Assembly (NCBI RefSeq): GCF_003993795.1
Contig: NZ_RWKV01000003.1
Location: 62,001 to 126,000, forward strand
DNA from: Aquabacter cavernae
GTDB taxonomy: Bacteria > Pseudomonadota > Alphaproteobacteria > Rhizobiales > Xanthobacteraceae
DNA length: 64,000 nucleotides
Direction: 5' to 3'
The position numbers were made by a program, and so were the translations under genes. This document shows positions 1 through 64,000 of this stretch, piece by piece; position 1 is the first letter of the stretch, and every line of letters starts with the position of its first letter. Under the pieces are notes generated by a model. The model ran no database searches. It was not told the origin of the DNA and worked only from the letters and a program-made list of their open reading frames with translations.

Positions 1-660
1 CGGCACGGGATTATCCGCCAGATGCGGATAGGCCACATGGCCCTGCTTGCCAGTGACCGTGACGGTGCCGGACAGGCTGCCGCGCCGGCCGATCTTCACC
101 ATGTCGCCCAGGGCATTGGGATTGGTGGGTTCGCCCAGGATGCAATGGTCGAGGCGCTCGCCGCGCGCCTTCAGCCAGTCCACCACCTTCACCGTGCCGT
201 CGATGGCCGGGCCTTCCTCGTCCCCGGTCACGAGGAAGGAGAGGCTCCCCGTCTCCGGCTTGCCATGGCGCAGCGCCGCCGCCAGCGCGCAGGCAAGGCC
301 GCCCTTCATGTCCACGGCGCCCCGGCCATAAAGCAGGCCGTCCGCCACCTCTCCCGCGAACGGGCCGTGGGTCCAGTGGGCTTCATCGCCCACCGGCACG
401 ACGTCCACATGGCCCGCGAAGCACAAATTGGGTCCCTCGGTGCCGATCCGGGCATAGAGGTTCGGCACGCGCGGCCCGGCGCTGTCGAAGGGCAGGCGGT
501 GCACCTCGTAGCCGGCTTCGGACAAGGCGCGGGCGACCACCTCCAGGGCGTCGTGCGCGTTGGGCGTCACGGAGGGCGCGCGCAGCAGCGCCTGGGTCAG
601 GGACAGGGGATCGAGCCCTTCGGCCCATAGGGGGGCCTTGACGTCGGGGGGGGTGCTCAT
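1..660 (-). CDS. dapE: Succinyl-diaminopimelate desuccinylase, 5' part (runs off left edge)
   Basis: Partial gene; the first 220 codons are present and the C-terminus lies outside the window. DapE is a cytoplasmic M20-family metallohydrolase that releases succinate from N-succinyl-LL-diaminopimelate, giving the precursor of lysine and peptidoglycan cross-links. The metal and catalytic motifs are visible: FAGHVDVVP (His84, Asp86), [10 protein letters not shown] (bridging Asp117), TGDEEGPA (Glu148/149) and GEPT near residue 177. The ATG at 660 is chosen because the frame is open from there to the edge and the N-terminal length fits the family. Codons 3-5 contain a run of eight C. It is transcribed divergently from the MscS-type channel. 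Confidence 0.96.
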
Positions 661-793
661 GGACTTAAGGTTCCGCATCGCTCTTGCGCCGTTTTAGTGG
701 GTCGGCGTGTGGCGGCAAGGGGGGGGGGCGGCGGAGCGCTGCCATCACCTCGCCGTCTTCGGGCAAGAGAAGGCCGCCTCACGGAGGATGTCC

Positions 794-3292
794 ATGTCAG
801 GCTGGTCCGCGTCACATCTGCCCGCTCGCGCTGTCTTGCGGCTGTTCGCGATCCTCGCTTTCATCACGCTCGCCACGGCGGGCTGGGCGCAGACGGCCTC
901 GCCCGTGGCTGGCGATCCCGTCCAGGCGGCCAGGGACCGGATCGACGCCAGCCGTTCGGCACTCAACAGCCTTGAGGGCGCGCTGACCGTGGAGGGGCTG
1001 CGCTCCTCCGATCTGGACGACCTGCGCGGTCGCCTGGAGCCGCTGCGGCGGGAGACCCAGCAGCAACTGGACCAGTTGACGCCGCGCCTCACCAGCGCCA
1101 AGGCGCGCCTGGAAGAAGTGGGCAAGCCGCCGGCGGCCGGCGCGCCGCCGGAGGACCCCGCGACCACCGCCGCCCGCGAGCAGCTCACCACCCAGCTCGC
1201 GCTCATCGATGCGGCGGTGAAGCAATATGTGGCCCTCAACAGCCGGGCCGACACCCTTTCGGACCAGATCGCCACCCGCCGCCGGACCCTGTTCGCCAAC
1301 CAGATCCTGGAGCGTTCCAACAGCGTGCTGGATCCCGCGCTCTGGGCGGGGGCGGCCTCGGCCTTGTCGGTGGAGAGCCGCGCGCTCCATTTCCTCGCCC
1401 GCGACTGGGTGGGCTATGCCCGCAACCAATATGGCGGCCCGGTCCTGCTCGCGCTGGGTGCCGGGGCGGTGCTGGTGTTCGGGCTTATCCTGGCGGGCGG
1501 ACGGGCCTTGCGCCTCCGCCTGCGCTGCAAGCCGCCCACGGACGACAAGCCCTTTCCCCGTTTCCGCGCCGCCCGCGAGGCGGTGAAGATCGCGGTGCTG
1601 GATGCCCTGATCTGGCCGGCGGCGGTCACCGGGGCCGTGATTTTCCTCACCGGATTCGAGCTGGTGCCCACGCGCGTGGCGGACATGCTGCGGGCGGTGG
1701 CGATCGCGGTGGTGGTCTATGCGGTCGGCCATGCCATGGCGCGGGCGCTTCTCGCCCCCACGGAGCCCTGGCGTCGGCTGCTCTCCATCTCCGACCGGGC
1801 GGCGACCATCAGCTTCCGGTATTTTCATTGGACGGTGCTGACCCTGGCCATCGCGGCCTTCCTCAACACCATGCACCGGGCCCTGTTCAGCCCCGTGGTT
1901 CTCACGGTCGCCACCAGCGCCATCATGGCGCTGCTGATCGGCGGCTTCATCGCCCGCAGCCTCATCGTGCTGGCGCGGGCGGCGGAAGACGATGACGGGG
2001 GGCAGGAACCGTCGGGGATGATGCGCATCCTCCAGCCCCTGCGCCTGTTCATCTGGATGGTGCTGGCGGCCATCGTCGTTGCGCTGGCGGCCGGTTATGT
2101 GAGCCTCGCCTCCTTCGTGACGGGGCGAATCGTGCTCGCCACCACCATGGCCGGTGCGGTCTATATCCTTAACGCGCTCATCGACGGCTTCTTCGGCTCG
2201 CTGAATGCCGACACGCCCCAGGCGCGCGTGGTGTCGAAGACCCTGGGCATCCGGCCCAACAGGCTGGAATTGATCGGCCTGCTGGTGGCGGCCCTGCTCA
2301 AGCTCTGCCTGCTGTTCACCGGCATCCTCCTGGTGGTGGGAAGCTGGAGTTCGACCACCGATCTTATCGATACCCTGGAGCGTGCCTCGTTCGGGCTGCG
2401 CATCGGCAACACCACGGTCACCCTGTGGAGCCTGCTCTATGCGGTGGTGCTGCTGCTGATCGGCGTCTTCATCGCCCGCACCTTCCAGCGCTGGATCGCC
2501 AACACCATCCTGCCGCGCACCGATATGGAGCGAAGCCTCCAGTCCTCGGTCTCCACGGTGGTGGGCTATGTGGGCACCATCATCGCCGTGGCCATCGCCA
2601 TGAGCGAGGTGGGGCTGAACCTCGAAAACATCGCTTTGGTGGCCGGTGCTCTCTCGGTCGGTATCGGTTTCGGCCTCCAGTCCATCGTGTCGAACTTCGT
2701 GTCCGGCCTCATCCTTCTGGCGGAGCGGCCCATCCGGGTGGGCGACACCATCAATGTGAAGGGCGAGGAGGGCTATGTCCGCCGCATCAGCGTGCGGTCC
2801 ACCGAGATCGAGACCTTCGAGCGCTCCACCGTGATCGTCCCCAATTCGGACCTGATCACCGGGATGGTGAAGAATTTCACCCATTCCAACACCACGGGGC
2901 GGGTCATCGTCACCATGAACACCACCTATGACGTGGACATGGACTTGGTGCGCGACCTGCTGGTGGCCGCCGCCTGCGATCACCCGCAAGTGATCCAGAG
3001 CCCGCCGCCCCGCGTCTTCCTCACCAAGTTCGCCGATGCCGGGCTCCAGTTCGAGCTGCGCTGCGTGGTGGCCAATGTGGACTATGCGTTGACCGTGAAG
3101 AGCGACCTGCACTTCTCCATTCTCACGCGCTTCCGCAAGGCGGGCGTCGGCCTCGCCTGCCAGCCCTGGGCCGCCCTTGCGCGGGCGCCGGCGGACCTCG
3201 TTCCCCCGCCCTACGCGCCGCCGCCGCAGGTGCCGGACGAGCCGACTCTGGACCTTCCGCCCGCGCCTTCCGGGGATGCGGCACGCGCATGA
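794..3292 (+). CDS. Large mechanosensitive channel, MscS family with DUF3772-type N-terminal region
   Basis: Predicted inner-membrane channel of 832 residues, far larger than E. coli MscS (286), resembling the MscK/DUF3772-MscS group that releases solutes on hypo-osmotic shock. An N-terminal signal sequence ends at about ATAGWAQ. It is followed by a periplasmic coiled-coil-like stretch (residues 35-190) rich in Leu, Gln and Arg, then many membrane helices. The conserved pore helix and upper vestibule start near residue 617 with GALSVGIGFGLQSIVSNF and continue into LLAERPIRVGD, the hallmark of the family. The C-terminus is Pro-rich. The ATG at 794 is chosen because GGAGG lies six bases upstream; an in-frame ATG at 788 is too close to that site. 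Family call is sure; the gating stimulus is inferred. Confidence 0.93.
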   Translation: MSGWSASHLPARAVLRLFAILAFITLATAGWAQTASPVAGDPVQAARDRIDASRSALNSLEGALTVEGLRSSDLDDLRGRLEPLRRETQQQLDQLTPRLTSAKARLEEVGKPPAAGAPPEDPATTAAREQLTTQLALIDAAVKQYVALNSRADTLSDQIATRRRTLFANQILERSNSVLDPALWAGAASALSVESRALHFLARDWVGYARNQYGGPVLLALGAGAVLVFGLILAGGRALRLRLRCKPPTDDKPFPRFRAAREAVKIAVLDALIWPAAVTGAVIFLTGFELVPTRVADMLRAVAIAVVVYAVGHAMARALLAPTEPWRRLLSISDRAATISFRYFHWTVLTLAIAAFLNTMHRALFSPVVLTVATSAIMALLIGGFIARSLIVLARAAEDDDGGQEPSGMMRILQPLRLFIWMVLAAIVVALAAGYVSLASFVTGRIVLATTMAGAVYILNALIDGFFGSLNADTPQARVVSKTLGIRPNRLELIGLLVAALLKLCLLFTGILLVVGSWSSTTDLIDTLERASFGLRIGNTTVTLWSLLYAVVLLLIGVFIARTFQRWIANTILPRTDMERSLQSSVSTVVGYVGTIIAVAIAMSEVGLNLENIALVAGALSVGIGFGLQSIVSNFVSGLILLAERPIRVGDTINVKGEEGYVRRISVRSTEIETFERSTVIVPNSDLITGMVKNFTHSNTTGRVIVTMNTTYDVDMDLVRDLLVAAACDHPQVIQSPPPRVFLTKFADAGLQFELRCVVANVDYALTVKSDLHFSILTRFRKAGVGLACQPWAALARAPADLVPPPYAPPPQVPDEPTLDLPPAPSGDAARA

Positions 3293-3294
3293 CG

Positions 3295-3420
3295 TTAGAG
3301 CCTGATCCAATCCGGTTGAATCAACCGGATTGGTGAATCAGTCTCTAAATCATTGATAGAGAGCGATTCACGCCTCACCTCAATGCACATACGTGCATTG
3401 AGGTGAGGCGATCACGCTCT
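3295..3420. repeat. Two adjacent palindromic intergenic elements
   Basis: The first element (3295-3348) is an imperfect palindrome. TTAGAG at one end pairs with CTCTAA at the other, with inner arms CCAATCCGGTTGA and their complement and a three-base bulge. The second (about 3357-3420) has a perfect 18-bp stem, 3371-3388 with 3393-3410, closed by ATAC, and imperfect outer arms TAGAG/CTCTA. Both would fold into strong hairpins in RNA. There is no U-tract, so they look like REP-type elements rather than classical terminators, although they sit just after the channel gene. Confidence 0.8.
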
Positions 3421-3489
3421 AGGGACGCTAACGCTTCCTCAACCTGACCGGCCTCTGATCGCCGCAACATGTCCAGACCCGAGGCCGCC

Positions 3490-3996
3490 ATGCGCCGCTT
3501 TGCCCTGCTTCTTCTGCCCCTCGCGCTCGGTCTTGCCGCGTGCGGTTCCGCCCCGGTGGACACCAAGCCCACCTTCTATAACGACCTCGCCAAGTCCGGA
3601 CAGCCGGTGGACCCGGCGGCGGCGGCCTCCATTCTCAATGCCTATCGCGGCACGAAGGGCCTTTCCCAGGTCTCCATCGATCCCGAGCTGAGCAAGGTGG
3701 CGCAGGAGCAGGCTAATGCCATGGCGGCCGCCGATAAGCTTTCCCACGAGGTGGGCGGGCGCACCTTCGTCATGCGCATGAAGGCGTCGGGCTTCGACCC
3801 GAAGATCGCGGTGGAGAATGTGGGCGCGGGCTATCACACGCTGGCCGAGGCGTTTTCCGGCTGGCGGGATTCCCCGCCCCACAACCAGAACATGCTGACC
3901 CCCGGCGTGACCCGCATGGGCATCGCTACCGCCTTCGCGCCGCGCTCCAAATACAAGGTCTATTGGGCGCTGGTGCTGGCCCAGCCGGATAAGTAG
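3490..3996 (+). CDS. CAP/SCP-domain lipoprotein
   Basis: Small exported protein of 168 residues. The signal peptide ends in the lipobox LAAC, so Cys18 should be lipid-modified and the protein anchored in the envelope. The remainder is a CAP (cysteine-rich secretory/antigen 5/PR-1) domain. It shows the typical AVENVGAG and WRDSPPHNQNML motifs, with the His of each half positioned for the conserved cavity. Bacterial CAP proteins are mostly of unknown function. The start at 3490 puts the Arg-Arg-hydrophobic signal at the very N-terminus; an in-frame ATG at 3469 would add seven residues. The gene stands alone behind the palindromic repeats. Confidence 0.9.
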   Translation: MRRFALLLLPLALGLAACGSAPVDTKPTFYNDLAKSGQPVDPAAAASILNAYRGTKGLSQVSIDPELSKVAQEQANAMAAADKLSHEVGGRTFVMRMKASGFDPKIAVENVGAGYHTLAEAFSGWRDSPPHNQNMLTPGVTRMGIATAFAPRSKYKVYWALVLAQPDK

Positions 3997-4088
3997 CCGG
4001 CGTCTTTGCGCTGCACAAAAAAGTTGGACGCGGTGCAATAGCCCGTTTAAGGTGCGTTCTGCCCAAGCCTTATGCAGGACGTCCGCCT

Positions 4089-5690
4089 TTGCTGGAGAGG
4101 ACCGATTACGAGCGGGCGCGGGCCTGTTTCCGCTGGTCCATTCCCGCGCGCTACAACATGGCCGCGCACGCCTGCGATGACTGGGCGGCGCGCGACCCGC
4201 ATCGGCCTGCGCTGTTCACGGTCACCGAGACCGGCTTGTCGCCGCTGAGCTATCTGGACATTGCGCGGGCTTCCAACCGCCTGGCGCGGGGCCTTGCCGC
4301 CCAGGGAATTGCGGCGGGCGACCGGGTGGCGATCCTGGCGCCGCAGTCCCCGCAGGTGCTCATTTCCCATCTGGCGCTCTACAAGCTCAATGCCATCGCC
4401 GTTCCGCTCGCCGCCGTGTTCGGCGTGGATGCCATCCAGTATCGCCTGGAGGATTCCGGCGCGAAGGGCCTGATCGCGGACGCGGCGGGCCTCGCCAAGG
4501 TGGGGCAGGGGCCGAACAGCCTTGTGCTGCGGATCTGTATGGACGGCGCCGCGCCGGGGGTGGAGGGGTTCGACCGCCTGATGGACGGGCAGGATGACGC
4601 GCCCATTCCCGTCACCAGCGGGCCGGACGATCCCGCCCTCATGATCTACACTTCGGGCACCACGGGCCGCCCCAAGGGCGCGCTCCATGCGCATCGCGTA
4701 CTCATTCCCCATGTGACCGGCCAGACCTATACGCACGGCTTTCCCGGCGGCGCCGATGATCGCATGTGGACGCCGTCCGACTGGGCCTGGGCGGGCGGGC
4801 TGCTCAACACGGTGCTGCCGTCATTGGTCCATGGCGTGCCGGTGGTGGTGCAGCCGCCCGGCAAGTTCGATCCGGAGGCCGCCTTCGCGCTGCTGGCGCG
4901 GGCGGAGATTCGCAACGTCTTCATCCCGCCCACGGCGCTGCGGATGATGCGCGCGGTGCCGCGCCCCCGCGAGCGGTTCGGCTTTTCGCTGCGCAGCGTC
5001 GGTTCGGCGGGCGAGGCGCTGGGGGCGGAGACCTTCGCGTGGGGCCGCGAGGCGCTGGGCGTGCCGGTGAATGAATTCTACGGCCAGACGGAATGCAATT
5101 ACGTGATCGGCTCCTGCGCCCAGATGGGCGTGGCGCGGGCCGGGGCGACCGGAAAGCCGATTCCCGGCCATGACGTGGCGATCCTGCGGGCGGACGGGAC
5201 ACGCTGCGAGCCGGGCGAGATGGGGCAGATCGCCGTGCGCGCGCCCGACCCGGTCATGTTCCTGCGCTATTGGAACCGGCCCGATGCCACGGCCGACAAG
5301 TTCCGCGGCGGCTACATGCTCACCGGCGACATGGCCCAGGCGGATGCGGACGGCTACATCTTCTTCCAGGGGCGTGACGACGACATCATCACCTCCGCGG
5401 GCTATCGCATCGGGCCGACTGAGATCGAGGATGTGATCCTGCGCCACCCGGCGGTGGCGCTCGTGGCTGTGGTGGGCGTACCGGACCCCGTGCGCACCGA
5501 AGTCGTGAAGGCGTTCCTGGTGTTGAACGAGGGGGTCGCCCCCGGCGCCGTCCTCGAAAGCGAGATCCAGACGCTCGTGCGCGAGGCGCTGGCGGGCTAC
5601 GAATATCCCCGCGCCTTCGCCTATCTGGACGCGCTTCCCATGACCTCCACGGGCAAGGTCATCCGCCGCCAATTGCGGGCCATGGGCTGA
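4089..5690 (+). CDS. Acyl-CoA synthetase (AMP-forming), medium-chain type
   Basis: ANL-superfamily enzyme of 533 residues that activates a carboxylic acid to its acyl-AMP and then acyl-CoA in the cytoplasm. Visible motifs are the phosphate-binding loop YTSGTTGRPKG near residue 184, YGQTE near 330, TGD near 413, and the C-terminal TSTGKVIRR with the adenylation Lys. The start is a TTG at 4089, preceded by CAGGA at a spacing of nine. It is preferred because the family's conserved N-terminal segment (FRWSIPARYN) lies upstream of the first in-frame ATG (4158). Substrate not deducible; acetyl-, propionyl- or medium-chain acids are all possible. It stands alone and is convergent with the next gene. 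Confidence 0.92.
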   Translation: MLERTDYERARACFRWSIPARYNMAAHACDDWAARDPHRPALFTVTETGLSPLSYLDIARASNRLARGLAAQGIAAGDRVAILAPQSPQVLISHLALYKLNAIAVPLAAVFGVDAIQYRLEDSGAKGLIADAAGLAKVGQGPNSLVLRICMDGAAPGVEGFDRLMDGQDDAPIPVTSGPDDPALMIYTSGTTGRPKGALHAHRVLIPHVTGQTYTHGFPGGADDRMWTPSDWAWAGGLLNTVLPSLVHGVPVVVQPPGKFDPEAAFALLARAEIRNVFIPPTALRMMRAVPRPRERFGFSLRSVGSAGEALGAETFAWGREALGVPVNEFYGQTECNYVIGSCAQMGVARAGATGKPIPGHDVAILRADGTRCEPGEMGQIAVRAPDPVMFLRYWNRPDATADKFRGGYMLTGDMAQADADGYIFFQGRDDDIITSAGYRIGPTEIEDVILRHPAVALVAVVGVPDPVRTEVVKAFLVLNEGVAPGAVLESEIQTLVREALAGYEYPRAFAYLDALPMTSTGKVIRRQLRAMG

Positions 5691-5759
5691 GCTACAGGGG
5701 TTTCAGTCCAGTTTATTTGCCGGGTAAATATCGTCGATGGCCGCTCCCGGCTGGTTCTG

Positions 5760-6383
5760 TCAGGGCCGTGCGGACGCCTGCGTCGTGTCCGCGCCCTGGA
5801 AGGAGGGCATGCGGTCGATGAGCATGCGGTACGGCCCCAGGAACAGGCCGATCATGGCCAGCTTCACGCCATAGTCGAACAGCGCCCAGTTCTGCCAGGG
5901 CAGGTCGGTGCCGCCGAAGGCCAAGGCGAAGAAGATGGCCGTGTCGAGCGCCGCCGAGATGAAGCCGGAGCTGAGCGGGGGTATCCACCAGGCGCGGCGC
6001 CGCAGGCGGTTGAAGACGACGGCATCCAGCAATTGGGAAGACAGGAAGGCGACGCCCGAGGCGAGCGCGATGCGCGGGCTCGCGAAGGCGGCCGACAGCA
6101 GCACGGCGAGCGCGAAGCCGGCATAGACCACATGCTTGGTGCGGGCGAGGCCGAGGCGCCGGTTGGTGAGATCGTTCACCAGGAACGTCACCGGATAGGT
6201 GAAGGCGCCCCAGGTGAGCACATCCTCCAGGCCGAAGGGCGTGAAGGGAAACTGCACCAGGATATTGGCCGCCAGAACGGCGGCGCACATGCAGAAAACC
6301 GCGAGCGCGAACGCCCGCGGTTCCGATATCTGCAAAAGATGACGTGACGCCACGGCGTCAGGCGGCCGTGGCAGCCTCGGCAT
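5760..6383 (-). CDS. yhhQ: Queuosine precursor transporter (YhhQ/VUT family)
   Basis: Predicted inner-membrane protein of about 207 residues with six hydrophobic segments. The motif NILVQFPF and the segment [15 protein letters not shown] identify the VUT/YhhQ family, which imports the queuine or preQ0/preQ1 precursors used for tRNA modification. The gene lies directly behind rpmB on the same strand. The ATG at 6383 would overlap the end of rpmB by 26 bases. A GTG at 6353 would avoid the overlap and give a protein ten residues shorter, and neither has a convincing ribosome binding site. Family assignment is firm, the start is not. Confidence 0.9.
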
Positions 6384-6657
6384 TCGCCTTGGCGATCTGG
6401 CGCTTCAGCTCACGGGCCACCTGCGACAGCTCTTCCTCGCGGGCCTTCTTAAGGAAGGCATCGAGGCCGCCGCGGTGATCCACGCTCTTCAGCGCGTTGG
6501 CGCTGATGCGAAGCTTCACCGAACGGTTCAGCGTCTCGCTCTGGAGCGTGACGTTGCACAGGTTCGGCAGGAACCGGCGCTTGGTCTTGCGGTTCGAGTG
6601 GCTCACAAGGTTGCCGCTGAGAACCGCCTTGCCGGTCAGGTCACACCGCCGGGACAT
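6358..6657 (-). CDS. rpmB: 50S ribosomal protein L28
   Basis: Ninety-nine residues beginning [12 protein letters not shown], followed by [19 protein letters not shown], the classical L28 signature. The C-terminal extension, rich in Lys, Glu and Ala, is typical of alphaproteobacterial L28. It is a component of the large ribosomal subunit near the E site. It has its own good promoter about 90 bases upstream and is followed closely by the queuosine-precursor transporter, probably co-transcribed. Confidence 0.98.
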
Positions 6658-6748
6658 GGCAGAAGTCCTTTAAATTCGTTGCTTGCGGGCGACGCCGTAC
6701 GGAGCCGCAAGGCCCTTCGTCAGTCACCCGCATGTCGGGAAGCCGCTC

Positions 6749-6776
6749 GTATAAGCGGCGGGCTCTCGCGCGTCAA
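6749..6776 (-). promoter_or_regulatory. Predicted sigma-70-type promoter of rpmB
   Basis: Read on the minus strand, TTGACG (6776-6771) is followed after 16 bases by TTATAC (6754-6749). This is the best housekeeping-type promoter match in the window and leaves a leader of roughly 85 bases before rpmB. Confidence 0.65.
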
Positions 6777-6792
6777 GGTGCACCTCGCACCC

Positions 6793-7566
6793 TCACGCAT
6801 TCACGCCCCCGTCTACCACGAATCCGGACCCCGTGATCTGGCCCGCCGCCGGGCTTGCGAGGAAGGTCACCATATTGGCGATATCCTGCGGGGTGCCGTA
6901 CTGCTTGATGGACATGCCGCCGAGCATGGCGTCGCGGTTCGGCCCGTCGGCGGGGTTCATGTCCGTGTCGGTGGGGCCGGGATGAACCACGTTCACCGTG
7001 ATGCGGCGCGGCCCCAAATCCCGCGACAGGCCCTTGGTGAGGGCGACCATGGCGGACTTGGTCATGGAATAGATGCTGATGCCCGGCAGGGACACCCGGT
7101 CCGCGAGGCAGCTGCCCATATTGATGATGCGCCCACCGTCGGACAGCAGCGGAATGGCCGCTTGGGTGGTGAGCACCACGCCCCGGATATTGACGCCGAT
7201 GAGCGCGTCGATGTCCTCAAGGCTCATGGTCTCCAGAGGGCCGCCGCGCGCAACGCCCGCATTGTTCACGAGAATGTCGAGGCCGCCCAGGTCCGCATGG
7301 GCCTGCACGACGGCGGCGCGTGCCGCGGCGGCGTCGGCGCTGTCGGCGCGGATGGCCACCGCCTTGCGGCCCAGCGCGCGGATTTCGCCCGCCACGGCCT
7401 CGGCCCGGTCGGCGGAGCGCTCATAGGTGATGGCCACATCCGCGCCTGCGGCGGCGAGCGAGCGGGCGATGGCGGCGCCGATGCCCCGGCTCGCGCCGGT
7501 GACGAGGGCTTTCTTGCCCGAGAGGTCCAGATGGGCGGCGAGCGAGGGGTTCGGCGTGGAGGTCAT
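6793..7566 (-). CDS. SDR-family oxidoreductase (3-oxoacyl-ACP reductase-like)
   Basis: Cytoplasmic NAD(P)-dependent short-chain dehydrogenase of 257 residues. The Rossmann motif TGASRGIG, the NNAGVA motif and the active site (a Ser ahead of YSMTK) are all present. The SDQ-like C-terminal motif SGFVVDGG matches classical FabG-like SDRs. The substrate cannot be read from the sequence. The start at 7566 has GGAG eight bases upstream; an in-frame ATG 39 bases earlier lacks one. It is divergent from a TetR regulator, and the shared 113-base gap carries two copies of a direct repeat. The regulator therefore probably represses this gene. Confidence 0.9.
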   Translation of the reverse strand: MTSTPNPSLAAHLDLSGKKALVTGASRGIGAAIARSLAAAGADVAITYERSADRAEAVAGEIRALGRKAVAIRADSADAAAARAAVVQAHADLGGLDILVNNAGVARGGPLETMSLEDIDALIGVNIRGVVLTTQAAIPLLSDGGRIINMGSCLADRVSLPGISIYSMTKSAMVALTKGLSRDLGPRRITVNVVHPGPTDTDMNPADGPNRDAMLGGMSIKQYGTPQDIANMVTFLASPAAGQITGSGFVVDGGVNA

Positions 7567-7594
7567 GATCCGCTCCTGCGGTTCAATATGTAAT

Positions 7595-7660
7595 GATCGA
7601 TACATAAATCAATTTGCGAATTCGCGGTCAAGGCTTTAATTTAGGGATCGATACAAAAAT
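7595..7660. promoter_or_regulatory. Paired direct repeats, candidate TetR operator
   Basis: The repeat GATCGATACAWAAAT occurs at 7595-7609 and 7646-7660 in the same orientation, 51 bases apart, between the divergent SDR and tetR genes. A 14 of 15 match twice in a 113-base gap suggests binding sites of the adjacent regulator. That the regulator binds here is inference. Confidence 0.5.
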
Positions 7661-7679
7661 ATGGACATGGAGGTGCCCC

Positions 7680-8312
7680 ATGGCGCCCCGCGGACGGCCC
7701 CGGGCCTTTGATCGCGATGCCGCACTGGATGCGGCCATGCAGGTGTTCTGGCGCAAGGGCTACACCGCCAGCTCGCTCGCGGAGCTGTGCGCGGCCATGG
7801 AGATCAATCCGCCCAGCCTCTACGCCGCCTTCGGCAGCAAGGATGCGCTCTACGAGCAGGCGCTGGCGCGCTATGGCGCCCTGGCGGTGCCGGCCATCTG
7901 GGGCGGCGTGGATGGCGCGCCGACCGCGCGCGATGCCGTGGAGAGCGTGCTGCTCGCCTCTGCCGCCAATTTGGGCTGTTCCGGCCGTCCCCCCGGCTGC
8001 ATGGTGGCGCTGTCCAGCGTGGGCGAGGAGGGAGAGGCGCGCCTGGGTGCTCTTGTGCGCGAGGCGCGGGCCGATGGCACGCATCGCCTCGAAGCCCGTC
8101 TCGCGCGCGCTGTCTCTGAAGGGGAGTTGCCGGAGGGGCTCGACCTCCCCGCCATCGCGCGCTTCTATTCCTGCGTGGTGCAGGGGCTATCGCTTCAGGC
8201 GCGCGATGGTGCAAGCCGGGCTGAACTTGACGGGATCGCGCGTTCTGCGCTGGCCGCTTGGCGTGAGCTTACAAGCTTGGAGCCTGTGCCGGTTCTGCGG
8301 GCCGAACCGTAA
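7680..8312 (+). CDS. TetR/AcrR-family transcriptional regulator
   Basis: DNA-binding regulator of 210 residues. It starts MAPRGRPRAFDRDAALDAAM, and its helix-turn-helix runs through FWRKGYTASSLAEL to PPSLYAAFGSKDALYE, typical of TetR proteins. The C-terminal half is a ligand-binding domain of unknown specificity containing two Cys around CSGRPPGC. GGAGG lies six bases before the ATG. The last codons (about 8269-8312) overlap tail-to-tail with the AT-rich methyltransferase gene, so the native C-terminus may have been altered when that DNA arrived. It probably controls the divergent SDR gene. Confidence 0.9.
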   Translation: MAPRGRPRAFDRDAALDAAMQVFWRKGYTASSLAELCAAMEINPPSLYAAFGSKDALYEQALARYGALAVPAIWGGVDGAPTARDAVESVLLASAANLGCSGRPPGCMVALSSVGEEGEARLGALVREARADGTHRLEARLARAVSEGELPEGLDLPAIARFYSCVVQGLSLQARDGASRAELDGIARSALAAWRELTSLEPVPVLRAEP

Positions 8313-8814
8313 ACCAAAATCCGTGATCGGTCGTGGTGAGTTCGAGAATATCGAAGTGAGGCAGGAATTTGGGCAGCCACCAAGAGGTTTTCTTTTGAAT
8401 AAGATGCGCGTTGCGTCCATCCGACAGTTTTTTCCTGGCGGGGCCGGTTGCGATGCTGAAAAGCCCATAATTTGTCGTGATCTTTTTTAGATCATTGATG
8501 ACATCGTCAATATATTCTTCTTCAATGTGCTCGAGCACATCGATGCAGCAGACGAGATCTGCGGATCTTGGCGGGCCGTATTCTGGAAATACGGGGTCGT
8601 ATGGGTAGTATTCAATATTTTCTACGCCGACGTTTTTTAAGGCTTCGAGAAGCCTGCATTTCCCGGCGCCGTAATCAGATAGAGATGTCCCGTTAATTTG
8701 CTCAAGAAGTTCCTTTACCTTTTTTCCATAGCCAAGCGAAGCTGTTCCATATTGGGGTATTTTGTGAAGTTCCGTCTGAAGTTGCAGGTAAGTGTCAGAT
8801 ATTGTTTTGCGCAT
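8269..8814 (-). CDS. Class I SAM-dependent methyltransferase, AT-rich, probably acquired
   Basis: A 181-residue protein with the SAM-binding motif DYGAGKCRLLEAL near residue 47 and the post-motif CIDVLEHIE near residue 89, followed by RNAHLIQKKTSWWLPKF. This family is often seen in surface-polysaccharide or phage-related clusters, but its substrate is not known. Base composition is clearly lower in GC than the neighbours, with many AAA, AAT and ATA-type codons and T-rich flanks. The last nine residues are encoded inside the 3' end of tetR, so the gene ends by reading into resident sequence. No mobile-element genes flank it. Confidence 0.78.
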   Translation of the reverse strand: MRKTISDTYLQLQTELHKIPQYGTASLGYGKKVKELLEQINGTSLSDYGAGKCRLLEALKNVGVENIEYYPYDPVFPEYGPPRSADLVCCIDVLEHIEEEYIDDVINDLKKITTNYGLFSIATGPARKKLSDGRNAHLIQKKTSWWLPKFLPHFDILELTTTDHGFWFTVRPAEPAQAPSL

Positions 8815-9009
8815 AAGAAGGTCCTTGATCTTATGTTTTATTTTAATCTCGATTATATCGAGCGTAGTTCTTGGGAGAGAGTGCAGAGATGCCCTCTCCC
8901 CGGGTGCGTGCCTCTGATGACACCAATCCGGCGCGACACATTAAACGTGCCAAGTCGGTGGAGCTAGGGTCACTCAGAGAATCTGCGATGAAACGGCGCG
9001 TGCGGGGTT

Positions 9010-9948
9010 TCATTTCCTTCCGTGCCCGAATGATGCGCGCACCTCATTGGGCAGGAACAGGCTGCGCGCCTCCTGCACTTCCCGCGCGATGAAGTCCGCC
9101 GCCACCTGCACGCGGGCAAGGGTGCGGGTGTCGGAATGGGTGATGAGCCAGAAGGCCCGCGTCAGGCGCACCTCGTCGGCCAGAAGCGGCACCAGGTCCG
9201 GGTCCGCGTCGGCCATGAAGCCCGGCAGCACCGCCACCCCGGCCCCCGCCTTCACCGCCATGAACTGCGCCACCACGCTGGAACTCTTCACGCGCGGCCG
9301 CAGCTCGCGCGCCACCTGGGGCGTGTAGTCCAGCTCCGGCGCATAGAGCAGTTCGTCCACATAGGAAATGAAGGTGTGGCGCAGCAAAGCGGCCCGGTTC
9401 TCGATGGGGCCGTGCGTGTCCAGATAGGCGCGCGAGGCGTAAAGGCGAAGCTGGTAGTCGGTGAGCTTGCGGGCATGCAGGCGGCCTTGCTTGGGGCGGC
9501 TCAGGGAGATGGCGATATCCGCCTCGCGCTTCGTAAGGTTGAACAGGCGCGGCATGGCGAGGAACTGGATCTCCAGCGCCGGATGCTGGGCCGCGAGCCG
9601 CCCCAGGCGCGCGGCGAGGAAGGAGGTGCCGAACCCGTCCGGCGCGCCGATGCGCACCGTGCCGGAAACGCCGAGATCCGCCCCGCCAATCTCCTGCTGG
9701 GCGGCAGAGGCGAGCGTCTCCATGGCCTCGGCGGAGGCGAACAGGCGCTCGCCATGGGCGGTCAGCACATAACCCACCGGGTTCCGGTCGAACAGCTTCG
9801 CGCCCAATGTGGCTTCCAGCGCCACGATGCGCCGGCTGACCGTGGAATGCTCAACGCCCAGCTGCCGCGCCGCCAGGGTCAGCTTGCCCGCCCGCGCCAC
9901 CGCCAGGAAAAACCGCAGGTCGGACCACTCGAATTCGCCGGAGGGCAT
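9010..9948 (-). CDS. LysR-family transcriptional regulator of the mmsA locus
   Basis: A 312-residue regulator. An N-terminal winged helix-turn-helix (LTLAARQLGVEHSTVSRRI, residues 21-39) is followed by a periplasmic-binding-protein-like effector domain from about residue 90. The start at 9948 is preferred because it places the helix at the usual distance from the N-terminus. Upstream in-frame ATGs would add residues with no family counterpart. It is divergent from mmsA, with a TGCACA-N12-TGTGCA palindrome in between. It therefore probably controls the valine-degradation genes in response to a pathway intermediate; the effector is unknown. Confidence 0.93.
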   Translation of the reverse strand: MPSGEFEWSDLRFFLAVARAGKLTLAARQLGVEHSTVSRRIVALEATLGAKLFDRNPVGYVLTAHGERLFASAEAMETLASAAQQEIGGADLGVSGTVRIGAPDGFGTSFLAARLGRLAAQHPALEIQFLAMPRLFNLTKREADIAISLSRPKQGRLHARKLTDYQLRLYASRAYLDTHGPIENRAALLRHTFISYVDELLYAPELDYTPQVARELRPRVKSSSVVAQFMAVKAGAGVAVLPGFMADADPDLVPLLADEVRLTRAFWLITHSDTRTLARVQVAADFIAREVQEARSLFLPNEVRASFGHGRK

Positions 9949-9970
9949 GTGAAATTCCGCACAGTGGAGG

Positions 9971-9994
9971 TGCACAAATTTATCTGGATGTGCA
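9971..9994. promoter_or_regulatory. Candidate LysR-type operator
   Basis: TGCACA (9971-9976) and TGTGCA (9989-9994) form a dyad with a 12-base AT-rich centre in the gap between the lysR gene and mmsA, the arrangement expected for a LysR recognition site. Confidence 0.55.
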
Positions 9995-10051
9995 AAAAAC
10001 CATACGCCATTGTGCCGGCCAACTGAAAACAGGCTCCTAGGGAGACGCATC

Positions 10052-11548
10052 ATGCGCGAGATTGGTCATTTCATCGGCGGCAAGAACGTGCCCGGCACGT
10101 CCGGCCGCTATTCCGACGTCTGGCAGCCCATGACGGGCGAAGTGGTGGGCCGCGTTGCGCTCGCCTCCGCCGCCGAGATGCGCGCCGCCGTGGAGAACGC
10201 CAAGGCCGCCCAGATCGGCTGGGCCGCCACCAACCCGCAGCGCCGCGCCCGCGTGCTCATGAAGTTCCTGGAACTGGTGCAGCGCGACTATGACGCGCTG
10301 GCCGAGTTGCTGGCCCGCGAGCACGGCAAGACCATTCCCGACGCGAAGGGCGACATCCAGCGCGGCCTCGAAGTCATCGAGTTCGCCTGCGGCGTGCCGC
10401 ATCTGCTGAAGGGCGAGTTCACGGACGGCGCCGGTCCCAGCATCGACGTCTATTCCATGCGCCAGCCGCTGGGCGTGGTGGCGGGCATCACCCCGTTCAA
10501 CTTCCCGGCCATGATCCCCATGTGGAAGTTCGGCCCGGCCATCGCCTGCGGCAATTCCTTCATCCTCAAGCCCTCCGAGCGCGATCCGGGCGTGCCCATG
10601 CGCCTTGCGGAGCTGATGATGGAAGCGGGCCTTCCGGCCGGCGTGCTCAATGTGGTGAACGGCGACAAGGTGGCGGTGGACGCCATCCTGGACGATCCGG
10701 ACATCCAGGCGGTGGGCTTCGTGGGCTCGTCCAACATCGCCCAGTACATCTATTCCCGCGCCGCCGCGACGGGTAAGCGCTGCCAGGGCTTCGGCGGCGC
10801 CAAGAACCACATGATCATCATGCCCGACGCGGACATGGATCAGGCGGTGGACGCGCTCATCGGTGCCGGCTACGGCTCGGCGGGCGAGCGCTGCATGGCC
10901 ATCTCGGTGGCGGTGCCGGTGGGCGAGGCTGCGGCCGAGAAGCTCATCGAGAAGCTGGTGCCCCGCGTGGAGAGCCTCAAGATCGGCCCCTCCACCGACA
11001 TGACCGCCGATTTCGGCCCCCTCGTCACCCGCGAGGCGCTGGAGCGCGTCACCAATTACGTGGATATCGGCGTCCAGGAAGGCGCCAAGCTGCTGGTGGA
11101 CGGCCGCGGCTTCAAGCTCCAGGGCTATGAGAACGGCTTCTATCTGGGCGGCTGCCTGTTCGACCATGTGACGCCGGACATGCGCATCTACAAGGAAGAG
11201 ATCTTCGGGCCGGTCCTCGCCGTGGTGCGCGCCAAGGACTACAAGGAGGCGCTGCGCCTTCCCACCGAGCATGAATATGGCAACGGCGTCGCCATCTACA
11301 CCCGCGACGGCGATGCCGCCCGCGACTTCGCCTCCAAGGTGAATGTGGGCATGGTGGGCATCAACGTGCCGATCCCGGTTCCGATCGCCTACCACACGTT
11401 CGGCGGCTGGAAGCGCTCGGGCTTCGGCGACCTGAACCAACACGGCCCGGACGGCATCCGGTTCTACACCAAGACCAAGACCATCACCTCGCGCTGGCCC
11501 TCCGGCGTGAAGGAAGGCGCGGAGTTCGTCATCCCCACCATGGGTTGA
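10052..11548 (+). CDS. mmsA: CoA-acylating methylmalonate-semialdehyde dehydrogenase
   Basis: A 498-residue aldehyde dehydrogenase that oxidatively decarboxylates methylmalonate semialdehyde (and malonate semialdehyde) to propionyl- or acetyl-CoA, at the end of valine and thymine catabolism. Visible are GITPFNFPAMIPMWKF, characteristic of the MMSDH branch, and the catalytic Cys281 in GSAGERCMAIS. The start ATG at 10052 follows AGGGAGACGC. It heads a probable operon with an acyl-CoA dehydrogenase and mmsB, and is likely regulated by the divergent LysR protein. Confidence 0.96.
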   Translation: MREIGHFIGGKNVPGTSGRYSDVWQPMTGEVVGRVALASAAEMRAAVENAKAAQIGWAATNPQRRARVLMKFLELVQRDYDALAELLAREHGKTIPDAKGDIQRGLEVIEFACGVPHLLKGEFTDGAGPSIDVYSMRQPLGVVAGITPFNFPAMIPMWKFGPAIACGNSFILKPSERDPGVPMRLAELMMEAGLPAGVLNVVNGDKVAVDAILDDPDIQAVGFVGSSNIAQYIYSRAAATGKRCQGFGGAKNHMIIMPDADMDQAVDALIGAGYGSAGERCMAISVAVPVGEAAAEKLIEKLVPRVESLKIGPSTDMTADFGPLVTREALERVTNYVDIGVQEGAKLLVDGRGFKLQGYENGFYLGGCLFDHVTPDMRIYKEEIFGPVLAVVRAKDYKEALRLPTEHEYGNGVAIYTRDGDAARDFASKVNVGMVGINVPIPVPIAYHTFGGWKRSGFGDLNQHGPDGIRFYTKTKTITSRWPSGVKEGAEFVIPTMG

Positions 11549-11719
11549 CGCAAGTTCGCGTGGCCGGGCCGCCCGCAAGGGCGGCGCCGGTGCGCGCGGC
11601 TGTCTCTGCGGCGCACGGGGTTTGAGCCGCCGGTTCGGATAAGGATGAGCGGCGCTTAAGCCCAAGGTCGGCGGCTCCCCGCCGGCCGCCTCCTTCCTCC
11701 GTCCGATTGGCCCCCCGAC

Positions 11720-12862
11720 ATGTTCGAGCTGACCGAAGACCAGCGCGCCGTCCGCGAGATGGCGCAGGATTTCGCCCGCGAGCAGATCGCGCCCCACGCC
11801 TTGGAGTGGGACGAGAGCGAGCACTTCCCCATCCCCACCCTGAAGGCCGCCTCCGCGCTCGGCATGGGCGGCATCTATGTGCGCGAGGATTTCGGCGGCT
11901 CGGGCCTCGCCCGGCTGGATGCGGCCCTCATCTTCGAGGCGCTGGCCACCGGCTGTCCCGCCACCTCCGCCTATCTGTCCATCCACAACATGGTGGCGTG
12001 GATGATCGACAAGTTCGGCGACGACGCGCAGCGCGCGCGCTTCCTGCCGAAGCTGTGCAGCATGGATCTGGTGGGCGCCTATTGCCTCACCGAGCCCGGC
12101 TCCGGGTCGGACGCCGCAGCGCTCAAGACCCGGGCCGTGCGCGACGGCGACCATTATGTGCTGGACGGCCAGAAGCAGTTCATCTCCGGCGCCGGATCGG
12201 CCGACCTCTATGCGGTGATGGTGCGCACCGGCGGGCCGGGCCCCTCCGGCATCTCCACCGTGCTGGTGGAGGCGGGCACGCCCGGCCTCTCCTTCGGAGC
12301 CAATGAGAAGAAGATGGGCTGGAAGGTGCAGCCCACCCGCGCGGTCATCTTCGAGAATTGCCGGGTGCCGGTCGAGAACCGCCTGGGCGCGGAAGGCGAC
12401 GGGTTCAAGTTCGCCATGGCCGGGCTCGATGGCGGGCGGCTCAACATCGCCGCCTGCTCGCTGGGCGGCGCCCAGTCCGCCTTCGAGAAGGCGCTGACTT
12501 ACATGGGCGAGCGCAAGGCCTTCGGAAAGGCGCTGAACGAGTTCCAGGCGCTCCAGTTCCGCCTCGCGGACATGGAGACGAGCCTGGAGGTGGCCCGCAC
12601 CTTCCTGTGGCGCGCCGCCGCCGCTTTGGACCGGGCGGACCCGCAGGCGACGCGCCTGTGCGCCATGGCCAAGCGCCATGTGACGGATGCCGGCTTCGAT
12701 GTGGCCAACCAGGCGCTCCAGATGCATGGCGGCTACGGCTATCTGGCCGATTACGGGGTCGAGAAGATCGTCCGCGACCTGCGCGTGCACCAGATCCTCG
12801 AAGGCACCAACGAGATCATGCGCCTCATCATCTCGCGCGCGCTGGTGGCGCGCGCCAACTGA
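11720..12862 (+). CDS. Acyl-CoA dehydrogenase, probably isobutyryl-CoA dehydrogenase
   Basis: FAD-dependent enzyme of 380 residues with the family features YCLTEPGSGSDAAAL (substrate/FAD loop), GERKAFGKAL, and the C-terminal QMHGGYGYLADY and ILEGTNEIMR motifs. The catalytic Glu lies in ILEGTNEIM, as in short-chain and isobutyryl-CoA dehydrogenases. Its place between mmsA and mmsB suggests it converts isobutyryl-CoA to methacrylyl-CoA in valine breakdown. A 171-base gap separates it from mmsA, so it may also have its own promoter. Family sure, substrate inferred from context. Confidence 0.93.
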   Translation: MFELTEDQRAVREMAQDFAREQIAPHALEWDESEHFPIPTLKAASALGMGGIYVREDFGGSGLARLDAALIFEALATGCPATSAYLSIHNMVAWMIDKFGDDAQRARFLPKLCSMDLVGAYCLTEPGSGSDAAALKTRAVRDGDHYVLDGQKQFISGAGSADLYAVMVRTGGPGPSGISTVLVEAGTPGLSFGANEKKMGWKVQPTRAVIFENCRVPVENRLGAEGDGFKFAMAGLDGGRLNIAACSLGGAQSAFEKALTYMGERKAFGKALNEFQALQFRLADMETSLEVARTFLWRAAAALDRADPQATRLCAMAKRHVTDAGFDVANQALQMHGGYGYLADYGVEKIVRDLRVHQILEGTNEIMRLIISRALVARAN

Positions 12863-12886
12863 ACCACAACAGATAGGGAGGCCATC

Positions 12887-13771
12887 ATGGCCAGGATCGC
12901 ATTCATCGGGCTCGGCAATATGGGCGGCCCCATGGCGGGCAATCTCGCCAAGGCCGGCCACACGGTGACGGGCTTCGACCTTTCCCCCGCCGCCCTGGAC
13001 GCGGCCCGCGCGCGCGGCGTCAGCGTCGCCGCTGACGTTGCCGAGGCGGTCAAGGACGCGGAAGTGGTCATCACCATGCTGCCCAGCGGCAAGCATGTGG
13101 TGGCGGCGACGCAGGGCCTGTTCGCGGCGGCGCCCAAGGGCACGCTGTTCATCGACAGCTCCACCATCGACGTGGCCTCCGCCCGTGTCTTCCACGAGGC
13201 CGGCAAGACGGCTGGACACGAGACGGTGGATGCGCCGGTGTCCGGCGGCGTGGGCGGCGCGGAGGCGGGAACGCTCACCTTCATGTGCGGCGGCGCCCCC
13301 GAGACCTTCGCCAAGGCCGAGCCGCTGCTCGTGCTCATGGGCAAGAAGATCGTCCATTGCGGCGATGCGGGCGCCGGGCAGGCGGCCAAGATCTGCAACA
13401 ACATGATCCTCGGCATTTCCATGATCGGCGTGTGCGAGGCGTTCGTGCTGGGCGAGAAGCTCGGCCTGTCCCATCAGGCGCTCTATGACGTGGCGTCCAC
13501 GTCCTCGGGCCAGTGCTGGTCGCTCACCAGCTATTGCCCGGTTCCCGGCCCGCTGCCCGCGAGCCCCGCCAACCGGGGCTATGCGCCGGGCTTTGCCGCC
13601 GCCCTCATGCTGAAGGACCTCAAGCTTTCCCAGGAGGCCGCCGGCCAGGCGGGCGCCGCCACCGCGCTCGGCGCCGCGGCGTCCGACCTCTATGCCGCCT
13701 TCGAGGCGGACGGGAATGCGGGCAAGGACTTTTCCGGCATCATCGAGTGGATCCGCACCCGCGCGGGCTGA
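12887..13771 (+). CDS. mmsB: 3-hydroxyisobutyrate dehydrogenase
   Basis: A 294-residue NAD-dependent beta-hydroxyacid dehydrogenase that oxidises 3-hydroxyisobutyrate to methylmalonate semialdehyde, the substrate of MmsA. It has the N-terminal nucleotide-binding motif FIGLGNMGGPMAGNLAKAGH, the substrate motif DAPVSGGVGGAEAGTL, and the catalytic Lys in GAGQAAKICNNM. It starts 24 bases after the dehydrogenase gene and is followed by a strong terminator. The pathway's enoyl-CoA hydratase and 3-hydroxyisobutyryl-CoA hydrolase are not in this window. Confidence 0.96.
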   Translation: MARIAFIGLGNMGGPMAGNLAKAGHTVTGFDLSPAALDAARARGVSVAADVAEAVKDAEVVITMLPSGKHVVAATQGLFAAAPKGTLFIDSSTIDVASARVFHEAGKTAGHETVDAPVSGGVGGAEAGTLTFMCGGAPETFAKAEPLLVLMGKKIVHCGDAGAGQAAKICNNMILGISMIGVCEAFVLGEKLGLSHQALYDVASTSSGQCWSLTSYCPVPGPLPASPANRGYAPGFAAALMLKDLKLSQEAAGQAGAATALGAAASDLYAAFEADGNAGKDFSGIIEWIRTRAG

Positions 13772-13796
13772 TGGCGCCTGCCTGTTCTGAAAAAGA

Positions 13797-13832
13797 AAAA
13801 AGGCCCGGGAGGCTCGCCTCCCGGGCCTTTTT
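13797..13832. terminator. Strong bidirectional intrinsic terminator
   Basis: A perfect 16-bp stem, 13797-13812 with 13817-13832, has a CTCG loop, a GGCCCGGGAGG core, and A and T tracts at the two ends. It serves both mmsB (plus strand) and the antiporter gene (minus strand). Confidence 0.92.
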
Positions 13833-13855
13833 CATGTGGTGCCCCGGAAGGTGGC

Positions 13856-15301
13856 CTACAGGAAGTAGAGCCAGGTCAGCAGCGCGAAGCAGGGCAGCAG
13901 GAACACGCACGACCAGGCCATGTAGCCGAAGAAGCTCGGCATCTTCACGCCCCGGTGCCGGGCGATGGACAGCACCATGAAGTTCGGCGCGTTGCCGATA
14001 TAGGTCATGGCGCCCATGAACACCGCGCCCGCCGAGATGGCTTCCAGCGTCACCGCCAGGGGGCCCATGAGACGGGCCGGGTCGCCGCCCGCCAGATTGA
14101 AGAAGACGAGATAGGTGGGCGCATTGTCCAGGAAGGAGGACAGGGCGCCGGTCAGCCAGAAATACCAGACATTCACCGGTTCTCCGGTCTCGGTGGTGAC
14201 GAGATCCACCAGCGGGGAGAACGCCCCCGCCGGGCCTGCCCGCAGGATGGCGATGACCGGGATGATGGTGAGGAAGATGGCGGCGAACAGCTTCGCCACC
14301 TCCTTGATGGGCTCCCAGTCAAAGCCGTTGCGCTCGCGCACGAGGCGCGGGGTGATGGCCAGCGAGATGAAGGCGATGACGACGAGCAGCACGTCGCGGA
14401 TCAGCCATTGCAGCTCCACGGTCGTGCCGTAGATGCGGAAGCTGACGCCGGGCTTCCACAGCGCGCTGAACAGGATGGCGCCGATGATGCCGGCGAGTAG
14501 CGGGATGTTCTGGAGGCCGCGCACGCCGATGCTCTCGGTGTCCGGGGTCGGGTCCGGGCGGGCCGCGAGACCTTCCTTCGCGTAGAAGTAGCGATCGAGG
14601 AAATAGAACACCACCAGCAGGATGGAGGCGATCACCGCCGTATCGTGGAACAAATGGGTGGTGGTCCAGAAGAAGCTGACGCCCTTCAGGAAGCCGAGGA
14701 AGAGCGGCGGATCGCCCAGCGGCGTCAGCGAGCCGCCGATGTTCGACACCAGGAAAATGAAGAACACTACGGTGTGCACATTGTAGCGCCGGTTGTCGTT
14801 GGCGCGCAGCAGCGGGCGGATCAGCACCATGGAGGCGCCGGTGGTGCCGATCAGGCTCGCGATCACCGTCCCGAAGGCGAGAATGGCCGTATTGGTGGCC
14901 GGGCTGCCATGGATGTTGCCCACCACCAGAATGCCGCCGGACACCGTGAACAGTGCAAACAGCAGGATGATGAAGGGGATATATTCCAGCAGTGCCGTAT
15001 GGACCACCTCATGGGCGGTCAGGTCCGCACCCTGGGTGAGGGCGAAGGGCACCACGAAGGCCAGCCCCCAGAACAGGGCCACCTTGCCGTAATGATGATG
15101 CCAGAACCGGCTCGCCAGAAGCGGGAAGAGGGCGATGGACAGGAGCATGCCCGCGAAGGGGAGGGCCCAGAGAACCGAGAGCTCCGCCCCCGCGATGGCA
15201 ACGGCCCCCGGCACAGCCGCATGGGCGGCAGACACGGTCAGGAGCAGGCCCGACCCGACGGAGGCGCCGAGCCCGGCGCTCCTCATCCATCCATATGTCA
15301 C
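13856..15301 (-). CDS. Sodium:proton antiporter-like transporter (NhaD/CitMHS type)
   Basis: Predicted inner-membrane transporter of 481 residues with a signal-like first helix and about 12 further membrane segments. The conserved stretches GTTGASMVLIRPLL and SNIGGSLTPLGDPPLFLGF, and FLDNAPTYLVFFNLAGGD in the second half, identify the ion-transporter superfamily that includes NhaD and putative citrate/Na+ carriers. The physiological ion or substrate is not certain. ATG at 15301 is used; a second in-frame ATG lies 15 bases downstream. It is monocistronic and shares its terminator with mmsB. Confidence 0.85.
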   Translation of the reverse strand: MTYGWMRSAGLGASVGSGLLLTVSAAHAAVPGAVAIAGAELSVLWALPFAGMLLSIALFPLLASRFWHHHYGKVALFWGLAFVVPFALTQGADLTAHEVVHTALLEYIPFIILLFALFTVSGGILVVGNIHGSPATNTAILAFGTVIASLIGTTGASMVLIRPLLRANDNRRYNVHTVVFFIFLVSNIGGSLTPLGDPPLFLGFLKGVSFFWTTTHLFHDTAVIASILLVVFYFLDRYFYAKEGLAARPDPTPDTESIGVRGLQNIPLLAGIIGAILFSALWKPGVSFRIYGTTVELQWLIRDVLLVVIAFISLAITPRLVRERNGFDWEPIKEVAKLFAAIFLTIIPVIAILRAGPAGAFSPLVDLVTTETGEPVNVWYFWLTGALSSFLDNAPTYLVFFNLAGGDPARLMGPLAVTLEAISAGAVFMGAMTYIGNAPNFMVLSIARHRGVKMPSFFGYMAWSCVFLLPCFALLTWLYFL

Positions 15302-15390
15302 CCGGCGGCCCCCATTTCGTGATTTTTCTTTTTGATGGCTGATGGCGCCCCCCCTGGCAAGGCCGGGCGGGCCAAAAGCATGCGCGGCGG

Positions 15391-15420
15391 TTGACCCGTA
15401 CGCCGCTTTCTGTCCTAGAG
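15391..15420 (+). promoter_or_regulatory. Possible leuS promoter
   Basis: TTGACC (15391-15396) is followed after 18 bases by CTAGAG (15415-15420). It is a reasonable -35 with a weak -10, about 170 bases before leuS in the otherwise featureless gap 15302-15588. Confidence 0.35.
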
Positions 15421-15588
15421 TGCGCCCGGTTCACCGGGATGCGCGCCCGCGCGTCGGGGTGAACCGTGAGCCGCCCTTCGGATTTTTTGAACAGAGGCGG
15501 ATCTGCCGAAAGCGCTCCATCCCTTCTCGGGACGGCGCCACGGACGATCCATCCCTCGTCCCGGTGCCTTGGGACCCGCACGAGAACC

Positions 15589-18210
15589 ATGACCGCAGAC
15601 CGCTACAACGCCCGCGACGCCGAGCCCCGGTGGCAGAAGATCTGGCGCGAGCGCGGCATCTTCCGCGCCCGCAACGACGATCCGCGCCCGAAATTCTTCG
15701 TGATGGAGATGTTCCCCTATCCGTCGGGACGCATCCATATCGGCCATGGGCGCAATTATGTGATGGGCGACGTGCTGGCCCGCTACAAGAGGATGCGCGG
15801 CTTCAACGTGCTGCATCCCATGGGCTGGGACGCCTTCGGCCTTCCTGCGGAGAATGCCGCCATCGAGCGCGGCATCCATCCCAAGGAATGGACCTACCAA
15901 AACATCGCCTCCATGAAGGAGCAGCTCCAGCTGCTCGGCCTGTCGCTGGACTGGGACCGCGAGATCGCCACCTGCGACCCGTCCTATTATGCCGAGCAGC
16001 AGCGCATCTTCCTGGACTTCCTGGAGGCGGGCCTCGCCTATCGCAAGGAGAGCGAGGTCAATTGGGACCCGGTGGACAATACCGTGCTCGCCAACGAGCA
16101 GGTAATCGACGGGCGCGGCTGGCGCTCGGGCGCGGTGGTGGAGCGGCGCAAGCTCTCCCAATGGTTCCTGCGCATCACCGGCTTCGCCCAGGAGCTTCTG
16201 GACGCCATTGACGGCCTGGAGCGCTGGCCCGACCGCGTGCGCCTCATGCAGCGCAACTGGATCGGCCGCTCGGAAGGGCTGGAAGTCCTGTTCGAGCTGT
16301 CCAAGGCGAGCGCGAAGGCGGCGGGCAGCGAGACCCTGAAGGTCTATACGACGCGCCCCGACACCCTGTTCGGCGCGTCCTTCCTCGCCTTGTCGGCGGA
16401 CCACCCGCTCGCCCAGACGCTGGCGCGGGACAATGCGGCGCTCGCGAACTTCATTGCCGAGTGCAAGAAGGGCGGCACCTCCGCCGAGATCATCGAGACC
16501 CAGGAAAAGCAGGGCTACGATACCGGCCTGACCGTGGTCCATCCTTTGGATCCCACCCAGACGCTGCCGGTGTATGTGGCCAATTTCGTGCTCATGGACT
16601 ACGGCACGGGCGCCATTTTCGGCTGCCCGGCCCACGACCAGCGCGACCTGGACTTCGCCCGCAAATACCATCTGCCGGTGGTGCCCGTGGTGCTGCCGCC
16701 CGACACCGATCCCGGCAGCTTCGCCATCGGCGACGAGGCCTATGACGGCGAGGGCACGCTGTTCAATTCCCGCTTCCTGGACGGAATGAGCATTCCGGAC
16801 GCCAAGGAGGCGGTGGCCCGCCAGCTGGAGCGCTTCCGCATCGCCGAGGAGCCCCAGGCCGTGCGCCGGGTGAATTTCCGTCTGCGCGACTGGGGCATTT
16901 CCCGCCAGCGTTATTGGGGCTGCCCCATCCCGGTCATCCATTGCGCCGCCTGCGGCCCGGTGCCGGTGCCGCGCGACCAGCTTCCCGTGAAGCTGCCGGA
17001 CGACGTGACCTTCGACCGCCCCGGCAATCCGCTGGACCGCGCCACGGCGTGGCGCGACGTGCCGTGCCCGAAATGCGGTGCGCCGGCGCACCGCGAGACG
17101 GACACCATGGACACGTTCGTGGATTCGTCCTGGTACTTCCTGCGCTATGCCAGCGACAACACCGAGCGGCCTCTGGACAAGGGCGCGGTGGCCCATTGGC
17201 TGCCGGTGGACCAGTATATCGGCGGCATCGAGCACGCGATCCTGCATCTGCTCTATTCCCGCTTCTTCACGCGGGCGCTGAAGGCGTGCGGCCGGGTGGA
17301 TGTGACCGAGCCCTTCGCGGGCCTGTTCACCCAGGGCATGATCGTCCACGAGACCTATAAGGACCAGGCCGGCCGCTGGCTGTTCCCGGAGGAGGTGAAG
17401 CTCCTGGGCAACGGCAAGGCGGTGAAGGTGGACACGGGCGAGGACGTGGTGGTCGGCCCGCCGGAGAAGATGTCCAAGTCCAAGCGCAACGTGGTGCCGC
17501 CGGAAGTGGTGGCGGACACGTACGGCGTGGACTGTGCCCGCTGGTTCATGCTTTCCGACACCCCGCCCGAGCGCGACAGCGAATGGACCCAGGCGGGCAT
17601 CGAGGGCGCGTGGCGCTTCGTTCAGCGCGTCTGGCGCCTCGTCACCGAGGCGGTGGAACTGGGGGCGCCCGCCGATGCCCCGGCGCCTGCCGCCTTCGGC
17701 AAGGAAGCGACCGCGCTGCGCCGCGCCTCCCACGGCCTCGCCGCCACGGTGGCGGATGATGTGGAGCGCCTGCGCTTCAACGTGGCCGTGGCCCATGTGC
17801 ATGAATTCGCCAATGCGTTCGGGCAGGCCATCGCTGCCGCGCGCGCGGGCGGCACCGGGGACGGGCTCGACTTCGCCCTGCGCGAGGCCGCCGACATCCT
17901 GGCGCGGGTGGTGGGCCCCATGGTCCCCCATCTTGCGGAAGAGTGCTGGGGCGTGCTCGGCCATGACGGGCTCGCCGCGGAGGCCGCGTGGCCGGAAGCG
18001 GACCCCGCGCTGCTGAAGCGCGACACCATCACGCTGCCCATCCAGATCAACGGCCGCAAGCGCGACGACATTGAGGTGCCGCTGTCCGCCACGCCCGCCG
18101 AGGTTGAAGCGGCGGTGCTGGCCCTGGAAAGCATCCAGCGCGCTCTCGACGGGCGCCCGCCGAAGCGTATCATCGTGGTTCCACAGAGGATCGTGAATGT
18201 TGTCGCCTGA
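15589..18210 (+). CDS. leuS: Leucyl-tRNA synthetase
   Basis: Class I aminoacyl-tRNA synthetase of 873 residues that charges tRNA-Leu. The HIGH-type motif [15 protein letters not shown] is near residue 42 and the KMSKS loop is EKMSKSKRN near residue 626. The CP1 editing domain, with [12 protein letters not shown], lies between. The ATG at 15589 gives [19 protein letters not shown], the usual N-terminus; the open frame extends upstream without family support. It starts a conserved alphaproteobacterial operon with lptE and holA, overlapping lptE by 14 bases. Confidence 0.97.
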
Positions 18211-18757
18211 TCGCGCCGCGCCGCTCCCCCGCCTCCGCCTCGCCCGTGTCGCGCTCGTTTTCGCGCTGGCCGGGGCTCTGGGCGGCTGCTTCCAGCCCAT
18301 GTACGCCACCGGCACGCCGCAGGCGGGGCCGGGGCTGAAGGAGCAGCTGTCCAATATCGAGGTGGTGAAGATCGAGGGCGAACTCGGCAACGAGTTCCGC
18401 AACGACCTGATCTTCAATCTCACCGGCGGCGCGGGAAATCCGGCGGGTGCGCCCTACAAGCTCGTGATGAAGGTGAAGTCCACCTCCACCTACGCCATCG
18501 TGAACACCTCCTCGGGCCTGCCCGAGGCGAAGGTGGTGCGCGTCTCCAGCGACTGGGTGCTCCTGCGGGCGGGCGAAGAGGCCAAGGGGCCCGTCACCAA
18601 GGGTTCGGCGGCCTCCTCCGCCTCCATCGACGTGAGCCAGGAACGCTTCGCCAATTACAGCGCCACGCGCGACGCCGAGAGGCGCGCGGGCGGGACGCTG
18701 GCGGAGATGATCAAGGCCCAGCTGGCCGCCTATTTCGTGAAGCAGGCCGGAAGCTGA
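18197..18757 (+). CDS. lptE: LPS-assembly lipoprotein LptE
   Basis: A 186-residue outer-membrane lipoprotein that plugs the LptD barrel and helps deliver LPS to the cell surface. A signal peptide ending in the lipobox LGGC is followed by FQPMYATG, the standard start of mature alphaproteobacterial LptE. The rest ([10 protein letters not shown], a [17 protein letters not shown]-type beta segment, [20 protein letters not shown]) fits the family. Overlap with leuS and proximity to holA indicate co-transcription. Its sequence is weakly conserved, but position and lipobox make the call firm. Confidence 0.9.
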
Positions 18758-18797
18758 TCCTTGCGGCGGGGCTCTTGGGCCCTGCCGGTCTCCTTGT

Positions 18798-18830
18798 GTG
18801 CTTCGCGTCTTAAAGGACGCATCGAAGCAC
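18798..18830 (+). other. Hairpin between lptE and holA
   Basis: GTGCTTCG-CGTC (18798-18809) pairs with GACG (18816-18819) and CGAAGCAC (18823-18830), with a three-base bulge and a six-base loop. There is no T-tract. It could be an RNA processing or stability element inside the leuS-lptE-holA transcript, or part of a short repeat. Confidence 0.5.
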
Positions 18831-18913
18831 CTCACCTGTTTGCTTTACCGCGTTTCCTTCCTGCGGATCGCCGTATGCGCCGCTCGGAAACGCCGTCATG
18901 GGAGACGAGCGCC

Positions 18914-19933
18914 ATGGTCGCGGTGCGCCCGGCCGATGCCGAGACCGCGCTTACCCGGCGCGACGGCAAGCACCCGGTCATTCTTCTGTTCGGCCCGGAC
19001 ACGGGCCTCGTGCGCGAGCGCGCGAGCGCGGTCGTGAAGCGCGCCGTGCCGGACACGTCCGACCCCTTCGCCGTGGTCCGCCTGGAGGGCGACGAGATCG
19101 CCTCCGACCCCCGCCGCCTCATGGACGAGACCCGCACCATCGGCCTGTTCGGCGGGGAGCGGGTGGTGTGGGTGCGCGCCGGCAGCCGCAACATCGTGCC
19201 GGCGCTGGAGCCGCTGCTGGCGGAGCCGTGCGCGGCGCTTGTGGTGATCGAGGCGGGCGACCTGAAGCGCGGCGCCCCCTTGCGCGCCTTGTGCGAGGCC
19301 AGCAAGGCGGCGCTCGCCATCGCCTGCTATGCGGACGGCGAGCGCGACCTCGCCCGCCTGGTGGACACCATGCTCTCCGAGGCGGGCCTCTCCATCGACC
19401 GGGATGCGAAGGATTTGCTGGTGTCGCTGATCGGCGGCGATCGCCTCGCCTCGCGGGGCGAGATCGCGAAGCTCGCTCTGTATGCGCAGGGGCAGGGGCG
19501 CATCACGCTGGACGATGTGCGCCTCATCGTGGGCGATGCCTCCGCTCTCGCCCTGGACGATGTGGTGGATGCGGCCCTGGCGGGCAATGCGCCTGCGGCG
19601 GCGACCGCCCTCGCCAAGGCGCGCGGGGCGGCGACGCGCGCGGACGCGGTTCTGGGCGCGCTGCTGCGCGGCCTCACCTCCCTGCACCAGATGGCCCTGG
19701 CGGTGGAGAACGGCGCCACCATCGAGCGGGTGATCGAGCAGCAGAAGCCGGCGGTTCACTTTTCCCGCAAGCCGCATCTGGACCGGGCGCTGCGCACCTT
19801 TTCCGCCGGCCAGTGCATGCGGGCGCTGCTCATGGTGGACGAGGCCATCCTGGCCTGCCGCCGCAACGCGGCTTTGGGCGACGCCGTATGCGAACGCGCC
19901 GTGCTCCAGATCGCGGGGCGGCGGAAGGGCTGA
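18914..19933 (+). CDS. holA: DNA polymerase III delta subunit
   Basis: A 339-residue clamp-loader subunit that opens the sliding clamp. It shows LLFGPDTGLVRERA at the N-terminus (the delta-family non-functional P-loop region), VRLEGDEIASDPRRL, and a C-terminal collar domain ending QIAGRRKG. The ATG at 18914 is chosen because MVAVRPADAE aligns with the common family start and GGAG lies nine bases upstream. An open frame extends about 50 codons further without similarity to the family. Third gene of the leuS-lptE-holA group. Confidence 0.92.
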   Translation: MVAVRPADAETALTRRDGKHPVILLFGPDTGLVRERASAVVKRAVPDTSDPFAVVRLEGDEIASDPRRLMDETRTIGLFGGERVVWVRAGSRNIVPALEPLLAEPCAALVVIEAGDLKRGAPLRALCEASKAALAIACYADGERDLARLVDTMLSEAGLSIDRDAKDLLVSLIGGDRLASRGEIAKLALYAQGQGRITLDDVRLIVGDASALALDDVVDAALAGNAPAAATALAKARGAATRADAVLGALLRGLTSLHQMALAVENGATIERVIEQQKPAVHFSRKPHLDRALRTFSAGQCMRALLMVDEAILACRRNAALGDAVCERAVLQIAGRRKG

Positions 19934-19976
19934 GGGCGGGGGCGTCGGCCCCTGTCTCCTAATTCTACCGTGCCTG

Positions 19977-20074
19977 CCCCCTCCCCATCCCTCCCCCGCA
20001 AGCGGGAGAGGGGGCTTAGCGTTGTATCGCCGGGTAAAGCCCTCTCCCGCTTGCGGGGGAGGGTTGGGAGGGGG
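19977..20074. repeat. Long GC-rich intergenic inverted repeat
   Basis: Two arms of about 35 bases (19977-20012 and 20040-20074) built on CCCTCTCCCGCTTGCGGGGG and its complement are separated by 27 bases. They lie between the 3' ends of holA and the AmpG-like gene. Each arm itself contains a small CCCGCTTGCGGG palindrome. Such sequences recur between genes in many alphaproteobacterial genomes. It may also end transcription from both sides. Confidence 0.8.
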
Positions 20075-20131
20075 AAGCGGGGAAGGGGAAACGGCGCCCA
20101 GTAATGCCGCGAAATCGAATCCCGCCCGCCC

Positions 20132-21460
20132 CTACCGCTCCATCCCCAGGAAGTGCCGCCGCTGCTGGAGCATCGCCAGCAGGATCAGGCCGGGAATGCC
20201 CGCCAGCGTGGTGATGACGAAGAAGAGCGGCCAGCCTGTCGCCTCCGCCACGAACCCGCCGCCCGACGCGAGGAAAGTGCGGCCCACGGCGGTGAGCGCG
20301 GTGAGCAGGGCATATTGGGTGGCCGTGTGCGCCCGCGCCCCGCACAGGGCCGAGAGATAGGCGACGAAGATCACCGTGCCGATGGCGCCGCAGAAATTCT
20401 CCACGATGATGGCCCCGGTGAGGAAGGGCACGTTCACGCCGATGAGCGCCTGGGCGGAGAAGACCAGGTTGGACAGCATCTGCAGCACGCCGCCGATCCA
20501 CAGGCAGGTGACGAGCGGCACCGCCCGCGCCATGACGCCGCCCGCGAACCCGCCCGCCAGGGCCGCCGCGAGGCCCACGCCCTTCACGATGGCCGCATAG
20601 GTAGCCTTGTCGAAGCCCACCGCGATGACGAAGGGCGCGGTGAGCACGCCCGCAAAGGCGTCCGCGAACTTGTAGAGCAGCACGAACAAAAGAATGGTCA
20701 CCGCCTGCGGGCGGGAGAGGAATTCGGCGAAGGCGCCATAGGCGGTGGCGGCGACGCGGCCGAGCGCGCCTTCCCCCGTGCCGTCGCGGGCGGGCGGGGG
20801 CTCGGGCTCGCGGGCGAGCAGGGTCGCCAGGATGCCGACGCCCATGAAGGCGGCGGCGGCCACATAGCCCCACATCCAGACCGCGTCGCGGGCGATGCCG
20901 GTGGTCTCCACCGTGGCCACGATGGCGATGACGCCCGCCCCCGACACCAGCATGCCGATGCGATAGGCGGCCACATAGCCCGCCATGCCCGCCGCCTGTT
21001 CGGACGTGTCCAGACGCTCCACGCGGAAGGCGTCCACCACGATGTCCTGGGTGGCCGAGGCGAAGGCGAGCAACACCGCGCCCAGCGCCACGGCCATCGG
21101 CGCGTGGGCGGGGTCCTGGATTCCGAGGAACAGGATGGCCGCGATGAGCGCGAACTGGGTGGCCAGCAGCCAGCCGCGCCGCCGCCCCAGCAGGCGCGAG
21201 AGAACCGGCACGTCGATGGCGTCCACCACCGGCGCCCAGAGGAATTTCAGCGTGTAGGGCAGGCCCACCAGCGAGAACAGGCCGATCGTGCCGAGATTGA
21301 CGCCCGCTTCCGTCATCCAGACCGAGAGCGTGGTGCCGGTGAGCGCCAGCGGCAGGCCGGAGGAGAAGCCCAGCAGGATCACCACCAGCACGCTCGGCCG
21401 GAAATAGACGGTGATGGCCTCGAAGCGGGAGACGGGGCGTTCGGTGGCGGGGGCGCTCAT
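20132..21460 (-). CDS. ampG: AmpG-like muropeptide permease (MFS)
   Basis: Inner-membrane major-facilitator protein of 442 residues with about 12 membrane helices. The N-terminal segment LLGFSSGLPLALTGTTLSVW, then LPYTLKFLWAPVVDAID and FASATQDIVVDAFRVE, are hallmarks of AmpG, which imports anhydromuropeptides released during cell-wall turnover for recycling. The C-terminal half is typical MFS. No ampC-type beta-lactamase or ampR lies nearby. The gene is followed by the long inverted repeat and preceded by a LuxR-type response regulator on the same strand, 67 bases upstream. Confidence 0.9.
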   Translation of the reverse strand: MSAPATERPVSRFEAITVYFRPSVLVVILLGFSSGLPLALTGTTLSVWMTEAGVNLGTIGLFSLVGLPYTLKFLWAPVVDAIDVPVLSRLLGRRRGWLLATQFALIAAILFLGIQDPAHAPMAVALGAVLLAFASATQDIVVDAFRVERLDTSEQAAGMAGYVAAYRIGMLVSGAGVIAIVATVETTGIARDAVWMWGYVAAAAFMGVGILATLLAREPEPPPARDGTGEGALGRVAATAYGAFAEFLSRPQAVTILLFVLLYKFADAFAGVLTAPFVIAVGFDKATYAAIVKGVGLAAALAGGFAGGVMARAVPLVTCLWIGGVLQMLSNLVFSAQALIGVNVPFLTGAIIVENFCGAIGTVIFVAYLSALCGARAHTATQYALLTALTAVGRTFLASGGGFVAEATGWPLFFVITTLAGIPGLILLAMLQQRRHFLGMER

Positions 21461-21527
21461 GTTCGGGCGAACCTCTCCTTCGGGGCGCGATGATGCCGAA
21501 GGCTCGGCGGGCGGATCAGCGGGCGGC

Positions 21528-22205
21528 TCAGCCCTGGGCGGCCCACAGGCCGCTTTCCACCTTGGACACCGCGATCACGGCCTGGGTGCGGCTTTCCACG
21601 CCCAGCTTCTGGAGGATGGCGGACACATGGGCCTTCACGGTCGCCTCGGACACCGACAGCTCATAGGCGATCTGCTTGTTGAGCCGCCCCTCGGACAGCA
21701 TCATCAGCACCCGCACCTGCTGGGGGGTGAGGGTGGCGAGCCGGGCGATCACCGCGTCGGTTTCCGCATCCTGGCGGCCGGCGAGATTGATGTCGGCGGG
21801 CGCCCAGGTGCCGCCCGCCATGACGGCGGCCACCGCGTCGCGCATGCCGGTGGTCGAGAGCGTCTTGGGAATGAAGCCGGAGGCGCCGAGATCGAGGCAG
21901 CGGCGGATTACCGCCGGCTCCTCATTGCCGGAGACCACCACCACCGGCACGGCCGCATACTGCGCGCGCAGATAGATGAGGCCGGAAAAGCCGCGCGCGC
22001 CGGGCATGGTGAGGTCGAGAAGCACCAGATCGAATTCCGAATCCCGCTCCAGCAGAGCGTGCAATTCGTCGAAGGTGCCCACCTCCAATATCTCGCTGGC
22101 GGGATAGCGCGCCGTCACCGCCTCGCGCAGCGCACCCCGGAACAGGGGATGGTCATCGGCGATGACGAGCCGGACGGCATTGGCGACCTCGTCTCCCACG
22201 CGCAT
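21528..22205 (-). CDS. NarL/FixJ-family response regulator (orphan)
   Basis: A 225-residue two-component regulator. The receiver domain has the acidic pair in IADDHPLF, phospho-acceptor Asp64 in LVLLDLTMPG, and the conserved Ser/Thr and Lys positions (VVVSG, FIPKTL). A LuxR-type helix-turn-helix follows near residues 160-220 (LTPQQVRVLMMLSEGRLNKQ, then VSEATVKAHVSAIL). The start at 22205 has GGGGGAG directly upstream. No histidine kinase is adjacent, so the partner and target genes are unknown; the neighbouring ampG and yjbQ are on the same strand. Confidence 0.93.
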   Translation of the reverse strand: MRVGDEVANAVRLVIADDHPLFRGALREAVTARYPASEILEVGTFDELHALLERDSEFDLVLLDLTMPGARGFSGLIYLRAQYAAVPVVVVSGNEEPAVIRRCLDLGASGFIPKTLSTTGMRDAVAAVMAGGTWAPADINLAGRQDAETDAVIARLATLTPQQVRVLMMLSEGRLNKQIAYELSVSEATVKAHVSAILQKLGVESRTQAVIAVSKVESGLWAAQG

Positions 22206-22292
22206 GCTCCCCCTCGGCGCCAAAGGGTAAGGCGCCCCGCGAATCACCCGCCGCCATTCTTGGGGCCGGGGCGCGACGTGGCAAGCCGCGAA

Positions 22293-22751
22293 TCAGGTCG
22301 TGGCGGCGCCGGAAAAGGCAAGGACCACCTCGCGTTCATGTGGCCGCGCGCGGTGCTCCACCAGATAGACCGCCTGCCATGTGCCCAGCAGCGGGCGCCC
22401 CTGCGAAACCGGAATGGCAAGCTGAGTGTCCGACAGCAGGGTTCTTATATGGGCGGGCATGTCGTCCGGCCCCTCCAGATCGTGCACCCAGGGGTGGTCG
22501 CGCGGCGCCAGCAGGCGCAAGGCGGTGATGAGGTCCGTGCGCACGTCCGGGTCGGCATTTTCCTGGATGGTGAGGGAGGCAGAGGTGTGCCGGCAGAACA
22601 GGTAGGCCATGCCCTCGCCCGCCTTGATCTCGGTGAGGAAGGCGCGGACCTCCCGCGTGAGGTCGGTGAAGCCTTCCCCCGGCGTGCGCACCGTGAGGCG
22701 GGCCTCGGCGTGGAAATCGATCCGCGCCGTGCGGGCGTGGGTGCGTGTCAT
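22293..22751 (-). CDS. YjbQ family protein (UPF0047)
   Basis: A 152-residue cytoplasmic protein with the family signature FCRHTSASLTIQENADPDVR and, near the C-terminus, GTWQAVYLVEHR. YjbQ-like proteins form trimers with a conserved His-containing pocket and have been linked to weak thiamin-phosphate synthase activity; the real role is unsettled. ATG at 22751 is taken as start; an ATG nine bases upstream is possible. Divergent from an esterase gene. Confidence 0.92.
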   Translation of the reverse strand: MTRTHARTARIDFHAEARLTVRTPGEGFTDLTREVRAFLTEIKAGEGMAYLFCRHTSASLTIQENADPDVRTDLITALRLLAPRDHPWVHDLEGPDDMPAHIRTLLSDTQLAIPVSQGRPLLGTWQAVYLVEHRARPHEREVVLAFSGAATT

Positions 22752-22840
22752 CACGGACAAGGGCGCCTCCCTGGGGGCCGTCGCCCTTGACGGCAGGGGC
22801 GCGGCGCTTTTCCCTCTGCCACGAACCCGAGGCGAGGCAA

Positions 22841-23797
22841 ATGGATCGCATCACCATCTCCGGCGCGGATTTCGCGGCCGACGCCGTGGCCGCCGACACG
22901 CGCATGGTCAATCAGGCCGTCATCCGGGCCCTGTCGGCCATCGCGAACCGCAGCGCCATTCCCCCCGCAATCATGCGCCAGGCGCGGCTGGAGGGGCGCG
23001 GGCCCTTCCCCCTGCCGCCGGAAAGCCGCCGCGCCCGGGAAGAGATGATCGAGGGACCGCACGGCCCCATCCTGCTGCGCATCTATTGGCCGGAGGAGGC
23101 GCCGAAGGGCGTCTATCTGCATTTCCATGGCGGCGGCTGGTGCATCGGCTCGCCGCGCGAGAATGATTCGGGCAATGACCGCATCGTGGCGCGCACCGGC
23201 TATGCGGTGGTCTCCGTGCGCTATCGCCTCGCTCCCGAGCATCCCTATCCCCAGGGACCGGACGATTGCGAGGCGGCGGCCCTGTGGTTGGCGAAGGTGG
23301 CGCAGGAGCGCTTCGGCACGGACCGGCTCGTCATCGGCGGCGAATCGGCCGGGGCTTGCCTTGCGGCTGCGGTGCTGGTGCGGCTGCGGGACCGGCACGG
23401 CGTGTCCCCGTTCCGCGGCGCCCTGCTCACCGCGGGCTGCTTCGATCTGCGCCTCACCCCCAGTGTGCGGCGGTGGGGCGAGACGCCGCTGGTGCTGAAC
23501 ACCAGGGATATCGAGAATTTCGTCGCCCATTATCTGGCGGGCGGCGGCGGCGTGGAGGATCCGGACGTTTCCCCCCTCCTGGCGGATCTGTCCGGCCTGC
23601 CGCCCGCTTTGTTCGCGGTGGGCACGCAGGACCCGTTGCTGGACGATACGCTCTTCATGTCCGCCCGCTGGCTCGCGGCGGGCAATGCGGCCGAACTCAT
23701 CGTCGCGCCCGGCGGCGCCCATGTGTTCAACCGCTTTCCGGGATCGGCGGCGGACGCCGCCAATGCGCGGGCCGACGCCTTCCTGGATGGATTGTGA
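22841..23797 (+). CDS. Alpha/beta hydrolase, HSL-type esterase
   Basis: A 318-residue esterase/lipase of the hormone-sensitive lipase group. The oxyanion-hole motif HFHGGGW is near residue 96 and nucleophile Ser169 sits in GGESAGA. The acid is probably the Asp in GTQDPLLDD, and the His lies in GGAHVFNRFP near the C-terminus. No signal peptide is seen, so it is likely cytoplasmic and acts on small acyl esters. Start ATG at 22841 follows GAGGCAA. It stands alone and converges on the DsbA-fold isomerase gene, with a hairpin between the two. Confidence 0.9.
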   Translation: MDRITISGADFAADAVAADTRMVNQAVIRALSAIANRSAIPPAIMRQARLEGRGPFPLPPESRRAREEMIEGPHGPILLRIYWPEEAPKGVYLHFHGGGWCIGSPRENDSGNDRIVARTGYAVVSVRYRLAPEHPYPQGPDDCEAAALWLAKVAQERFGTDRLVIGGESAGACLAAAVLVRLRDRHGVSPFRGALLTAGCFDLRLTPSVRRWGETPLVLNTRDIENFVAHYLAGGGGVEDPDVSPLLADLSGLPPALFAVGTQDPLLDDTLFMSARWLAAGNAAELIVAPGGAHVFNRFPGSAADAANARADAFLDGL

Positions 23798-23815
23798 GGC
23801 GGCTCCATAATTTGC

Positions 23816-23838
23816 GTTCGAGCGGAAAGCGCTCGAAC
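23816..23838. terminator. Hairpin between convergent genes
   Basis: GTTCGAGCG (23816-23824) pairs perfectly with CGCTCGAAC (23830-23838) around GAAAG, in the 57-base gap between the convergent esterase and isomerase genes. There is no clear T-tract, so it is a possible terminator in both directions. Confidence 0.5.
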
Positions 23839-23854
23839 CCGCGCGGCGCCGCGC

Positions 23855-24469
23855 TCAGGCGGTAAAGGGCGCGCGGCCGCTGGAGAGGGCGTCGTCCAGA
23901 AGCTCGACGCGGTCCTGGCCCCAGAACACCTCGCCCTCCAGCACATAAGAGGGGGCGCCGAACATGCCCGCATCCAGCGCCCGCTGGCGGTTCGCCTCAT
24001 AGGCGGCGCCGGTCGCCTCCCCCTGGGCGTCCGCGACGATAGCCGCGCCCGGCAGGCCCATCTCATCGATGATGCGGGCCAGTTCCGCCGGGTCGCCAAG
24101 ATTTTCCTGTCGCTGCCACACCGCCGAATAGAGGCGGGCCAGCAGGCCGTCCACCGGCCCGTGGGCGAGGGCGGCGATCACCGCCCGGTCGGCGGTGGAG
24201 GGATCGAACGGCCAGAAGCGCGGGGCCAGATGGAAATCCACGCCGCGCTTCACGCGCCAGCGCTGCAATTCCATCATCCGGTAGCGCTGGCGGGCGGGCG
24301 CGCGCTTGGCGAGCGGCAGGCCGCCGGTTTCCGCGAAGACGGGGCCGAGATTGACGGGCACATAGTCAACCTCGACGCCATGCCGCGCCACCACCTCCAT
24401 GAAGGGGGCGTGGCCGAGGAACGACCAGGGGCTCGCGAAGGAGAAGAAATATTCGATGGTCCGCGACAT
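23855..24469 (-). CDS. 2-hydroxychromene-2-carboxylate isomerase-like (DsbA fold)
   Basis: A 204-residue glutathione-S-transferase kappa/DsbA-fold protein. The N-terminal IEYFFSFASPWSFLG carries the catalytic Ser, in place of DsbA's CxxC, and the C-terminal GMFGAPSYVLEGEVFWGQDR contains the cis-Pro region. The family isomerises 2-hydroxychromene-2-carboxylate in naphthalene catabolism using glutathione, but many genomic members act on unknown aromatics or in detoxification. No aromatic-degradation genes are adjacent. Start at 24469 matches the family; the open frame extends 72 bases further upstream without support. Confidence 0.88.
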   Translation of the reverse strand: MSRTIEYFFSFASPWSFLGHAPFMEVVARHGVEVDYVPVNLGPVFAETGGLPLAKRAPARQRYRMMELQRWRVKRGVDFHLAPRFWPFDPSTADRAVIAALAHGPVDGLLARLYSAVWQRQENLGDPAELARIIDEMGLPGAAIVADAQGEATGAAYEANRQRALDAGMFGAPSYVLEGEVFWGQDRVELLDDALSSGRAPFTA

Positions 24470-24559
24470 GCCTTGGGCTCCCTCCGGTTTGCGTCCGTCT
24501 TGCGGCAGACTGCGGCGCTGGGCCGAACTCCCATATGCCACATATGAGCCTTGATGGCC

Positions 24560-25009
24560 TCAGGCCTTGCGCACCCAGCGGCCGTTTTCGTCCTGCTGCC
24601 AATAGGTGAGGGCGTGTCCCTCGGCCTTGGCGCGCCGCCATTTCTCCCGCGCCGAGGCCACCTGCTCGTCGTCCCGCCCGTCGAACATATGCACCACACG
24701 CTGATAGGGCGCGGCGTCGGCGATGTCCGTGCCGTCCACGAGGAAGCGCACGGTGGCCGCGTTGGGATTGGCCTCGGTGAGGGCGATCAGGATGGGCTGG
24801 CGCTCGGGGCGCGGCTGGGCATCGGTGCCGTGGGGCAGGAAGGAGGCGTCGCTATAGGTCCACAAATGGGCATCGAGCGCATCGCGCCGCTCGGGCGTGG
24901 CGCATTGGACCACGCAGCGCCAGCCGCGTTCCAGGCTCTTTTCGAGCAGCAGGGGAAGGGCATCCTCCAGGGGGCGCCGCTCCAGATGGTAGAAGAGCAT
25001 CTCGGTCAC
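24560..25009 (-). CDS. holC: DNA polymerase III chi subunit
   Basis: A 149-residue accessory subunit that links the clamp loader to single-stranded DNA-binding protein. MLFYHLERRPLEDALPLLLE is near the N-terminus. WTYSDASFLPHG and the ending AEGHALTYWQQDENGRWVRK are typical of HolC. A GTG at 25009 is preferred because it gives the common MTE-LFYHLE start; an ATG at 25045 is possible. In many alphaproteobacteria holC follows pepA, but here pepA lies about 24 kb away. It follows the metallo-beta-lactamase-fold gene on the same strand. Confidence 0.92.
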   Translation of the reverse strand: MTEMLFYHLERRPLEDALPLLLEKSLERGWRCVVQCATPERRDALDAHLWTYSDASFLPHGTDAQPRPERQPILIALTEANPNAATVRFLVDGTDIADAAPYQRVVHMFDGRDDEQVASAREKWRRAKAEGHALTYWQQDENGRWVRKA

Positions 25010-25050
25010 GGCGCGCACCGTCGCGGCCCGCCCCGCCCCCGTCAAGGGGC

Positions 25051-25905
25051 TCAGCGGCCGGGCAGCACCAGGAGCGTGGGCTTTGTGGGCAGGGTCTCGC
25101 GCGACAGCATGACGGTGGCCGAGGCGGAACGGGTGACCTCATATTCCTTGCCGAGCCGCCCCAGGAACCGGTCGAGGCCCCATTCGCTGAAATAGTGCAT
25201 GGGGATGACCAGCGGGGCGTTGATGGCCTTCAGCGTCTCCACCATGCCTTCCACGTCCAGCGTGTAGGAGCCGTCCACCGGCGCCAGCACCACGTCGATG
25301 CGGCCCAGCGCCTCCAGATGGTCCGGGGTGAGCAGGTGATGCAGGTGGCCGAGATGGGCGATGCACAGGCCCGACACCTCGAAGACGAACATGGAATTGC
25401 CGTCATAGAGGGTGGCCGCGCCGTTGCGGATATTGGTGGGCACGTTGCGCACCCACACATCCTCCACGGTGATTTCGTGCTGCGCCGCGCCGCCGTCCGG
25501 GTTCCAGCCGCGCAGCACATAGGCAATGCCGGGGTCGGGATTGTCGGTGTAGTGGGTGTCGTGCGCCCGGTTCATGGTGACCACCAGGGGCACCCCGCGC
25601 GGGCGGATATAGTCGTTATAGTCCGTGGCGATGGTGACGCCCTTGGGACTCTCGATGAGGAAGGTGGCGTGGCCGATGAAGGTGAGCGCCACCTGGCCGC
25701 CTTCCACCGCCGCATTCTGGAGACCGGCCGGGGCGGCGGCGCGCCACAGCTTCGCCTGTTCCTTCAGCGCCATGGCCGTGCGGAAGGGGGAGGGGGCCTG
25801 CGCCACCATGCGCGGGCATTTCTCCGGCTCGGCACGGGCCGTGCCCGGCGCGGCCAGCAGGCCGAGCGCGAGGCTCAGGATCGCCAGGTGACCCGTCCAG
25901 CCCAT
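25051..25905 (-). CDS. Exported metallo-beta-lactamase-fold hydrolase
   Basis: A 284-residue protein with a signal peptide (hydrophobic run ending near GTARA) and an MBL/UlaG-like domain beginning TFIGHATFLIE. The usual HxHxDH metal motif is altered to NRAHDTHYTDN. Other likely metal ligands sit in HLGHLHHLL, the Asp of LAPVDGS, and PMHYFSEW. It is probably periplasmic; substrate unknown. The start at 25905 follows AGGAAAGGGG and puts the signal at the N-terminus. Its stop lies close to the holC start region on the same strand, so they may be co-transcribed. Confidence 0.85.
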   Translation of the reverse strand: MGWTGHLAILSLALGLLAAPGTARAEPEKCPRMVAQAPSPFRTAMALKEQAKLWRAAAPAGLQNAAVEGGQVALTFIGHATFLIESPKGVTIATDYNDYIRPRGVPLVVTMNRAHDTHYTDNPDPGIAYVLRGWNPDGGAAQHEITVEDVWVRNVPTNIRNGAATLYDGNSMFVFEVSGLCIAHLGHLHHLLTPDHLEALGRIDVVLAPVDGSYTLDVEGMVETLKAINAPLVIPMHYFSEWGLDRFLGRLGKEYEVTRSASATVMLSRETLPTKPTLLVLPGR

Positions 25906-26103
25906 GGGTGCCCCTTTCCTGCGGAGCCCCGTCCGCCCTCGGCCGGCGGGACTTGATCCAACGTCAAGCTGAGTTTCGCCGGGAAGCCTTCGCCGGCGCA
26001 ATGATGCGGCATTTCACAGCGGCGTGAGGGGCGCCGGGAACCGGGGCCGTGCGTGCGCCCTTATCTGACCGTCCAGCCACCATGGACCCCTTCGGAGCCT
26101 GCC

Positions 26104-26244
26104 ATGACCTTTGATATCGTCTTGATTTCGCCCGTCATCGCCCTGGTCACGGGCATCCTCATCCTGCTCTTCCCGCGCCTGCTGAATGTGCTGGTGGCGG
26201 TCTATCTGATCCTCGTGGGCATCCTCGGGCTCGTGCCGCACTGA
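26104..26244 (+). CDS. DUF3096-type mini membrane protein
   Basis: A 46-residue, almost wholly hydrophobic protein, starting MTFDIVLISPVIALVTGI and ending IYLILVG-like followed by ILGLVPH. It should form two membrane helices joined by a short FPRLLN turn. The pattern matches the DUF3096 family of small bacterial membrane proteins of unknown function. Start ATG at 26104 follows GGAGCCTGCC. It sits between the divergent metallo-beta-lactamase-fold gene and ppdK, 100 bases upstream of the latter. Confidence 0.82.
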   Translation: MTFDIVLISPVIALVTGILILLFPRLLNVLVAVYLILVGILGLVPH

Positions 26245-26343
26245 GTTCTTTGTATACGGCGGAGTTGAAGGAGCGGGCGCCAGGGTTTAAAGCAACCGCG
26301 CTGTCTCCCCGCGTAGCGTGAACACCCCAAGGGATCTCCAAAG

Positions 26344-29019
<2,676 letters not shown>

Positions 29020-29042
29020 TCCCTCTCAAGGGAGCACATTCC

Positions 29043-29071
29043 ACGGCCGGGCCTCGCGCCCGGCCGTTTTC
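29043..29071 (+). terminator. Intrinsic terminator of ppdK
   Basis: ACGGCCGGGC (29043-29052) pairs with GCCCGGCCGT (29058-29067) around a five-base loop and is followed by a TTTTCATTT run. It lies between the convergent ppdK and SGNH-like genes. Confidence 0.88.
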
Positions 29072-29083
29072 ATTTCAGGGGGG

Positions 29084-29803
29084 CTATCTCAGCGCGGAGC
29101 GCACGATGGCCTCGGCCAGAAGCTCCGGCAGGCAGAGGCGCCCCGCGCTGCCGCGCGCGCCGGACTGGGGCGAGGAGAAGAGATAGGTGGTGGCGCCATA
29201 TTGCTGCAGCACGTTGAGGCTCTCCTTGTCGGAGAGGCTGTCCATCTGCTGCACGATGCGCCCGTAGCGCTTTTCATGGCGCACATTGGGCAGGAAGGGC
29301 GGATCCACCAGGATCAGGTCGATGTCCCGGCCCCTCAGCCATTCCGCCGCCTCGTCCAGCGTGTCGGAGAAGCTGTGGTCCGATGTGCCCGCCAGCGCAT
29401 CTCCCGAGCCCACCTGCCAGATGAGCAGGTCCGGCTCGGTGCGCTCCACGGAGGCGCGGATGCGGTCGAAATCCTCCCGGGCGAGGCCGGGCACCGCGTC
29501 TTCCTCCAGGATGGTGAAGCGCGCGCCGGGAAGCCGCCTCTGGAGTTCCTGGGCCAGTTTCGAGAGCTTGCGGGAGGACAATATCCGCTCGTCCATCTGC
29601 GGCCCGATCACCAGGATGCGCACCGGCGCGGCCCGGTCGATGAGCCGCGTGGTGCGCGGCAGGAAGTTGTTGAAGGTGAGATAGACGTCCGGCACCCGGC
29701 ACGAGCCCGACATGCCGGCGACGGCCGGCAGGGGGGTGAGCGCGAATACAAGAAAAGCCACCGCGGCGAGAGCGGCGAGAACAGGCGACACGACAGGGGA
29801 CAT
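29084..29803 (-). CDS. SGNH-hydrolase-like exported protein paired with OpgC
   Basis: A 239-residue protein with an N-terminal signal or anchor (hydrophobic run ending LPAVAGMSG). An SGNH-like fold is suggested by VRILVIGPQ (block I position), DLLIWQVGSGDAL (block III) and LILVDPPFLP followed by His (block V). The usual GDS catalytic Ser is not visible at block I, so it may be a degenerate enzyme. It starts eight bases after the opgC stop, the only sensible in-frame ATG near it, and is surely translated with opgC. It probably acts on periplasmic glucans or their substituents; this is inference from the pairing. Confidence 0.75.
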   Translation of the reverse strand: MSPVVSPVLAALAAVAFLVFALTPLPAVAGMSGSCRVPDVYLTFNNFLPRTTRLIDRAAPVRILVIGPQMDERILSSRKLSKLAQELQRRLPGARFTILEEDAVPGLAREDFDRIRASVERTEPDLLIWQVGSGDALAGTSDHSFSDTLDEAAEWLRGRDIDLILVDPPFLPNVRHEKRYGRIVQQMDSLSDKESLNVLQQYGATTYLFSSPQSGARGSAGRLCLPELLAEAIVRSALR

Positions 29804-29811
29804 GGCGCGCG

Positions 29812-30936
29812 TCAGGCGGCTTCCAGCGGCCTGCGGGACGCGGATTTCAAACCCGAGCGATGCCACTCCAGCGTCCATGCCAAGAGCCACTGAACCGTGA
29901 TTCCCACGCCCGCGATCAGGACATCGAGGGCGATGCCGCCATCATAAGCCAGACGTGCGACTTGTGCAGCGAGGCTGAGCACGGTTCCCACGCAGAAAAC
30001 CGGCAGCGCATGGCGCCCCATGAGGATGAGGGGCTGTGCGGCGGCGGCGCTCCGCAGCAGGCGCTCCAGCGGCAGGCGCGACACCAGATAGGCCAGGGCC
30101 AGGATGTGCGCGAGGCGCGGCACGGAGAGGTTGGTCTTGTCGAAGTCCCACAGGAAGGCGGGCACGGGGGCGAAGTCCAGCGCCACGGGGAAGCCGGCGA
30201 CCACCCAGCCCATGGAAACCACGAGATAGAGGAGGGCGACGGCGTCCAGCAGCCGGTTGCCGGGGGCAGGGGTGCCCTGGTCCAGCATCCGCCCGATGGC
30301 GAGGCCGCAGGCGAACAGGAGCTGCCACGCGAAGGGGTTGAAATACCAGGTGCCGGAATTGGGCCAGACCGGCAGCGCGAGCCCGGAGAGCAGGCTGAAC
30401 AGATAGAGCGCGCCGGACAGCGCGAGCCCGAACCCGATGCTGACCCGCATGGCCGCCATGAGCACGGGCGCCAGCAGCAGGATGGCCACATAGAGCGGCA
30501 GGATGTTCAGGTAAGCGGGCTGATAGCTCATCATCGCCATGCCGACGATGGATTCCATGGGGGCCTGGAGGATCAGGTCCAGATGGAGCGTGTCCAGCAG
30601 GCGACCGTCTCCCGACCAGACGGCAAAGCCGCCCACCACCGCCACCGCCACCATGAGCAGGGCCAGCTGGGCCACATAAAGCTGGAAGGCCCGCAGCACG
30701 ATGCGGGCGGTGACGCGGATCCTCGCGCCGGGCTCGAAGCCGCGCATATAGGCGAAGGCCGCCGAGACGCCCGCCAGAAGCACGAACAGCTCGGCCGCGT
30801 CCGAAAAGCCGAAATTGCGGAAGGTCAGGCCACCGAGAACGTGACCGGGGACATGGTTGATGAAGATCGTGAGCAGGGCAAAGCCCCGCCAGAAATCCAC
30901 GCTCACCGTCCGATTGGCCTCGTTCATGCCCGGCAT
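29812..30936 (-). CDS. opgC: OpgC-family acyltransferase (osmoregulated periplasmic glucan succinylation)
   Basis: A 374-residue inner-membrane protein with about ten helices. The N-terminal RTVSVDFWRGFALLTIFINH carries the conserved Asp-Arg and His of the OpgC/acyltransferase-3 superfamily, and LHLDLILQAPMESIVGMAMM and YFNPFAWQLLFACG are further family motifs. OpgC proteins add succinyl groups to periplasmic glucans. The ATG at 30936 follows GGAG at a spacing of four; an ATG nine bases later is possible. It forms a two-gene unit with the SGNH-like protein downstream, and a CtrA-type box lies about 120 bases upstream. No glucan synthase (opgGH, ndvB) is in the window. Confidence 0.92.
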   Translation of the reverse strand: MPGMNEANRTVSVDFWRGFALLTIFINHVPGHVLGGLTFRNFGFSDAAELFVLLAGVSAAFAYMRGFEPGARIRVTARIVLRAFQLYVAQLALLMVAVAVVGGFAVWSGDGRLLDTLHLDLILQAPMESIVGMAMMSYQPAYLNILPLYVAILLLAPVLMAAMRVSIGFGLALSGALYLFSLLSGLALPVWPNSGTWYFNPFAWQLLFACGLAIGRMLDQGTPAPGNRLLDAVALLYLVVSMGWVVAGFPVALDFAPVPAFLWDFDKTNLSVPRLAHILALAYLVSRLPLERLLRSAAAAQPLILMGRHALPVFCVGTVLSLAAQVARLAYDGGIALDVLIAGVGITVQWLLAWTLEWHRSGLKSASRRPLEAA

Positions 30937-31052
30937 CCTGCTCCTTTTGCTTTCGACAACACGGCGGGCACGCGGTTCGTTCCGCCGCTCTCGCATGTGC
31001 GTCGAAGCCCGGTTGCGCGGGCGCGATTGGGCGGCACCTTGGCCTGAAGGCG

Positions 31053-31067
31053 TTAATCCGCTCTTAA
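31053..31067 (-). promoter_or_regulatory. CtrA-type box upstream of opgC
   Basis: TTAA-N7-TTAA (31053-31056 and 31064-31067) is an exact match to the consensus binding site of the alphaproteobacterial cell-cycle regulator CtrA. It lies 117 bases upstream of the opgC start in a GC-rich background where such AT-containing matches are rare by chance. Functional role is inferred. Confidence 0.5.
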
Positions 31068-31361
31068 CCAAGGCCCTGCCTGTGCTGCCCCGGCAACCGG
31101 CCAAAAGTTGCAGGCGGCTTGCCTGAAACGCCGGAATGGTGTGGGCGCAGGGGCTGGCGGGGCCTGGGTCCGCCCTTCACGTCTGCTTGATGGCGGCCTG
31201 AACGCGCCGCAAACCGGCGGAAGGTGCTTCCTGCCACCGGGCCATGCGAATCGCCCTTAAATGGCGGGTGTCCGCCTTTGCCGGATCACGCCGGCGTGAT
31301 TAGCTGGGATGCGGCTGGGCGCGTGAAGCAGGCGGGCAATGGTCCGGAGCAGCAGGCAGTG

Positions 31362-31558
31362 GTGAATTTCTCGGTCGCCCGCGCCTTCGGCCTCGTGCTG
31401 CGCACCTGGCCGTTCCTGGTCCTGCGCCTCCCGGCCGGGCCCTGGTCTGCATGGGCTATGGCGTGGGCGGCTGGAGATGGCCTCCGCCGCCTTCCGCAAG
31501 CTGGGCGAGGAAGCGCTTTCCGGGCTCAGGCCAGCATCTCGCGCACCAGGGGAATGAC
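31362..31558 (+). pseudogene. Decayed gene remnant with apparent frameshifts
   Basis: The 589-base stretch 30937-31525 has no intact gene. Near its right end, three frames in turn look protein-like. GTG at 31362 gives VNFSVARAFGLVLRTWPFLV, a membrane-protein-like start. The next frame gives LVCMGYGVGG, and the third gives LEMASAAFRKLGEEALSGL and ends at a TGA at 31556-31558. Joined, these read as one short hydrophobic protein broken by two frameshifts. The parental family is not named with confidence. The tail overlaps the 3' end of the luciferase-like gene on the other strand. Confidence 0.35.
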
Positions 31559-32557
31559 CTTGGTGCCGTAAAGCTCGATGCAGCGCAGGAGCTGGGCGTG
31601 GGGAATGGCGCCCGCGCTGTATTTCAGGTCGAAGCGGTCGATGCCCAGCGCCTGGACCGTGTCCGCGATCTTGCGGGCCACCGTCTCCGGCCCGCCCACG
31701 AACAGGGCGCCGTGGGTGATCTCCCGCTCGAACTCGTCGCGGCCCATGGGCGGCCAGCCGCGCTCCGCGCCGATGCGGTCGCGCATGCCCTTATAGGGCG
31801 CGAACATCTGCTCGCGGGCCTCTTCGTCCGTGTCCGCCACGAAGCCGGGGGAATGGGCGCCCACGGGAAGCTGCTCCCGCCCGAGCTGGGACAGGGCGCG
31901 GTGATACAGCTCCACATAGGGCCGGAAGCGCGCCGGGGCGCCGCCGATGATGGCGAGCATGAGCGGCAGGCCGTATTGCGCGGCGCGCACCACCGATTCC
32001 GGCGTTCCGCCCACCCCGATGGAGGCCCGCAGATGCCGGCCGCCTTCAATGGGCGGGAAGACGCTCTGGTTTTTCAGCGGCGGGCGGATGCTGCCTTCCC
32101 AGGTCACCGGCCCATTGGCCAGCAGCGCCGCGAACAGGTCCAGCTTCTCGGAAAACAGCCGCTCATAGTCGGACATGGGGAAGCCGAACAGCGGGAAGCT
32201 CTCGGTGAAGGAGCCGCGCCCCAGGATCACCTCGGCGCGTCCATTCGATAGGGCGTCCAGGGTGGAGAAGCGCTGGAACACGCGGATGGGATCGTCGGAC
32301 GAGAGCACCGTGACCGCCGTGCCCAGGCGGATGCGCGTGGTGCGTGCCGCAATGGCGGCCAGCACCATTTCGGGAGCGGAGATGGCGAAATCATCCCGGT
32401 GATGCTCGCCGAGGCCGATGAAGTCCACGCCCACCTGATCCGCCAGGACGCCTTGCTCCACCACGTCGCGCAGCACCTGGGCATGGGAGAGCAGCGCCCC
32501 GTCCGGGCCGGCGGTGACATCGCCGAACGTGTCGAGGCCGAGTTCGAGATGGGGCAC
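31526..32557 (-). CDS. LLM-class flavin-dependent oxidoreductase
   Basis: A 343-residue bacterial-luciferase-like (LLM) monooxygenase or dehydrogenase using FMNH2 or F420-like flavin chemistry. It shows DFIGLGEHHRDDF near residue 45 (His-containing active-site strand), IRLGTAVTVLSSDDPIRVFQ, and RAEVILGRGSFTESFPLFG, which define this group. The substrate is unknown. The ATG at 32557 is preceded by AGGTGATCCC. It is followed on the same strand by nothing obvious and preceded by an SDR gene 95 bases upstream, so the two may form a unit. Confidence 0.9.
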   Translation of the reverse strand: MPHLELGLDTFGDVTAGPDGALLSHAQVLRDVVEQGVLADQVGVDFIGLGEHHRDDFAISAPEMVLAAIAARTTRIRLGTAVTVLSSDDPIRVFQRFSTLDALSNGRAEVILGRGSFTESFPLFGFPMSDYERLFSEKLDLFAALLANGPVTWEGSIRPPLKNQSVFPPIEGGRHLRASIGVGGTPESVVRAAQYGLPLMLAIIGGAPARFRPYVELYHRALSQLGREQLPVGAHSPGFVADTDEEAREQMFAPYKGMRDRIGAERGWPPMGRDEFEREITHGALFVGGPETVARKIADTVQALGIDRFDLKYSAGAIPHAQLLRCIELYGTKVIPLVREMLA

Positions 32558-32652
32558 GGGATCACCTTTTTGTGTTTGCGCTGCCTCTCACTTAAGGCGC
32601 GTGCTGGGTCTCCGCCATTGCGTTTGCGCATAGAGCCCTTTGCGCGGTCGCC

Positions 32653-33438
32653 TTATTCCCCGCGCGCGGGCGGCACGCCGCCATAGGTGCCCATGTGCGA
32701 GGCGACCAGCCAGCCGCAATCCACCGGCAGGTTCACCCCCGTGATGGCGCTGGCATCGTCCGACAGCAGGAAGGCGGCGGCCTTGCCCACCTCCTCCGCG
32801 CGCACGAGGCGCCCCATGGCTGCGGCCTCTTCCAGTGAGCGGGGATCGCGCTGGCCGGAATCGATGGCCTTCTGGAGCGGCGGGGTCGCCACATAGCCGG
32901 GCGAGATGCAGTTGATGCGCACGCCGGAGCGGCCCCAATCCGCCGCGAGGCATTGGGTGAGCGCCGCCACCGCCGCCTTGGATGGGCCATAGGCATGGAG
33001 CGGCACGGCGCGCAGCGAGGTGACCGAGCCGATGGTGACGATGGCGCCGCGCCCGCGCCGCGCCATGCGCGTGCCGAAGGCGACGGCGGTCAGCCAGGTG
33101 CCGCGCAGGTTCACGTTCATCACGCGGTCGAAGTCGAATGCGGAGAAATTCTCCGGGGGCGTCGGCGGCTGGAGCACCCCGGCGCTGGTGACGAGGCCGT
33201 CCACCGGGCCGAAGCGGCGTTCCGCTTCCTCGGCGGCGGCGGTGATGGCGGCCTCGTCCGACACGTCCAGGGCCAGCGCCTCGCCGCCGAGGCGCCGCGC
33301 GGTCTCCTGCGCCGCGTCCGCGCGGACATCGCTGATGATCACCCGCCAGCCCTTGGCGGCAAGGGCGGCGGCGCACGCTTCCCCAATGCCGGATGCCCCG
33401 CCGGTGACGAGGGCGGTCCGCCCGTTCTGCGTGCTCAT
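32653..33438 (-). CDS. SDR-family oxidoreductase
   Basis: A 261-residue classical short-chain dehydrogenase with TGGASGIGEACAAAL (cofactor), a TSAGV variant of the NNAG motif, the catalytic Ser in TIGSVTS and YGPSK. The C-terminal GVNLPVDCGWLVASH is normal for FabG-like SDRs. The cofactor preference (DVR after the second strand) suggests NAD. The start at 33438 has GGGAGA nine bases upstream; the frame remains open for 105 bases further up but without family residues. Divergent from the histone-deacetylase-family gene. Substrate unknown. Confidence 0.9.
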   Translation of the reverse strand: MSTQNGRTALVTGGASGIGEACAAALAAKGWRVIISDVRADAAQETARRLGGEALALDVSDEAAITAAAEEAERRFGPVDGLVTSAGVLQPPTPPENFSAFDFDRVMNVNLRGTWLTAVAFGTRMARRGRGAIVTIGSVTSLRAVPLHAYGPSKAAVAALTQCLAADWGRSGVRINCISPGYVATPPLQKAIDSGQRDPRSLEEAAAMGRLVRAEEVGKAAAFLLSDDASAITGVNLPVDCGWLVASHMGTYGGVPPARGE

Positions 33439-33611
33439 GGGTGTCTCCCGGTTCCCGTTCGCCGTTCCGTCGCGGCGGTCCAGGCATAGCGCTTCCGGGG
33501 CGGGAGAATGAAGGGGGAATGGCGGTTTTCTGATGCCGCTCAATTTCCTTCGGCACGGATTGGAATATGGTATGTCACGAACAACCTCCCCCAGAGAGGC
33601 ACCGACGCCAA

Positions 33612-34541
33612 ATGTCCACCCTGCTCATCACCCATCCGTCCGGCCTCCTGCATCTGACGCCGCCGGGCCACCCCGAGCGGGTGGACCGCCTCAAGGCGCT
33701 GGACCGGATTTTCGAGCAGGAAAAGTTCGCGACGCTGCTGCGCGAGATCGCGCCGGCCGGGGACCGCGAGGACATCATCCGCGTGCATCCGGCGGACTTT
33801 GTGGACGCCATGGCGGAGGCCTCGCCCCATGAGGGGCTGGTGCGCATCGATTCCGACACCATCATGTCTCCCGGCACCTGGGAGGCGGTGACCCGCGCCG
33901 TGGGCGGGGCCTGCTATGCGGTGGACGAGGTGGTGGCGCGCAAGGTGGACAATGCCTTCGTCTGCACGCGCCCGCCCGGCCATCATTGCGAGACGCGCCG
34001 CCCCATGGGCTTCTGCCTGCTGAACCAGGCCGCCATCGCCGCGCGCCATGCCCAGGCGGTGCACGGCATCGAGCGGGTGGCCATCGTGGATTTCGACGTG
34101 CACCACGGCAACGGCACCCAGGAGATCTTCTGGGCCGACGACAGCGTGCTCTACGCCTCCACCCATGAAATGCCGCTCTATCCCGGCACGGGTGCGGTCT
34201 CGGAGACCGGGGCGCTCAACACCATCGTCAATGCGCCGCTGCGCTCGGGCGACGGGGGCGAGCGGTTCAAGGAGGCCATGGAAAACCGCATCCTGCCGCG
34301 CCTGGAGGCGTTCGCGCCTGAATTGCTGATCATCTCGGCGGGCTTCGACGCCCACAAGAACGATCCGCTGGGCTCGCTGCGCCTCGTGGACACGGATTTC
34401 GGCTGGGTGACGCGCCGCCTCATGGATGTGGCGGACAAGACCGCCGGCGGACGCATCGTGTCCGTGCTGGAGGGCGGCTACGATCTGGACGGGCTCGCCA
34501 CCTCCGCCGCCGCGCACGTCACCGCGCTCATGCGCGGTTGA
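33612..34541 (+). CDS. Histone deacetylase / acetylpolyamine amidohydrolase family protein
   Basis: A 309-residue zinc amidohydrolase of the arginase/deacetylase fold. The active-site motifs are complete: TRPPGHHCE (tandem His), DFDVHHGNGTQEIF (metal Asp and His), ASTHEMPLYPGTG, ISAGFDAHKNDPLGSL (second metal Asp) and the Tyr loop LEGGYDLDGLA. Bacterial members remove acetyl groups from small amides, acetylpolyamines or proteins. The putrescine-degradation pair some 5 kb away makes an acetylpolyamine substrate attractive but unproven. The ATG at 33612 gives the usual MSTLLITHP start. It converges on tetR with only 13 bases between the stop codons. Confidence 0.92.
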   Translation: MSTLLITHPSGLLHLTPPGHPERVDRLKALDRIFEQEKFATLLREIAPAGDREDIIRVHPADFVDAMAEASPHEGLVRIDSDTIMSPGTWEAVTRAVGGACYAVDEVVARKVDNAFVCTRPPGHHCETRRPMGFCLLNQAAIAARHAQAVHGIERVAIVDFDVHHGNGTQEIFWADDSVLYASTHEMPLYPGTGAVSETGALNTIVNAPLRSGDGGERFKEAMENRILPRLEAFAPELLIISAGFDAHKNDPLGSLRLVDTDFGWVTRRLMDVADKTAGGRIVSVLEGGYDLDGLATSAAAHVTALMRG

Positions 34542-34554
34542 TCGCCGGGGCGGG

Positions 34555-35220
34555 TCAGGCCCGGATGCGGTCGGTGCCGTAAACCTTCAGGAAGAAGGAC
34601 ACGGCCCGGCGCACCACGCGGTCCGTATGCTCCGCGTCCGGCGGGGCGGCGGCGCCCACCAGGATGGGCATGGCCACCGCCTCCTTGCACAAGGCGAGGA
34701 ACTGGTTGGCGGCGCTTTCAAGATCCGCTTCCGCGATATCGAGCGCGCCTTCTTCCACTTTCGAGCGCAGGAAGGCGGCGAGCCGCCGCGCGCCCTGGCG
34801 CGGGCCGGCCTCGAAGAATTCCTTGCCGATCTGCGGGAATTTTCCGGCGGCGCCGATGACGATGCGCAGGGTGGCGATGTTTTCCGGCCGCACCATCATG
34901 GCCACGTAGGAGTGGCCGACCTTGCCCAGCACCTCGACGATGTCGCCGCGCGCATCCATGGCGAACGTGCATTCGGCGGTTTCGTTGCACTGGGTTTGGA
35001 CGAGGGCGGTGAACAAATCCACCTTGTCCTTGAAATAGACGTAGAGCGTGCCCTTCGACACGCCGGCCGCGCGGGAAATGTCGCCCATGCTGGCCGCGTC
35101 GAAGCCACGGTCGAGAAAGACCTCCCGCGCGCCCGCCAGGATCTGGCCGCGCTTCTCAGGATCCTGCCCGGCCTGGGACAGAACCTCGTGATTTTCCTTC
35201 TCAAGCAAAATCGGCTCCAT
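34555..35220 (-). CDS. TetR-family repressor of the adjacent efflux pair
   Basis: A 221-residue regulator. The helix-turn-helix spans VFLDRGFDAASMGDISRAAG and VSKGTLYVYFKDKVDLF (about residues 36-70), followed by a TetR_C-type ligand domain. The start at 35220 has GAGAAG upstream; 24 more codons are open before it but lack family support. It is divergent from emrA, and the gap holds two copies of a TGACCGAAC dyad. It probably represses both itself and emrAB until a toxic compound binds. Confidence 0.92.
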   Translation of the reverse strand: MEPILLEKENHEVLSQAGQDPEKRGQILAGAREVFLDRGFDAASMGDISRAAGVSKGTLYVYFKDKVDLFTALVQTQCNETAECTFAMDARGDIVEVLGKVGHSYVAMMVRPENIATLRIVIGAAGKFPQIGKEFFEAGPRQGARRLAAFLRSKVEEGALDIAEADLESAANQFLALCKEAVAMPILVGAAAPPDAEHTDRVVRRAVSFFLKVYGTDRIRA

Positions 35221-35307
35221 GCTTCTCTTTTCGCGGAGCGCGCGGGCCGGCGCAAGCATATGCGACAGCGATGTGCGTGATCTCACGACCATCGGGTCGA
35301 AATTTTT

Positions 35308-35388
35308 TGACCGAACCGTTCAGTTCGATGTTGAAATGCTCCCGGGCATCGCGTATGTCAATAATACGTTGACCGAACCGTTCGGTCA
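35308..35388. promoter_or_regulatory. Two TetR operator sites in the tetR-emrA gap
   Basis: A perfect dyad TGACCGAAC-C-GTTCGGTCA lies at 35370-35388. A second copy with an intact left half and a diverged right half lies at 35308-35326. TTGACC sequences at 35307 and 35369 overlap the left halves and could be -35 boxes, so binding would block transcription directly. The sites' link to the neighbouring TetR protein is inferred from position. Confidence 0.75.
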
Positions 35389-35499
35389 GTTCCGGACCGC
35401 AACCCGGATCTGACTGGCGCTGGAGGGAGAAGGGCACCGCCCCCGCTCTTCTCCCTCCATCTTTTCGCGGCAGCCGTGCCGCCGTGCTCTTGAGCCATC

Positions 35500-36693
35500 A
35501 TGACCCAGATCCAGACCCCATCCGCTCCGGCTGTGGCGTCCCATCCGGGCGCGCGCGCAAGCGAGGCCGATGCCTCTTCCCGCGCCGCAGCCGCCGATAG
35601 CGCCATTTCCCGTCCACCTGCCCGCAGCCGTCGGCGCACGCTTCTTCTCAGCGCCGCCGTGGTGCTTCTGGCCGGGCTCGGCTGGGCGGGGACCGAATAT
35701 TGGAACACCTGGCGCTTCCAGGTTTCCACCGACAATGCCTATGTGGGCGCGGACATCGCACTCGTCTCGCCGAAGGTGACGGGCTATGTGGCCGCCGTGC
35801 CGGTGGTCGCCAATTCCCATGTGAAGGCGGGCGATGTGCTGGTCCAGCTGGATGACCGCGACTATCGGGTCGCCGTCCGGCAGGCGAACGCGAAGATCGG
35901 CACCCAGGACGCCACCATCGTGCGTCTGGGCAAGCAGGTGGAAGCGGGCGCCGCGAGCATCGACCAGGCCCGTGCGCAGGTCGCCTCCGCCGAGGCGGAC
36001 GAGGCCCGGTCCCGCGCCGATTTCGACCGCACCACCCGGCTCGCCGAGAACAAGTTCGCCAGCCAGCAGGCCCTCGATGCCGCGCGCGCCGACAAGGACA
36101 AGACCCATGCGGCGACCCTCGCCGCCCAGGCCGCCCTGGAATCCACCAAGGCCAATCTGGACGTGCTGAAGGCGCAGCGCCTGGAGGCCGAGCGCACCCG
36201 CGTGGAGCTGGAGGCGGCGCTCGCCAAGGCGCAGCTCGATCTCGACGCCACCACGCTGCGCGCGCCCTTTGACGGTATCGTGGGCAACAAGGCCGTGCAG
36301 GTGGGCGACTATGTCTCCGCCGGCAAGCGCCTCGCGGCCCTGGTTTCCGATACCGGGGCCTATGTGGATGCCAATTTCAAGGAGACGCAGATCGCGCGCC
36401 TTGAACCCGGGCAGAGCGTGGAGCTGACGCTGGACACCGATCCCGGTCATCCCATCACGGGAACGCTCGAAAGCATCGCGCCCGCCGCGGGACAGGTGTT
36501 CAGCCTGCTGCCGCCGGAAAATGCCACCGGCAATTTCACCAAGGTGGTGCAGCGCGTGCCCGTGCGCATCCGCGTGCCCGATGCGGTGATGGCGAGCGGC
36601 GTGCTGCGTCCCGGCCTGTCCGTGGAGGCGCGGGTGGACACCCGCACCACGCCGTCCGCCCATGCCAAGGTGGCGGCGGCGCCGGGGCACTGA
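35500..36693 (+). CDS. emrA: EmrA-type membrane fusion protein (HlyD family)
   Basis: A 397-residue periplasmic adaptor of a tripartite drug efflux system. After a Pro/Ala-rich cytoplasmic tail there is one membrane anchor near residue 50 (TLLLSAAVVLLAGLGWAG). The lipoyl half STDNAYVGADIALVSPKVTG follows, then a long coiled-coil hairpin (residues 130-240, rich in Ala, Gln and Arg). The second lipoyl half is LRAPFDGIVGNKAVQVGDYV, and a beta-barrel region ends the protein. It precedes its MFS partner by four bases. Expected to connect the pump to an outer-membrane channel, which is not encoded here. Confidence 0.94.
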   Translation: MTQIQTPSAPAVASHPGARASEADASSRAAAADSAISRPPARSRRRTLLLSAAVVLLAGLGWAGTEYWNTWRFQVSTDNAYVGADIALVSPKVTGYVAAVPVVANSHVKAGDVLVQLDDRDYRVAVRQANAKIGTQDATIVRLGKQVEAGAASIDQARAQVASAEADEARSRADFDRTTRLAENKFASQQALDAARADKDKTHAATLAAQAALESTKANLDVLKAQRLEAERTRVELEAALAKAQLDLDATTLRAPFDGIVGNKAVQVGDYVSAGKRLAALVSDTGAYVDANFKETQIARLEPGQSVELTLDTDPGHPITGTLESIAPAAGQVFSLLPPENATGNFTKVVQRVPVRIRVPDAVMASGVLRPGLSVEARVDTRTTPSAHAKVAAAPGH

Positions 36694-36697
36694 TCCC

Positions 36698-38278
36698 ATG
36701 GCGAATGCTCAAGGGCCACAAGGGGCAGCGCTGCCGGGCGAACCGCAGGTCACGCCCCGGCGGCTCATCGCCTTCTTCGCGCTCATCTTCGGGATGTTCA
36801 TGGCGATCCTGGACATCCAGATCGTCTCCTCCTCCCTCTCGGAGATCCAGGCCGGCCTGTCCGCCAGCGCGGACGAGGTCTCCTGGGTGCAGACCGCCTA
36901 TCTCATCGCCGAGGTGGTGATGATCCCGCTCTCGGGCTTCCTCGCCCGCGCGCTGTCCACCCGCTATCTGTTCGCCGCCTCCGCCGCCGGCTTCACGCTG
37001 GCGAGCCTTCTGTGCGCCACGGCCACGTCCATCGAGCAGATGATCGTCTACCGCGCCTTCCAGGGCTTCATCGGCGGCGGCATGATCCCCACCGCCTTCG
37101 CGGCGGCCTACACCATCTTTCCCAAGCGCCACCAAGGCCCGGTCATGGCCCTGGTGGGCCTCGTCGTGACCCTGGCGCCCACGGTGGGCCCCACGGTGGG
37201 CGGCTATCTGACGGAGCTGTTCTCCTGGCACTGGCTGTTCCTGGTGAACATCGTGCCGGGCATCGCCGCGACGCTTCTGTGCTGGTTCCTGGTGGATTTC
37301 GACACGCCGGACTTTTCCCTTTTACGGAAGTTCGACGTGGCGGGGCTTGCCGGCATGGCGGTGATGCTGGGCTCCATCGAATATGTGCTGGAGGAAGGGG
37401 CGAAGGACGACTGGTTCCAGTCCGCCACCATCTCGTTCCTCACCTTCGCTGCCGTGCTGGGCGGGATCCTGTTCTTCTGGCGGGCCTTCCGCGCGGAGCA
37501 GCCGGTGGTGGACCTCAACGCCTATCGCGACCGCAATTTCGCGGTGGGGTCCATGCTCACCTTCATGCTCGGCACGGTGCTGTACGGGCTCACCTATCTC
37601 TATCCGCTGTTCCTCGCGCAGGTGCGCGGCTTCAATTCGCTGGAGATCGGCGAGACGGTGTTCGTCACCGGCGCCACCATGTTCCTCGCCGCACCCGTGG
37701 TGGGCGTGCTGGCGCGCCGGGTGGATCCGCGCCTCGTGGTGGGCACCGGCTTCCTGTTCCTCATCATCTCCTGCCTGGAGCTTCTGCCCATCACCAAGGA
37801 TTGGGGCTTCTGGGAATTGCTGGCGCCGCAGGTGCTGCGCGGGGCGGCGCTGATGCTGTGCATGGTGCCCATCAACGTGGTGTCGCTGGGCACATTGCCG
37901 CCCTCCCAGCTCAAGAATGCCTCCGGCCTGTTCAACCTCATGCGCAATCTCGGCGGCGCCGTGGGCCTCGCGGTCATCGTCACCACGCTGAACGGGCGGT
38001 GGGACCTGCACATGGAGCGCCTGCGCGAGCAGGTGACATGGGCGCGGCCTTCCGTGGTGGACACGCTGAACAGCCTCACGGCGGGCTTCGCGGCCCAGCT
38101 CGGCCCGGCGGGCGAACTGGCGGCGACGAAGGAACTGGCGCTGATGGTGCGACAGCAGGCGCTGGTGATGGCGTTCGCGGACGTGTTCCTGCTGGTCACC
38201 GTGTTCCTGAGCTTCGCGGCCTTCCTGGTCCTGCTGGTGCGCAAGCCCGCCGGTGCCGCCGCCGCGCCCAGCCACTGA
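36698..38278 (+). CDS. emrB: EmrB-type DHA2 drug:proton antiporter
   Basis: A 526-residue inner-membrane protein with about 14 helices. Motif D1-like MFMAILDIQIVSSSLSEIQ in helix 1, WVQTAYLIAEVVMIPLSGFL and the antiporter motif C region (LAPTVGPTVGGYL) are all typical of the EmrB/QacA family. It exports toxic compounds, using the proton gradient, together with the EmrA-like protein encoded just upstream. Start ATG at 36698 lies in ATCCCATG right after the emrA stop. Expression is probably controlled by the upstream TetR protein. Confidence 0.95.
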   Translation: MANAQGPQGAALPGEPQVTPRRLIAFFALIFGMFMAILDIQIVSSSLSEIQAGLSASADEVSWVQTAYLIAEVVMIPLSGFLARALSTRYLFAASAAGFTLASLLCATATSIEQMIVYRAFQGFIGGGMIPTAFAAAYTIFPKRHQGPVMALVGLVVTLAPTVGPTVGGYLTELFSWHWLFLVNIVPGIAATLLCWFLVDFDTPDFSLLRKFDVAGLAGMAVMLGSIEYVLEEGAKDDWFQSATISFLTFAAVLGGILFFWRAFRAEQPVVDLNAYRDRNFAVGSMLTFMLGTVLYGLTYLYPLFLAQVRGFNSLEIGETVFVTGATMFLAAPVVGVLARRVDPRLVVGTGFLFLIISCLELLPITKDWGFWELLAPQVLRGAALMLCMVPINVVSLGTLPPSQLKNASGLFNLMRNLGGAVGLAVIVTTLNGRWDLHMERLREQVTWARPSVVDTLNSLTAGFAAQLGPAGELAATKELALMVRQQALVMAFADVFLLVTVFLSFAAFLVLLVRKPAGAAAAPSH

Positions 38279-38399
38279 ACGGGTGGACGGGCCTGTTTCC
38301 GGTAGGGGTCATTTCGGGGTTGCTCCGCGCGGCGCGCGGCGACACACTCCGCCCGCGTTCCGCGCCGGCCATCCGGCGTGGAGACAGAATGGAGAAAAC

Positions 38400-38741
38400 A
38401 TGCGCCAGTTCAACCTGTTGGCTGCAGCCGCCTGCACCGCTCTCCTTGCCCTGCCCGCCGGTGCGCAGGCGTCCTGCCTGGAAGAGATCGTCGCCCTGCA
38501 GTCCCGCGTGAAGGCGGCGAGCCCCGCCCAGGCCGCTCCTCCCACCGAGGCGCAGAGCGTGGGTGCCCAGCTCGGTCGCCAGCCCACCCCGTCTTCGGTG
38601 GCCGCCGCGTCCGGCGACCCGTCCGCGCCGGTGGGCCCGGCTGCCGCCCTGAATGCCGCGCAGAATTTCCAGGCCGCCGGCAACGAGGCGGCGTGCCTGA
38701 AGGCCGTGAACGAAGCCCGCTCCATGCTGGATGGTAAGTGA
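38400..38741 (+). CDS. Small exported hypothetical protein
   Basis: A 113-residue protein with a clear signal peptide (MRQFNLLAAAACTALLALPA, cleavage near AQA-S). The mature part is about 90 residues and rich in Ala, Pro, Gln and Ser. It has Cys near each end (ASCLEEI and AACLKAV) that may form a disulfide, and an amphipathic C-terminal helix ending RSMLDGK. GGAG lies five bases before the ATG. I do not recognise the family. It sits behind emrB, separated by 121 bases, and converges on puuB. Confidence 0.8.
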   Translation: MRQFNLLAAAACTALLALPAGAQASCLEEIVALQSRVKAASPAQAAPPTEAQSVGAQLGRQPTPSSVAAASGDPSAPVGPAAALNAAQNFQAAGNEAACLKAVNEARSMLDGK

Positions 38742-38776
38742 ACGCCCGTTTCACGGGATGAAGAGCCCGGGCGGCC

Positions 38777-40057
38777 TCAAATCCGGTCGCGCAGGGCGTA
38801 ATAGGTGAGGCCCGCCACCAGCAGCGGGTAGCGAAGCGCGGTGCCGCCGATGAAGCGCGGCACCGGCAGGCGCTCCAGAATATCGAGCTGCCCGATCTGC
38901 CCGGCGAGCGCCTCGGCCAGGATCTTCCCATAGAAGGGCGCCAGCGCCACGCCTTGCCCGCTATAGCCGGCGGAGACCAGCACATGGTCCGACAGGCGCC
39001 GGGCGAAGGGCAGGCGGCTCATGGTGATGCCCAGCGTTCCGCCCCAGCCATAGTCCAGCCGGATGTCCGCGAGCTGGGGGAAGATGCGCAGCATGAAGGG
39101 CCGCACGAAGGGCATGGGGTCACGCCGCAGGCCCCGTTTGTAATTCTCGCCGCCCCCGAACAGCAGGCGATCATCCGGGGTCAGCCGGAAATAATTCACC
39201 ACGAACCGGCTGTCCGCCACCGCCGCGCCATTGGCGATGATCTCCTTCGCCCGCGCCCCCAGGGGCTCGGTGACGGCGATGTAATTGTTGATGGCCATGA
39301 CGTGCTCGTCCACGGTCCGGTCGAGCCCGTCCATGAGGCCGTTGCCGCACAGCAGCAGGAACTGCGCCTTCACCCGGCCGCCATCGGCCGTGTCCACCTG
39401 CACGCCATGGCCGTCCTCATAGCGGACGGCGCGGCTCTCCTCGTGGATCGCCACGCCCTGCGCCAAGGCCGCGCGGGCAAGGCCGAGGGTGAAGTTCAGC
39501 GGGTGGAGATGGCCCGCGCCATGGTCGAGGGTTCCGCCATAATAGCCCGGCGCACCCACCAAAGCGTGGATCTGCTCCCGGTCCAGCAGGTCGATCTGGT
39601 CATAGCCGTAATGTTCGGCGAGGTGCCGGGCATAAGCGTGGCCCTCGGGCACATAGCGCGCCTTGTGGTCCGCATGGATCAGGCCCGGCCGGTAGTCGCA
39701 CTCGATCTTGTGGCGGGCGATGAGGTCATGGACGAGGGCTTTGGCCTCCTGCGCCATGTCCCAGAGCTTGCGGGCATCGTCCGGGCCGACGACCTTCTCC
39801 AGATACTCTTGGTCGCGCCGCTGGCCGGAATGGAGCTGGCCGCCGTTCCGGCCCGAGGCGCCGCAGCCGATGCGGCCACGCTCCAGCACCACCACCTTCA
39901 GCCCCGCCTCGGCGAGGTGCAGGGCGGCGGACAGCCCGGTGAAGCCGGCGCCGACGATGGCCACGTCCGCCGTCACCTGCCCGCGCAAGGGCGGCAGGTG
40001 CGGCAAGGCATGCGCCGTCGCGGCGTACCAGGACTGCGGGTGCTTTTCGTGGCTCAT
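38777..40057 (-). CDS. puuB: Gamma-glutamylputrescine oxidoreductase
   Basis: A 426-residue FAD-dependent amine oxidase of the DAO family. It opens SWYAATAH, then the FAD-binding GAGFTGLSAALHLAEAGL and the substrate-side CGASGRNGGQ that marks the PuuB/OrdL group. The C-terminus has the second FAD motif SAGYSGQGVALAPFYGKIL. It oxidises gamma-glutamylputrescine to the gamma-glutamyl aldehyde with H2O2 release. It follows puuA on the same strand after 46 bases, making a putrescine-utilisation pair. The later pathway genes (aldC, puuD) are not in the window. Confidence 0.9.
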   Translation of the reverse strand: MSHEKHPQSWYAATAHALPHLPPLRGQVTADVAIVGAGFTGLSAALHLAEAGLKVVVLERGRIGCGASGRNGGQLHSGQRRDQEYLEKVVGPDDARKLWDMAQEAKALVHDLIARHKIECDYRPGLIHADHKARYVPEGHAYARHLAEHYGYDQIDLLDREQIHALVGAPGYYGGTLDHGAGHLHPLNFTLGLARAALAQGVAIHEESRAVRYEDGHGVQVDTADGGRVKAQFLLLCGNGLMDGLDRTVDEHVMAINNYIAVTEPLGARAKEIIANGAAVADSRFVVNYFRLTPDDRLLFGGGENYKRGLRRDPMPFVRPFMLRIFPQLADIRLDYGWGGTLGITMSRLPFARRLSDHVLVSAGYSGQGVALAPFYGKILAEALAGQIGQLDILERLPVPRFIGGTALRYPLLVAGLTYYALRDRI

Positions 40058-40074
40058 CAGGGGTCCTGCGGGCA

Positions 40075-40097
40075 GGCCCGCCGCCCGGCGGCGGGCC
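40075..40097 (-). other. Intercistronic hairpin between puuA and puuB
   Basis: GGCCCGCCG (40075-40083) pairs perfectly with CGGCGGGCC (40089-40097). The hairpin lies in the 46-base gap inside the puuAB transcript with no T-tract, so it more likely affects RNA stability or relative expression than ends transcription. Confidence 0.5.
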
Positions 40098-40103
40098 GTG
40101 CCG

Positions 40104-41504
40104 TCACACGTTCAGGAGCAGGTATTCGCGCTCCCACGGGGAGATGACGCGCATGAAGGTCTCGAACTCCGCCTGCTTCACGGCCGAATAGGTGGCGATG
40201 AAGCTGCGGCCGAGCACTTCGGAGAGGTCCTCGTTCTCCTCGAAGGCGGCAACCGCCTCCAGCAGGCCGCGCGGCAGGTCGAAGTCGAGATTCTTCGCGT
40301 CGCCTTCCAGGGGCTCGGTGGGACGCAGTCCCTTGACGAGGCCGAGATAGCCGCAGGCGAGGGATGCGGCGATGACGAGATAGGGGTTGGCGTCGGAGGA
40401 CGGCACCCGGTTCTCCACGCGGCGGGCGGCGGGCGGGGCGGGCGGCACGCGCAGGCCCGCGGTGCGGTTGTCATAGCCCCACTGGACGTTGATGGGGGCC
40501 ATGGAGTCGCGGGTCAGGCGCCGGTAGGAATTCACATAGGGCGCCAGGATGCACATGACCGAGGGCAGGTACTTCTGGTGCCCGGCGAGGAAGGAGAAGA
40601 ATTCCGGCGTCGGGTCGCCATCGGCATCGGAGAAGATATTCTGCCCCGTTTCCGCGTCCACCACCGACTGGTGGATATGCAGCGCGCTGCCCGGCTCGTT
40701 GGCGATGGGCTTGGCCATGAAGGTGGCATAGATCTTATGGACCAGCGCCGCCTCACGGATGGTGCGCTTGAACAGGAACACCTGGTCGGCCAGCTCCAGC
40801 GGATCACCGTGGCGCAGGTTGATCTCCATCTGCGCCGCGCCGTCCTCATGGATCAGCGTGTCGATCTCCAGGCCCTGGGCCTCGGAATAATCGTAGATGT
40901 CCTCGAACAGCGCGTCGAACTCGTTCACCGCCTGGATGGAATAGGACTGGCGGCCGATCTCGGGACGGCCGGAGCGCCCCACGGGCGGCTTCAGCGGATA
41001 GTCCGGGTCGGTATTGGGCTCGACGAGATAAAATTCGACCTCCGGCGCCACCACGGGCTTCCAGCCGCGCTTGGCGTAGAGGTTGAGCACATTCTTCAGC
41101 ACCTGCCGGGGCGCCAGTTCCACGGGGCGGCCATCGCGGTGGAAGGCGTTGTGGATCACCTGTGCGGTGGGGTCCTGCGCCCAGGGCACGATGGACAGGG
41201 TGGAGAAGTCCGGCTCCATCACCAGGTCGGAATCCGCCACGACGGAATCCACCAGCCCCTCATAGTCGGGATATTCGCCCGATATGGTCTGGAAGAAGAT
41301 GGAGAGGGGCAGGTTCATCACCGGCGAGGAGAGGAATTTGGACGCGGGCATGATCTTGCCGCGTGCCACGCCGGCAAGATCGGGGACGGTGCATTCGATC
41401 TCGGTGATGCCCCGCGCCGCCATCCAGGCTTTCGCCTCAGCCAGCGTCTTAACACCCCGAGGCGCGGCGAGAGCCGCCTCCTGCGCCGCTTTCTTTTTAG
41501 CCAT
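40104..41504 (-). CDS. puuA: Glutamine-synthetase-family enzyme, probably gamma-glutamylputrescine synthetase
   Basis: A 466-residue member of the GS superfamily. Visible are EVEFYLVEP (ATP/metal Glu), DGAAQMEINLRHGDPLELAD, the ATP motif SALHIHQSVVD-like segment, and RRVENRVPSSDANPYLVIAA with the C-terminal Arg and Glu ligands. The N-terminal beta-grasp domain is short, as in PuuA-type enzymes. It ligates glutamate to putrescine using ATP. Its partner puuB lies 46 bases downstream. The ATG at 41504 has GAGGA five bases upstream. A role on other amines is possible since the GS-like family is broad. Confidence 0.88.
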   Translation of the reverse strand: MAKKKAAQEAALAAPRGVKTLAEAKAWMAARGITEIECTVPDLAGVARGKIMPASKFLSSPVMNLPLSIFFQTISGEYPDYEGLVDSVVADSDLVMEPDFSTLSIVPWAQDPTAQVIHNAFHRDGRPVELAPRQVLKNVLNLYAKRGWKPVVAPEVEFYLVEPNTDPDYPLKPPVGRSGRPEIGRQSYSIQAVNEFDALFEDIYDYSEAQGLEIDTLIHEDGAAQMEINLRHGDPLELADQVFLFKRTIREAALVHKIYATFMAKPIANEPGSALHIHQSVVDAETGQNIFSDADGDPTPEFFSFLAGHQKYLPSVMCILAPYVNSYRRLTRDSMAPINVQWGYDNRTAGLRVPPAPPAARRVENRVPSSDANPYLVIAASLACGYLGLVKGLRPTEPLEGDAKNLDFDLPRGLLEAVAAFEENEDLSEVLGRSFIATYSAVKQAEFETFMRVISPWEREYLLLNV

Positions 41505-41773
41505 GATGTCCTCTTGCGCGAGAGGTCGCGCTGGTATCAAGGGAACACTGGCAGCGGGTGAGGTGTCAACGGATCCCCGCAAATCAACGTTTTCTTGCCG
41601 GCTCAGCTTCGCTGCGGAGGGTCATTCGGGACGCTGTCCCGCCTTGGGACGGTAGCCAACGAAGATTGGAACGAGTCTGGAACGAATCGCGGTCGAATCG
41701 AGTCTGCGCGAAGTTCTCGTTTCACCCCGTACTAGATATAGGGGCTGTGGATAATTATCAGCGGATTCTCGGG

Positions 41774-42631
41774 TCAGCGCTTCGGGGCGTTGACAGGCAG
41801 GGTCTTGGCCACTTCGTTCGTCTCGAAGCTGGTCGCCTCCAGCACCGCGGTACCGATCATGGTGGCGATGGAGACCTTGAAGGGCGCCATCAGGCGGGTG
41901 CCGGCGATGGGCACCAGCCAGACGAACATCTCCTTGTTGGCCTGCATATACTTCACGGTGGAGCGGGTGGGGCGGTGTCCGGCCACCGGCTCGTAGCCCA
42001 CGCGGCACACCACCGCCGTGCCCTGATAGCCCTTCTCGATCTTCACCTCTTCGGTGCGCAGGAAGGTGAGGGTCACGTCGAAGCGCTGGCGGCCGTCGAA
42101 GATGGGGATGGGGCGCGCGCAGGCGGCCTCGGAGAGCATGTCCTTGCCCGCCGCCACCATGACGAAGGCGCCGCTCAGCGGGTCGATGATGTTGGTCTTA
42201 TGGGCGTCGGTCAGCTCGATGCGGTCGGGCAGGGGCTTGGGCGGGGGCTCAAGGTCCAGTTCCTTCACCGTGGTCCCGGCGAAGGTCATGCGGATGGATT
42301 CCGCCTTGCCGTCCGCCTCGGTATTCACCGCGAACACGGTGGGCATGGGGCGCTGGCTGGTCATGGGGCCGCGCGCGGCCACCGAGCCCTTGCCCGAGGA
42401 CAGGGCGCGGGCGATGCCCGAGACCCGGCCCGTGCCCGCCGCCTCGAAGCTGGTGTCGGTGGCCTGGACGATGAGGTTGGCGCGGCCGATCTCGATGCCG
42501 CCGAGCGACAGCGCGTATTTGGCGCTGAGCATGCCGTCGGCCGCGGCCGGCCCGGCGAGGCCCGCCAGCACGCAACCGCCCGTGAGAAGGGGGCGGGCGG
42601 CTCGGGCGAACGCGGCACGAAGGTTCGTCAT
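41774..42631 (-). CDS. DUF3108 exported protein
   Basis: A 285-residue protein with a signal peptide (ARPLLTGGCVLAGLAGPAAAD). Its beta-rich domain begins YALSLGGIEIGRANLIVQ, typical of the DUF3108 family of periplasmic or outer-membrane-associated proteins. Further on are DPLSGAFVMVAAG and the Cys pair near ACARPIPIFDG and VVCRVGYEP. Function is unknown; family members are suspected to resemble lipoprotein-carrier folds. Divergent from infC. A single perfect DnaA-box-like sequence lies 20 bases past its stop. Confidence 0.85.
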   Translation of the reverse strand: MTNLRAAFARAARPLLTGGCVLAGLAGPAAADGMLSAKYALSLGGIEIGRANLIVQATDTSFEAAGTGRVSGIARALSSGKGSVAARGPMTSQRPMPTVFAVNTEADGKAESIRMTFAGTTVKELDLEPPPKPLPDRIELTDAHKTNIIDPLSGAFVMVAAGKDMLSEAACARPIPIFDGRQRFDVTLTFLRTEEVKIEKGYQGTAVVCRVGYEPVAGHRPTRSTVKYMQANKEMFVWLVPIAGTRLMAPFKVSIATMIGTAVLEATSFETNEVAKTLPVNAPKR

Positions 42632-42903
42632 TCAAGGGCCCGTGCGAGGCCGGGGCACACGCCTCGGCGAATCCTCAAGTTCCTTCGATTGCGGGGCGAA
42701 CGCGGCTGAACTGTGGCTGCCGCTCCCCATGCTGCCGTGCAGCATCGTTCCTGTTGCCTGTGAAGCGGCCCGGTCATTGACTTTTTAGCGAATAATCACG
42801 ATGTTCTGGCTCGCTCACCCGGCTGCTTTCCAGGCTGGCGCGCCGAATGGCGCGGCCCCGGACTACGGGGTGAGCGATTTCAACGGCAGAGGAGAACGTC
42901 GCC

Positions 42904-43440
42904 ATTCGCCGCCCTATGAGACCCGTCGCGCCGGAGAAAGATGGACCGCGCGTCAACGAAGATATCCGCGTCCGCGAAGTTCAGCTCATCGATACCGAGG
43001 GGCAGAACAAGGGGGTCATGGCAATCCGTGACGCCTTGATCCTGGCGCAGGAGGCTGGCCTCGACCTTGTCGAGATCGCCCCGAATTCCCTGCCTCCGGT
43101 CTGCAAGATCCTCGATTACGGCCGCTTCAAGTATCAGAACCAGAAGAAGGCCAGCGAGGCGCGCAAGAAGCAGAAGGTGGTCGAGGTCAAGGAGATCAAG
43201 CTCCGCCCCGGCATCGACACCCACGATTACGACGTGAAGATGCGCGCCATGGAGCGTTTCTTCGAGGAAGGCGACAAGGTGAAGGTCACCCTGCGCTTCC
43301 GCGGTCGTGAGATGGCCCACCAGGACATCGGCTTCAAGCTGCTTCAGAAGCTGAAGGAAGACGTGGTCGCCATCGCCAAGGTGGAAGCCGAGCCCATGCT
43401 CGAAGGCCGCCAGATGATCATGATCCTCGCCCCCCGGTGA
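42904..43440 (+). CDS. infC: Translation initiation factor IF-3, ATT start
   Basis: A 178-residue factor that binds the 30S subunit and checks start-codon choice. It has [17 protein letters not shown] (N-domain), [20 protein letters not shown] (linker and C-domain) and [17 protein letters not shown]. An ATT at 42904 is taken as start because AGAGGAGA ends nine bases upstream and the next in-frame ATG (42916) would be too far from it. The N-terminus IRRPM equals that of related IF-3 proteins. AUU starts are the known basis of IF-3 self-repression. The usual downstream rpmI-rplT genes are absent here. Confidence 0.95.
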
Positions 43441-43502
43441 GGATCATCCCCGTATGGGCATGCCCCTAGGTGCGTGCCCAGACGGGATATTTTCACGCCG
43501 CC

Positions 43503-44471
43503 TCACCCGAGGCGGCGGGCCCATTCCGGAACCGGCGTCAGAACCGGCGCCCCGGCGAAATGGGCCGCCAGATTCTTCAGCGCCAGAACCGTCATATTGT
43601 CCTCGGCCGTGGGCGAGCGCGCCGCGCTGTGGGGCGTGATGACGAGGTTCGGCGCATTCAGCAGCGCCGGGGGCACCACCGGCTCCCCGTCCACCACGTC
43701 GAGGCCCGCCCCGGCAATCTGCCCGGCATGCAGGGCCGCGATCAGCGCGTCCGTGTCCACCAGCGACCCGCGCGCGATATTGATCAGATAGCCCCTCGGC
43801 CCCAGCGCTTCGAGCACCTGCGCATCGATCAGGTGGCGTGTCGCCGCTCCGCCCGGCGCGGCCACCACCAGCACGTCGCTGGCGTCCGCCAGATCCAGCA
43901 CGCCGGCGTGATAGGCATAAGGCGCGTCCGCCGCCGGATTGCGGTTGTGGTAGCCCACGCTCATCTCGAAACCCAAGGCGCCCCGCCGCGCCACCGCCCG
44001 GCCGATGGCGCCGAGGCCCAATATGCCGAGCCGCAGCGTGGAGAGTTCCGGCGCCGAGCGGCGCGCTTCGTGCCACTGGCCGGCGCGCACCGCCCGGTCG
44101 CTTTCGGGCACGCAGCGCACCGTGGAGAGGATGAGCGCGAAAGCGTGGTCCGCCACCGATCCCGTATTGGTGCCCGGCCCGTGGGTGACCATGATGTTCC
44201 GCTCCAAGGCGGCGGGCACCTCGATGCGGTCATAGCCGACGCCGTAGCAGGACACGATCTGAAGGCGGGGCAGGGCGTCCATCTCCCCCGCGCTGAGGCC
44301 CGCCGTTCCATGGGTGAGCACGGCGCGCACATCCTTCGCCGCACCGGCGATGGCGTCGGCCCGGCTCCGCGGGTCCGGGGCGTAGATCACGTCATGGGCG
44401 GCATTGAGCCGGGCGAGATGGTCGGGCGCGAAGGGGATGAGGACGAGCAAGGGCTCGCGGACCGGCGACAT
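43503..44471 (-). CDS. D-2-hydroxyacid dehydrogenase
   Basis: A 322-residue NAD(P)-dependent enzyme reducing a 2-oxoacid to a D-2-hydroxyacid. The Rossmann motif GILGLGAIGRAVARR follows a substrate loop SCYGVGYDRI. The catalytic Arg lies in NIARGSLVDTDAL, the Glu in GLDVVDGEPVVPP and the His in TPHSAAR. It most resembles the glyoxylate/hydroxypyruvate reductase branch by these motifs. The start at 44471 gives MSPVREPLLVL; the frame is open 75 bases upstream. It is convergent with infC and divergent from radA. Confidence 0.9.
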   Translation of the reverse strand: MSPVREPLLVLIPFAPDHLARLNAAHDVIYAPDPRSRADAIAGAAKDVRAVLTHGTAGLSAGEMDALPRLQIVSCYGVGYDRIEVPAALERNIMVTHGPGTNTGSVADHAFALILSTVRCVPESDRAVRAGQWHEARRSAPELSTLRLGILGLGAIGRAVARRGALGFEMSVGYHNRNPAADAPYAYHAGVLDLADASDVLVVAAPGGAATRHLIDAQVLEALGPRGYLINIARGSLVDTDALIAALHAGQIAGAGLDVVDGEPVVPPALLNAPNLVITPHSAARSPTAEDNMTVLALKNLAAHFAGAPVLTPVPEWARRLG

Positions 44472-44716
44472 GGAATACCCTGGATCCAAGGGAGGGAGCG
44501 CCACGCTACAGGCTGATGGGCGCCTTTGGGAGGGTGATGTGCTCATGCCTGCCCCGCGCTCCGGGCGGAGCGCCCATGCGTCCAGCGCGTGGGATCAGGG
44601 CGTCCGCGCACCCTCTCGCCGCGCCTGTTGATGCAATCGGGGCGGATCAGGCTCTATAGTCAGCTTCTATATTTCGGCATGGGTGCTTCGCGCCCGCTTC
44701 GGAGACCGCGCACCCC

Positions 44717-46138
44717 ATGGCCCGCCGCACCCCCAGCTTCGCCTGCCAGTCCTGCGGCGCGGTCTATAACCGCTGGCAGGGCAAGTGCGAGGCGTGCGGC
44801 GCCTGGAACACCATCGCCGAGGAGCCGGAAGTGGCGGCCTCCGTCCCCGCCGTGCAGCGCTCGGGCCGCAAGGGGCGGCCGGTGGCGCTGGAGAGCCTGA
44901 AGGGCCAGGGCACGCCGCCGCCGCGTCTCGTCTCCGGCATCGGCGAATTGGACAGGGTGGCCGGCGGCGGCTTCGTGCCGGGCTCCATCGTCCTGCTGGG
45001 CGGGGATCCGGGCATCGGCAAGTCCACGCTCCTGGTCCAGGCGTCCGCCGCGCTGGCGGAGCGGGGGCACCGGGTGGTCTATGTGTCGGGCGAGGAAGCG
45101 GTGGATCAGGTGCGCCTGCGTGCCGGGCGCCTCGGCCTGTCGGGCGCGGAAGTGGGGCTCGCGGCCGAGACCAATGCGGAAAATATCCTCGCCACCCTCT
45201 CCTCCGGCCCGCCGGTTCGGTTCGTGGTGATCGATTCCATCCAGACCATGTGGAGCGACACGGTGGAGTCCGCGCCGGGCACGGTGACGCAGGTGCGCAC
45301 CTCCGCCCAGCTCATGGTGCGCTATGCCAAGCAGACCGGCGCCGCCGTGATCCTCGTGGGCCATGTCACCAAGGACGGCCAGATCGCCGGCCCCCGCGTG
45401 GTGGAGCACATGGTGGACGCGGTCTTCTCCTTCGAGGGCGACGGCGCGCACCAGTTCCGCATTCTGCGCGCCCAGAAGAATCGCTTCGGCCCCACCGACG
45501 AGATCGGCGTGTTCGAGATGACCGGGCGCGGCCTGTCGGAAGTGGCCAATCCCTCCGAGCTGTTCCTCTCCAACCGTGACGCGGGCGCGCCGGGTACGGC
45601 GGTGTTCGCCGGCATGGAGGGCACGCGGCCCATCCTGGTGGAGATCCAGGCCCTGGTGGCGCCTTCCAGCCTGGGCACGCCCCGCCGGGCGGTGGTGGGC
45701 TGGGATTCCAACCGCCTCGCCATGGTGCTGGCGGTGCTGGACGCGCGCTGCGGCGTGCGGCTCGGCGGTCATGACGTCTATTTGAACGTGGCGGGCGGGC
45801 TGAAGATCGGCGAGCCGGCGGCGGACCTGGCGGTGGCGGGGGCGCTGGTCTCCTCGCTCACGGGCGCGCCCTTGCCGGCGGACGCCGTCTATTTCGGCGA
45901 GGTCAGCCTGACCGGGGCCGTGCGCCCCGTCTCCCAGGCGCCGGCGCGGCTGAAAGAAGCGGCTAAGCTGGGCTTCGCCCGCGCCGTCGCGCCGGTTCCC
46001 GGCACGGACAAGGGGGAGGGCGCCTTGCGAGTGGAAGGGGTTTCCTCCCTTGCGGGCCTCGTGGCCCAGGTTGCGGCCCGCGCTCCGCGCAGGGCAGCGA
46101 TGCCGGCAAAAGAGGTCTCGCACGCCGGGGAGGGATGA
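44717..46138 (+). CDS. radA: DNA repair protein RadA
   Basis: A 473-residue RecA-like branch-migration helicase. It has the N-terminal C4 zinc finger (CQSCGAVYNRWQGKCEACG), Walker A GGDPGIGKST near residue 95, the RadA-specific KNRFG motif near residue 253, and a C-terminal Lon-like domain (GGLKIGEPAADLAVAGALVS). All expected parts are intact. It acts in recombinational repair and natural transformation in the cytoplasm. It is followed after 109 bases by cvpA and purF on the same strand, a common alphaproteobacterial order. Confidence 0.97.
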   Translation: MARRTPSFACQSCGAVYNRWQGKCEACGAWNTIAEEPEVAASVPAVQRSGRKGRPVALESLKGQGTPPPRLVSGIGELDRVAGGGFVPGSIVLLGGDPGIGKSTLLVQASAALAERGHRVVYVSGEEAVDQVRLRAGRLGLSGAEVGLAAETNAENILATLSSGPPVRFVVIDSIQTMWSDTVESAPGTVTQVRTSAQLMVRYAKQTGAAVILVGHVTKDGQIAGPRVVEHMVDAVFSFEGDGAHQFRILRAQKNRFGPTDEIGVFEMTGRGLSEVANPSELFLSNRDAGAPGTAVFAGMEGTRPILVEIQALVAPSSLGTPRRAVVGWDSNRLAMVLAVLDARCGVRLGGHDVYLNVAGGLKIGEPAADLAVAGALVSSLTGAPLPADAVYFGEVSLTGAVRPVSQAPARLKEAAKLGFARAVAPVPGTDKGEGALRVEGVSSLAGLVAQVAARAPRRAAMPAKEVSHAGEG

Positions 46139-46247
46139 CGGCGCGAGCCGTAGAAGCTATACGTCCCGCCATCCGGGCATCCATGGCACCATGGACCCGT
46201 CCGCCCGCTGATTCTCCGGCGGGCCCACCGGAGGTTCTGCTGCGCCC

Positions 46248-46946
46248 ATGCCCGTGACGTTGCTGGATCTGATCGTCATCGCCGTCATGCTGCTCTCCGG
46301 GCTGCTCGCCATGGTGCGTGGGCTGCTGCGGGAGGTGTTCAGCATCGTCTCATGGGTGGCGGCGGCCGGCGTCGCCGCTTATTTCTATCCGCAGCTGCTG
46401 CCCATCACGAAGCAGTACATCACCCAGGATACCGTGGCCCTCGCCGTGACGGTGGCCGCCCTGTTCCTGGGCACGCTTCTGATCGTCTCCATCATCAGCG
46501 CGCGCCTGTCCGACATCGTCCTGGACAGCCGCATCGGCGCGCTGGACCGCACGCTGGGCTTCGCTTTCGGTCTCGCGCGCGGCCTGCTGGTCATGGTGGT
46601 GGCGTTCCTGTTCTTCAACTGGCTGGTGCCGGACAAGAGCCAGCCGCCGTGGGTGCTGAACGCGAAATCCCGTCCCGTGCTTCAAAACACCGGGAATTGG
46701 CTGGTTTCCCTGTTGCCGGACGACCCGGAGAACACCATTCTCAAGAAACTGAAGCGCACCCCCGACGGTGAAGACGGCGCCACGCCGCCTGCCACGGTGC
46801 CGGGGCAGCGCTCGGACGGAGGAACCGGAGCCCCTACGCTCGCCGCCGCGCCCGCTGCCAATCCGGCGGGACCCGGTGGATATCGGCAGGGGGAGCGTCA
46901 GGGCATCAACCAGCTGCTTGAGAGTACGCGCGGGACCGGCCAGTAG
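46248..46946 (+). CDS. cvpA: CvpA family membrane protein
   Basis: A 232-residue inner-membrane protein with four helices in the first 130 residues (LLDLIVIAVMLLSGLLAMVR, then a GLLREVFSIVSW segment). A Pro/Gly/Ala-rich cytoplasmic tail ends in GINQLLESTRGTGQ, a conserved alphaproteobacterial CvpA ending. CvpA was first linked to colicin V export and is now seen as an envelope-maintenance factor. It precedes purF by 23 bases, the same pair as in E. coli. Confidence 0.93.
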   Translation: MPVTLLDLIVIAVMLLSGLLAMVRGLLREVFSIVSWVAAAGVAAYFYPQLLPITKQYITQDTVALAVTVAALFLGTLLIVSIISARLSDIVLDSRIGALDRTLGFAFGLARGLLVMVVAFLFFNWLVPDKSQPPWVLNAKSRPVLQNTGNWLVSLLPDDPENTILKKLKRTPDGEDGATPPATVPGQRSDGGTGAPTLAAAPAANPAGPGGYRQGERQGINQLLESTRGTGQ

Positions 46947-46969
46947 GCCGCCGAGCGGAGGATTAGGAC

Positions 46970-48460
46970 ATGGACACCGCAGACGCGGGCGGCCCGCACG
47001 GCGCCGCTCTTTGGGACGCCGACCTCAACGGGGACCGGCTGCGCGAGGAGTGCGGCGTATTCGGGGTCTATAACCACCCCGATGCCGCCGCTCTGACCGC
47101 CATCGGCCTCCACGCGCTCCAGCATCGCGGCCAGGAGGCGGCGGGCATCGTCGCCTATGACGGCAAGCGCTTCCATTCCGAGCGACGCCTCGGCCTGGTG
47201 GGCGACACCTTCTCCGATTCCCGCGTGATCGACCGGCTCCCCGGCCACATGGCGGTGGGGCATGTGCGCTATTCCACCACCGGCGAGACGCTGCTGCGCA
47301 ACGTGCAGCCTTTGTTCGCCGAGATCGAGGGCGGCGGATTCGCCGTGGGCCATAACGGCAACCTCACCAATGGCCTCACCTTGCGCCGCCAGCTGGTGCG
47401 CGAGGGCGCCATCATGCAGTCCACCACGGATACGGAGGCGATCCTCCATCTGGTGGCCCGCTCCCGCAAGACGCGCTTCATGGACCGCTTCACCGATGCG
47501 ATCCGGATGCTGGAAGGCGCCTATTCGCTGGTGGCGCTCACCAACAAGAAGCTGATCGGCGCCCGCGATCCCCTGGGCATCCGCCCGCTGGTCCTGGGCC
47601 GCCTGGGCGATGCCTATATCCTGGCGTCCGAGACCTGCGCCCTCGACATTATCGGCGCCACCTATGTGCGCGACATCGAGAATGGCGAAGTGATCGTCAT
47701 CGACGAGGATGGGGTGCAGTCGCACAAGCCCTTCCCGCCCATGCAGGCCCGCCCCTGCATCTTCGAGTACATCTATTTTGCCCGGCCCGATTCCATCGTC
47801 GGCGGCCGCTCCGTCTATCAGGTGCGCAAGAATATGGGCGAAGTGCTCGCCCAGGAGACCCACCTGCCCGCCGACGTGGTGGTGCCGGTGCCGGATTCCG
47901 GCGTGCCCGCGGCGCTCGGCTATTCGCGCATGGCCGGCATCCCCTACGAGCTGGGCATCATCCGCAACCATTATGTGGGCCGCACCTTCATCCAGCCCAC
48001 CCAGAGCGTGCGCGACCAGGGTGTGCGCATGAAGCATTCCGCCAACCGCGCAGTGGTGGAAGGCAAGCGCATCGTGCTGGTGGACGACAGCCTCGTGCGC
48101 GGCACCACTTCCGTGAAGATCGTGCGCATGATGCGGGACGCGGGCGCCACCGAGGTGCATTTCCGCATCGCCTCCCCGCCCATCACCCATCCCGATTATT
48201 ACGGCATCGACACGCCGGACCGGGACAAGCTGCTGGCCGCCACCCACGATCTGGAAGGCATGCGGCGCTATATCGGCGCGGACAGCCTCGCCTTCCTCTC
48301 CGTGGATGGTGTCTACCGGGCCATGGGCTATGAGGCCCGCGACCCGGCCCGGCCGCAATTCACCGATCATTGCTTCACCGGCGATTATCCCACCGCCTTG
48401 ACCGACCGCACCACGGCGGTTGGCGCCGAGCAGCTTTCCCTGCTCGCCGAGGCGAGCTGA
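46970..48460 (+). CDS. purF: Amidophosphoribosyltransferase
   Basis: A 496-residue enzyme that transfers ammonia from glutamine to PRPP, the first committed step of purine synthesis. A short propeptide precedes the catalytic Cys28 in EECGVFGVYNHPDA. The glutaminase motifs ALQHRGQEAAGIV and GHVRYSTTGE follow. The PRPP loop is VDDSLVRGTTSVKIV and KHSANRAVVEGKRI lies just before it. Complete. It forms an operon with cvpA and is followed by a GC-rich hairpin. Confidence 0.97.
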   Translation: MDTADAGGPHGAALWDADLNGDRLREECGVFGVYNHPDAAALTAIGLHALQHRGQEAAGIVAYDGKRFHSERRLGLVGDTFSDSRVIDRLPGHMAVGHVRYSTTGETLLRNVQPLFAEIEGGGFAVGHNGNLTNGLTLRRQLVREGAIMQSTTDTEAILHLVARSRKTRFMDRFTDAIRMLEGAYSLVALTNKKLIGARDPLGIRPLVLGRLGDAYILASETCALDIIGATYVRDIENGEVIVIDEDGVQSHKPFPPMQARPCIFEYIYFARPDSIVGGRSVYQVRKNMGEVLAQETHLPADVVVPVPDSGVPAALGYSRMAGIPYELGIIRNHYVGRTFIQPTQSVRDQGVRMKHSANRAVVEGKRIVLVDDSLVRGTTSVKIVRMMRDAGATEVHFRIASPPITHPDYYGIDTPDRDKLLAATHDLEGMRRYIGADSLAFLSVDGVYRAMGYEARDPARPQFTDHCFTGDYPTALTDRTTAVGAEQLSLLAEAS

Positions 48461-48466
48461 TCCTTC

Positions 48467-48494
48467 CGGAGCGCGCGGCCTCCCGCGCGCTCCG
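48467..48494 (+). terminator. Hairpin after purF
   Basis: CGGAGCGCGCGG (48467-48478) pairs perfectly with CCGCGCGCTCCG (48483-48494) around four bases. The hairpin is followed by a pyrimidine-rich but not T-rich stretch, so it is a possible terminator or attenuating hairpin before the next SDR gene. Confidence 0.5.
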
Positions 48495-48578
48495 CCTCCC
48501 CGCCTTCCCAATTCCCCCCTTCCCTGGCCGGCCCCGGCTTCCAGCGGTCCCGCCGGCCCGCCACATTCCGGATGCCCC

Positions 48579-49334
48579 ATGACAAACCGGCTCGAAGACC
48601 GGCCTCTCGCCGACCGGATCGCCCTCGTTACCGGTGCCACGCGCGGCATCGGCGCGGCCATTGCTCTGGAGCTGGCCAAGGCCGGCGCCCATGTGGTGGC
48701 CGTCGGCCGCACCCAGGGTGCGCTGGAGGAATTGGACGACGCCATCCAGGCGACGGGCGCCAGCGCCACGCTCGTGCCCATGGACGTGACCGATTACGAC
48801 GCCATCGACCGGCTGGGCGGCGCGCTCTATGAGCGCTATGGCCATCTCGACGTGTTCGTGGGCAATGCGGGAATCCTCGGTCCCCTCACCCCCGTGGGCC
48901 ATGTGGACCCCAAGGACTGGGACCAGGCGCTCTGCGTCAATCTCACGGCCAATTACCGCTTCGTGCGCTCGCTGGATCCCCTGCTGCGCCTCTCCACCGC
49001 CGGGCGCGCGGTGTTCGTCTCCTCGGGTGCGGCGCACAAGGCGCGCGCTTATTGGGGGCCCTACAGCGTCACCAAGGCGGCGCTGGAGGTGATGGCGCGG
49101 ACCTGGGCCGCCGAAAGCCTCACGGGCAATCTGAAGGTCAACCTGTTCAATCCCGGCCCCATCCGCACGCGCATGCGGGCCAAGGCGTTTCCGGGCGAGG
49201 ATCCGGAAACCCTGCCCACCCCCGAGGCGGCCGCCGCCGCGCTCCTGCCCTTGTGCCTGCCCGCCTGCGCGGATACCGGGCGCCTTTATGATTTTCCCGC
49301 GGGCCGGATGCTCGATTTCCAGCCTCCCGCCTGA
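48579..49334 (+). CDS. SDR-family oxidoreductase
   Basis: A 251-residue short-chain dehydrogenase. The cofactor motif is TGATRGIGAAIALELAKAG, the N-A-G motif is GNAGILG, and the active site comprises the SSG Ser with YSVTKAALEVMARTW. The cofactor site VGRTQ suggests NADP. The C-terminal YDFPAGRMLDF is less typical than usual FabG. Start ATG at 48579 follows CATTCCGGATGCCCC; the frame is open further upstream through the purF-terminator region but is not family-like. Substrate unknown. It stands between purF and pepA. Confidence 0.88.
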   Translation: MTNRLEDRPLADRIALVTGATRGIGAAIALELAKAGAHVVAVGRTQGALEELDDAIQATGASATLVPMDVTDYDAIDRLGGALYERYGHLDVFVGNAGILGPLTPVGHVDPKDWDQALCVNLTANYRFVRSLDPLLRLSTAGRAVFVSSGAAHKARAYWGPYSVTKAALEVMARTWAAESLTGNLKVNLFNPGPIRTRMRAKAFPGEDPETLPTPEAAAAALLPLCLPACADTGRLYDFPAGRMLDFQPPA

Positions 49335-49485
49335 TCCTGCCGGGCCGGTGCCCGCGCGGCGGCGGCCCCCGGCATTTCGCGGTCCACGGGACCGTTGAAA
49401 TGCCTTATCTCTCCATCCACATGCGTTTCCGCCCCGCGCGCCGTCGCTTTTGCCGCTCGGAAACGCTCCAGCCCGAGGTCTGTTC

Positions 49486-50994
49486 ATGTCCGAGCCCGTC
49501 ACCATCCAGTTCGCCAAGCTGTCGGCCAAGGCCGATGCCGCGCCCAAGGGCGTTCTCGTGGTGCTCACCGACGAGACCCTGGCTTTCGGCAAGCTGGCCC
49601 AGGCGGCGCTGAAGCCTTCGGCCCCGGCCATCGCCCGCGCGCTCGACGCGGACCGGTTCAAGGGCCGGCTGGGTGGCGCGGTGGATGTGCTCGCGCCGGA
49701 GAAGCTGGCGGTTTCCCGCGTGATCGTGGCGGGCGTCGGCAAGGCCGAGGATCTGAAGGAGAGCGATTATCTGCGCCTCGGCGGCATCATCGCCGCCCGC
49801 CTGCCCGCCGGCACCCGCGAGGCGAGCGTGGTGGTGGACCTGCCCGGCCGCACCGTGCCCGGCTCCGCCGCCGCCGAGATGGCGCTGGGCGCGAAGCTGC
49901 GCAGCTATAGCTTCGACCGCTACAAGACCCGCCGCAAGGAAGGCGAAGCGGAGCCCGCGCCGCTTTCGCTCACCTTCCTGGTGGGCGACGAGGCCATGGC
50001 GCGCCGCGCCTGGACCGCCCGCGAGGCTGTGGCGGACGGCGTCGTGCTGGCCCGCGACCTCGTGAACGAGCCGTCCAACGTGCTGGACCCGCCGGAATTC
50101 GCGCGCCGCGCCGAGGGCCTGCGGGCCGTGGGCGTGGAAGTGGAGGTTCTGGGCGACGAGGATCTCGCCAAGCTCGGCATGCGCGCGCTGCTGGGCGTCG
50201 GCCAGGGCTCCATCAAGGAAAGCCGGGTGGTGGTGATGCGCTGGAACGGCGCCTCGGCCAAGTCCCAGCCCGTGGCCTTCATCGGCAAGGGCGTCACCTT
50301 CGACACCGGCGGCATCTCCATCAAGCCCGCCGCGGGCATGGAGGACATGAAGGGCGACATGGGCGGCGCGGCCTGCGTCACCGGCCTCCTCTATGCGCTC
50401 GCCGCCCGCAAGGCCAAGGTGAATGCGGTGGGCATCATCGGCTGCGTGGAGAACATGCCGGACGGGGCCGCCCAGCGCCCCGGCGACATCGTCGCCTCCA
50501 TGTCAGGCCAGACCATCGAGATCATCAATACGGACGCGGAAGGCCGCCTCGTGCTGGCCGACGTGCTCTGGTACGCCAAGGAGCGCTTCAAGCCGCGCTT
50601 CATGGTGGATCTCGCCACCCTCACGGGCGCCATCCTGGTGGCGCTCGGCCAGGAGCATGCGGGCCTGTTCGCCAATGACGACAAGCTGGCCGGCGAGATC
50701 GCCGCCGCCGGGCTCGCCACGGGCGAGAAGGTGTGGCGCATGCCGCTCGGCCCGGAATATGACAAGCTCATCGACAGCCGTTTCGCCGACATGAAGAATA
50801 CCGGCGGGCGCAATGGTGGCTCCATCACCGCCGCGCAATTCCTCCAGCGCTTCGTGGACAAGACCCCTTGGGCCCATCTGGACGTGGCCGGCACGGCCAT
50901 GTCCTCGCCCACCAGCGACATCAACCGCAGCTGGGGCTCGGGCTGGGGCGTGCGCCTGCTCGACAAGCTGGTGGCGGATTATTACGAGGGCTGA
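49486..50994 (+). CDS. pepA: Leucyl aminopeptidase (M17)
   Basis: A 502-residue two-metal cytosolic aminopeptidase. The C-terminal catalytic domain shows [20 protein letters not shown] (Lys and metal Asp) and the M17 signature [14 protein letters not shown] (metal ligands Asp and Glu, catalytic Arg). Near the end come [12 protein letters not shown] and [16 protein letters not shown]. The N-terminal macro-like domain is intact. The ATG at 49486 follows GAGGTCTGTTC. PepA can also act as a DNA-binding factor in some bacteria. The customary holC neighbour is not beside it here. Confidence 0.96.
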
Positions 50995-50999
50995 CATGT

Positions 51000-51033
51000 C
51001 ATGCCCCGCAGCCCGGTCGGGCTGCGGGGCATG
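51000..51033. terminator. Perfect 16-bp hairpin between convergent genes
   Basis: CATGCCCCGCAGCCCG (51000-51015) pairs with CGGGCTGCGGGGCATG (51018-51033). It sits between the stop codons of pepA and the hydrolase gene and probably ends transcription from both sides, although no long T-tract follows. Confidence 0.7.
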
Positions 51034-51053
51034 GTCTGGCTCGTCGCTAACGC

Positions 51054-51929
51054 TCAGCTCTTGAAGAAGGCGAGCAGGTCGGCGTTGATCACGTCCGCAT
51101 GGGTCGTGGCCATGCCGTGCGGATAGCCCGGATAGGTCTTCAGCGTGCCCTGCTTGAGCAGCTTGATGGACAGGTGAGCGGAGTCCGCGATGGGGACGAT
51201 CTGGTCGTCCTCGCCGTGCAGCACCAGGGTCGGCACCGCGATGGCCTTCAGATCCTCGGTGAAGTCGGTTTCCGAGAAGGCGGCGATGCAGTCGTAATGG
51301 GCCTTGGCCCCGCCGGCCATGCCCTGGCGCCACCAATTGTCCACCACGCCCGGAAGGGTCGCCACGCCCGGACGGTTGAAGCCGTAGAACGGCCCGGCCG
51401 GGACATCGCGATAGAATTGCGCGCGATTGTCCGCCAGCGCCTTGCGGAAGCCATCGAAGACTTCCAGCGGCAGGCCGCCGGGGTTTTTCTCCGATTTCAC
51501 CATCACCGGCGGCACCGCGCCGATCAGGACCGCCTTGGCCACGCGGCCGTCGCCGCCATATTGAGCCACATAGCGGGCCACTTCGCCGCCGCCGGTGGAA
51601 TGGCCCACATGGATGGCATCGCGCAGGTCCAGATGGCGGGCGAGGGCGGCCACATCGGCGGCATAGGTGTCCATCCCATTGCCGGTGTCGGTCTGGGTGG
51701 AGCGCCCGTGGCCGCGCCGGTCATGGGCAATGACGCGATAGCCCTGGTTCAGGAAGAAGATCATCTGGGCGTCCCAGTCGTCGCCCGAGAGCGGCCAGCC
51801 GTGATGGAACACGATGGGCTGGCCGGTGCCCCAGTCCTTGTAGAAGATCTGCGCCCCGTCGGCGGCGGTGACATAGCCGCTGCCCTGTCCATTGGCCCGG
51901 GTCCCGGCGGCATCCGAATTGGCGGTCAT
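51054..51929 (-). CDS. Alpha/beta hydrolase, non-heme haloperoxidase-like
   Basis: A 291-residue enzyme of the cofactor-free perhydrolase/haloperoxidase group. The oxyanion stretch is [13 protein letters not shown], the HDRRGHGRS turn precedes the nucleophile Ser in [17 protein letters not shown], the Asp is in HGEDDQIVP and the His in YPGYPHGM. Such enzymes can form peracids from carboxylic acids and H2O2. It is divergent from an OhrR-like regulator across several dyads, so it may respond to peroxide. The start at 51929 has GGAGAG just upstream. Confidence 0.9.
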
Positions 51930-51949
51930 GGCTCTCTCCATCTGATTTT

Positions 51950-52026
51950 GCGATAATGTTTATCGCGATAAATTTACGCTATGACGCTCCGGCGGGTCTG
52001 TCCAGATAAAAATTATCACGATAATT
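51950..52026. promoter_or_regulatory. Cluster of dyads between hydrolase and OhrR-like genes
   Basis: Three AT-rich dyads lie in the 146-base divergent gap. GCGATAA-TGT-TTATCGC occupies 51950-51966. The overlapping TTTATCGCGATAAA occupies 51959-51972. AATTATC-AC-GATAATT occupies 52011-52026. They share a GATAAW half-site and probably form the binding sites of the adjacent MarR/OhrR protein; the assignment is by position. Confidence 0.65.
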
Positions 52027-52075
52027 ATTTCAGTGATAATATAATGCCGCGAACCGCGTACCGAGGAGGGTCGCC

Positions 52076-52519
52076 ATGGCCGAACATCCGTTTCCGCTGG
52101 AGGAGCAGATCTGCTTCACGCTCTACCGCACCAGCATGGCCATCAACCGCACCTATAAGCCCATGCTGGACGCCATGGGCATCACCTATCCGCAATATCT
52201 GATGCTGAATGTCCTGGGCGAACAGGATGGGCGGACCATCGGCGCCATCGCGGCGCGGCTGGCGCTGGAGTCCAGCACCGTGACCCCGGCGGTAAAGCGC
52301 ATGGAGGCGGCGGGCCTGCTCACCCGCCGCAGGGACGCGGCGGACGAACGGCAGGTGCAGGTGTGGCTCACGGACGAGGGCCGGGCCTTGCTGAGCAGGA
52401 GCGCATGCCTCGGCCAGACGCTGTTGCAGCGCTCAGGGCTCAGCCCGGACCAACTGCAGGCCCTGAACCGGCAGATCCAGGCGCTGGATGCGGCTCTTCA
52501 GGCGGCGACTGACGAGTAA
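52076..52519 (+). CDS. OhrR-like MarR-family regulator
   Basis: A 147-residue winged-helix regulator. The N-terminal EEQICFTLYRTSMAINR places Cys13 where OhrR proteins have their peroxide-sensing Cys. The DNA-binding part (GAIAARLALESSTVTPAVKR, then MEAAGLLTRRRDAADERQVQ) is canonical MarR. A second Cys at 111 (SACLGQ) suggests the two-Cys type, in which oxidation makes a disulfide. It is divergent from a haloperoxidase-like hydrolase rather than the usual ohr gene. Start ATG at 52076 follows GGAGGGTCGCC. Confidence 0.88.
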   Translation: MAEHPFPLEEQICFTLYRTSMAINRTYKPMLDAMGITYPQYLMLNVLGEQDGRTIGAIAARLALESSTVTPAVKRMEAAGLLTRRRDAADERQVQVWLTDEGRALLSRSACLGQTLLQRSGLSPDQLQALNRQIQALDAALQAATDE

Positions 52520-52542
52520 GGGGTAGGCGGTGGCGCGTACGC

Positions 52543-52812
52543 CTACTGGCGCTGGCCCACCACGGTGTATTCCCCCGCGCGGATGCGCCGGGCGAGCCCT
52601 TCCACATAGGTGGCGCAGGGCTCCTCGCCATAGGTGTCCACCAGGGTGCGCAGCGCCGTGAACAGGGCCGCCTGAACGAGGCAGTCCTCGTCCAGCCCGT
52701 CCCGCATGGCCTCGGTCCAGGCGTCGTCCAGATAGGACAACGCGGCATGCCGCTCGTCTGAGGCGGCTTCGGCGAGGTCAGGGACACGGGGGGCGTAGCC
52801 GGTGCTCGACAC
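52543..52812 (-). CDS. Small hypothetical protein
   Basis: An 89-residue, acidic, soluble-looking protein with no signal or membrane segment. Helical pattern throughout, for example DERHAALSYLDDAWTEAM and EDCLVQAALFTALRTLVDTY; the C-terminus is RRIRAGEYTVVGQRQ. GC-rich codon use equals the neighbours, supporting that it is real. I do not recognise a function. It converges with the OhrR-like gene (23 bases between stops). Confidence 0.7.
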   Translation of the reverse strand: MSSTGYAPRVPDLAEAASDERHAALSYLDDAWTEAMRDGLDEDCLVQAALFTALRTLVDTYGEEPCATYVEGLARRIRAGEYTVVGQRQ

Positions 52813-53010
52813 GTCGGTTGTTCTCTTTCCGTGGTGAGGGACCGCCGGGCGGCCGTCCCTCTTTCTGCGTGTGGCGCGCGATGCCCGGCGGGCCTGCGCA
52901 GGCCGGTCGGATCGCGCTCCAGGGCGACGCCCGCATGAGTAGCATGGCGCCCGGCGCGGGGGGGCAAGTTCTGAACGAAAGGTTAATGCCCCCGGCGGAC
53001 CGGCGAGGTC

Positions 53011-53403
53011 TCAGTTTCCGCCGTAGCGGACCACGATCTCGTGGGCGAGCTTCGCGCCTTCGTCCAGCTGGCGCGTCACCGCCTGGGCGGCGGCGGGGGT
53101 GCAGGTGCGATAGACCTGGGCATAGCTGCCATAGCCCTGGTTGAAGGCGGCGATGAGCTTTCCCCGCCGCGCATCGGAAGGCTGCTCGGCATCCATCAGC
53201 GCCTGCATTTCGGTGCGCCAGCTCTGGCTTTCCGCGCTAAGGCCGCAGAGCGGGCGCAGATAATGCAGTCCGCCCAGAAGCTCGGCCAGCTTCAAGAGGT
53301 CGGCCTCATAAGGCGGGGTGGAGCCTTCCACGGCCTTGGCCGGCCCGGCGAGAGCCAGGACGAGGGCCAGAGCGGATGCGAGGACGGGAAGGGCGCGCGT
53401 CAT
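53011..53403 (-). CDS. TIGR02301-family exported protein
   Basis: A 130-residue alphaproteobacterial protein with a signal peptide (PVLASALALVLALAGPAKA). The mature domain has the family signature LLGGLHYLRPLCG, then RTEMQALMDAEQPSDARRGK and FNQGYGSYAQVYRTCTPAAA. Its two Cys could form a disulfide in the periplasm. Function unknown. The start at 53403 puts the signal peptide at the N-terminus; a longer in-frame start exists but would overlap the downstream-lying ada-like gene. Confidence 0.85.
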   Translation of the reverse strand: MTRALPVLASALALVLALAGPAKAVEGSTPPYEADLLKLAELLGGLHYLRPLCGLSAESQSWRTEMQALMDAEQPSDARRGKLIAAFNQGYGSYAQVYRTCTPAAAQAVTRQLDEGAKLAHEIVVRYGGN

Positions 53404-53446
53404 GCCTCTGTGGTGGCGCCCCGCGCCCGCGAGGTCAAGAGGGGCC

Positions 53447-54406
53447 TCACGGCGTGAGGACCTTGCCCGCCTCCCAGCCCAGTATGGCCCGCTTGCGGGT
53501 GAGGCCCCAATGATAGCCGGTGAGATCGCCGCTCTTGCCCAGCACGCGATGGCAGGGGACCACGAAGGAGATGGGGTTCTTGCCCACCGCAGCCCCCACC
53601 GCCCGCGCGGCCAGCGGCTTGCCCACATGGCCGGCGATGGTGGAATAGGTGGTGGCGCGGCCCATGGGGATGCGCAGCAGCGTCTCCCACACCCGCACCT
53701 CGAAATCCGTGCCGATGAAGACGATGCGCAGCGGCTGGTCCTGCCGCCACGCCTCGGGGTCGAATATGCGCTTCACCAGGGGCGCGGTGGCGGCGGGGTC
53801 CTCCACGAAGGCCGCATTGGGCCAGCGTCGCCGCATGTCCGCCAGTGCCGCCACGTCCTCGCCCGCATCGGCGAAGGCGAGCCCGCACAGGCCGCGCTTG
53901 GTGCCCATGGCCAGCGCCATGCCGAAGGGGGAGGGGTGGAAGCCGTAGCGGATTTCGAGGCCCGCCCCGCCGGTCTTCCATTCGCCCGGCGACATGGCCT
54001 CGTGCACCACGAACAGATCGTGCAGGCGGCCGGGACCGGACAGGCCCAGTTCCAGGGCGGCGTCCAGCACATTGGTGCTTTCCGCCAGAACCCGCCGGGC
54101 GCGGTCCAGGGTCACCGCCTGGAGGAAGGCCTTGGGGGTGAGCCCGCACCAGCGGCGGAACAGGTCCGTGAGCGCGCGGGCGGGCACGCCCACGGCGGCC
54201 GCGATCTCCTCCACTTCCGGCTGGCGGCGCACATGCTGCGTCACATAGGCCACGGCCTGGCGCACCAGGTCATAGTCGCAGGCGGCGATCTCCAGGGGAG
54301 TCGCGGGGGAGGGGACGGCGAGGCCGAGGGACTTGGGCATGTCGAGGACGAGATGTTCCTGGGCGAGCACGGGCGTGGCTCCTGATCTTACTGTCGCCCA
54401 TTCCAC
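53447..54406 (-). CDS. AraC-HTH / O6-methylguanine-DNA methyltransferase fusion (Ada-like, no N-Ada domain)
   Basis: A 319-residue repair protein. Residues 45-145 hold an AraC-type helix-turn-helix (AVTLDRARRVLAESTNVLDA and the preceding EEIAAAVGV). Residues 150-319 hold the Ogt domain, with acceptor Cys in FVVPCHRVLG and the arginine finger/Tyr motif ATTYSTIAGHVGKP. It removes methyl groups from O6-methylguanine. The zinc-binding N-terminal Cys domain of full Ada, which senses methylphosphotriesters, is missing. ATG at 54406 used; an in-frame ATG at 54340 is possible. Confidence 0.9.
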   Translation of the reverse strand: MEWATVRSGATPVLAQEHLVLDMPKSLGLAVPSPATPLEIAACDYDLVRQAVAYVTQHVRRQPEVEEIAAAVGVPARALTDLFRRWCGLTPKAFLQAVTLDRARRVLAESTNVLDAALELGLSGPGRLHDLFVVHEAMSPGEWKTGGAGLEIRYGFHPSPFGMALAMGTKRGLCGLAFADAGEDVAALADMRRRWPNAAFVEDPAATAPLVKRIFDPEAWRQDQPLRIVFIGTDFEVRVWETLLRIPMGRATTYSTIAGHVGKPLAARAVGAAVGKNPISFVVPCHRVLGKSGDLTGYHWGLTRKRAILGWEAGKVLTP

Positions 54407-54457
54407 CAGCGCGGGCGAGGGGCATCCACCCGATTTCGCCCCACCGGGACGCAGGGT

Positions 54458-54979
54458 TCAGAACACCGTGCGGGTGACGCCCTTCTTCACTTCGCCGAGC
54501 GCCGCGCCCAGTTCGTCCGCCAAATCCGCCTTCTGCCACGGGCCGAGATGGATGCCCACCGCCACCTGCCGCTCGCGGGTGACCAGAGCAAGGTCCAGCG
54601 TGCCGATCTCCTCCATGTCGCGCCGCTTCACGCGGGTGAAGAAGGGGTTCATGCGCGCCTCCCGTGCTTCGCCCCGCGCCGACACCTGCCGCACCTGCAC
54701 GAGGCTGGGCGTGATGCGGATGAATTCGCGCGCCGCCGCCGAGCGGAAGCTGGCGCGGAAGGCGAAATAGAGCAGGGCCACGTCCAGCCCGAAGAAACCG
54801 AGGATGGGCCAGGCGCCCAAGGAGAGGAAATAGAAGCCGCTGAGGAAGCTGACCCCGCCGATGGCCAGCATGACGAGGAGAAAGCCGCGCGGCGACAGCG
54901 AACGGTGCGGCGCCATGGCGGCCGCGAAAACCGTCGGTTCTCCGTCGTCCGGGAAGGGCAGGTCATTGGCCTTCGTCAT
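54458..54979 (-). CDS. DUF2244 membrane protein
   Basis: A 173-residue protein with two membrane helices (LVMLAIGGVSFLSGFYFLSL and a GAWPILGFFGLDVALLYFAF segment). A cytoplasmic beta-rich domain follows, with ITPSLVQVRQV and VAVGIHLGPWQKADLADELG, the DUF2244 signature. Function unknown. Start ATG at 54979 is separated by only 21 bases from the divergent nth start, so each promoter must lie inside the other gene or in that short gap. Confidence 0.85.
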   Translation of the reverse strand: MTKANDLPFPDDGEPTVFAAAMAPHRSLSPRGFLLVMLAIGGVSFLSGFYFLSLGAWPILGFFGLDVALLYFAFRASFRSAAAREFIRITPSLVQVRQVSARGEAREARMNPFFTRVKRRDMEEIGTLDLALVTRERQVAVGIHLGPWQKADLADELGAALGEVKKGVTRTVF

Positions 54980-55000
54980 GGCGCCCACTATAGGGAGAAA

Positions 55001-55849
55001 ATGGCCCGCAAAACCACAGATTCACCCGCAGGCGGAATCACGTCCCCGCGCGGCCGTGCGCCGGGAAAGGCGTCCGCCCAAACCAAGGCGCCCGCACCTG
55101 CCAAGGCGCGCGGCAAGGCTGCGATCGTGCTGCCGCCCGCAAGCTCCCCTCCGCCGCGCCGCCGGGCGGTGGCCAATGCCGCCGCCGCCTTGCACGGGCG
55201 CTCGGTGGCCGCCTGGAGCGAGGCGGAGATCGTGGAGGCCTTCACCCGCTTCGAGCGGCGTGATCCCGAGCCGCAGGGCGAGCTGGACCATTCGGACGCC
55301 TACACCCTTCTCGTCGCGGTGGTGCTTTCCGCCCAGGCCACCGATGTGGGGGTGAACAAGGCGACGCGCGGCCTGTTCGCCGCCGCTTCCACCCCCGCCG
55401 CCATGGTGGCGCTGGGCGAGGAGCGCGTGGCGCAGCACATCCGCACCCTCGGCCTCTACAAGGGCAAGGCGAAGAATGTGGTGGAACTCTCCCGCCTGCT
55501 GCTGGAGCGGCATGGCGGCGCGGTTCCGGCTGACCGGGCGGCGCTGGAGGCGCTGCCGGGCGTGGGGCGCAAGACCGCCAATGTGGTGCTGAACATCGCC
55601 TTCGGCGTGCCCACCATCGCCGTGGACACCCATCTGTTCCGCGTGGCCAATCGCACGGGCCTTGCCCCCGGCGCCACGCCGCTGGACGTGGAACTGGGGC
55701 TGGAGGCGCGCATTCCCGACCGCTTCAAGCTGCATGCCCACCATTGGCTGATCCTGCACGGGCGCTATGTGTGCAAGGCCCGCGCGCCGGACTGCCCCGT
55801 CTGCGTGATCCAGGATCTGTGCCGCTGGACCGGCAAGACAGCCTTGTGA
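55001..55849 (+). CDS. nth: Endonuclease III
   Basis: A 282-residue base-excision-repair glycosylase/AP lyase. The helix-hairpin-helix LEALPGVGRKTANVVLNIAF carries the catalytic Lys, and VDTHLFRVANR carries the catalytic Asp. A [4Fe-4S] site C-X6-C-X2-C-X5-C (CKARAPDCPVCVIQDLC) closes the protein. A 65-residue basic, Ala/Pro-rich N-terminal tail precedes the usual start of the fold, about 70 residues longer than E. coli Nth. The ATG at 55001 has AGGGAGAA upstream. Confidence 0.95.
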   Translation: MARKTTDSPAGGITSPRGRAPGKASAQTKAPAPAKARGKAAIVLPPASSPPPRRRAVANAAAALHGRSVAAWSEAEIVEAFTRFERRDPEPQGELDHSDAYTLLVAVVLSAQATDVGVNKATRGLFAAASTPAAMVALGEERVAQHIRTLGLYKGKAKNVVELSRLLLERHGGAVPADRAALEALPGVGRKTANVVLNIAFGVPTIAVDTHLFRVANRTGLAPGATPLDVELGLEARIPDRFKLHAHHWLILHGRYVCKARAPDCPVCVIQDLCRWTGKTAL

Positions 55850-55852
55850 GCC

Positions 55853-56542
55853 TCACGCCTCGATGAAGCGCGCGCGGCCCGTGCGGGCGGCGATGCGCTT
55901 GTGCAGATGCACCATGAAGGCGGTGCCGTAGACCGGGGTGATGAGGTTCACCACCGGGATCATGAGCACCGGCGCGATGAAGAAGCCCGCGAAGAACACC
56001 GTCACGGCATTCTGCTGGCGCAGCGCCCGCGCCTCGGCGGGGGAGACGAAGCGCATGGCCGCCAGCTCGAAATATTCCCGCGAGAGCAGATAGGCGTTCA
56101 CCAGGAAGAAGATGACGAGGTTCACGCCCGGCACCAGGAGCAGGAGCAAGGCGACGAGGTTCACCACCAGCACCAGCAGGAAGAAGCGTAGCGAATAGAG
56201 CAGCGCGCGGCCCACCGGCTGGGGCAGGCCCGGCGCGTCGGCGGGGTAGCTCGCCTTCTCCACCGCCTCGGCCACATCGTCCAGGAACAGGCCTGCCACC
56301 AGCGTGGACACCGCCGGCACCAGATAGAGCGCGCCGAAGACGATGCCGAGGCCCGCCATGACGGCGATGGTGGTCTCCAGCCAGGGATGGGTGGGCAGGT
56401 CCACCAGCCAGCCGAGAATGACGTTCAGGCCGATGCCGAGCACGACCAGCAGCGCGAGCGCCAGCCCCACGGACTTCCAGAGCACGCCACGAAGCAGCGG
56501 GGAGAAGACCTGTTGCAGGGCGGTGAGGGCATCGGAAAACAT
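55853..56542 (-). CDS. EI24/CysZ-like membrane protein
   Basis: A 229-residue inner-membrane protein of the EI24 (CysZ-related) family with four to six helices. It shows GIGLNVILGWLVDLP, GALYLVPAVSTLVAGLFLDD and LLLVPGVNLVIFFLVNAYLL, followed by SREYFELAAMRF. CysZ imports sulfate in enterobacteria, but alphaproteobacterial members are uncharacterised. The start at 56542 (MFSDALTALQQVFSP) matches the family and has AAGG upstream, although the frame stays open for a further kilobase. Tail-to-tail with nth. Confidence 0.85.
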   Translation of the reverse strand: MFSDALTALQQVFSPLLRGVLWKSVGLALALLVVLGIGLNVILGWLVDLPTHPWLETTIAVMAGLGIVFGALYLVPAVSTLVAGLFLDDVAEAVEKASYPADAPGLPQPVGRALLYSLRFFLLVLVVNLVALLLLLVPGVNLVIFFLVNAYLLSREYFELAAMRFVSPAEARALRQQNAVTVFFAGFFIAPVLMIPVVNLITPVYGTAFMVHLHKRIAARTGRARFIEA

Positions 56543-56671
56543 GAAGGACCCTTCGTGGTGAGCGTTACCGCCAAGGTGGGGGCGCGGCCCGCGTAGCTCA
56601 AGGGCCGTCATTCTGCCGTCACCCCCCGCGGTCTTCCATGCGCCCGGTAACACGATGCCATCGGACCTGCC

Positions 56672-57961
56672 ATGCGCCGCCGCGATCTTCTCACCGCCGC
56701 CCTCACGCTGCCTCTCGCCGCCCCGCTGGTGCTGCGGTCCGCCAGGGCCGAGCCGATGGAGCCGCTGGACGCGGCCGTCGCGCCGTCCTTGCCGCCGCTG
56801 AAGATCTCGCCGGCCCTGCGGGCGCGCCTCATCACGCTGATGCGTCAGCACGGGCGGGGCAATGCGGACTTCGATCCCGCCCGCCGCCCCTATGCGGTGT
56901 TCGACTGGGACAACACGTCCATCATGAATGATTGCGAGGAAACGCTGTTCCTCACTCTCATCGAGCGCTTCGCCTTCCGCCTGCCTCCGGCCGAGTTCGC
57001 CCAGGCGCTGCGGGCCGGGGTGCCCGAGGGGCCGTTCGCGGCTTCTTATCGCAACGCCGCCGGGGCGCCGGTCGCGTTCGCGGATCTCGCGGCCGACATC
57101 GATGCGGATTATGCCGCCCTCGCCGCCGCCTACGGCACGCCCGCGCGTGAGGAGAAGCGCGCGGATCTCGCCAAGGATGAGCGGCTCCAGAGCCTCAAGG
57201 CCAAGCTGTTCTTCACCTACAACGCCATCACCGACACGTTCGGCGACCTCGTGGGCGACGGCTGGATGGTGGGCTTCCTCGCGGGCGGAACGCCCGAGGA
57301 CTTGCAGGCGCTGGCGCGCCTCAACAATGACGAGACGCTGGGCCGCGCCATGGCGGAGATCACCTTCACCTCGCCCCGCGGCCGCCCCGGCAAGGCGGGG
57401 GTGGTGAGCCAGACCCATCTGGACGGCCTGCGCCTCACCCCCGAGATCGCCTGCATCCAGCACGCCCTCATGGCGGCGGGCATCGACGTGTTCGTGGTGA
57501 GCGCGTCCTGCGAGGAGGTGGTGAAGGTGTTCGCCTGCGATCCGCGCTACGGCTACGGCCTGCCCGAGGCGCATGTGTACGGCATCCGCATGCAGCGCCG
57601 CGACGGGAAGATGGACTGGCGCCCCGCGCAGGACTGGCCCATCACCTGGGGGCCGGGCAAGGTGCAGGCGATCCGCCGGACCATGGTGGATGCGCGCGGC
57701 TTCGGCCCGCTCATTGTGTTCGGCGACAGCGACGGCGACTTCAACATGCTGTCCGAATTCCAGGAGACGGCCCTGGGCGTGATCGTGAACCGCGTGAAGG
57801 GTGGCGGCATCGGCGAATTGAGCCGCAAGGCCGCCGAGCAGATGGGCGCGCCCGCGCCGCGCTTCATGCTCCAGGGGCGCAACGAGAATACCGGCGAATG
57901 GCGCCCCTCGGCGCAGACGCTGAAGCTCGGACAGCAGGCCGAGACCCTGGTGCGGGCCTGA
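56672..57961 (+). CDS. Tat-exported HAD-superfamily phosphatase
   Basis: A 429-residue hydrolase. The N-terminus MRRRDLLTAALTLPLAAPLV is a twin-arginine signal with cleavage near SARA-E. The HAD core follows: motif I FDWDNTSIMND (nucleophile Asp78, acid Asp80), the motif II Ser in VVSASCEEVV, and motif III/IV in IVFGDSDGDFNM. It is related to periplasmic phosphorylcholine-type or other acid phosphatases; the substrate is not known. The Tat signal fits a metal-loaded enzyme folded before export. Convergent with the DUF3574 gene, nine bases apart. Confidence 0.87.
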   Translation: MRRRDLLTAALTLPLAAPLVLRSARAEPMEPLDAAVAPSLPPLKISPALRARLITLMRQHGRGNADFDPARRPYAVFDWDNTSIMNDCEETLFLTLIERFAFRLPPAEFAQALRAGVPEGPFAASYRNAAGAPVAFADLAADIDADYAALAAAYGTPAREEKRADLAKDERLQSLKAKLFFTYNAITDTFGDLVGDGWMVGFLAGGTPEDLQALARLNNDETLGRAMAEITFTSPRGRPGKAGVVSQTHLDGLRLTPEIACIQHALMAAGIDVFVVSASCEEVVKVFACDPRYGYGLPEAHVYGIRMQRRDGKMDWRPAQDWPITWGPGKVQAIRRTMVDARGFGPLIVFGDSDGDFNMLSEFQETALGVIVNRVKGGGIGELSRKAAEQMGAPAPRFMLQGRNENTGEWRPSAQTLKLGQQAETLVRA

Positions 57962-57970
57962 TGGGAGGCC

Positions 57971-58402
57971 TCAGGGCGTGACGCGGACCGGATAGTCGAG
58001 CCGGGTCGCCTTCGCCCCGCCGAAGCGGCGGGCATAGTCGGCGGTGATCTGGCCGACCTTCGCGAGGGCGTCCGGCGTGTTGGGGTGGAGAATGAGCATC
58101 ACGCGCACCCCGGCGATGCCGGTGGCGGTGAGGGTGCTCGCCTCCAGCACGGTGACGCCGTCCGAAAAGCGCGGGCGCACCGTCTCGGTGGCGAACTGAT
58201 TCCACTGCTGGGCGCTCACCCCCTTGCCATCGGGGCTCTCCAGCTCGAAGCGCAGCTCGCTCTGCACCATGACGCTGTCCGCCCACGGGCTGGCCTGCCA
58301 GCCGGGCGTCGGGGACGGCGCGGGGGATTGGGCGGAGGCGAGGCCGGACGCCGTCACGGCGAAGGCGAGGACGAGAAGGCGGATCATCGTAGGACGAAAC
58401 AT
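57971..58402 (-). CDS. DUF3574 exported protein
   Basis: A 143-residue protein with a signal peptide (MIRLLVLAFAVTASGLASA) and a domain like DUF3574: VMVQSELRFELES, GVSAQQWNQFATETVRPRF and SDGVTVLEAS, then RVMLILHPNTPDA. Function unknown. ATG at 58402 or 58387 possible. It is divergent from tetR of the RND operon. Confidence 0.75.
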   Translation of the reverse strand: MFRPTMIRLLVLAFAVTASGLASAQSPAPSPTPGWQASPWADSVMVQSELRFELESPDGKGVSAQQWNQFATETVRPRFSDGVTVLEASTLTATGIAGVRVMLILHPNTPDALAKVGQITADYARRFGGAKATRLDYPVRVTP

Positions 58403-58504
58403 GGCTGGCTCCGGCAGGACCGTGCCAAGCTGAATAGAGCAGGCGTCCCGGCTTGCCTATCCCGCCGATCCGCCTTGATCCCGACCCACTCCGGCGATAT
58501 GAGA

Positions 58505-58520
58505 GCGAACGTTCATTCGC
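58505..58520. promoter_or_regulatory. Possible TetR operator upstream of the RND operon
   Basis: GCGAA (58505-58509) and TTCGC (58516-58520) form a dyad that also contains GAACGTTC, within the divergent gap before the tetR start at 58534. It is compatible with autoregulation; short and not proven. Confidence 0.4.
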
Positions 58521-58533
58521 ATCCGGTGTCGCC

Positions 58534-59163
58534 ATGGGCATGGAAGGTCCGCAGACGGGACAGCAGGAGCATCGGGCGGAGCAGCGGCGCCGGATCATCG
58601 CGGCGGCGGCGGTCTGCTTCAGCCGCGACGGCTTCCACGGCACCTCCATGCAGCAGATCTGCGCCGAGGCGGGCATGAGCCCGGGTGCGCTCTATCGCTA
58701 CTTTCCCTCCAAGGAATCCCTGATCGGCGCCATCGTCGAGGGCGAGCGGGCGGACCGCGCCCGCATCCTCGACGCGCTGGACGGCGCCCCGACCTTCGTG
58801 GACGGCCTGCGGGACTGCCTCGACGTGATGCTCTCCCCGGAGCCGCTCCTGCCCTGCAAGGCGCTCGGCCCGGAAGTGATGGCCGAGGCGATCCGCAACG
58901 AGACGCTGCGCGATGCCCTGGAGCCGGTGGAGGAAGAGACGCGGGCGCGGCTTGTCGCCACGCTGGAGGCCGCCCGCGCGCGGGGCGAGATCGATCCCGC
59001 CATCGATCTGGAAACCCTCAACATGCTCTTCAACATGATCGGCGACGGCCTGATCCTGCACAATCTGCTGCATCCAGAATGGCAGCTCGCCGGGCGCGCG
59101 GACGCCTTGGCGGATCTCATCCGGCGCATGATCGCCCCCCAGGTGGGAGAGGTTGAGACATAA
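58534..59163 (+). CDS. TetR-family regulator of the RND efflux operon
   Basis: A 209-residue regulator. The helix-turn-helix spans VCFSRDGFHGTSMQQICAEA and GMSPGALYRYFPSKESLIGA (residues 27-66), followed by a ligand domain. It stands first in a TetR-MFP-RND gene line and probably represses the pump genes. ATG at 58534 or 58540. Its stop lies 77 bases before the first possible ATG of the membrane fusion gene. Confidence 0.9.
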   Translation: MGMEGPQTGQQEHRAEQRRRIIAAAAVCFSRDGFHGTSMQQICAEAGMSPGALYRYFPSKESLIGAIVEGERADRARILDALDGAPTFVDGLRDCLDVMLSPEPLLPCKALGPEVMAEAIRNETLRDALEPVEEETRARLVATLEAARARGEIDPAIDLETLNMLFNMIGDGLILHNLLHPEWQLAGRADALADLIRRMIAPQVGEVET

Positions 59164-59240
59164 AACTCGAAATTTCCGCCTGAAAACCGTCGCAACCCGC
59201 TTTTACGGCAATGCCTGCACACAATTGGAACCCGGCCCCC

Positions 59241-60449
59241 ATGGACCGTTTCGCCCGCTTCTCGGCTCTCCTTCTCCTCGCCCTCGCGGGCGCCATCCCT
59301 GCGCCTGCCCTCGCGGCCGATCCCGTGCCCGCCGAGCAGAAGGGGCTGGCGGTGAGCGTCACCCATCCCGTGCGCCGGGAAATGTCGGACACGCTGCTGG
59401 TGACCGGCTCTCTGCTGCCGCGCGAGGAGATCCAGGTGGGGCCTGAAATCGAGGGCTACCGGCTGGTGGAATTGCTGGCGGAAGCCGGTGACCGGGTGGA
59501 GAAGGGCCAGGTTCTGGCGCGCCTCTCGCGCGACATGCTGGACGTGCAGCTCGCCCAGAACACCGCCAATGCCGCCAAGGCGCGGGCCGCCATCGCCCAG
59601 CAGAAGGCCAATCTGGACCAGACCCTCGCCCAGGAGGCGGAGGCCCTGACCGCCGTGGACCGCACGCGCCAGCTGCGCAAGACCGGCGTCTCCTCCCAGG
59701 AGCAGCTGGACGAGCGCGAGCGCGCGGTGAAGGTGGCGACCGCCCAGGTGGCCGCCGCCCGCGAGATGCTGGCCGCCGCCGAGGCGGATTCCACCTTGGT
59801 GGCTGCCCAGCGGGCGGAGATCGAGCTGCGCCTCGCGCGCACCGACATCAAGGCGCCCGAGGCGGGGGTGGTGCTGGCCCGCCATGCCCGCATCGGCGCC
59901 ATCGTCCTGTCCACCCGCAGCGATCCGCTCTTCACCATCGCCCGCGACGGCGCCGTGGACCTGGACGCCCAGGTGCCCGAGGCCAGCATGGCGCGGCTCA
60001 AGGTGGGCCAGAAGGTGCAGGTGACGCCCGCCGGCTTCACCCAGCCGGTGGACGGCACGGTGCGCCTCATTGCGGCCCAGGTGGACAAGTCCACGCGCCT
60101 TGGAGAGGTGAAGGTGGCGCTCGCCGCCGATCCGGAGCTGCGTCCGGGCACCTATGGGCGCGGCCTCGTGGAACTGGGGCGGCGCGATGCCCTCACCGTG
60201 CCGCTCTCCGCCGTGATGTTCGACGGCGACGGCGCCTATGTCATGGTGGTGGAGGACGCCATCGTGCGCGAGCGCCGCGTGGGCGCCGGGCTGAAGGGGC
60301 AGGGCGTGGTTGAGGTCACGGGCGGCCTCAAGCCGCAGGACGTGGTGGTGGTGCGCGCGGGCGGCTTCCTGCGCGACGGAGACCGGGTCCGCCCCGTCAT
60401 GACCACCGATGTGAGCGCCAGCCGTGCTCCGGCGACGGGTGCCCGCTGA
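59241..60449 (+). CDS. RND efflux periplasmic adaptor (MFP)
   Basis: A 402-residue periplasmic linker of a tripartite pump. A signal peptide (FSALLLLALAGAIPAPALAA) precedes VTHPVRREMSDTLLVTGSLL. The lipoyl half is EIEGYRLVELLAEAGDRVEK, and a long coiled-coil with many Ala, Gln and Arg occupies residues 105-185. The second lipoyl half is RTDIKAPEAGVVLARHARIG, and beta-barrel and membrane-proximal domains follow. ATG at 59241 is preferred for the signal peptide; an ATG at 59211 is in frame. Its stop overlaps the RND gene start (TGATG), so the two are translationally coupled. Confidence 0.92.
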   Translation: MDRFARFSALLLLALAGAIPAPALAADPVPAEQKGLAVSVTHPVRREMSDTLLVTGSLLPREEIQVGPEIEGYRLVELLAEAGDRVEKGQVLARLSRDMLDVQLAQNTANAAKARAAIAQQKANLDQTLAQEAEALTAVDRTRQLRKTGVSSQEQLDERERAVKVATAQVAAAREMLAAAEADSTLVAAQRAEIELRLARTDIKAPEAGVVLARHARIGAIVLSTRSDPLFTIARDGAVDLDAQVPEASMARLKVGQKVQVTPAGFTQPVDGTVRLIAAQVDKSTRLGEVKVALAADPELRPGTYGRGLVELGRRDALTVPLSAVMFDGDGAYVMVVEDAIVRERRVGAGLKGQGVVEVTGGLKPQDVVVVRAGGFLRDGDRVRPVMTTDVSASRAPATGAR

Positions 60450-63400
60450 TGGCCCTCAACATCTCCGCCTGGGCGATCCGCAAGCCGATCCCCTCGCTCG
60501 TCCTGTTCGTGGTGCTCACCGCGCTCGGCATCGTGCATTTCCGGTCCATGCCGGTCACGCAGATGCCCAATATCGACGTGCCCATCGTCATGGTCTCCAT
60601 CACCCAGCCGGGCGCCGCGCCCAGCGAGCTGGAGACGCAGGTGACCAAGAAGGTGGAGAATGCCGTTGCCGGCGTCGCTGGCGTGAAGCACATCACCTCC
60701 TCCGTCTCGGAAGGCGCGTCCGTCGCCATCGTGGAATTCCACCTGGAGACCCAGGTGGACCGGGCGGTGAACGATGTGCGCGACGCGGTCACCAAGATCC
60801 GCTCCGATTTGCCCCAGTCCATCGACGAGCCGCAGATCCAGCGCGTGGACATCGAGGGCGCGGCCATCGTGACCTATGCGCTGTCCTCCGCCAGCCTCTC
60901 CACGGAGGAATTGTCCTGGTTCGTGGACGATACGGTGGCGCGTGCGCTCCAGGGCGTGCGCGGCGTCGCCCAGGTGAAGCGCCAGGGGGGCCTCGCGCGC
61001 GAGATCCGGGTGTCGCTCGACCCCGACCGGCTGATGGCGCTCGGCATCACGGCGGCGGAGGTGAGCCGCCAGTTGCGCGCCACCAATGTGGATGTGTCCG
61101 GCGGGCGCGGCGAGGTGGGAACCCAGGAGCAGTCCATCCGCACCCTCGCGGGCGCGGCCACCGTGGACGAACTGGCCGACACCCGCATCGTGCTCTCCAA
61201 CGGCCGCCATGTGCGCCTGAAGGATCTGGGAACGGTCTATGACGGGGCCGAGGAGGCCCGCAGCTTCGCCCGCCTCGACGGGCGCCCCGTGGTGGCGTTC
61301 GGCGTGTTCCGCGCCAAGGGCTTCTCGGACGTGGTGGTCTATGACCGCGTGGCCGAGGCGGTGAAGGAGCTGCAGGAGGCCAATCCCGACATCTCCATCT
61401 CCATGATCGACACCACGGTCCGCTACACCAAGGCGGACTATGAATCCGCCATGCACACCCTCATCGAGGGGGCGATCCTGGCGGTGATCGTGGTGTTCCT
61501 GTTCCTGCGCGACTGGCGGGCGACGCTCATCACCACGCTGGCCATCCCTTTGTCCATCCTGCCCACCTTCTGGATCATGGACATGCTGGGCTTCTCGCTG
61601 AATGCGGTGAGCCTACTGGCCATTACCCTGGTGACGGGCATCCTGGTGGATGATGCCATCGTGGAGATCGAGAACATCGTGCGCCATATGCGGCAGGGCA
61701 AGTCGCCCTATCGCGCCTCCATCGAGGCGGCGGACGAGATCGGTCTGGCGGTGGTGGCCACCACGCTCACCATCGCCGCCGTGTTCGTGCCGGTCTCCTT
61801 CATGAGCGGCATTGCCGGGCAGTATTTCAAGCAGTTCGGCATCACGGTGGCCATCGCGGTGCTGTTCTCGCTGGCGGTGGCGCGGCTCATCACGCCCTTG
61901 TTCGCCGCCTATTTCCTGCGCGATACGGGCCACCGCCAGGAACGCGACGGGCCGGTCATGCGCTCTTATGTGCGCATCCTGGCCTGGTCCATCCGCCATC
62001 GCTTCCTGACCATTCTCATGGGCTTCGGCGTGTTCGCGGGCACCATTTTCCTCTCCACCATGCTGCCCTCCGGCTTCCTGCCGGAGAACGACATCTCGCG
62101 CACCATGCTTTCGGTGGAGATGCCGCCGGGCACCACGCTCAGTGAGACCCAGAAGGTCTCCGACCGCATCACCTCCATGCTGATGGCTCAGCCCGAAGTG
62201 GCGAGCGTCTATTCCACCGCCGGTGACGGCGGGGAGGGGGGCATGTCCATGTCGGCGGGCGAGGTGCGCAAGGCCACCATCATCGTGAACCTGAAGCCCC
62301 GCGCGGATCGTACCGTCTCCCAGTCGGACTTCGAGGACCGGCTGGATGCGGAGCTGCGCAACCTGCCCGACATGCGCTTTTCCTGGAGCGCCAACGGGCA
62401 GAACACCCAGCGCGGCTTCACCGTGATCCTCTCCGGCAATGACGGGGCGGCGGTGGAACAGGCGGCGCTGAAGCTGGAGACGCAGACCCGCGACCAGGTG
62501 GGCGTGCTCACCAACGTGGTCTCCTCCGCGTCCCTCGACCGGCCGGAAATCCGCATCGTGCCCAAGCTCGACCAGGCGGCGGAACTGGGCGTGTCGGTGG
62601 ACACCATCGCCGAGACGGTGCGCATCGCCACCATCGGCGACATCAACGCCAACCTCGCGAAATTCTCCGCCAAGGACCGGCAGATCGATATCCGCGTGAA
62701 GATGGACGAGAAGGCGCGCGCCCAGCTCGCCACCTTCGACGCCATCCGCGTGCCCACGTCCACGCCGGGCGTGTCGGTGCCGCTCTCGTCGGTGGCCACC
62801 ATCAGCTTCGGCAAGGGGCCCACCGCCATCGACCGCTATGACCGCGCCCGCCGCATCGCGGTGGAGGCGGACCTTGTGGGCGACACGCCGCTGGGCACGG
62901 CGCTGGAGGCGGTGAAGGCGCTGCCCGCCGCCCGCGACCTTCCGCCCGGCGTGGCGCTGAAGGAATCGGGCGACGCGGAGATCATGGGCGAGGTCTTCTC
63001 CGGCTTCGCCATGGCCATCGCGGCGGGCATCATGCTGGTTCTGGCGGTGCTGGTGCTGCTGTTCCACGATGTGCTGCAGCCCATCACCATTCTTATTTCG
63101 CTCCCCCTCTCGGTGGGCGGCGCCTTCGTGGCGCTGCTGCTCACGGGCAATTCCGTGTCGCTGCCGGTGGTCATCGGCTTCCTCATGCTCATGGGCATCG
63201 TCACCAAGAACGCCATCCTGCTGGTGGATTTCGCGGTGGTCGCCATGGCCGAGGGGCATGACCGCTTCACGGCGCTCATCGAGGCGGGCCGCAAGCGCGC
63301 CCAGCCCATCGTCATGACCACCATCGCCATGGCGGCGGGCATGGTGCCCTCGGCGCTGGGCCTGGGGGAAGGCGGCGCGTTCCGCGCGCCCATGGCCATC

Positions 63401-63583
63401 GCGGTCATCGGTGGCCTTTTGGCCTCCACCGTGCTCTCGCTGGTGTTCGTGCCGGCGGTGTTCTCGGTGATGGACGATCTCGACCATCTGCTGAGCCGCA
63501 TCTTCGGCCGCTTCATCGGCAAGAAGGACGAACCGGGCGAGGACGAGACGCCCGCGCACACCGCCTCCCGCCCCGCCGAGTGA
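60449..63583 (+). CDS. RND-family efflux permease (AcrB-like)
   Basis: A 1044-residue inner-membrane pump with 12 helices and two large periplasmic loops. The N-terminus is WAIRKPIPSLVLFVVLTALG, and MPNIDVPIVMVSITQPGAAPSE-type porter sequence follows. The proton-relay helix 4 has LVTGILVDDAIVEIENIVRH with the paired acidic residues, and helix 10 has LMLMGIVTKNAILLVDFAVV with the Lys. It exports drugs or metabolites with its MFP partner; the outer-membrane channel is not encoded nearby. Complete and start-coupled to the adaptor gene. Confidence 0.95.
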   Translation: MALNISAWAIRKPIPSLVLFVVLTALGIVHFRSMPVTQMPNIDVPIVMVSITQPGAAPSELETQVTKKVENAVAGVAGVKHITSSVSEGASVAIVEFHLETQVDRAVNDVRDAVTKIRSDLPQSIDEPQIQRVDIEGAAIVTYALSSASLSTEELSWFVDDTVARALQGVRGVAQVKRQGGLAREIRVSLDPDRLMALGITAAEVSRQLRATNVDVSGGRGEVGTQEQSIRTLAGAATVDELADTRIVLSNGRHVRLKDLGTVYDGAEEARSFARLDGRPVVAFGVFRAKGFSDVVVYDRVAEAVKELQEANPDISISMIDTTVRYTKADYESAMHTLIEGAILAVIVVFLFLRDWRATLITTLAIPLSILPTFWIMDMLGFSLNAVSLLAITLVTGILVDDAIVEIENIVRHMRQGKSPYRASIEAADEIGLAVVATTLTIAAVFVPVSFMSGIAGQYFKQFGITVAIAVLFSLAVARLITPLFAAYFLRDTGHRQERDGPVMRSYVRILAWSIRHRFLTILMGFGVFAGTIFLSTMLPSGFLPENDISRTMLSVEMPPGTTLSETQKVSDRITSMLMAQPEVASVYSTAGDGGEGGMSMSAGEVRKATIIVNLKPRADRTVSQSDFEDRLDAELRNLPDMRFSWSANGQNTQRGFTVILSGNDGAAVEQAALKLETQTRDQVGVLTNVVSSASLDRPEIRIVPKLDQAAELGVSVDTIAETVRIATIGDINANLAKFSAKDRQIDIRVKMDEKARAQLATFDAIRVPTSTPGVSVPLSSVATISFGKGPTAIDRYDRARRIAVEADLVGDTPLGTALEAVKALPAARDLPPGVALKESGDAEIMGEVFSGFAMAIAAGIMLVLAVLVLLFHDVLQPITILISLPLSVGGAFVALLLTGNSVSLPVVIGFLMLMGIVTKNAILLVDFAVVAMAEGHDRFTALIEAGRKRAQPIVMTTIAMAAGMVPSALGLGEGGAFRAPMAIAVIGGLLASTVLSLVFVPAVFSVMDDLDHLLSRIFGRFIGKKDEPGEDETPAHTASRPAE

Positions 63584-63642
63584 ACGTCCCCTCGGTTGGA
63601 TCGATATTCGGATCGCTGGAGCGATTTTGGCCTCTTAGGGCC

Positions 63643-63736
63643 GTCATGCCCGGGCTTGTCCCGGGCATCCACGCCTCCGGGTCGAGCGTGATCCAGGCCG
63701 AACCCCGTGGATGGCCGGGACAAGCCCGGCCATGAC
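63643..63736. repeat. Rhizobiales-type intergenic inverted repeat
   Basis: Arms of 31 bases (63643-63673 and 63706-63736) beginning GTCATG and containing GGGCTTGTCCCGG match with two differences around a 32-base centre. The element lies 60 bases after the RND gene stop. Similar sequences are scattered between genes of many rhizobial genomes. The rest of the gap 63737-63866 holds nothing I can identify. Confidence 0.82.
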
Positions 63737-63866
63737 ACCGCTTTTTTGAAAGAACGGTCCCGACCGCTTGAATGTCGGTCGGCCCTCGTGAATTCCCGGC
63801 GCGGGCTTCGGCCCGTGCCGTTCGGGAGCGGTCCGGCGGCCCGCCGCCGCAGCGCAGCATGCCCGC

Positions 63867-63915
63867 TTGACTTGTTCGCCAAAAAGAACGATATCGGTTC
63901 TATCGGACTTATCAG
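63867..63915 (+). promoter_or_regulatory. Promoter-like region with triple TATCRG repeat
   Basis: TTGACT (63867-63872) could be a -35, with GATATC (63890-63895) 17 bases later as a weak -10. TATCGG, TATCGG and TATCAG begin at 63892, 63901 and 63910, an exact nine-base period, and may be regulator contacts. CGATATCG (63889-63896) is a perfect dyad. It drives the short Cys-rich ORF that follows. Confidence 0.45.
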
Positions 63916-63931
63916 GCGAACGGGTGCGGCC

Positions 63932-63961
63932 ATGATGTGCTGCTTGTGTCGGCGAATGTGA
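63932..63961 (+). CDS. Candidate cysteine-rich leader peptide, MMCCLCRRM
   Basis: A nine-codon ORF starting with two ATG and encoding Met-Met-Cys-Cys-Leu-Cys-Arg-Arg-Met before TGA. Three of nine codons are Cys, and the Arg codons are CGG and CGA. A weak GGGTG lies upstream, and a promoter-like region 40-65 bases before. GCGGC (63964-63968) and GCCGC (63975-63979) just after the stop can pair. The pattern resembles leader peptides whose translation speed reports cysteine supply to a downstream sulfur gene. The gene it would control lies beyond the right edge, so the role is inference. Confidence 0.5.
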   Translation: MMCCLCRRM

Positions 63962-64000
63962 CTGCGGCCCTGACGCCGCGCGTGACGCCTGTCCCGTTTT

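Follow-up and report, generated by a model that had tools for sequence, protein, structure and literature searches.

Known leader peptides and methionine regulons

Leader peptides that respond to an amino acid are known for many amino acids. For cysteine, leader ORFs with runs of Cys codons and without terminators have been predicted in Actinobacteria (PMC1262725), and cysteine-responsive attenuators have been shown in mycobacteria (Canestrari et al. 2020, cited in PMC9094748 and PMC13236596). As far as we have found within the open-licence literature, actinobacteria are the only group in which cysteine leaders are established, and mycobacteria the only one in which they have been shown experimentally; trp leaders, among others, are discussed in a ribosome-profiling study of Sinorhizobium, which leaves cysteine leaders aside. 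For the methionine genes of the Rhizobiales, comparative work on proteobacterial methionine regulons has reported the regulator SahR and the SAM-II riboswitch (PMC4239095). The passages of that work on which we draw report neither the operator GTTCGnnAAAnCGAAC described below nor a leader peptide at metNIQ.

Here, we consider a mini-ORF in a 64,000-nt stretch of Aquabacter cavernae DNA (the window, whose numbering is used throughout), and we propose that it is a cis-acting leader that, on balance, probably tunes metNIQ in response to sulfur amino-acid supply, with cysteine as the likeliest of these amino acids. Based on the papers that cite them, the mycobacterial polycysteine leaders resemble this locus in that a short Cys-containing ORF precedes a sulfur operon, searches have found no intrinsic terminator, and the output is proposed to be Rho-dependent or translational. 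Unlike them, as they are described there, the metNIQ mini-ORF is not leaderless, is only 5 to 13 codons long, has Met as frequent as Cys, and precedes a methionine ABC transporter operon in alphaproteobacteria, behind a promoter that carries a regulon operator. The trp and his attenuators, including rhizobial trpL (PMC10117765), likewise place a peptide rich in the codons of the pathway amino acid directly 5' of the operon, but neither their terminator/antiterminator pair nor a hairpin plus U-run was found for the leader in the window. SAM-II (SAM_alpha, RF00521) likewise acts on methionine genes of these bacteria at the RNA level, according to the relevant passages of PMC4239095, and it occurs at metZ beside the same operator; unlike SAM-II-controlled genes, the metN leader has no SAM-II match. 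Finally, the SahR, SamR, and MetJ regulons are, in those same passages, transcription-factor regulons covering methionine and S-adenosylmethionine (SAM) genes, as the regulon proposed below would be; the operator GTTCGnnAAAnCGAAC lacks ATC-N10-GAT, the consensus they give for SamR and gammaproteobacterial SahR.

The mini-ORF, its promoter, and its leader

An earlier sequence-only reading of this DNA had picked out the ORF MMCCLCRRM, a promoter-like stretch before it, and a GCGGC/GCCGC stem after it. All three are present: the ORF agrees exactly in coordinates and codons (read as ATG ATG TGC TGC TTG TGT CGG CGA ATG TGA), the promoter-like stretch resolves into paired hexamers, and the stem stands just past the stop (Table 1).

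Table 1. Positions of the elements of the metNIQ promoter and leader within the window
Feature	Position	Strand	Remarks
Core promoter of metNIQ, TTGACT - 17 bp - GATATC	63867..63895	+	TTGACT, 63867-63872; GATATC, 63890-63895; TTGAC-N17-GAT-type element conserved in 23 genomes
Operator-like palindrome O1, GTTCG-N6-(C/A)GAAC	63874..63889	.	In promoter spacer; common to metK, sbp-cysTWA, and metZ upstream regions of relatives
Conserved stretch gaACGGGTGCGGCC	63918..63931	+	Directly 5' of mini-ORF ATG
Mini-ORF MMCCLCRRM	63932..63961	+	3 Cys, 2 non-initiator Met, TGA stop
Start of 113-nt C-rich region up to metN GTG	63962..64000	+	metN GTG ~75 nt past window end
Small hairpin GCGGC/GCCGC	63964..63979	+	GCGGC, 63964-63968; GCCGC, 63975-63979; 2 nt after stop codon

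Taken by itself, the Cys count of this single mini-ORF is weak evidence, and a chance origin would not be improbable: the window holds 428 ATG-initiated ORFs of 5 to 20 codons, and in five of these (four distinct), Cys occurs three times or more. One of the others we considered, MRWCCC at 2438, was rejected as a second Cys leader, lying as it does inside a coding gene.

A strict sigma-70 scan did not list the TTGACT/GATATC pair of the window, and the -10 elements of relatives (GATATT, GATGTT) are better than its own. In the window and in relatives, the ATG of the mini-ORF lies 60 to 67 nt downstream of TTGAC; if TTGAC is the -35 element, the 5' untranslated region would be about 25 to 30 nt and the mini-ORF would not be leaderless. 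The conserved stretch gaACGGGTGCGGCC is the probable ribosome-binding region. Farther upstream, in the interval that separates the metN promoter from an RND pump gene, positions 63641 to 63740 are occupied by an interspersed inverted repeat of the CCCGGGCTTGTCCCGGGCAT type, to which nearly all of the 71 matches belonged when positions 63000 to 64000 were used in a genome search.

The sequence-only reading had also asked whether a sulfur or cysteine gene follows to the right. Past the window, metN (GTG at G000:C4:126075), metI, and metQ come next and form an operon for a methionine ABC transporter, and so a sulfur operon is found there, annotated for methionine rather than cysteine. MetI scores above its NCBIfam cutoff; MetN has TIGR02314 as its best match, below the equivalog cutoff, and contains a NIL domain; MetQ is assigned to the MetQ/NlpA family.

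The GCGGC/GCCGC hairpin is retained by genome G001 and by all but one of the four other genomes of the genus, and G006 has a different hairpin; many lineages have a small hairpin of differing sequence a few nucleotides after the stop, and in comparison with shuffled sequences, its z score falls below -2 in only 5 of 19 leaders. The whole 181-nt leader of the window folds no better than shuffles (z, -0.54), and metN start accessibility follows no consistent pattern across leaders. An Rfam search of the metN leader gave no relevant match, SAM-II included. The earlier suggestion of a classical attenuation device does not hold up in its terminator form: a terminator scan of the window's leader found no intrinsic terminator, with neither a hairpin plus U-run nor a terminator/antiterminator pair, and thus this is not a trp-type attenuator. 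A Rho-dependent or translational output is likelier. The ORF-to-metN stretch (113 to 181 nt across relatives, with 36 to 46% C and 23 to 32% G) would suit Rho, and this composition is not proof of it.

Conservation across relatives

It is conservation in relatives that makes the mini-ORF more than chance. MetN orthologues of at least ~74% identity occur in five genera of the family, and their upstream regions have in common TTGAC-nn-GTTCG-nn-AAA-nn-GAAC-GAT, found once per genome in 17 genomes and always before metN. When public genomes were scanned for the operator only, with no regard to the ORF, loci of like arrangement came up in Xanthobacter, Aquabacter, and Azorhizobium. With the count completed by a search of the genus Xanthobacter, 23 genomes carry the operator before metN, these three genera being among the five. 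A mini-ORF of 5 to 13 codons stands at the equivalent position in 22 of the 23, across five genera, and it contains Cys in each, so that a Cys-containing ORF is conserved in relatives, as the earlier proposal, which is supported in part, had called for. The more distant MetN homologues of the family that we read (at most 62% identity) have neither the operator nor a homologous mini-ORF.

The 22 mini-ORFs encode 11 peptide variants: MMCCLCRRM, MTCCLCRRM, MTCCHCRRM, MACGLCMRCSMRM, MMRCLCMRM, MTRCRCMRM, MMCRCCC, MMMCR, MMMCC, MSMCRSSL, and MSMCRSFL. Every variant has at least one Cys, at least one non-initiator Met, and a UGA stop, and this Cys-plus-Met pattern persists while the remaining residues vary. 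Among representatives of the five genera, Cys accounts for 12 of 34 codons versus 1.0 expected from leader base composition and Met for 10 of 34 versus 0.3; the lineages are related, and the nominal P values of these enrichments are too small. A run of Cys adjoining the stop is present in Azorhizobium (CCC-stop) and in MMMCC and absent from the mini-ORF of the window.

In three congeneric genomes, the mini-ORF is 97%, 100%, and 87% identical to that of the window, versus 74%, 66%, and 64% for the stretch from ORF to metN; when G001 is included, the ranges are 87 to 100% and 60 to 74%. The mini-ORF of G006 has a 12-nt in-frame insertion, by which one Cys is gained. Most substitutions within the ORF are non-synonymous, and therefore the Cys codons are not cleanly separable from conserved nucleotides.

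An operator shared with other sulfur and methionine genes

The palindrome GTTCGnnAAAnCGAAC of the metN promoter recurs before metK, sulfate-transporter, and metZ genes, which places metNIQ in a sulfur/methionine regulon. With at most one mismatch, the palindrome GTTCGnnAAAnCGAACnAT is found in 16 of 17 genomes, with up to four sites in each, versus none for a reversed control pattern. The recurring sites lie before metK, behind an XRE-type regulator gene, in eight genomes (the genome of the window itself has a degenerate one); before sulfate ABC transporter genes at five loci, behind cysH in the one that is annotated; before metZ in three genomes, together with a SAM-II riboswitch; and before a DsbA-like gene in two. 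The operator (positions 63874 to 63889 of the window; L084, L089, L095, L092, and L099) marks what is apparently an undescribed regulon of metNIQ, metK, a sulfate ABC transporter, metZ, and a DsbA-like gene. Judged by position only, the regulator may be the XRE protein encoded beside metK.

Of the 23 leaders, 17 (e.g., L016, L017, and L021) have a second copy of the palindrome between mini-ORF and metN, at 39 to 64 nt from the metN start, versus a shuffle mean of 0.36; the leader of the window has none. No Cys mini-ORF was found at the metK, sbp, and metZ operator sites. The non-metN matches of the public scan (L061, L068, L070, L072, L074, and L079) may be due to chance. In L070, from Paracoccus alkanivorans, an exact operator match is just 5' of a gene whose start resembles that of an integration host factor subunit; this too may be chance.

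A proposed model of sulfur amino-acid attenuation

We posit that the mini-ORF is most likely part of a ribosome-mediated attenuator that reads the supply of Cys, or of Cys and Met; the ORF, its conservation, the sulfur amino-acid operon after it, and the shared operator are observed, and translation, stalling, and the output step are what we infer. In this model, a regulator at the palindrome would first gate transcription from the TTGAC promoter, and a ribosome would then translate the mini-ORF. When charged Cys-tRNA (and perhaps Met-tRNA) is scarce, the ribosome would stall on the Cys codons, either a few nucleotides before the small hairpin, which would apply to the window and to several relatives, or, in Xanthobacter, on codons that could pair with a conserved downstream block. 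The stalled ribosome would alter the leader RNA, and metNIQ would be expressed. In groups A and C of Xanthobacter, the well conserved internal leader blocks (CGCCACGTCGTC; GCGTCATGTCGA) show complementarity to the mini-ORF of their own group, codon 2 being where the two mini-ORFs differ, and for the group C mini-ORF the pairing with its own block is better than that with the others; block-level P values for this pairing are post hoc. When mini-ORF/downstream duplexes were compared with shuffled downstream sequence, nearly all sequences were not significant (best P, 0.02). The blocks hint that the ORF pairs with the leader and that a stalled ribosome would open this pairing, and this is only suggestive. 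When supply is good, the ribosome would finish at UGA and the leader would keep its low-expression form, the output being Rho-dependent termination in the C-rich stretch or a closed metN start.

Met is enriched as strongly as Cys, and the mini-ORFs of Xanthobacter have one or two Cys codons; for these reasons, “cysteine” is less certain than “sulfur amino acid” as the thing sensed. The single Cys of most Xanthobacter mini-ORFs counts against codon stalling, for which it is few. We entertain more tentatively the fuller possibility, which we regard as somewhat short of an even chance, of a proteobacterial sulfur-amino-acid attenuator that reads Met and Cys through an ORF of as few as five codons (MMMCR), stacked on an undescribed sulfur/methionine operator and controlling methionine uptake. 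How few codons are sufficient for a leader sensor? The minimal MMMCR form raises exactly this question; the shared operator opens an apparently uncharacterised regulon, and the locus, being conserved and present in alphaproteobacteria that are in culture, lends itself readily to testing.

Other readings of the mini-ORF

Could the mini-ORF be translated without sensing any amino acid, damping metN translation constitutively or coupling to it? The ATG, the region upstream of it, and the UGA stop are conserved while much of the peptide varies, as one would expect of such an upstream ORF. We consider this unlikely, given that Cys and Met in the genus representatives lie far above expectation and that the ORF sits before a sulfur amino-acid operon within a sulfur/methionine regulon.

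It is also rather unlikely that the leader senses methionine, via elongator Met-tRNA or SAM status, with the Cys codons incidental. The identity of the downstream operon fits this idea, as do the non-initiator Met in all variants, an enrichment of Met at least equal to that of Cys, and the Xanthobacter peptides MMMCR and MMMCC. Against it, MMCRCCC of Azorhizobium combines four Cys with a single internal Met; in MTCCLCRRM and MTCCHCRRM, with three Cys each, the lone Met beyond the initiator is the last residue; and runs of ATG may be only alternative starts.

Another possibility, which we judge improbable, is that the ORF is untranslated and its conserved bases form an RNA-pairing or protein-binding element. 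The excess of non-synonymous changes would be natural here, three TGT codons can also be read in the +1 frame of the ORF in the window, and the conserved Xanthobacter blocks complementary to the ORF fit this reading too. The untranslated element sits poorly with a frame that survives a 12-nt insertion, with a start and stop kept though stop position and peptide differ between genera, and with the CCC encoded before the Azorhizobium stop. A functionless chance ORF is very improbable: Cys-rich ORFs of such size do arise a few times per window by chance, but a counterpart at the homologous position in all but one of the 23 genomes contradicts it.

A natural deletion

The sole exception among the 23 genomes, G542 (L114), bears on the proposed attenuator as a natural, built-in control. 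It keeps the promoter, the operator, and the second operator and has lost the mini-ORF together with most of the leader, a joint loss that is as expected if ORF and leader work together. The distance from operator to metN is 125 nt in G542 versus 271 nt in G538, which has the same operator variant, and about 146 nt, including the ORF region, have thus been lost.
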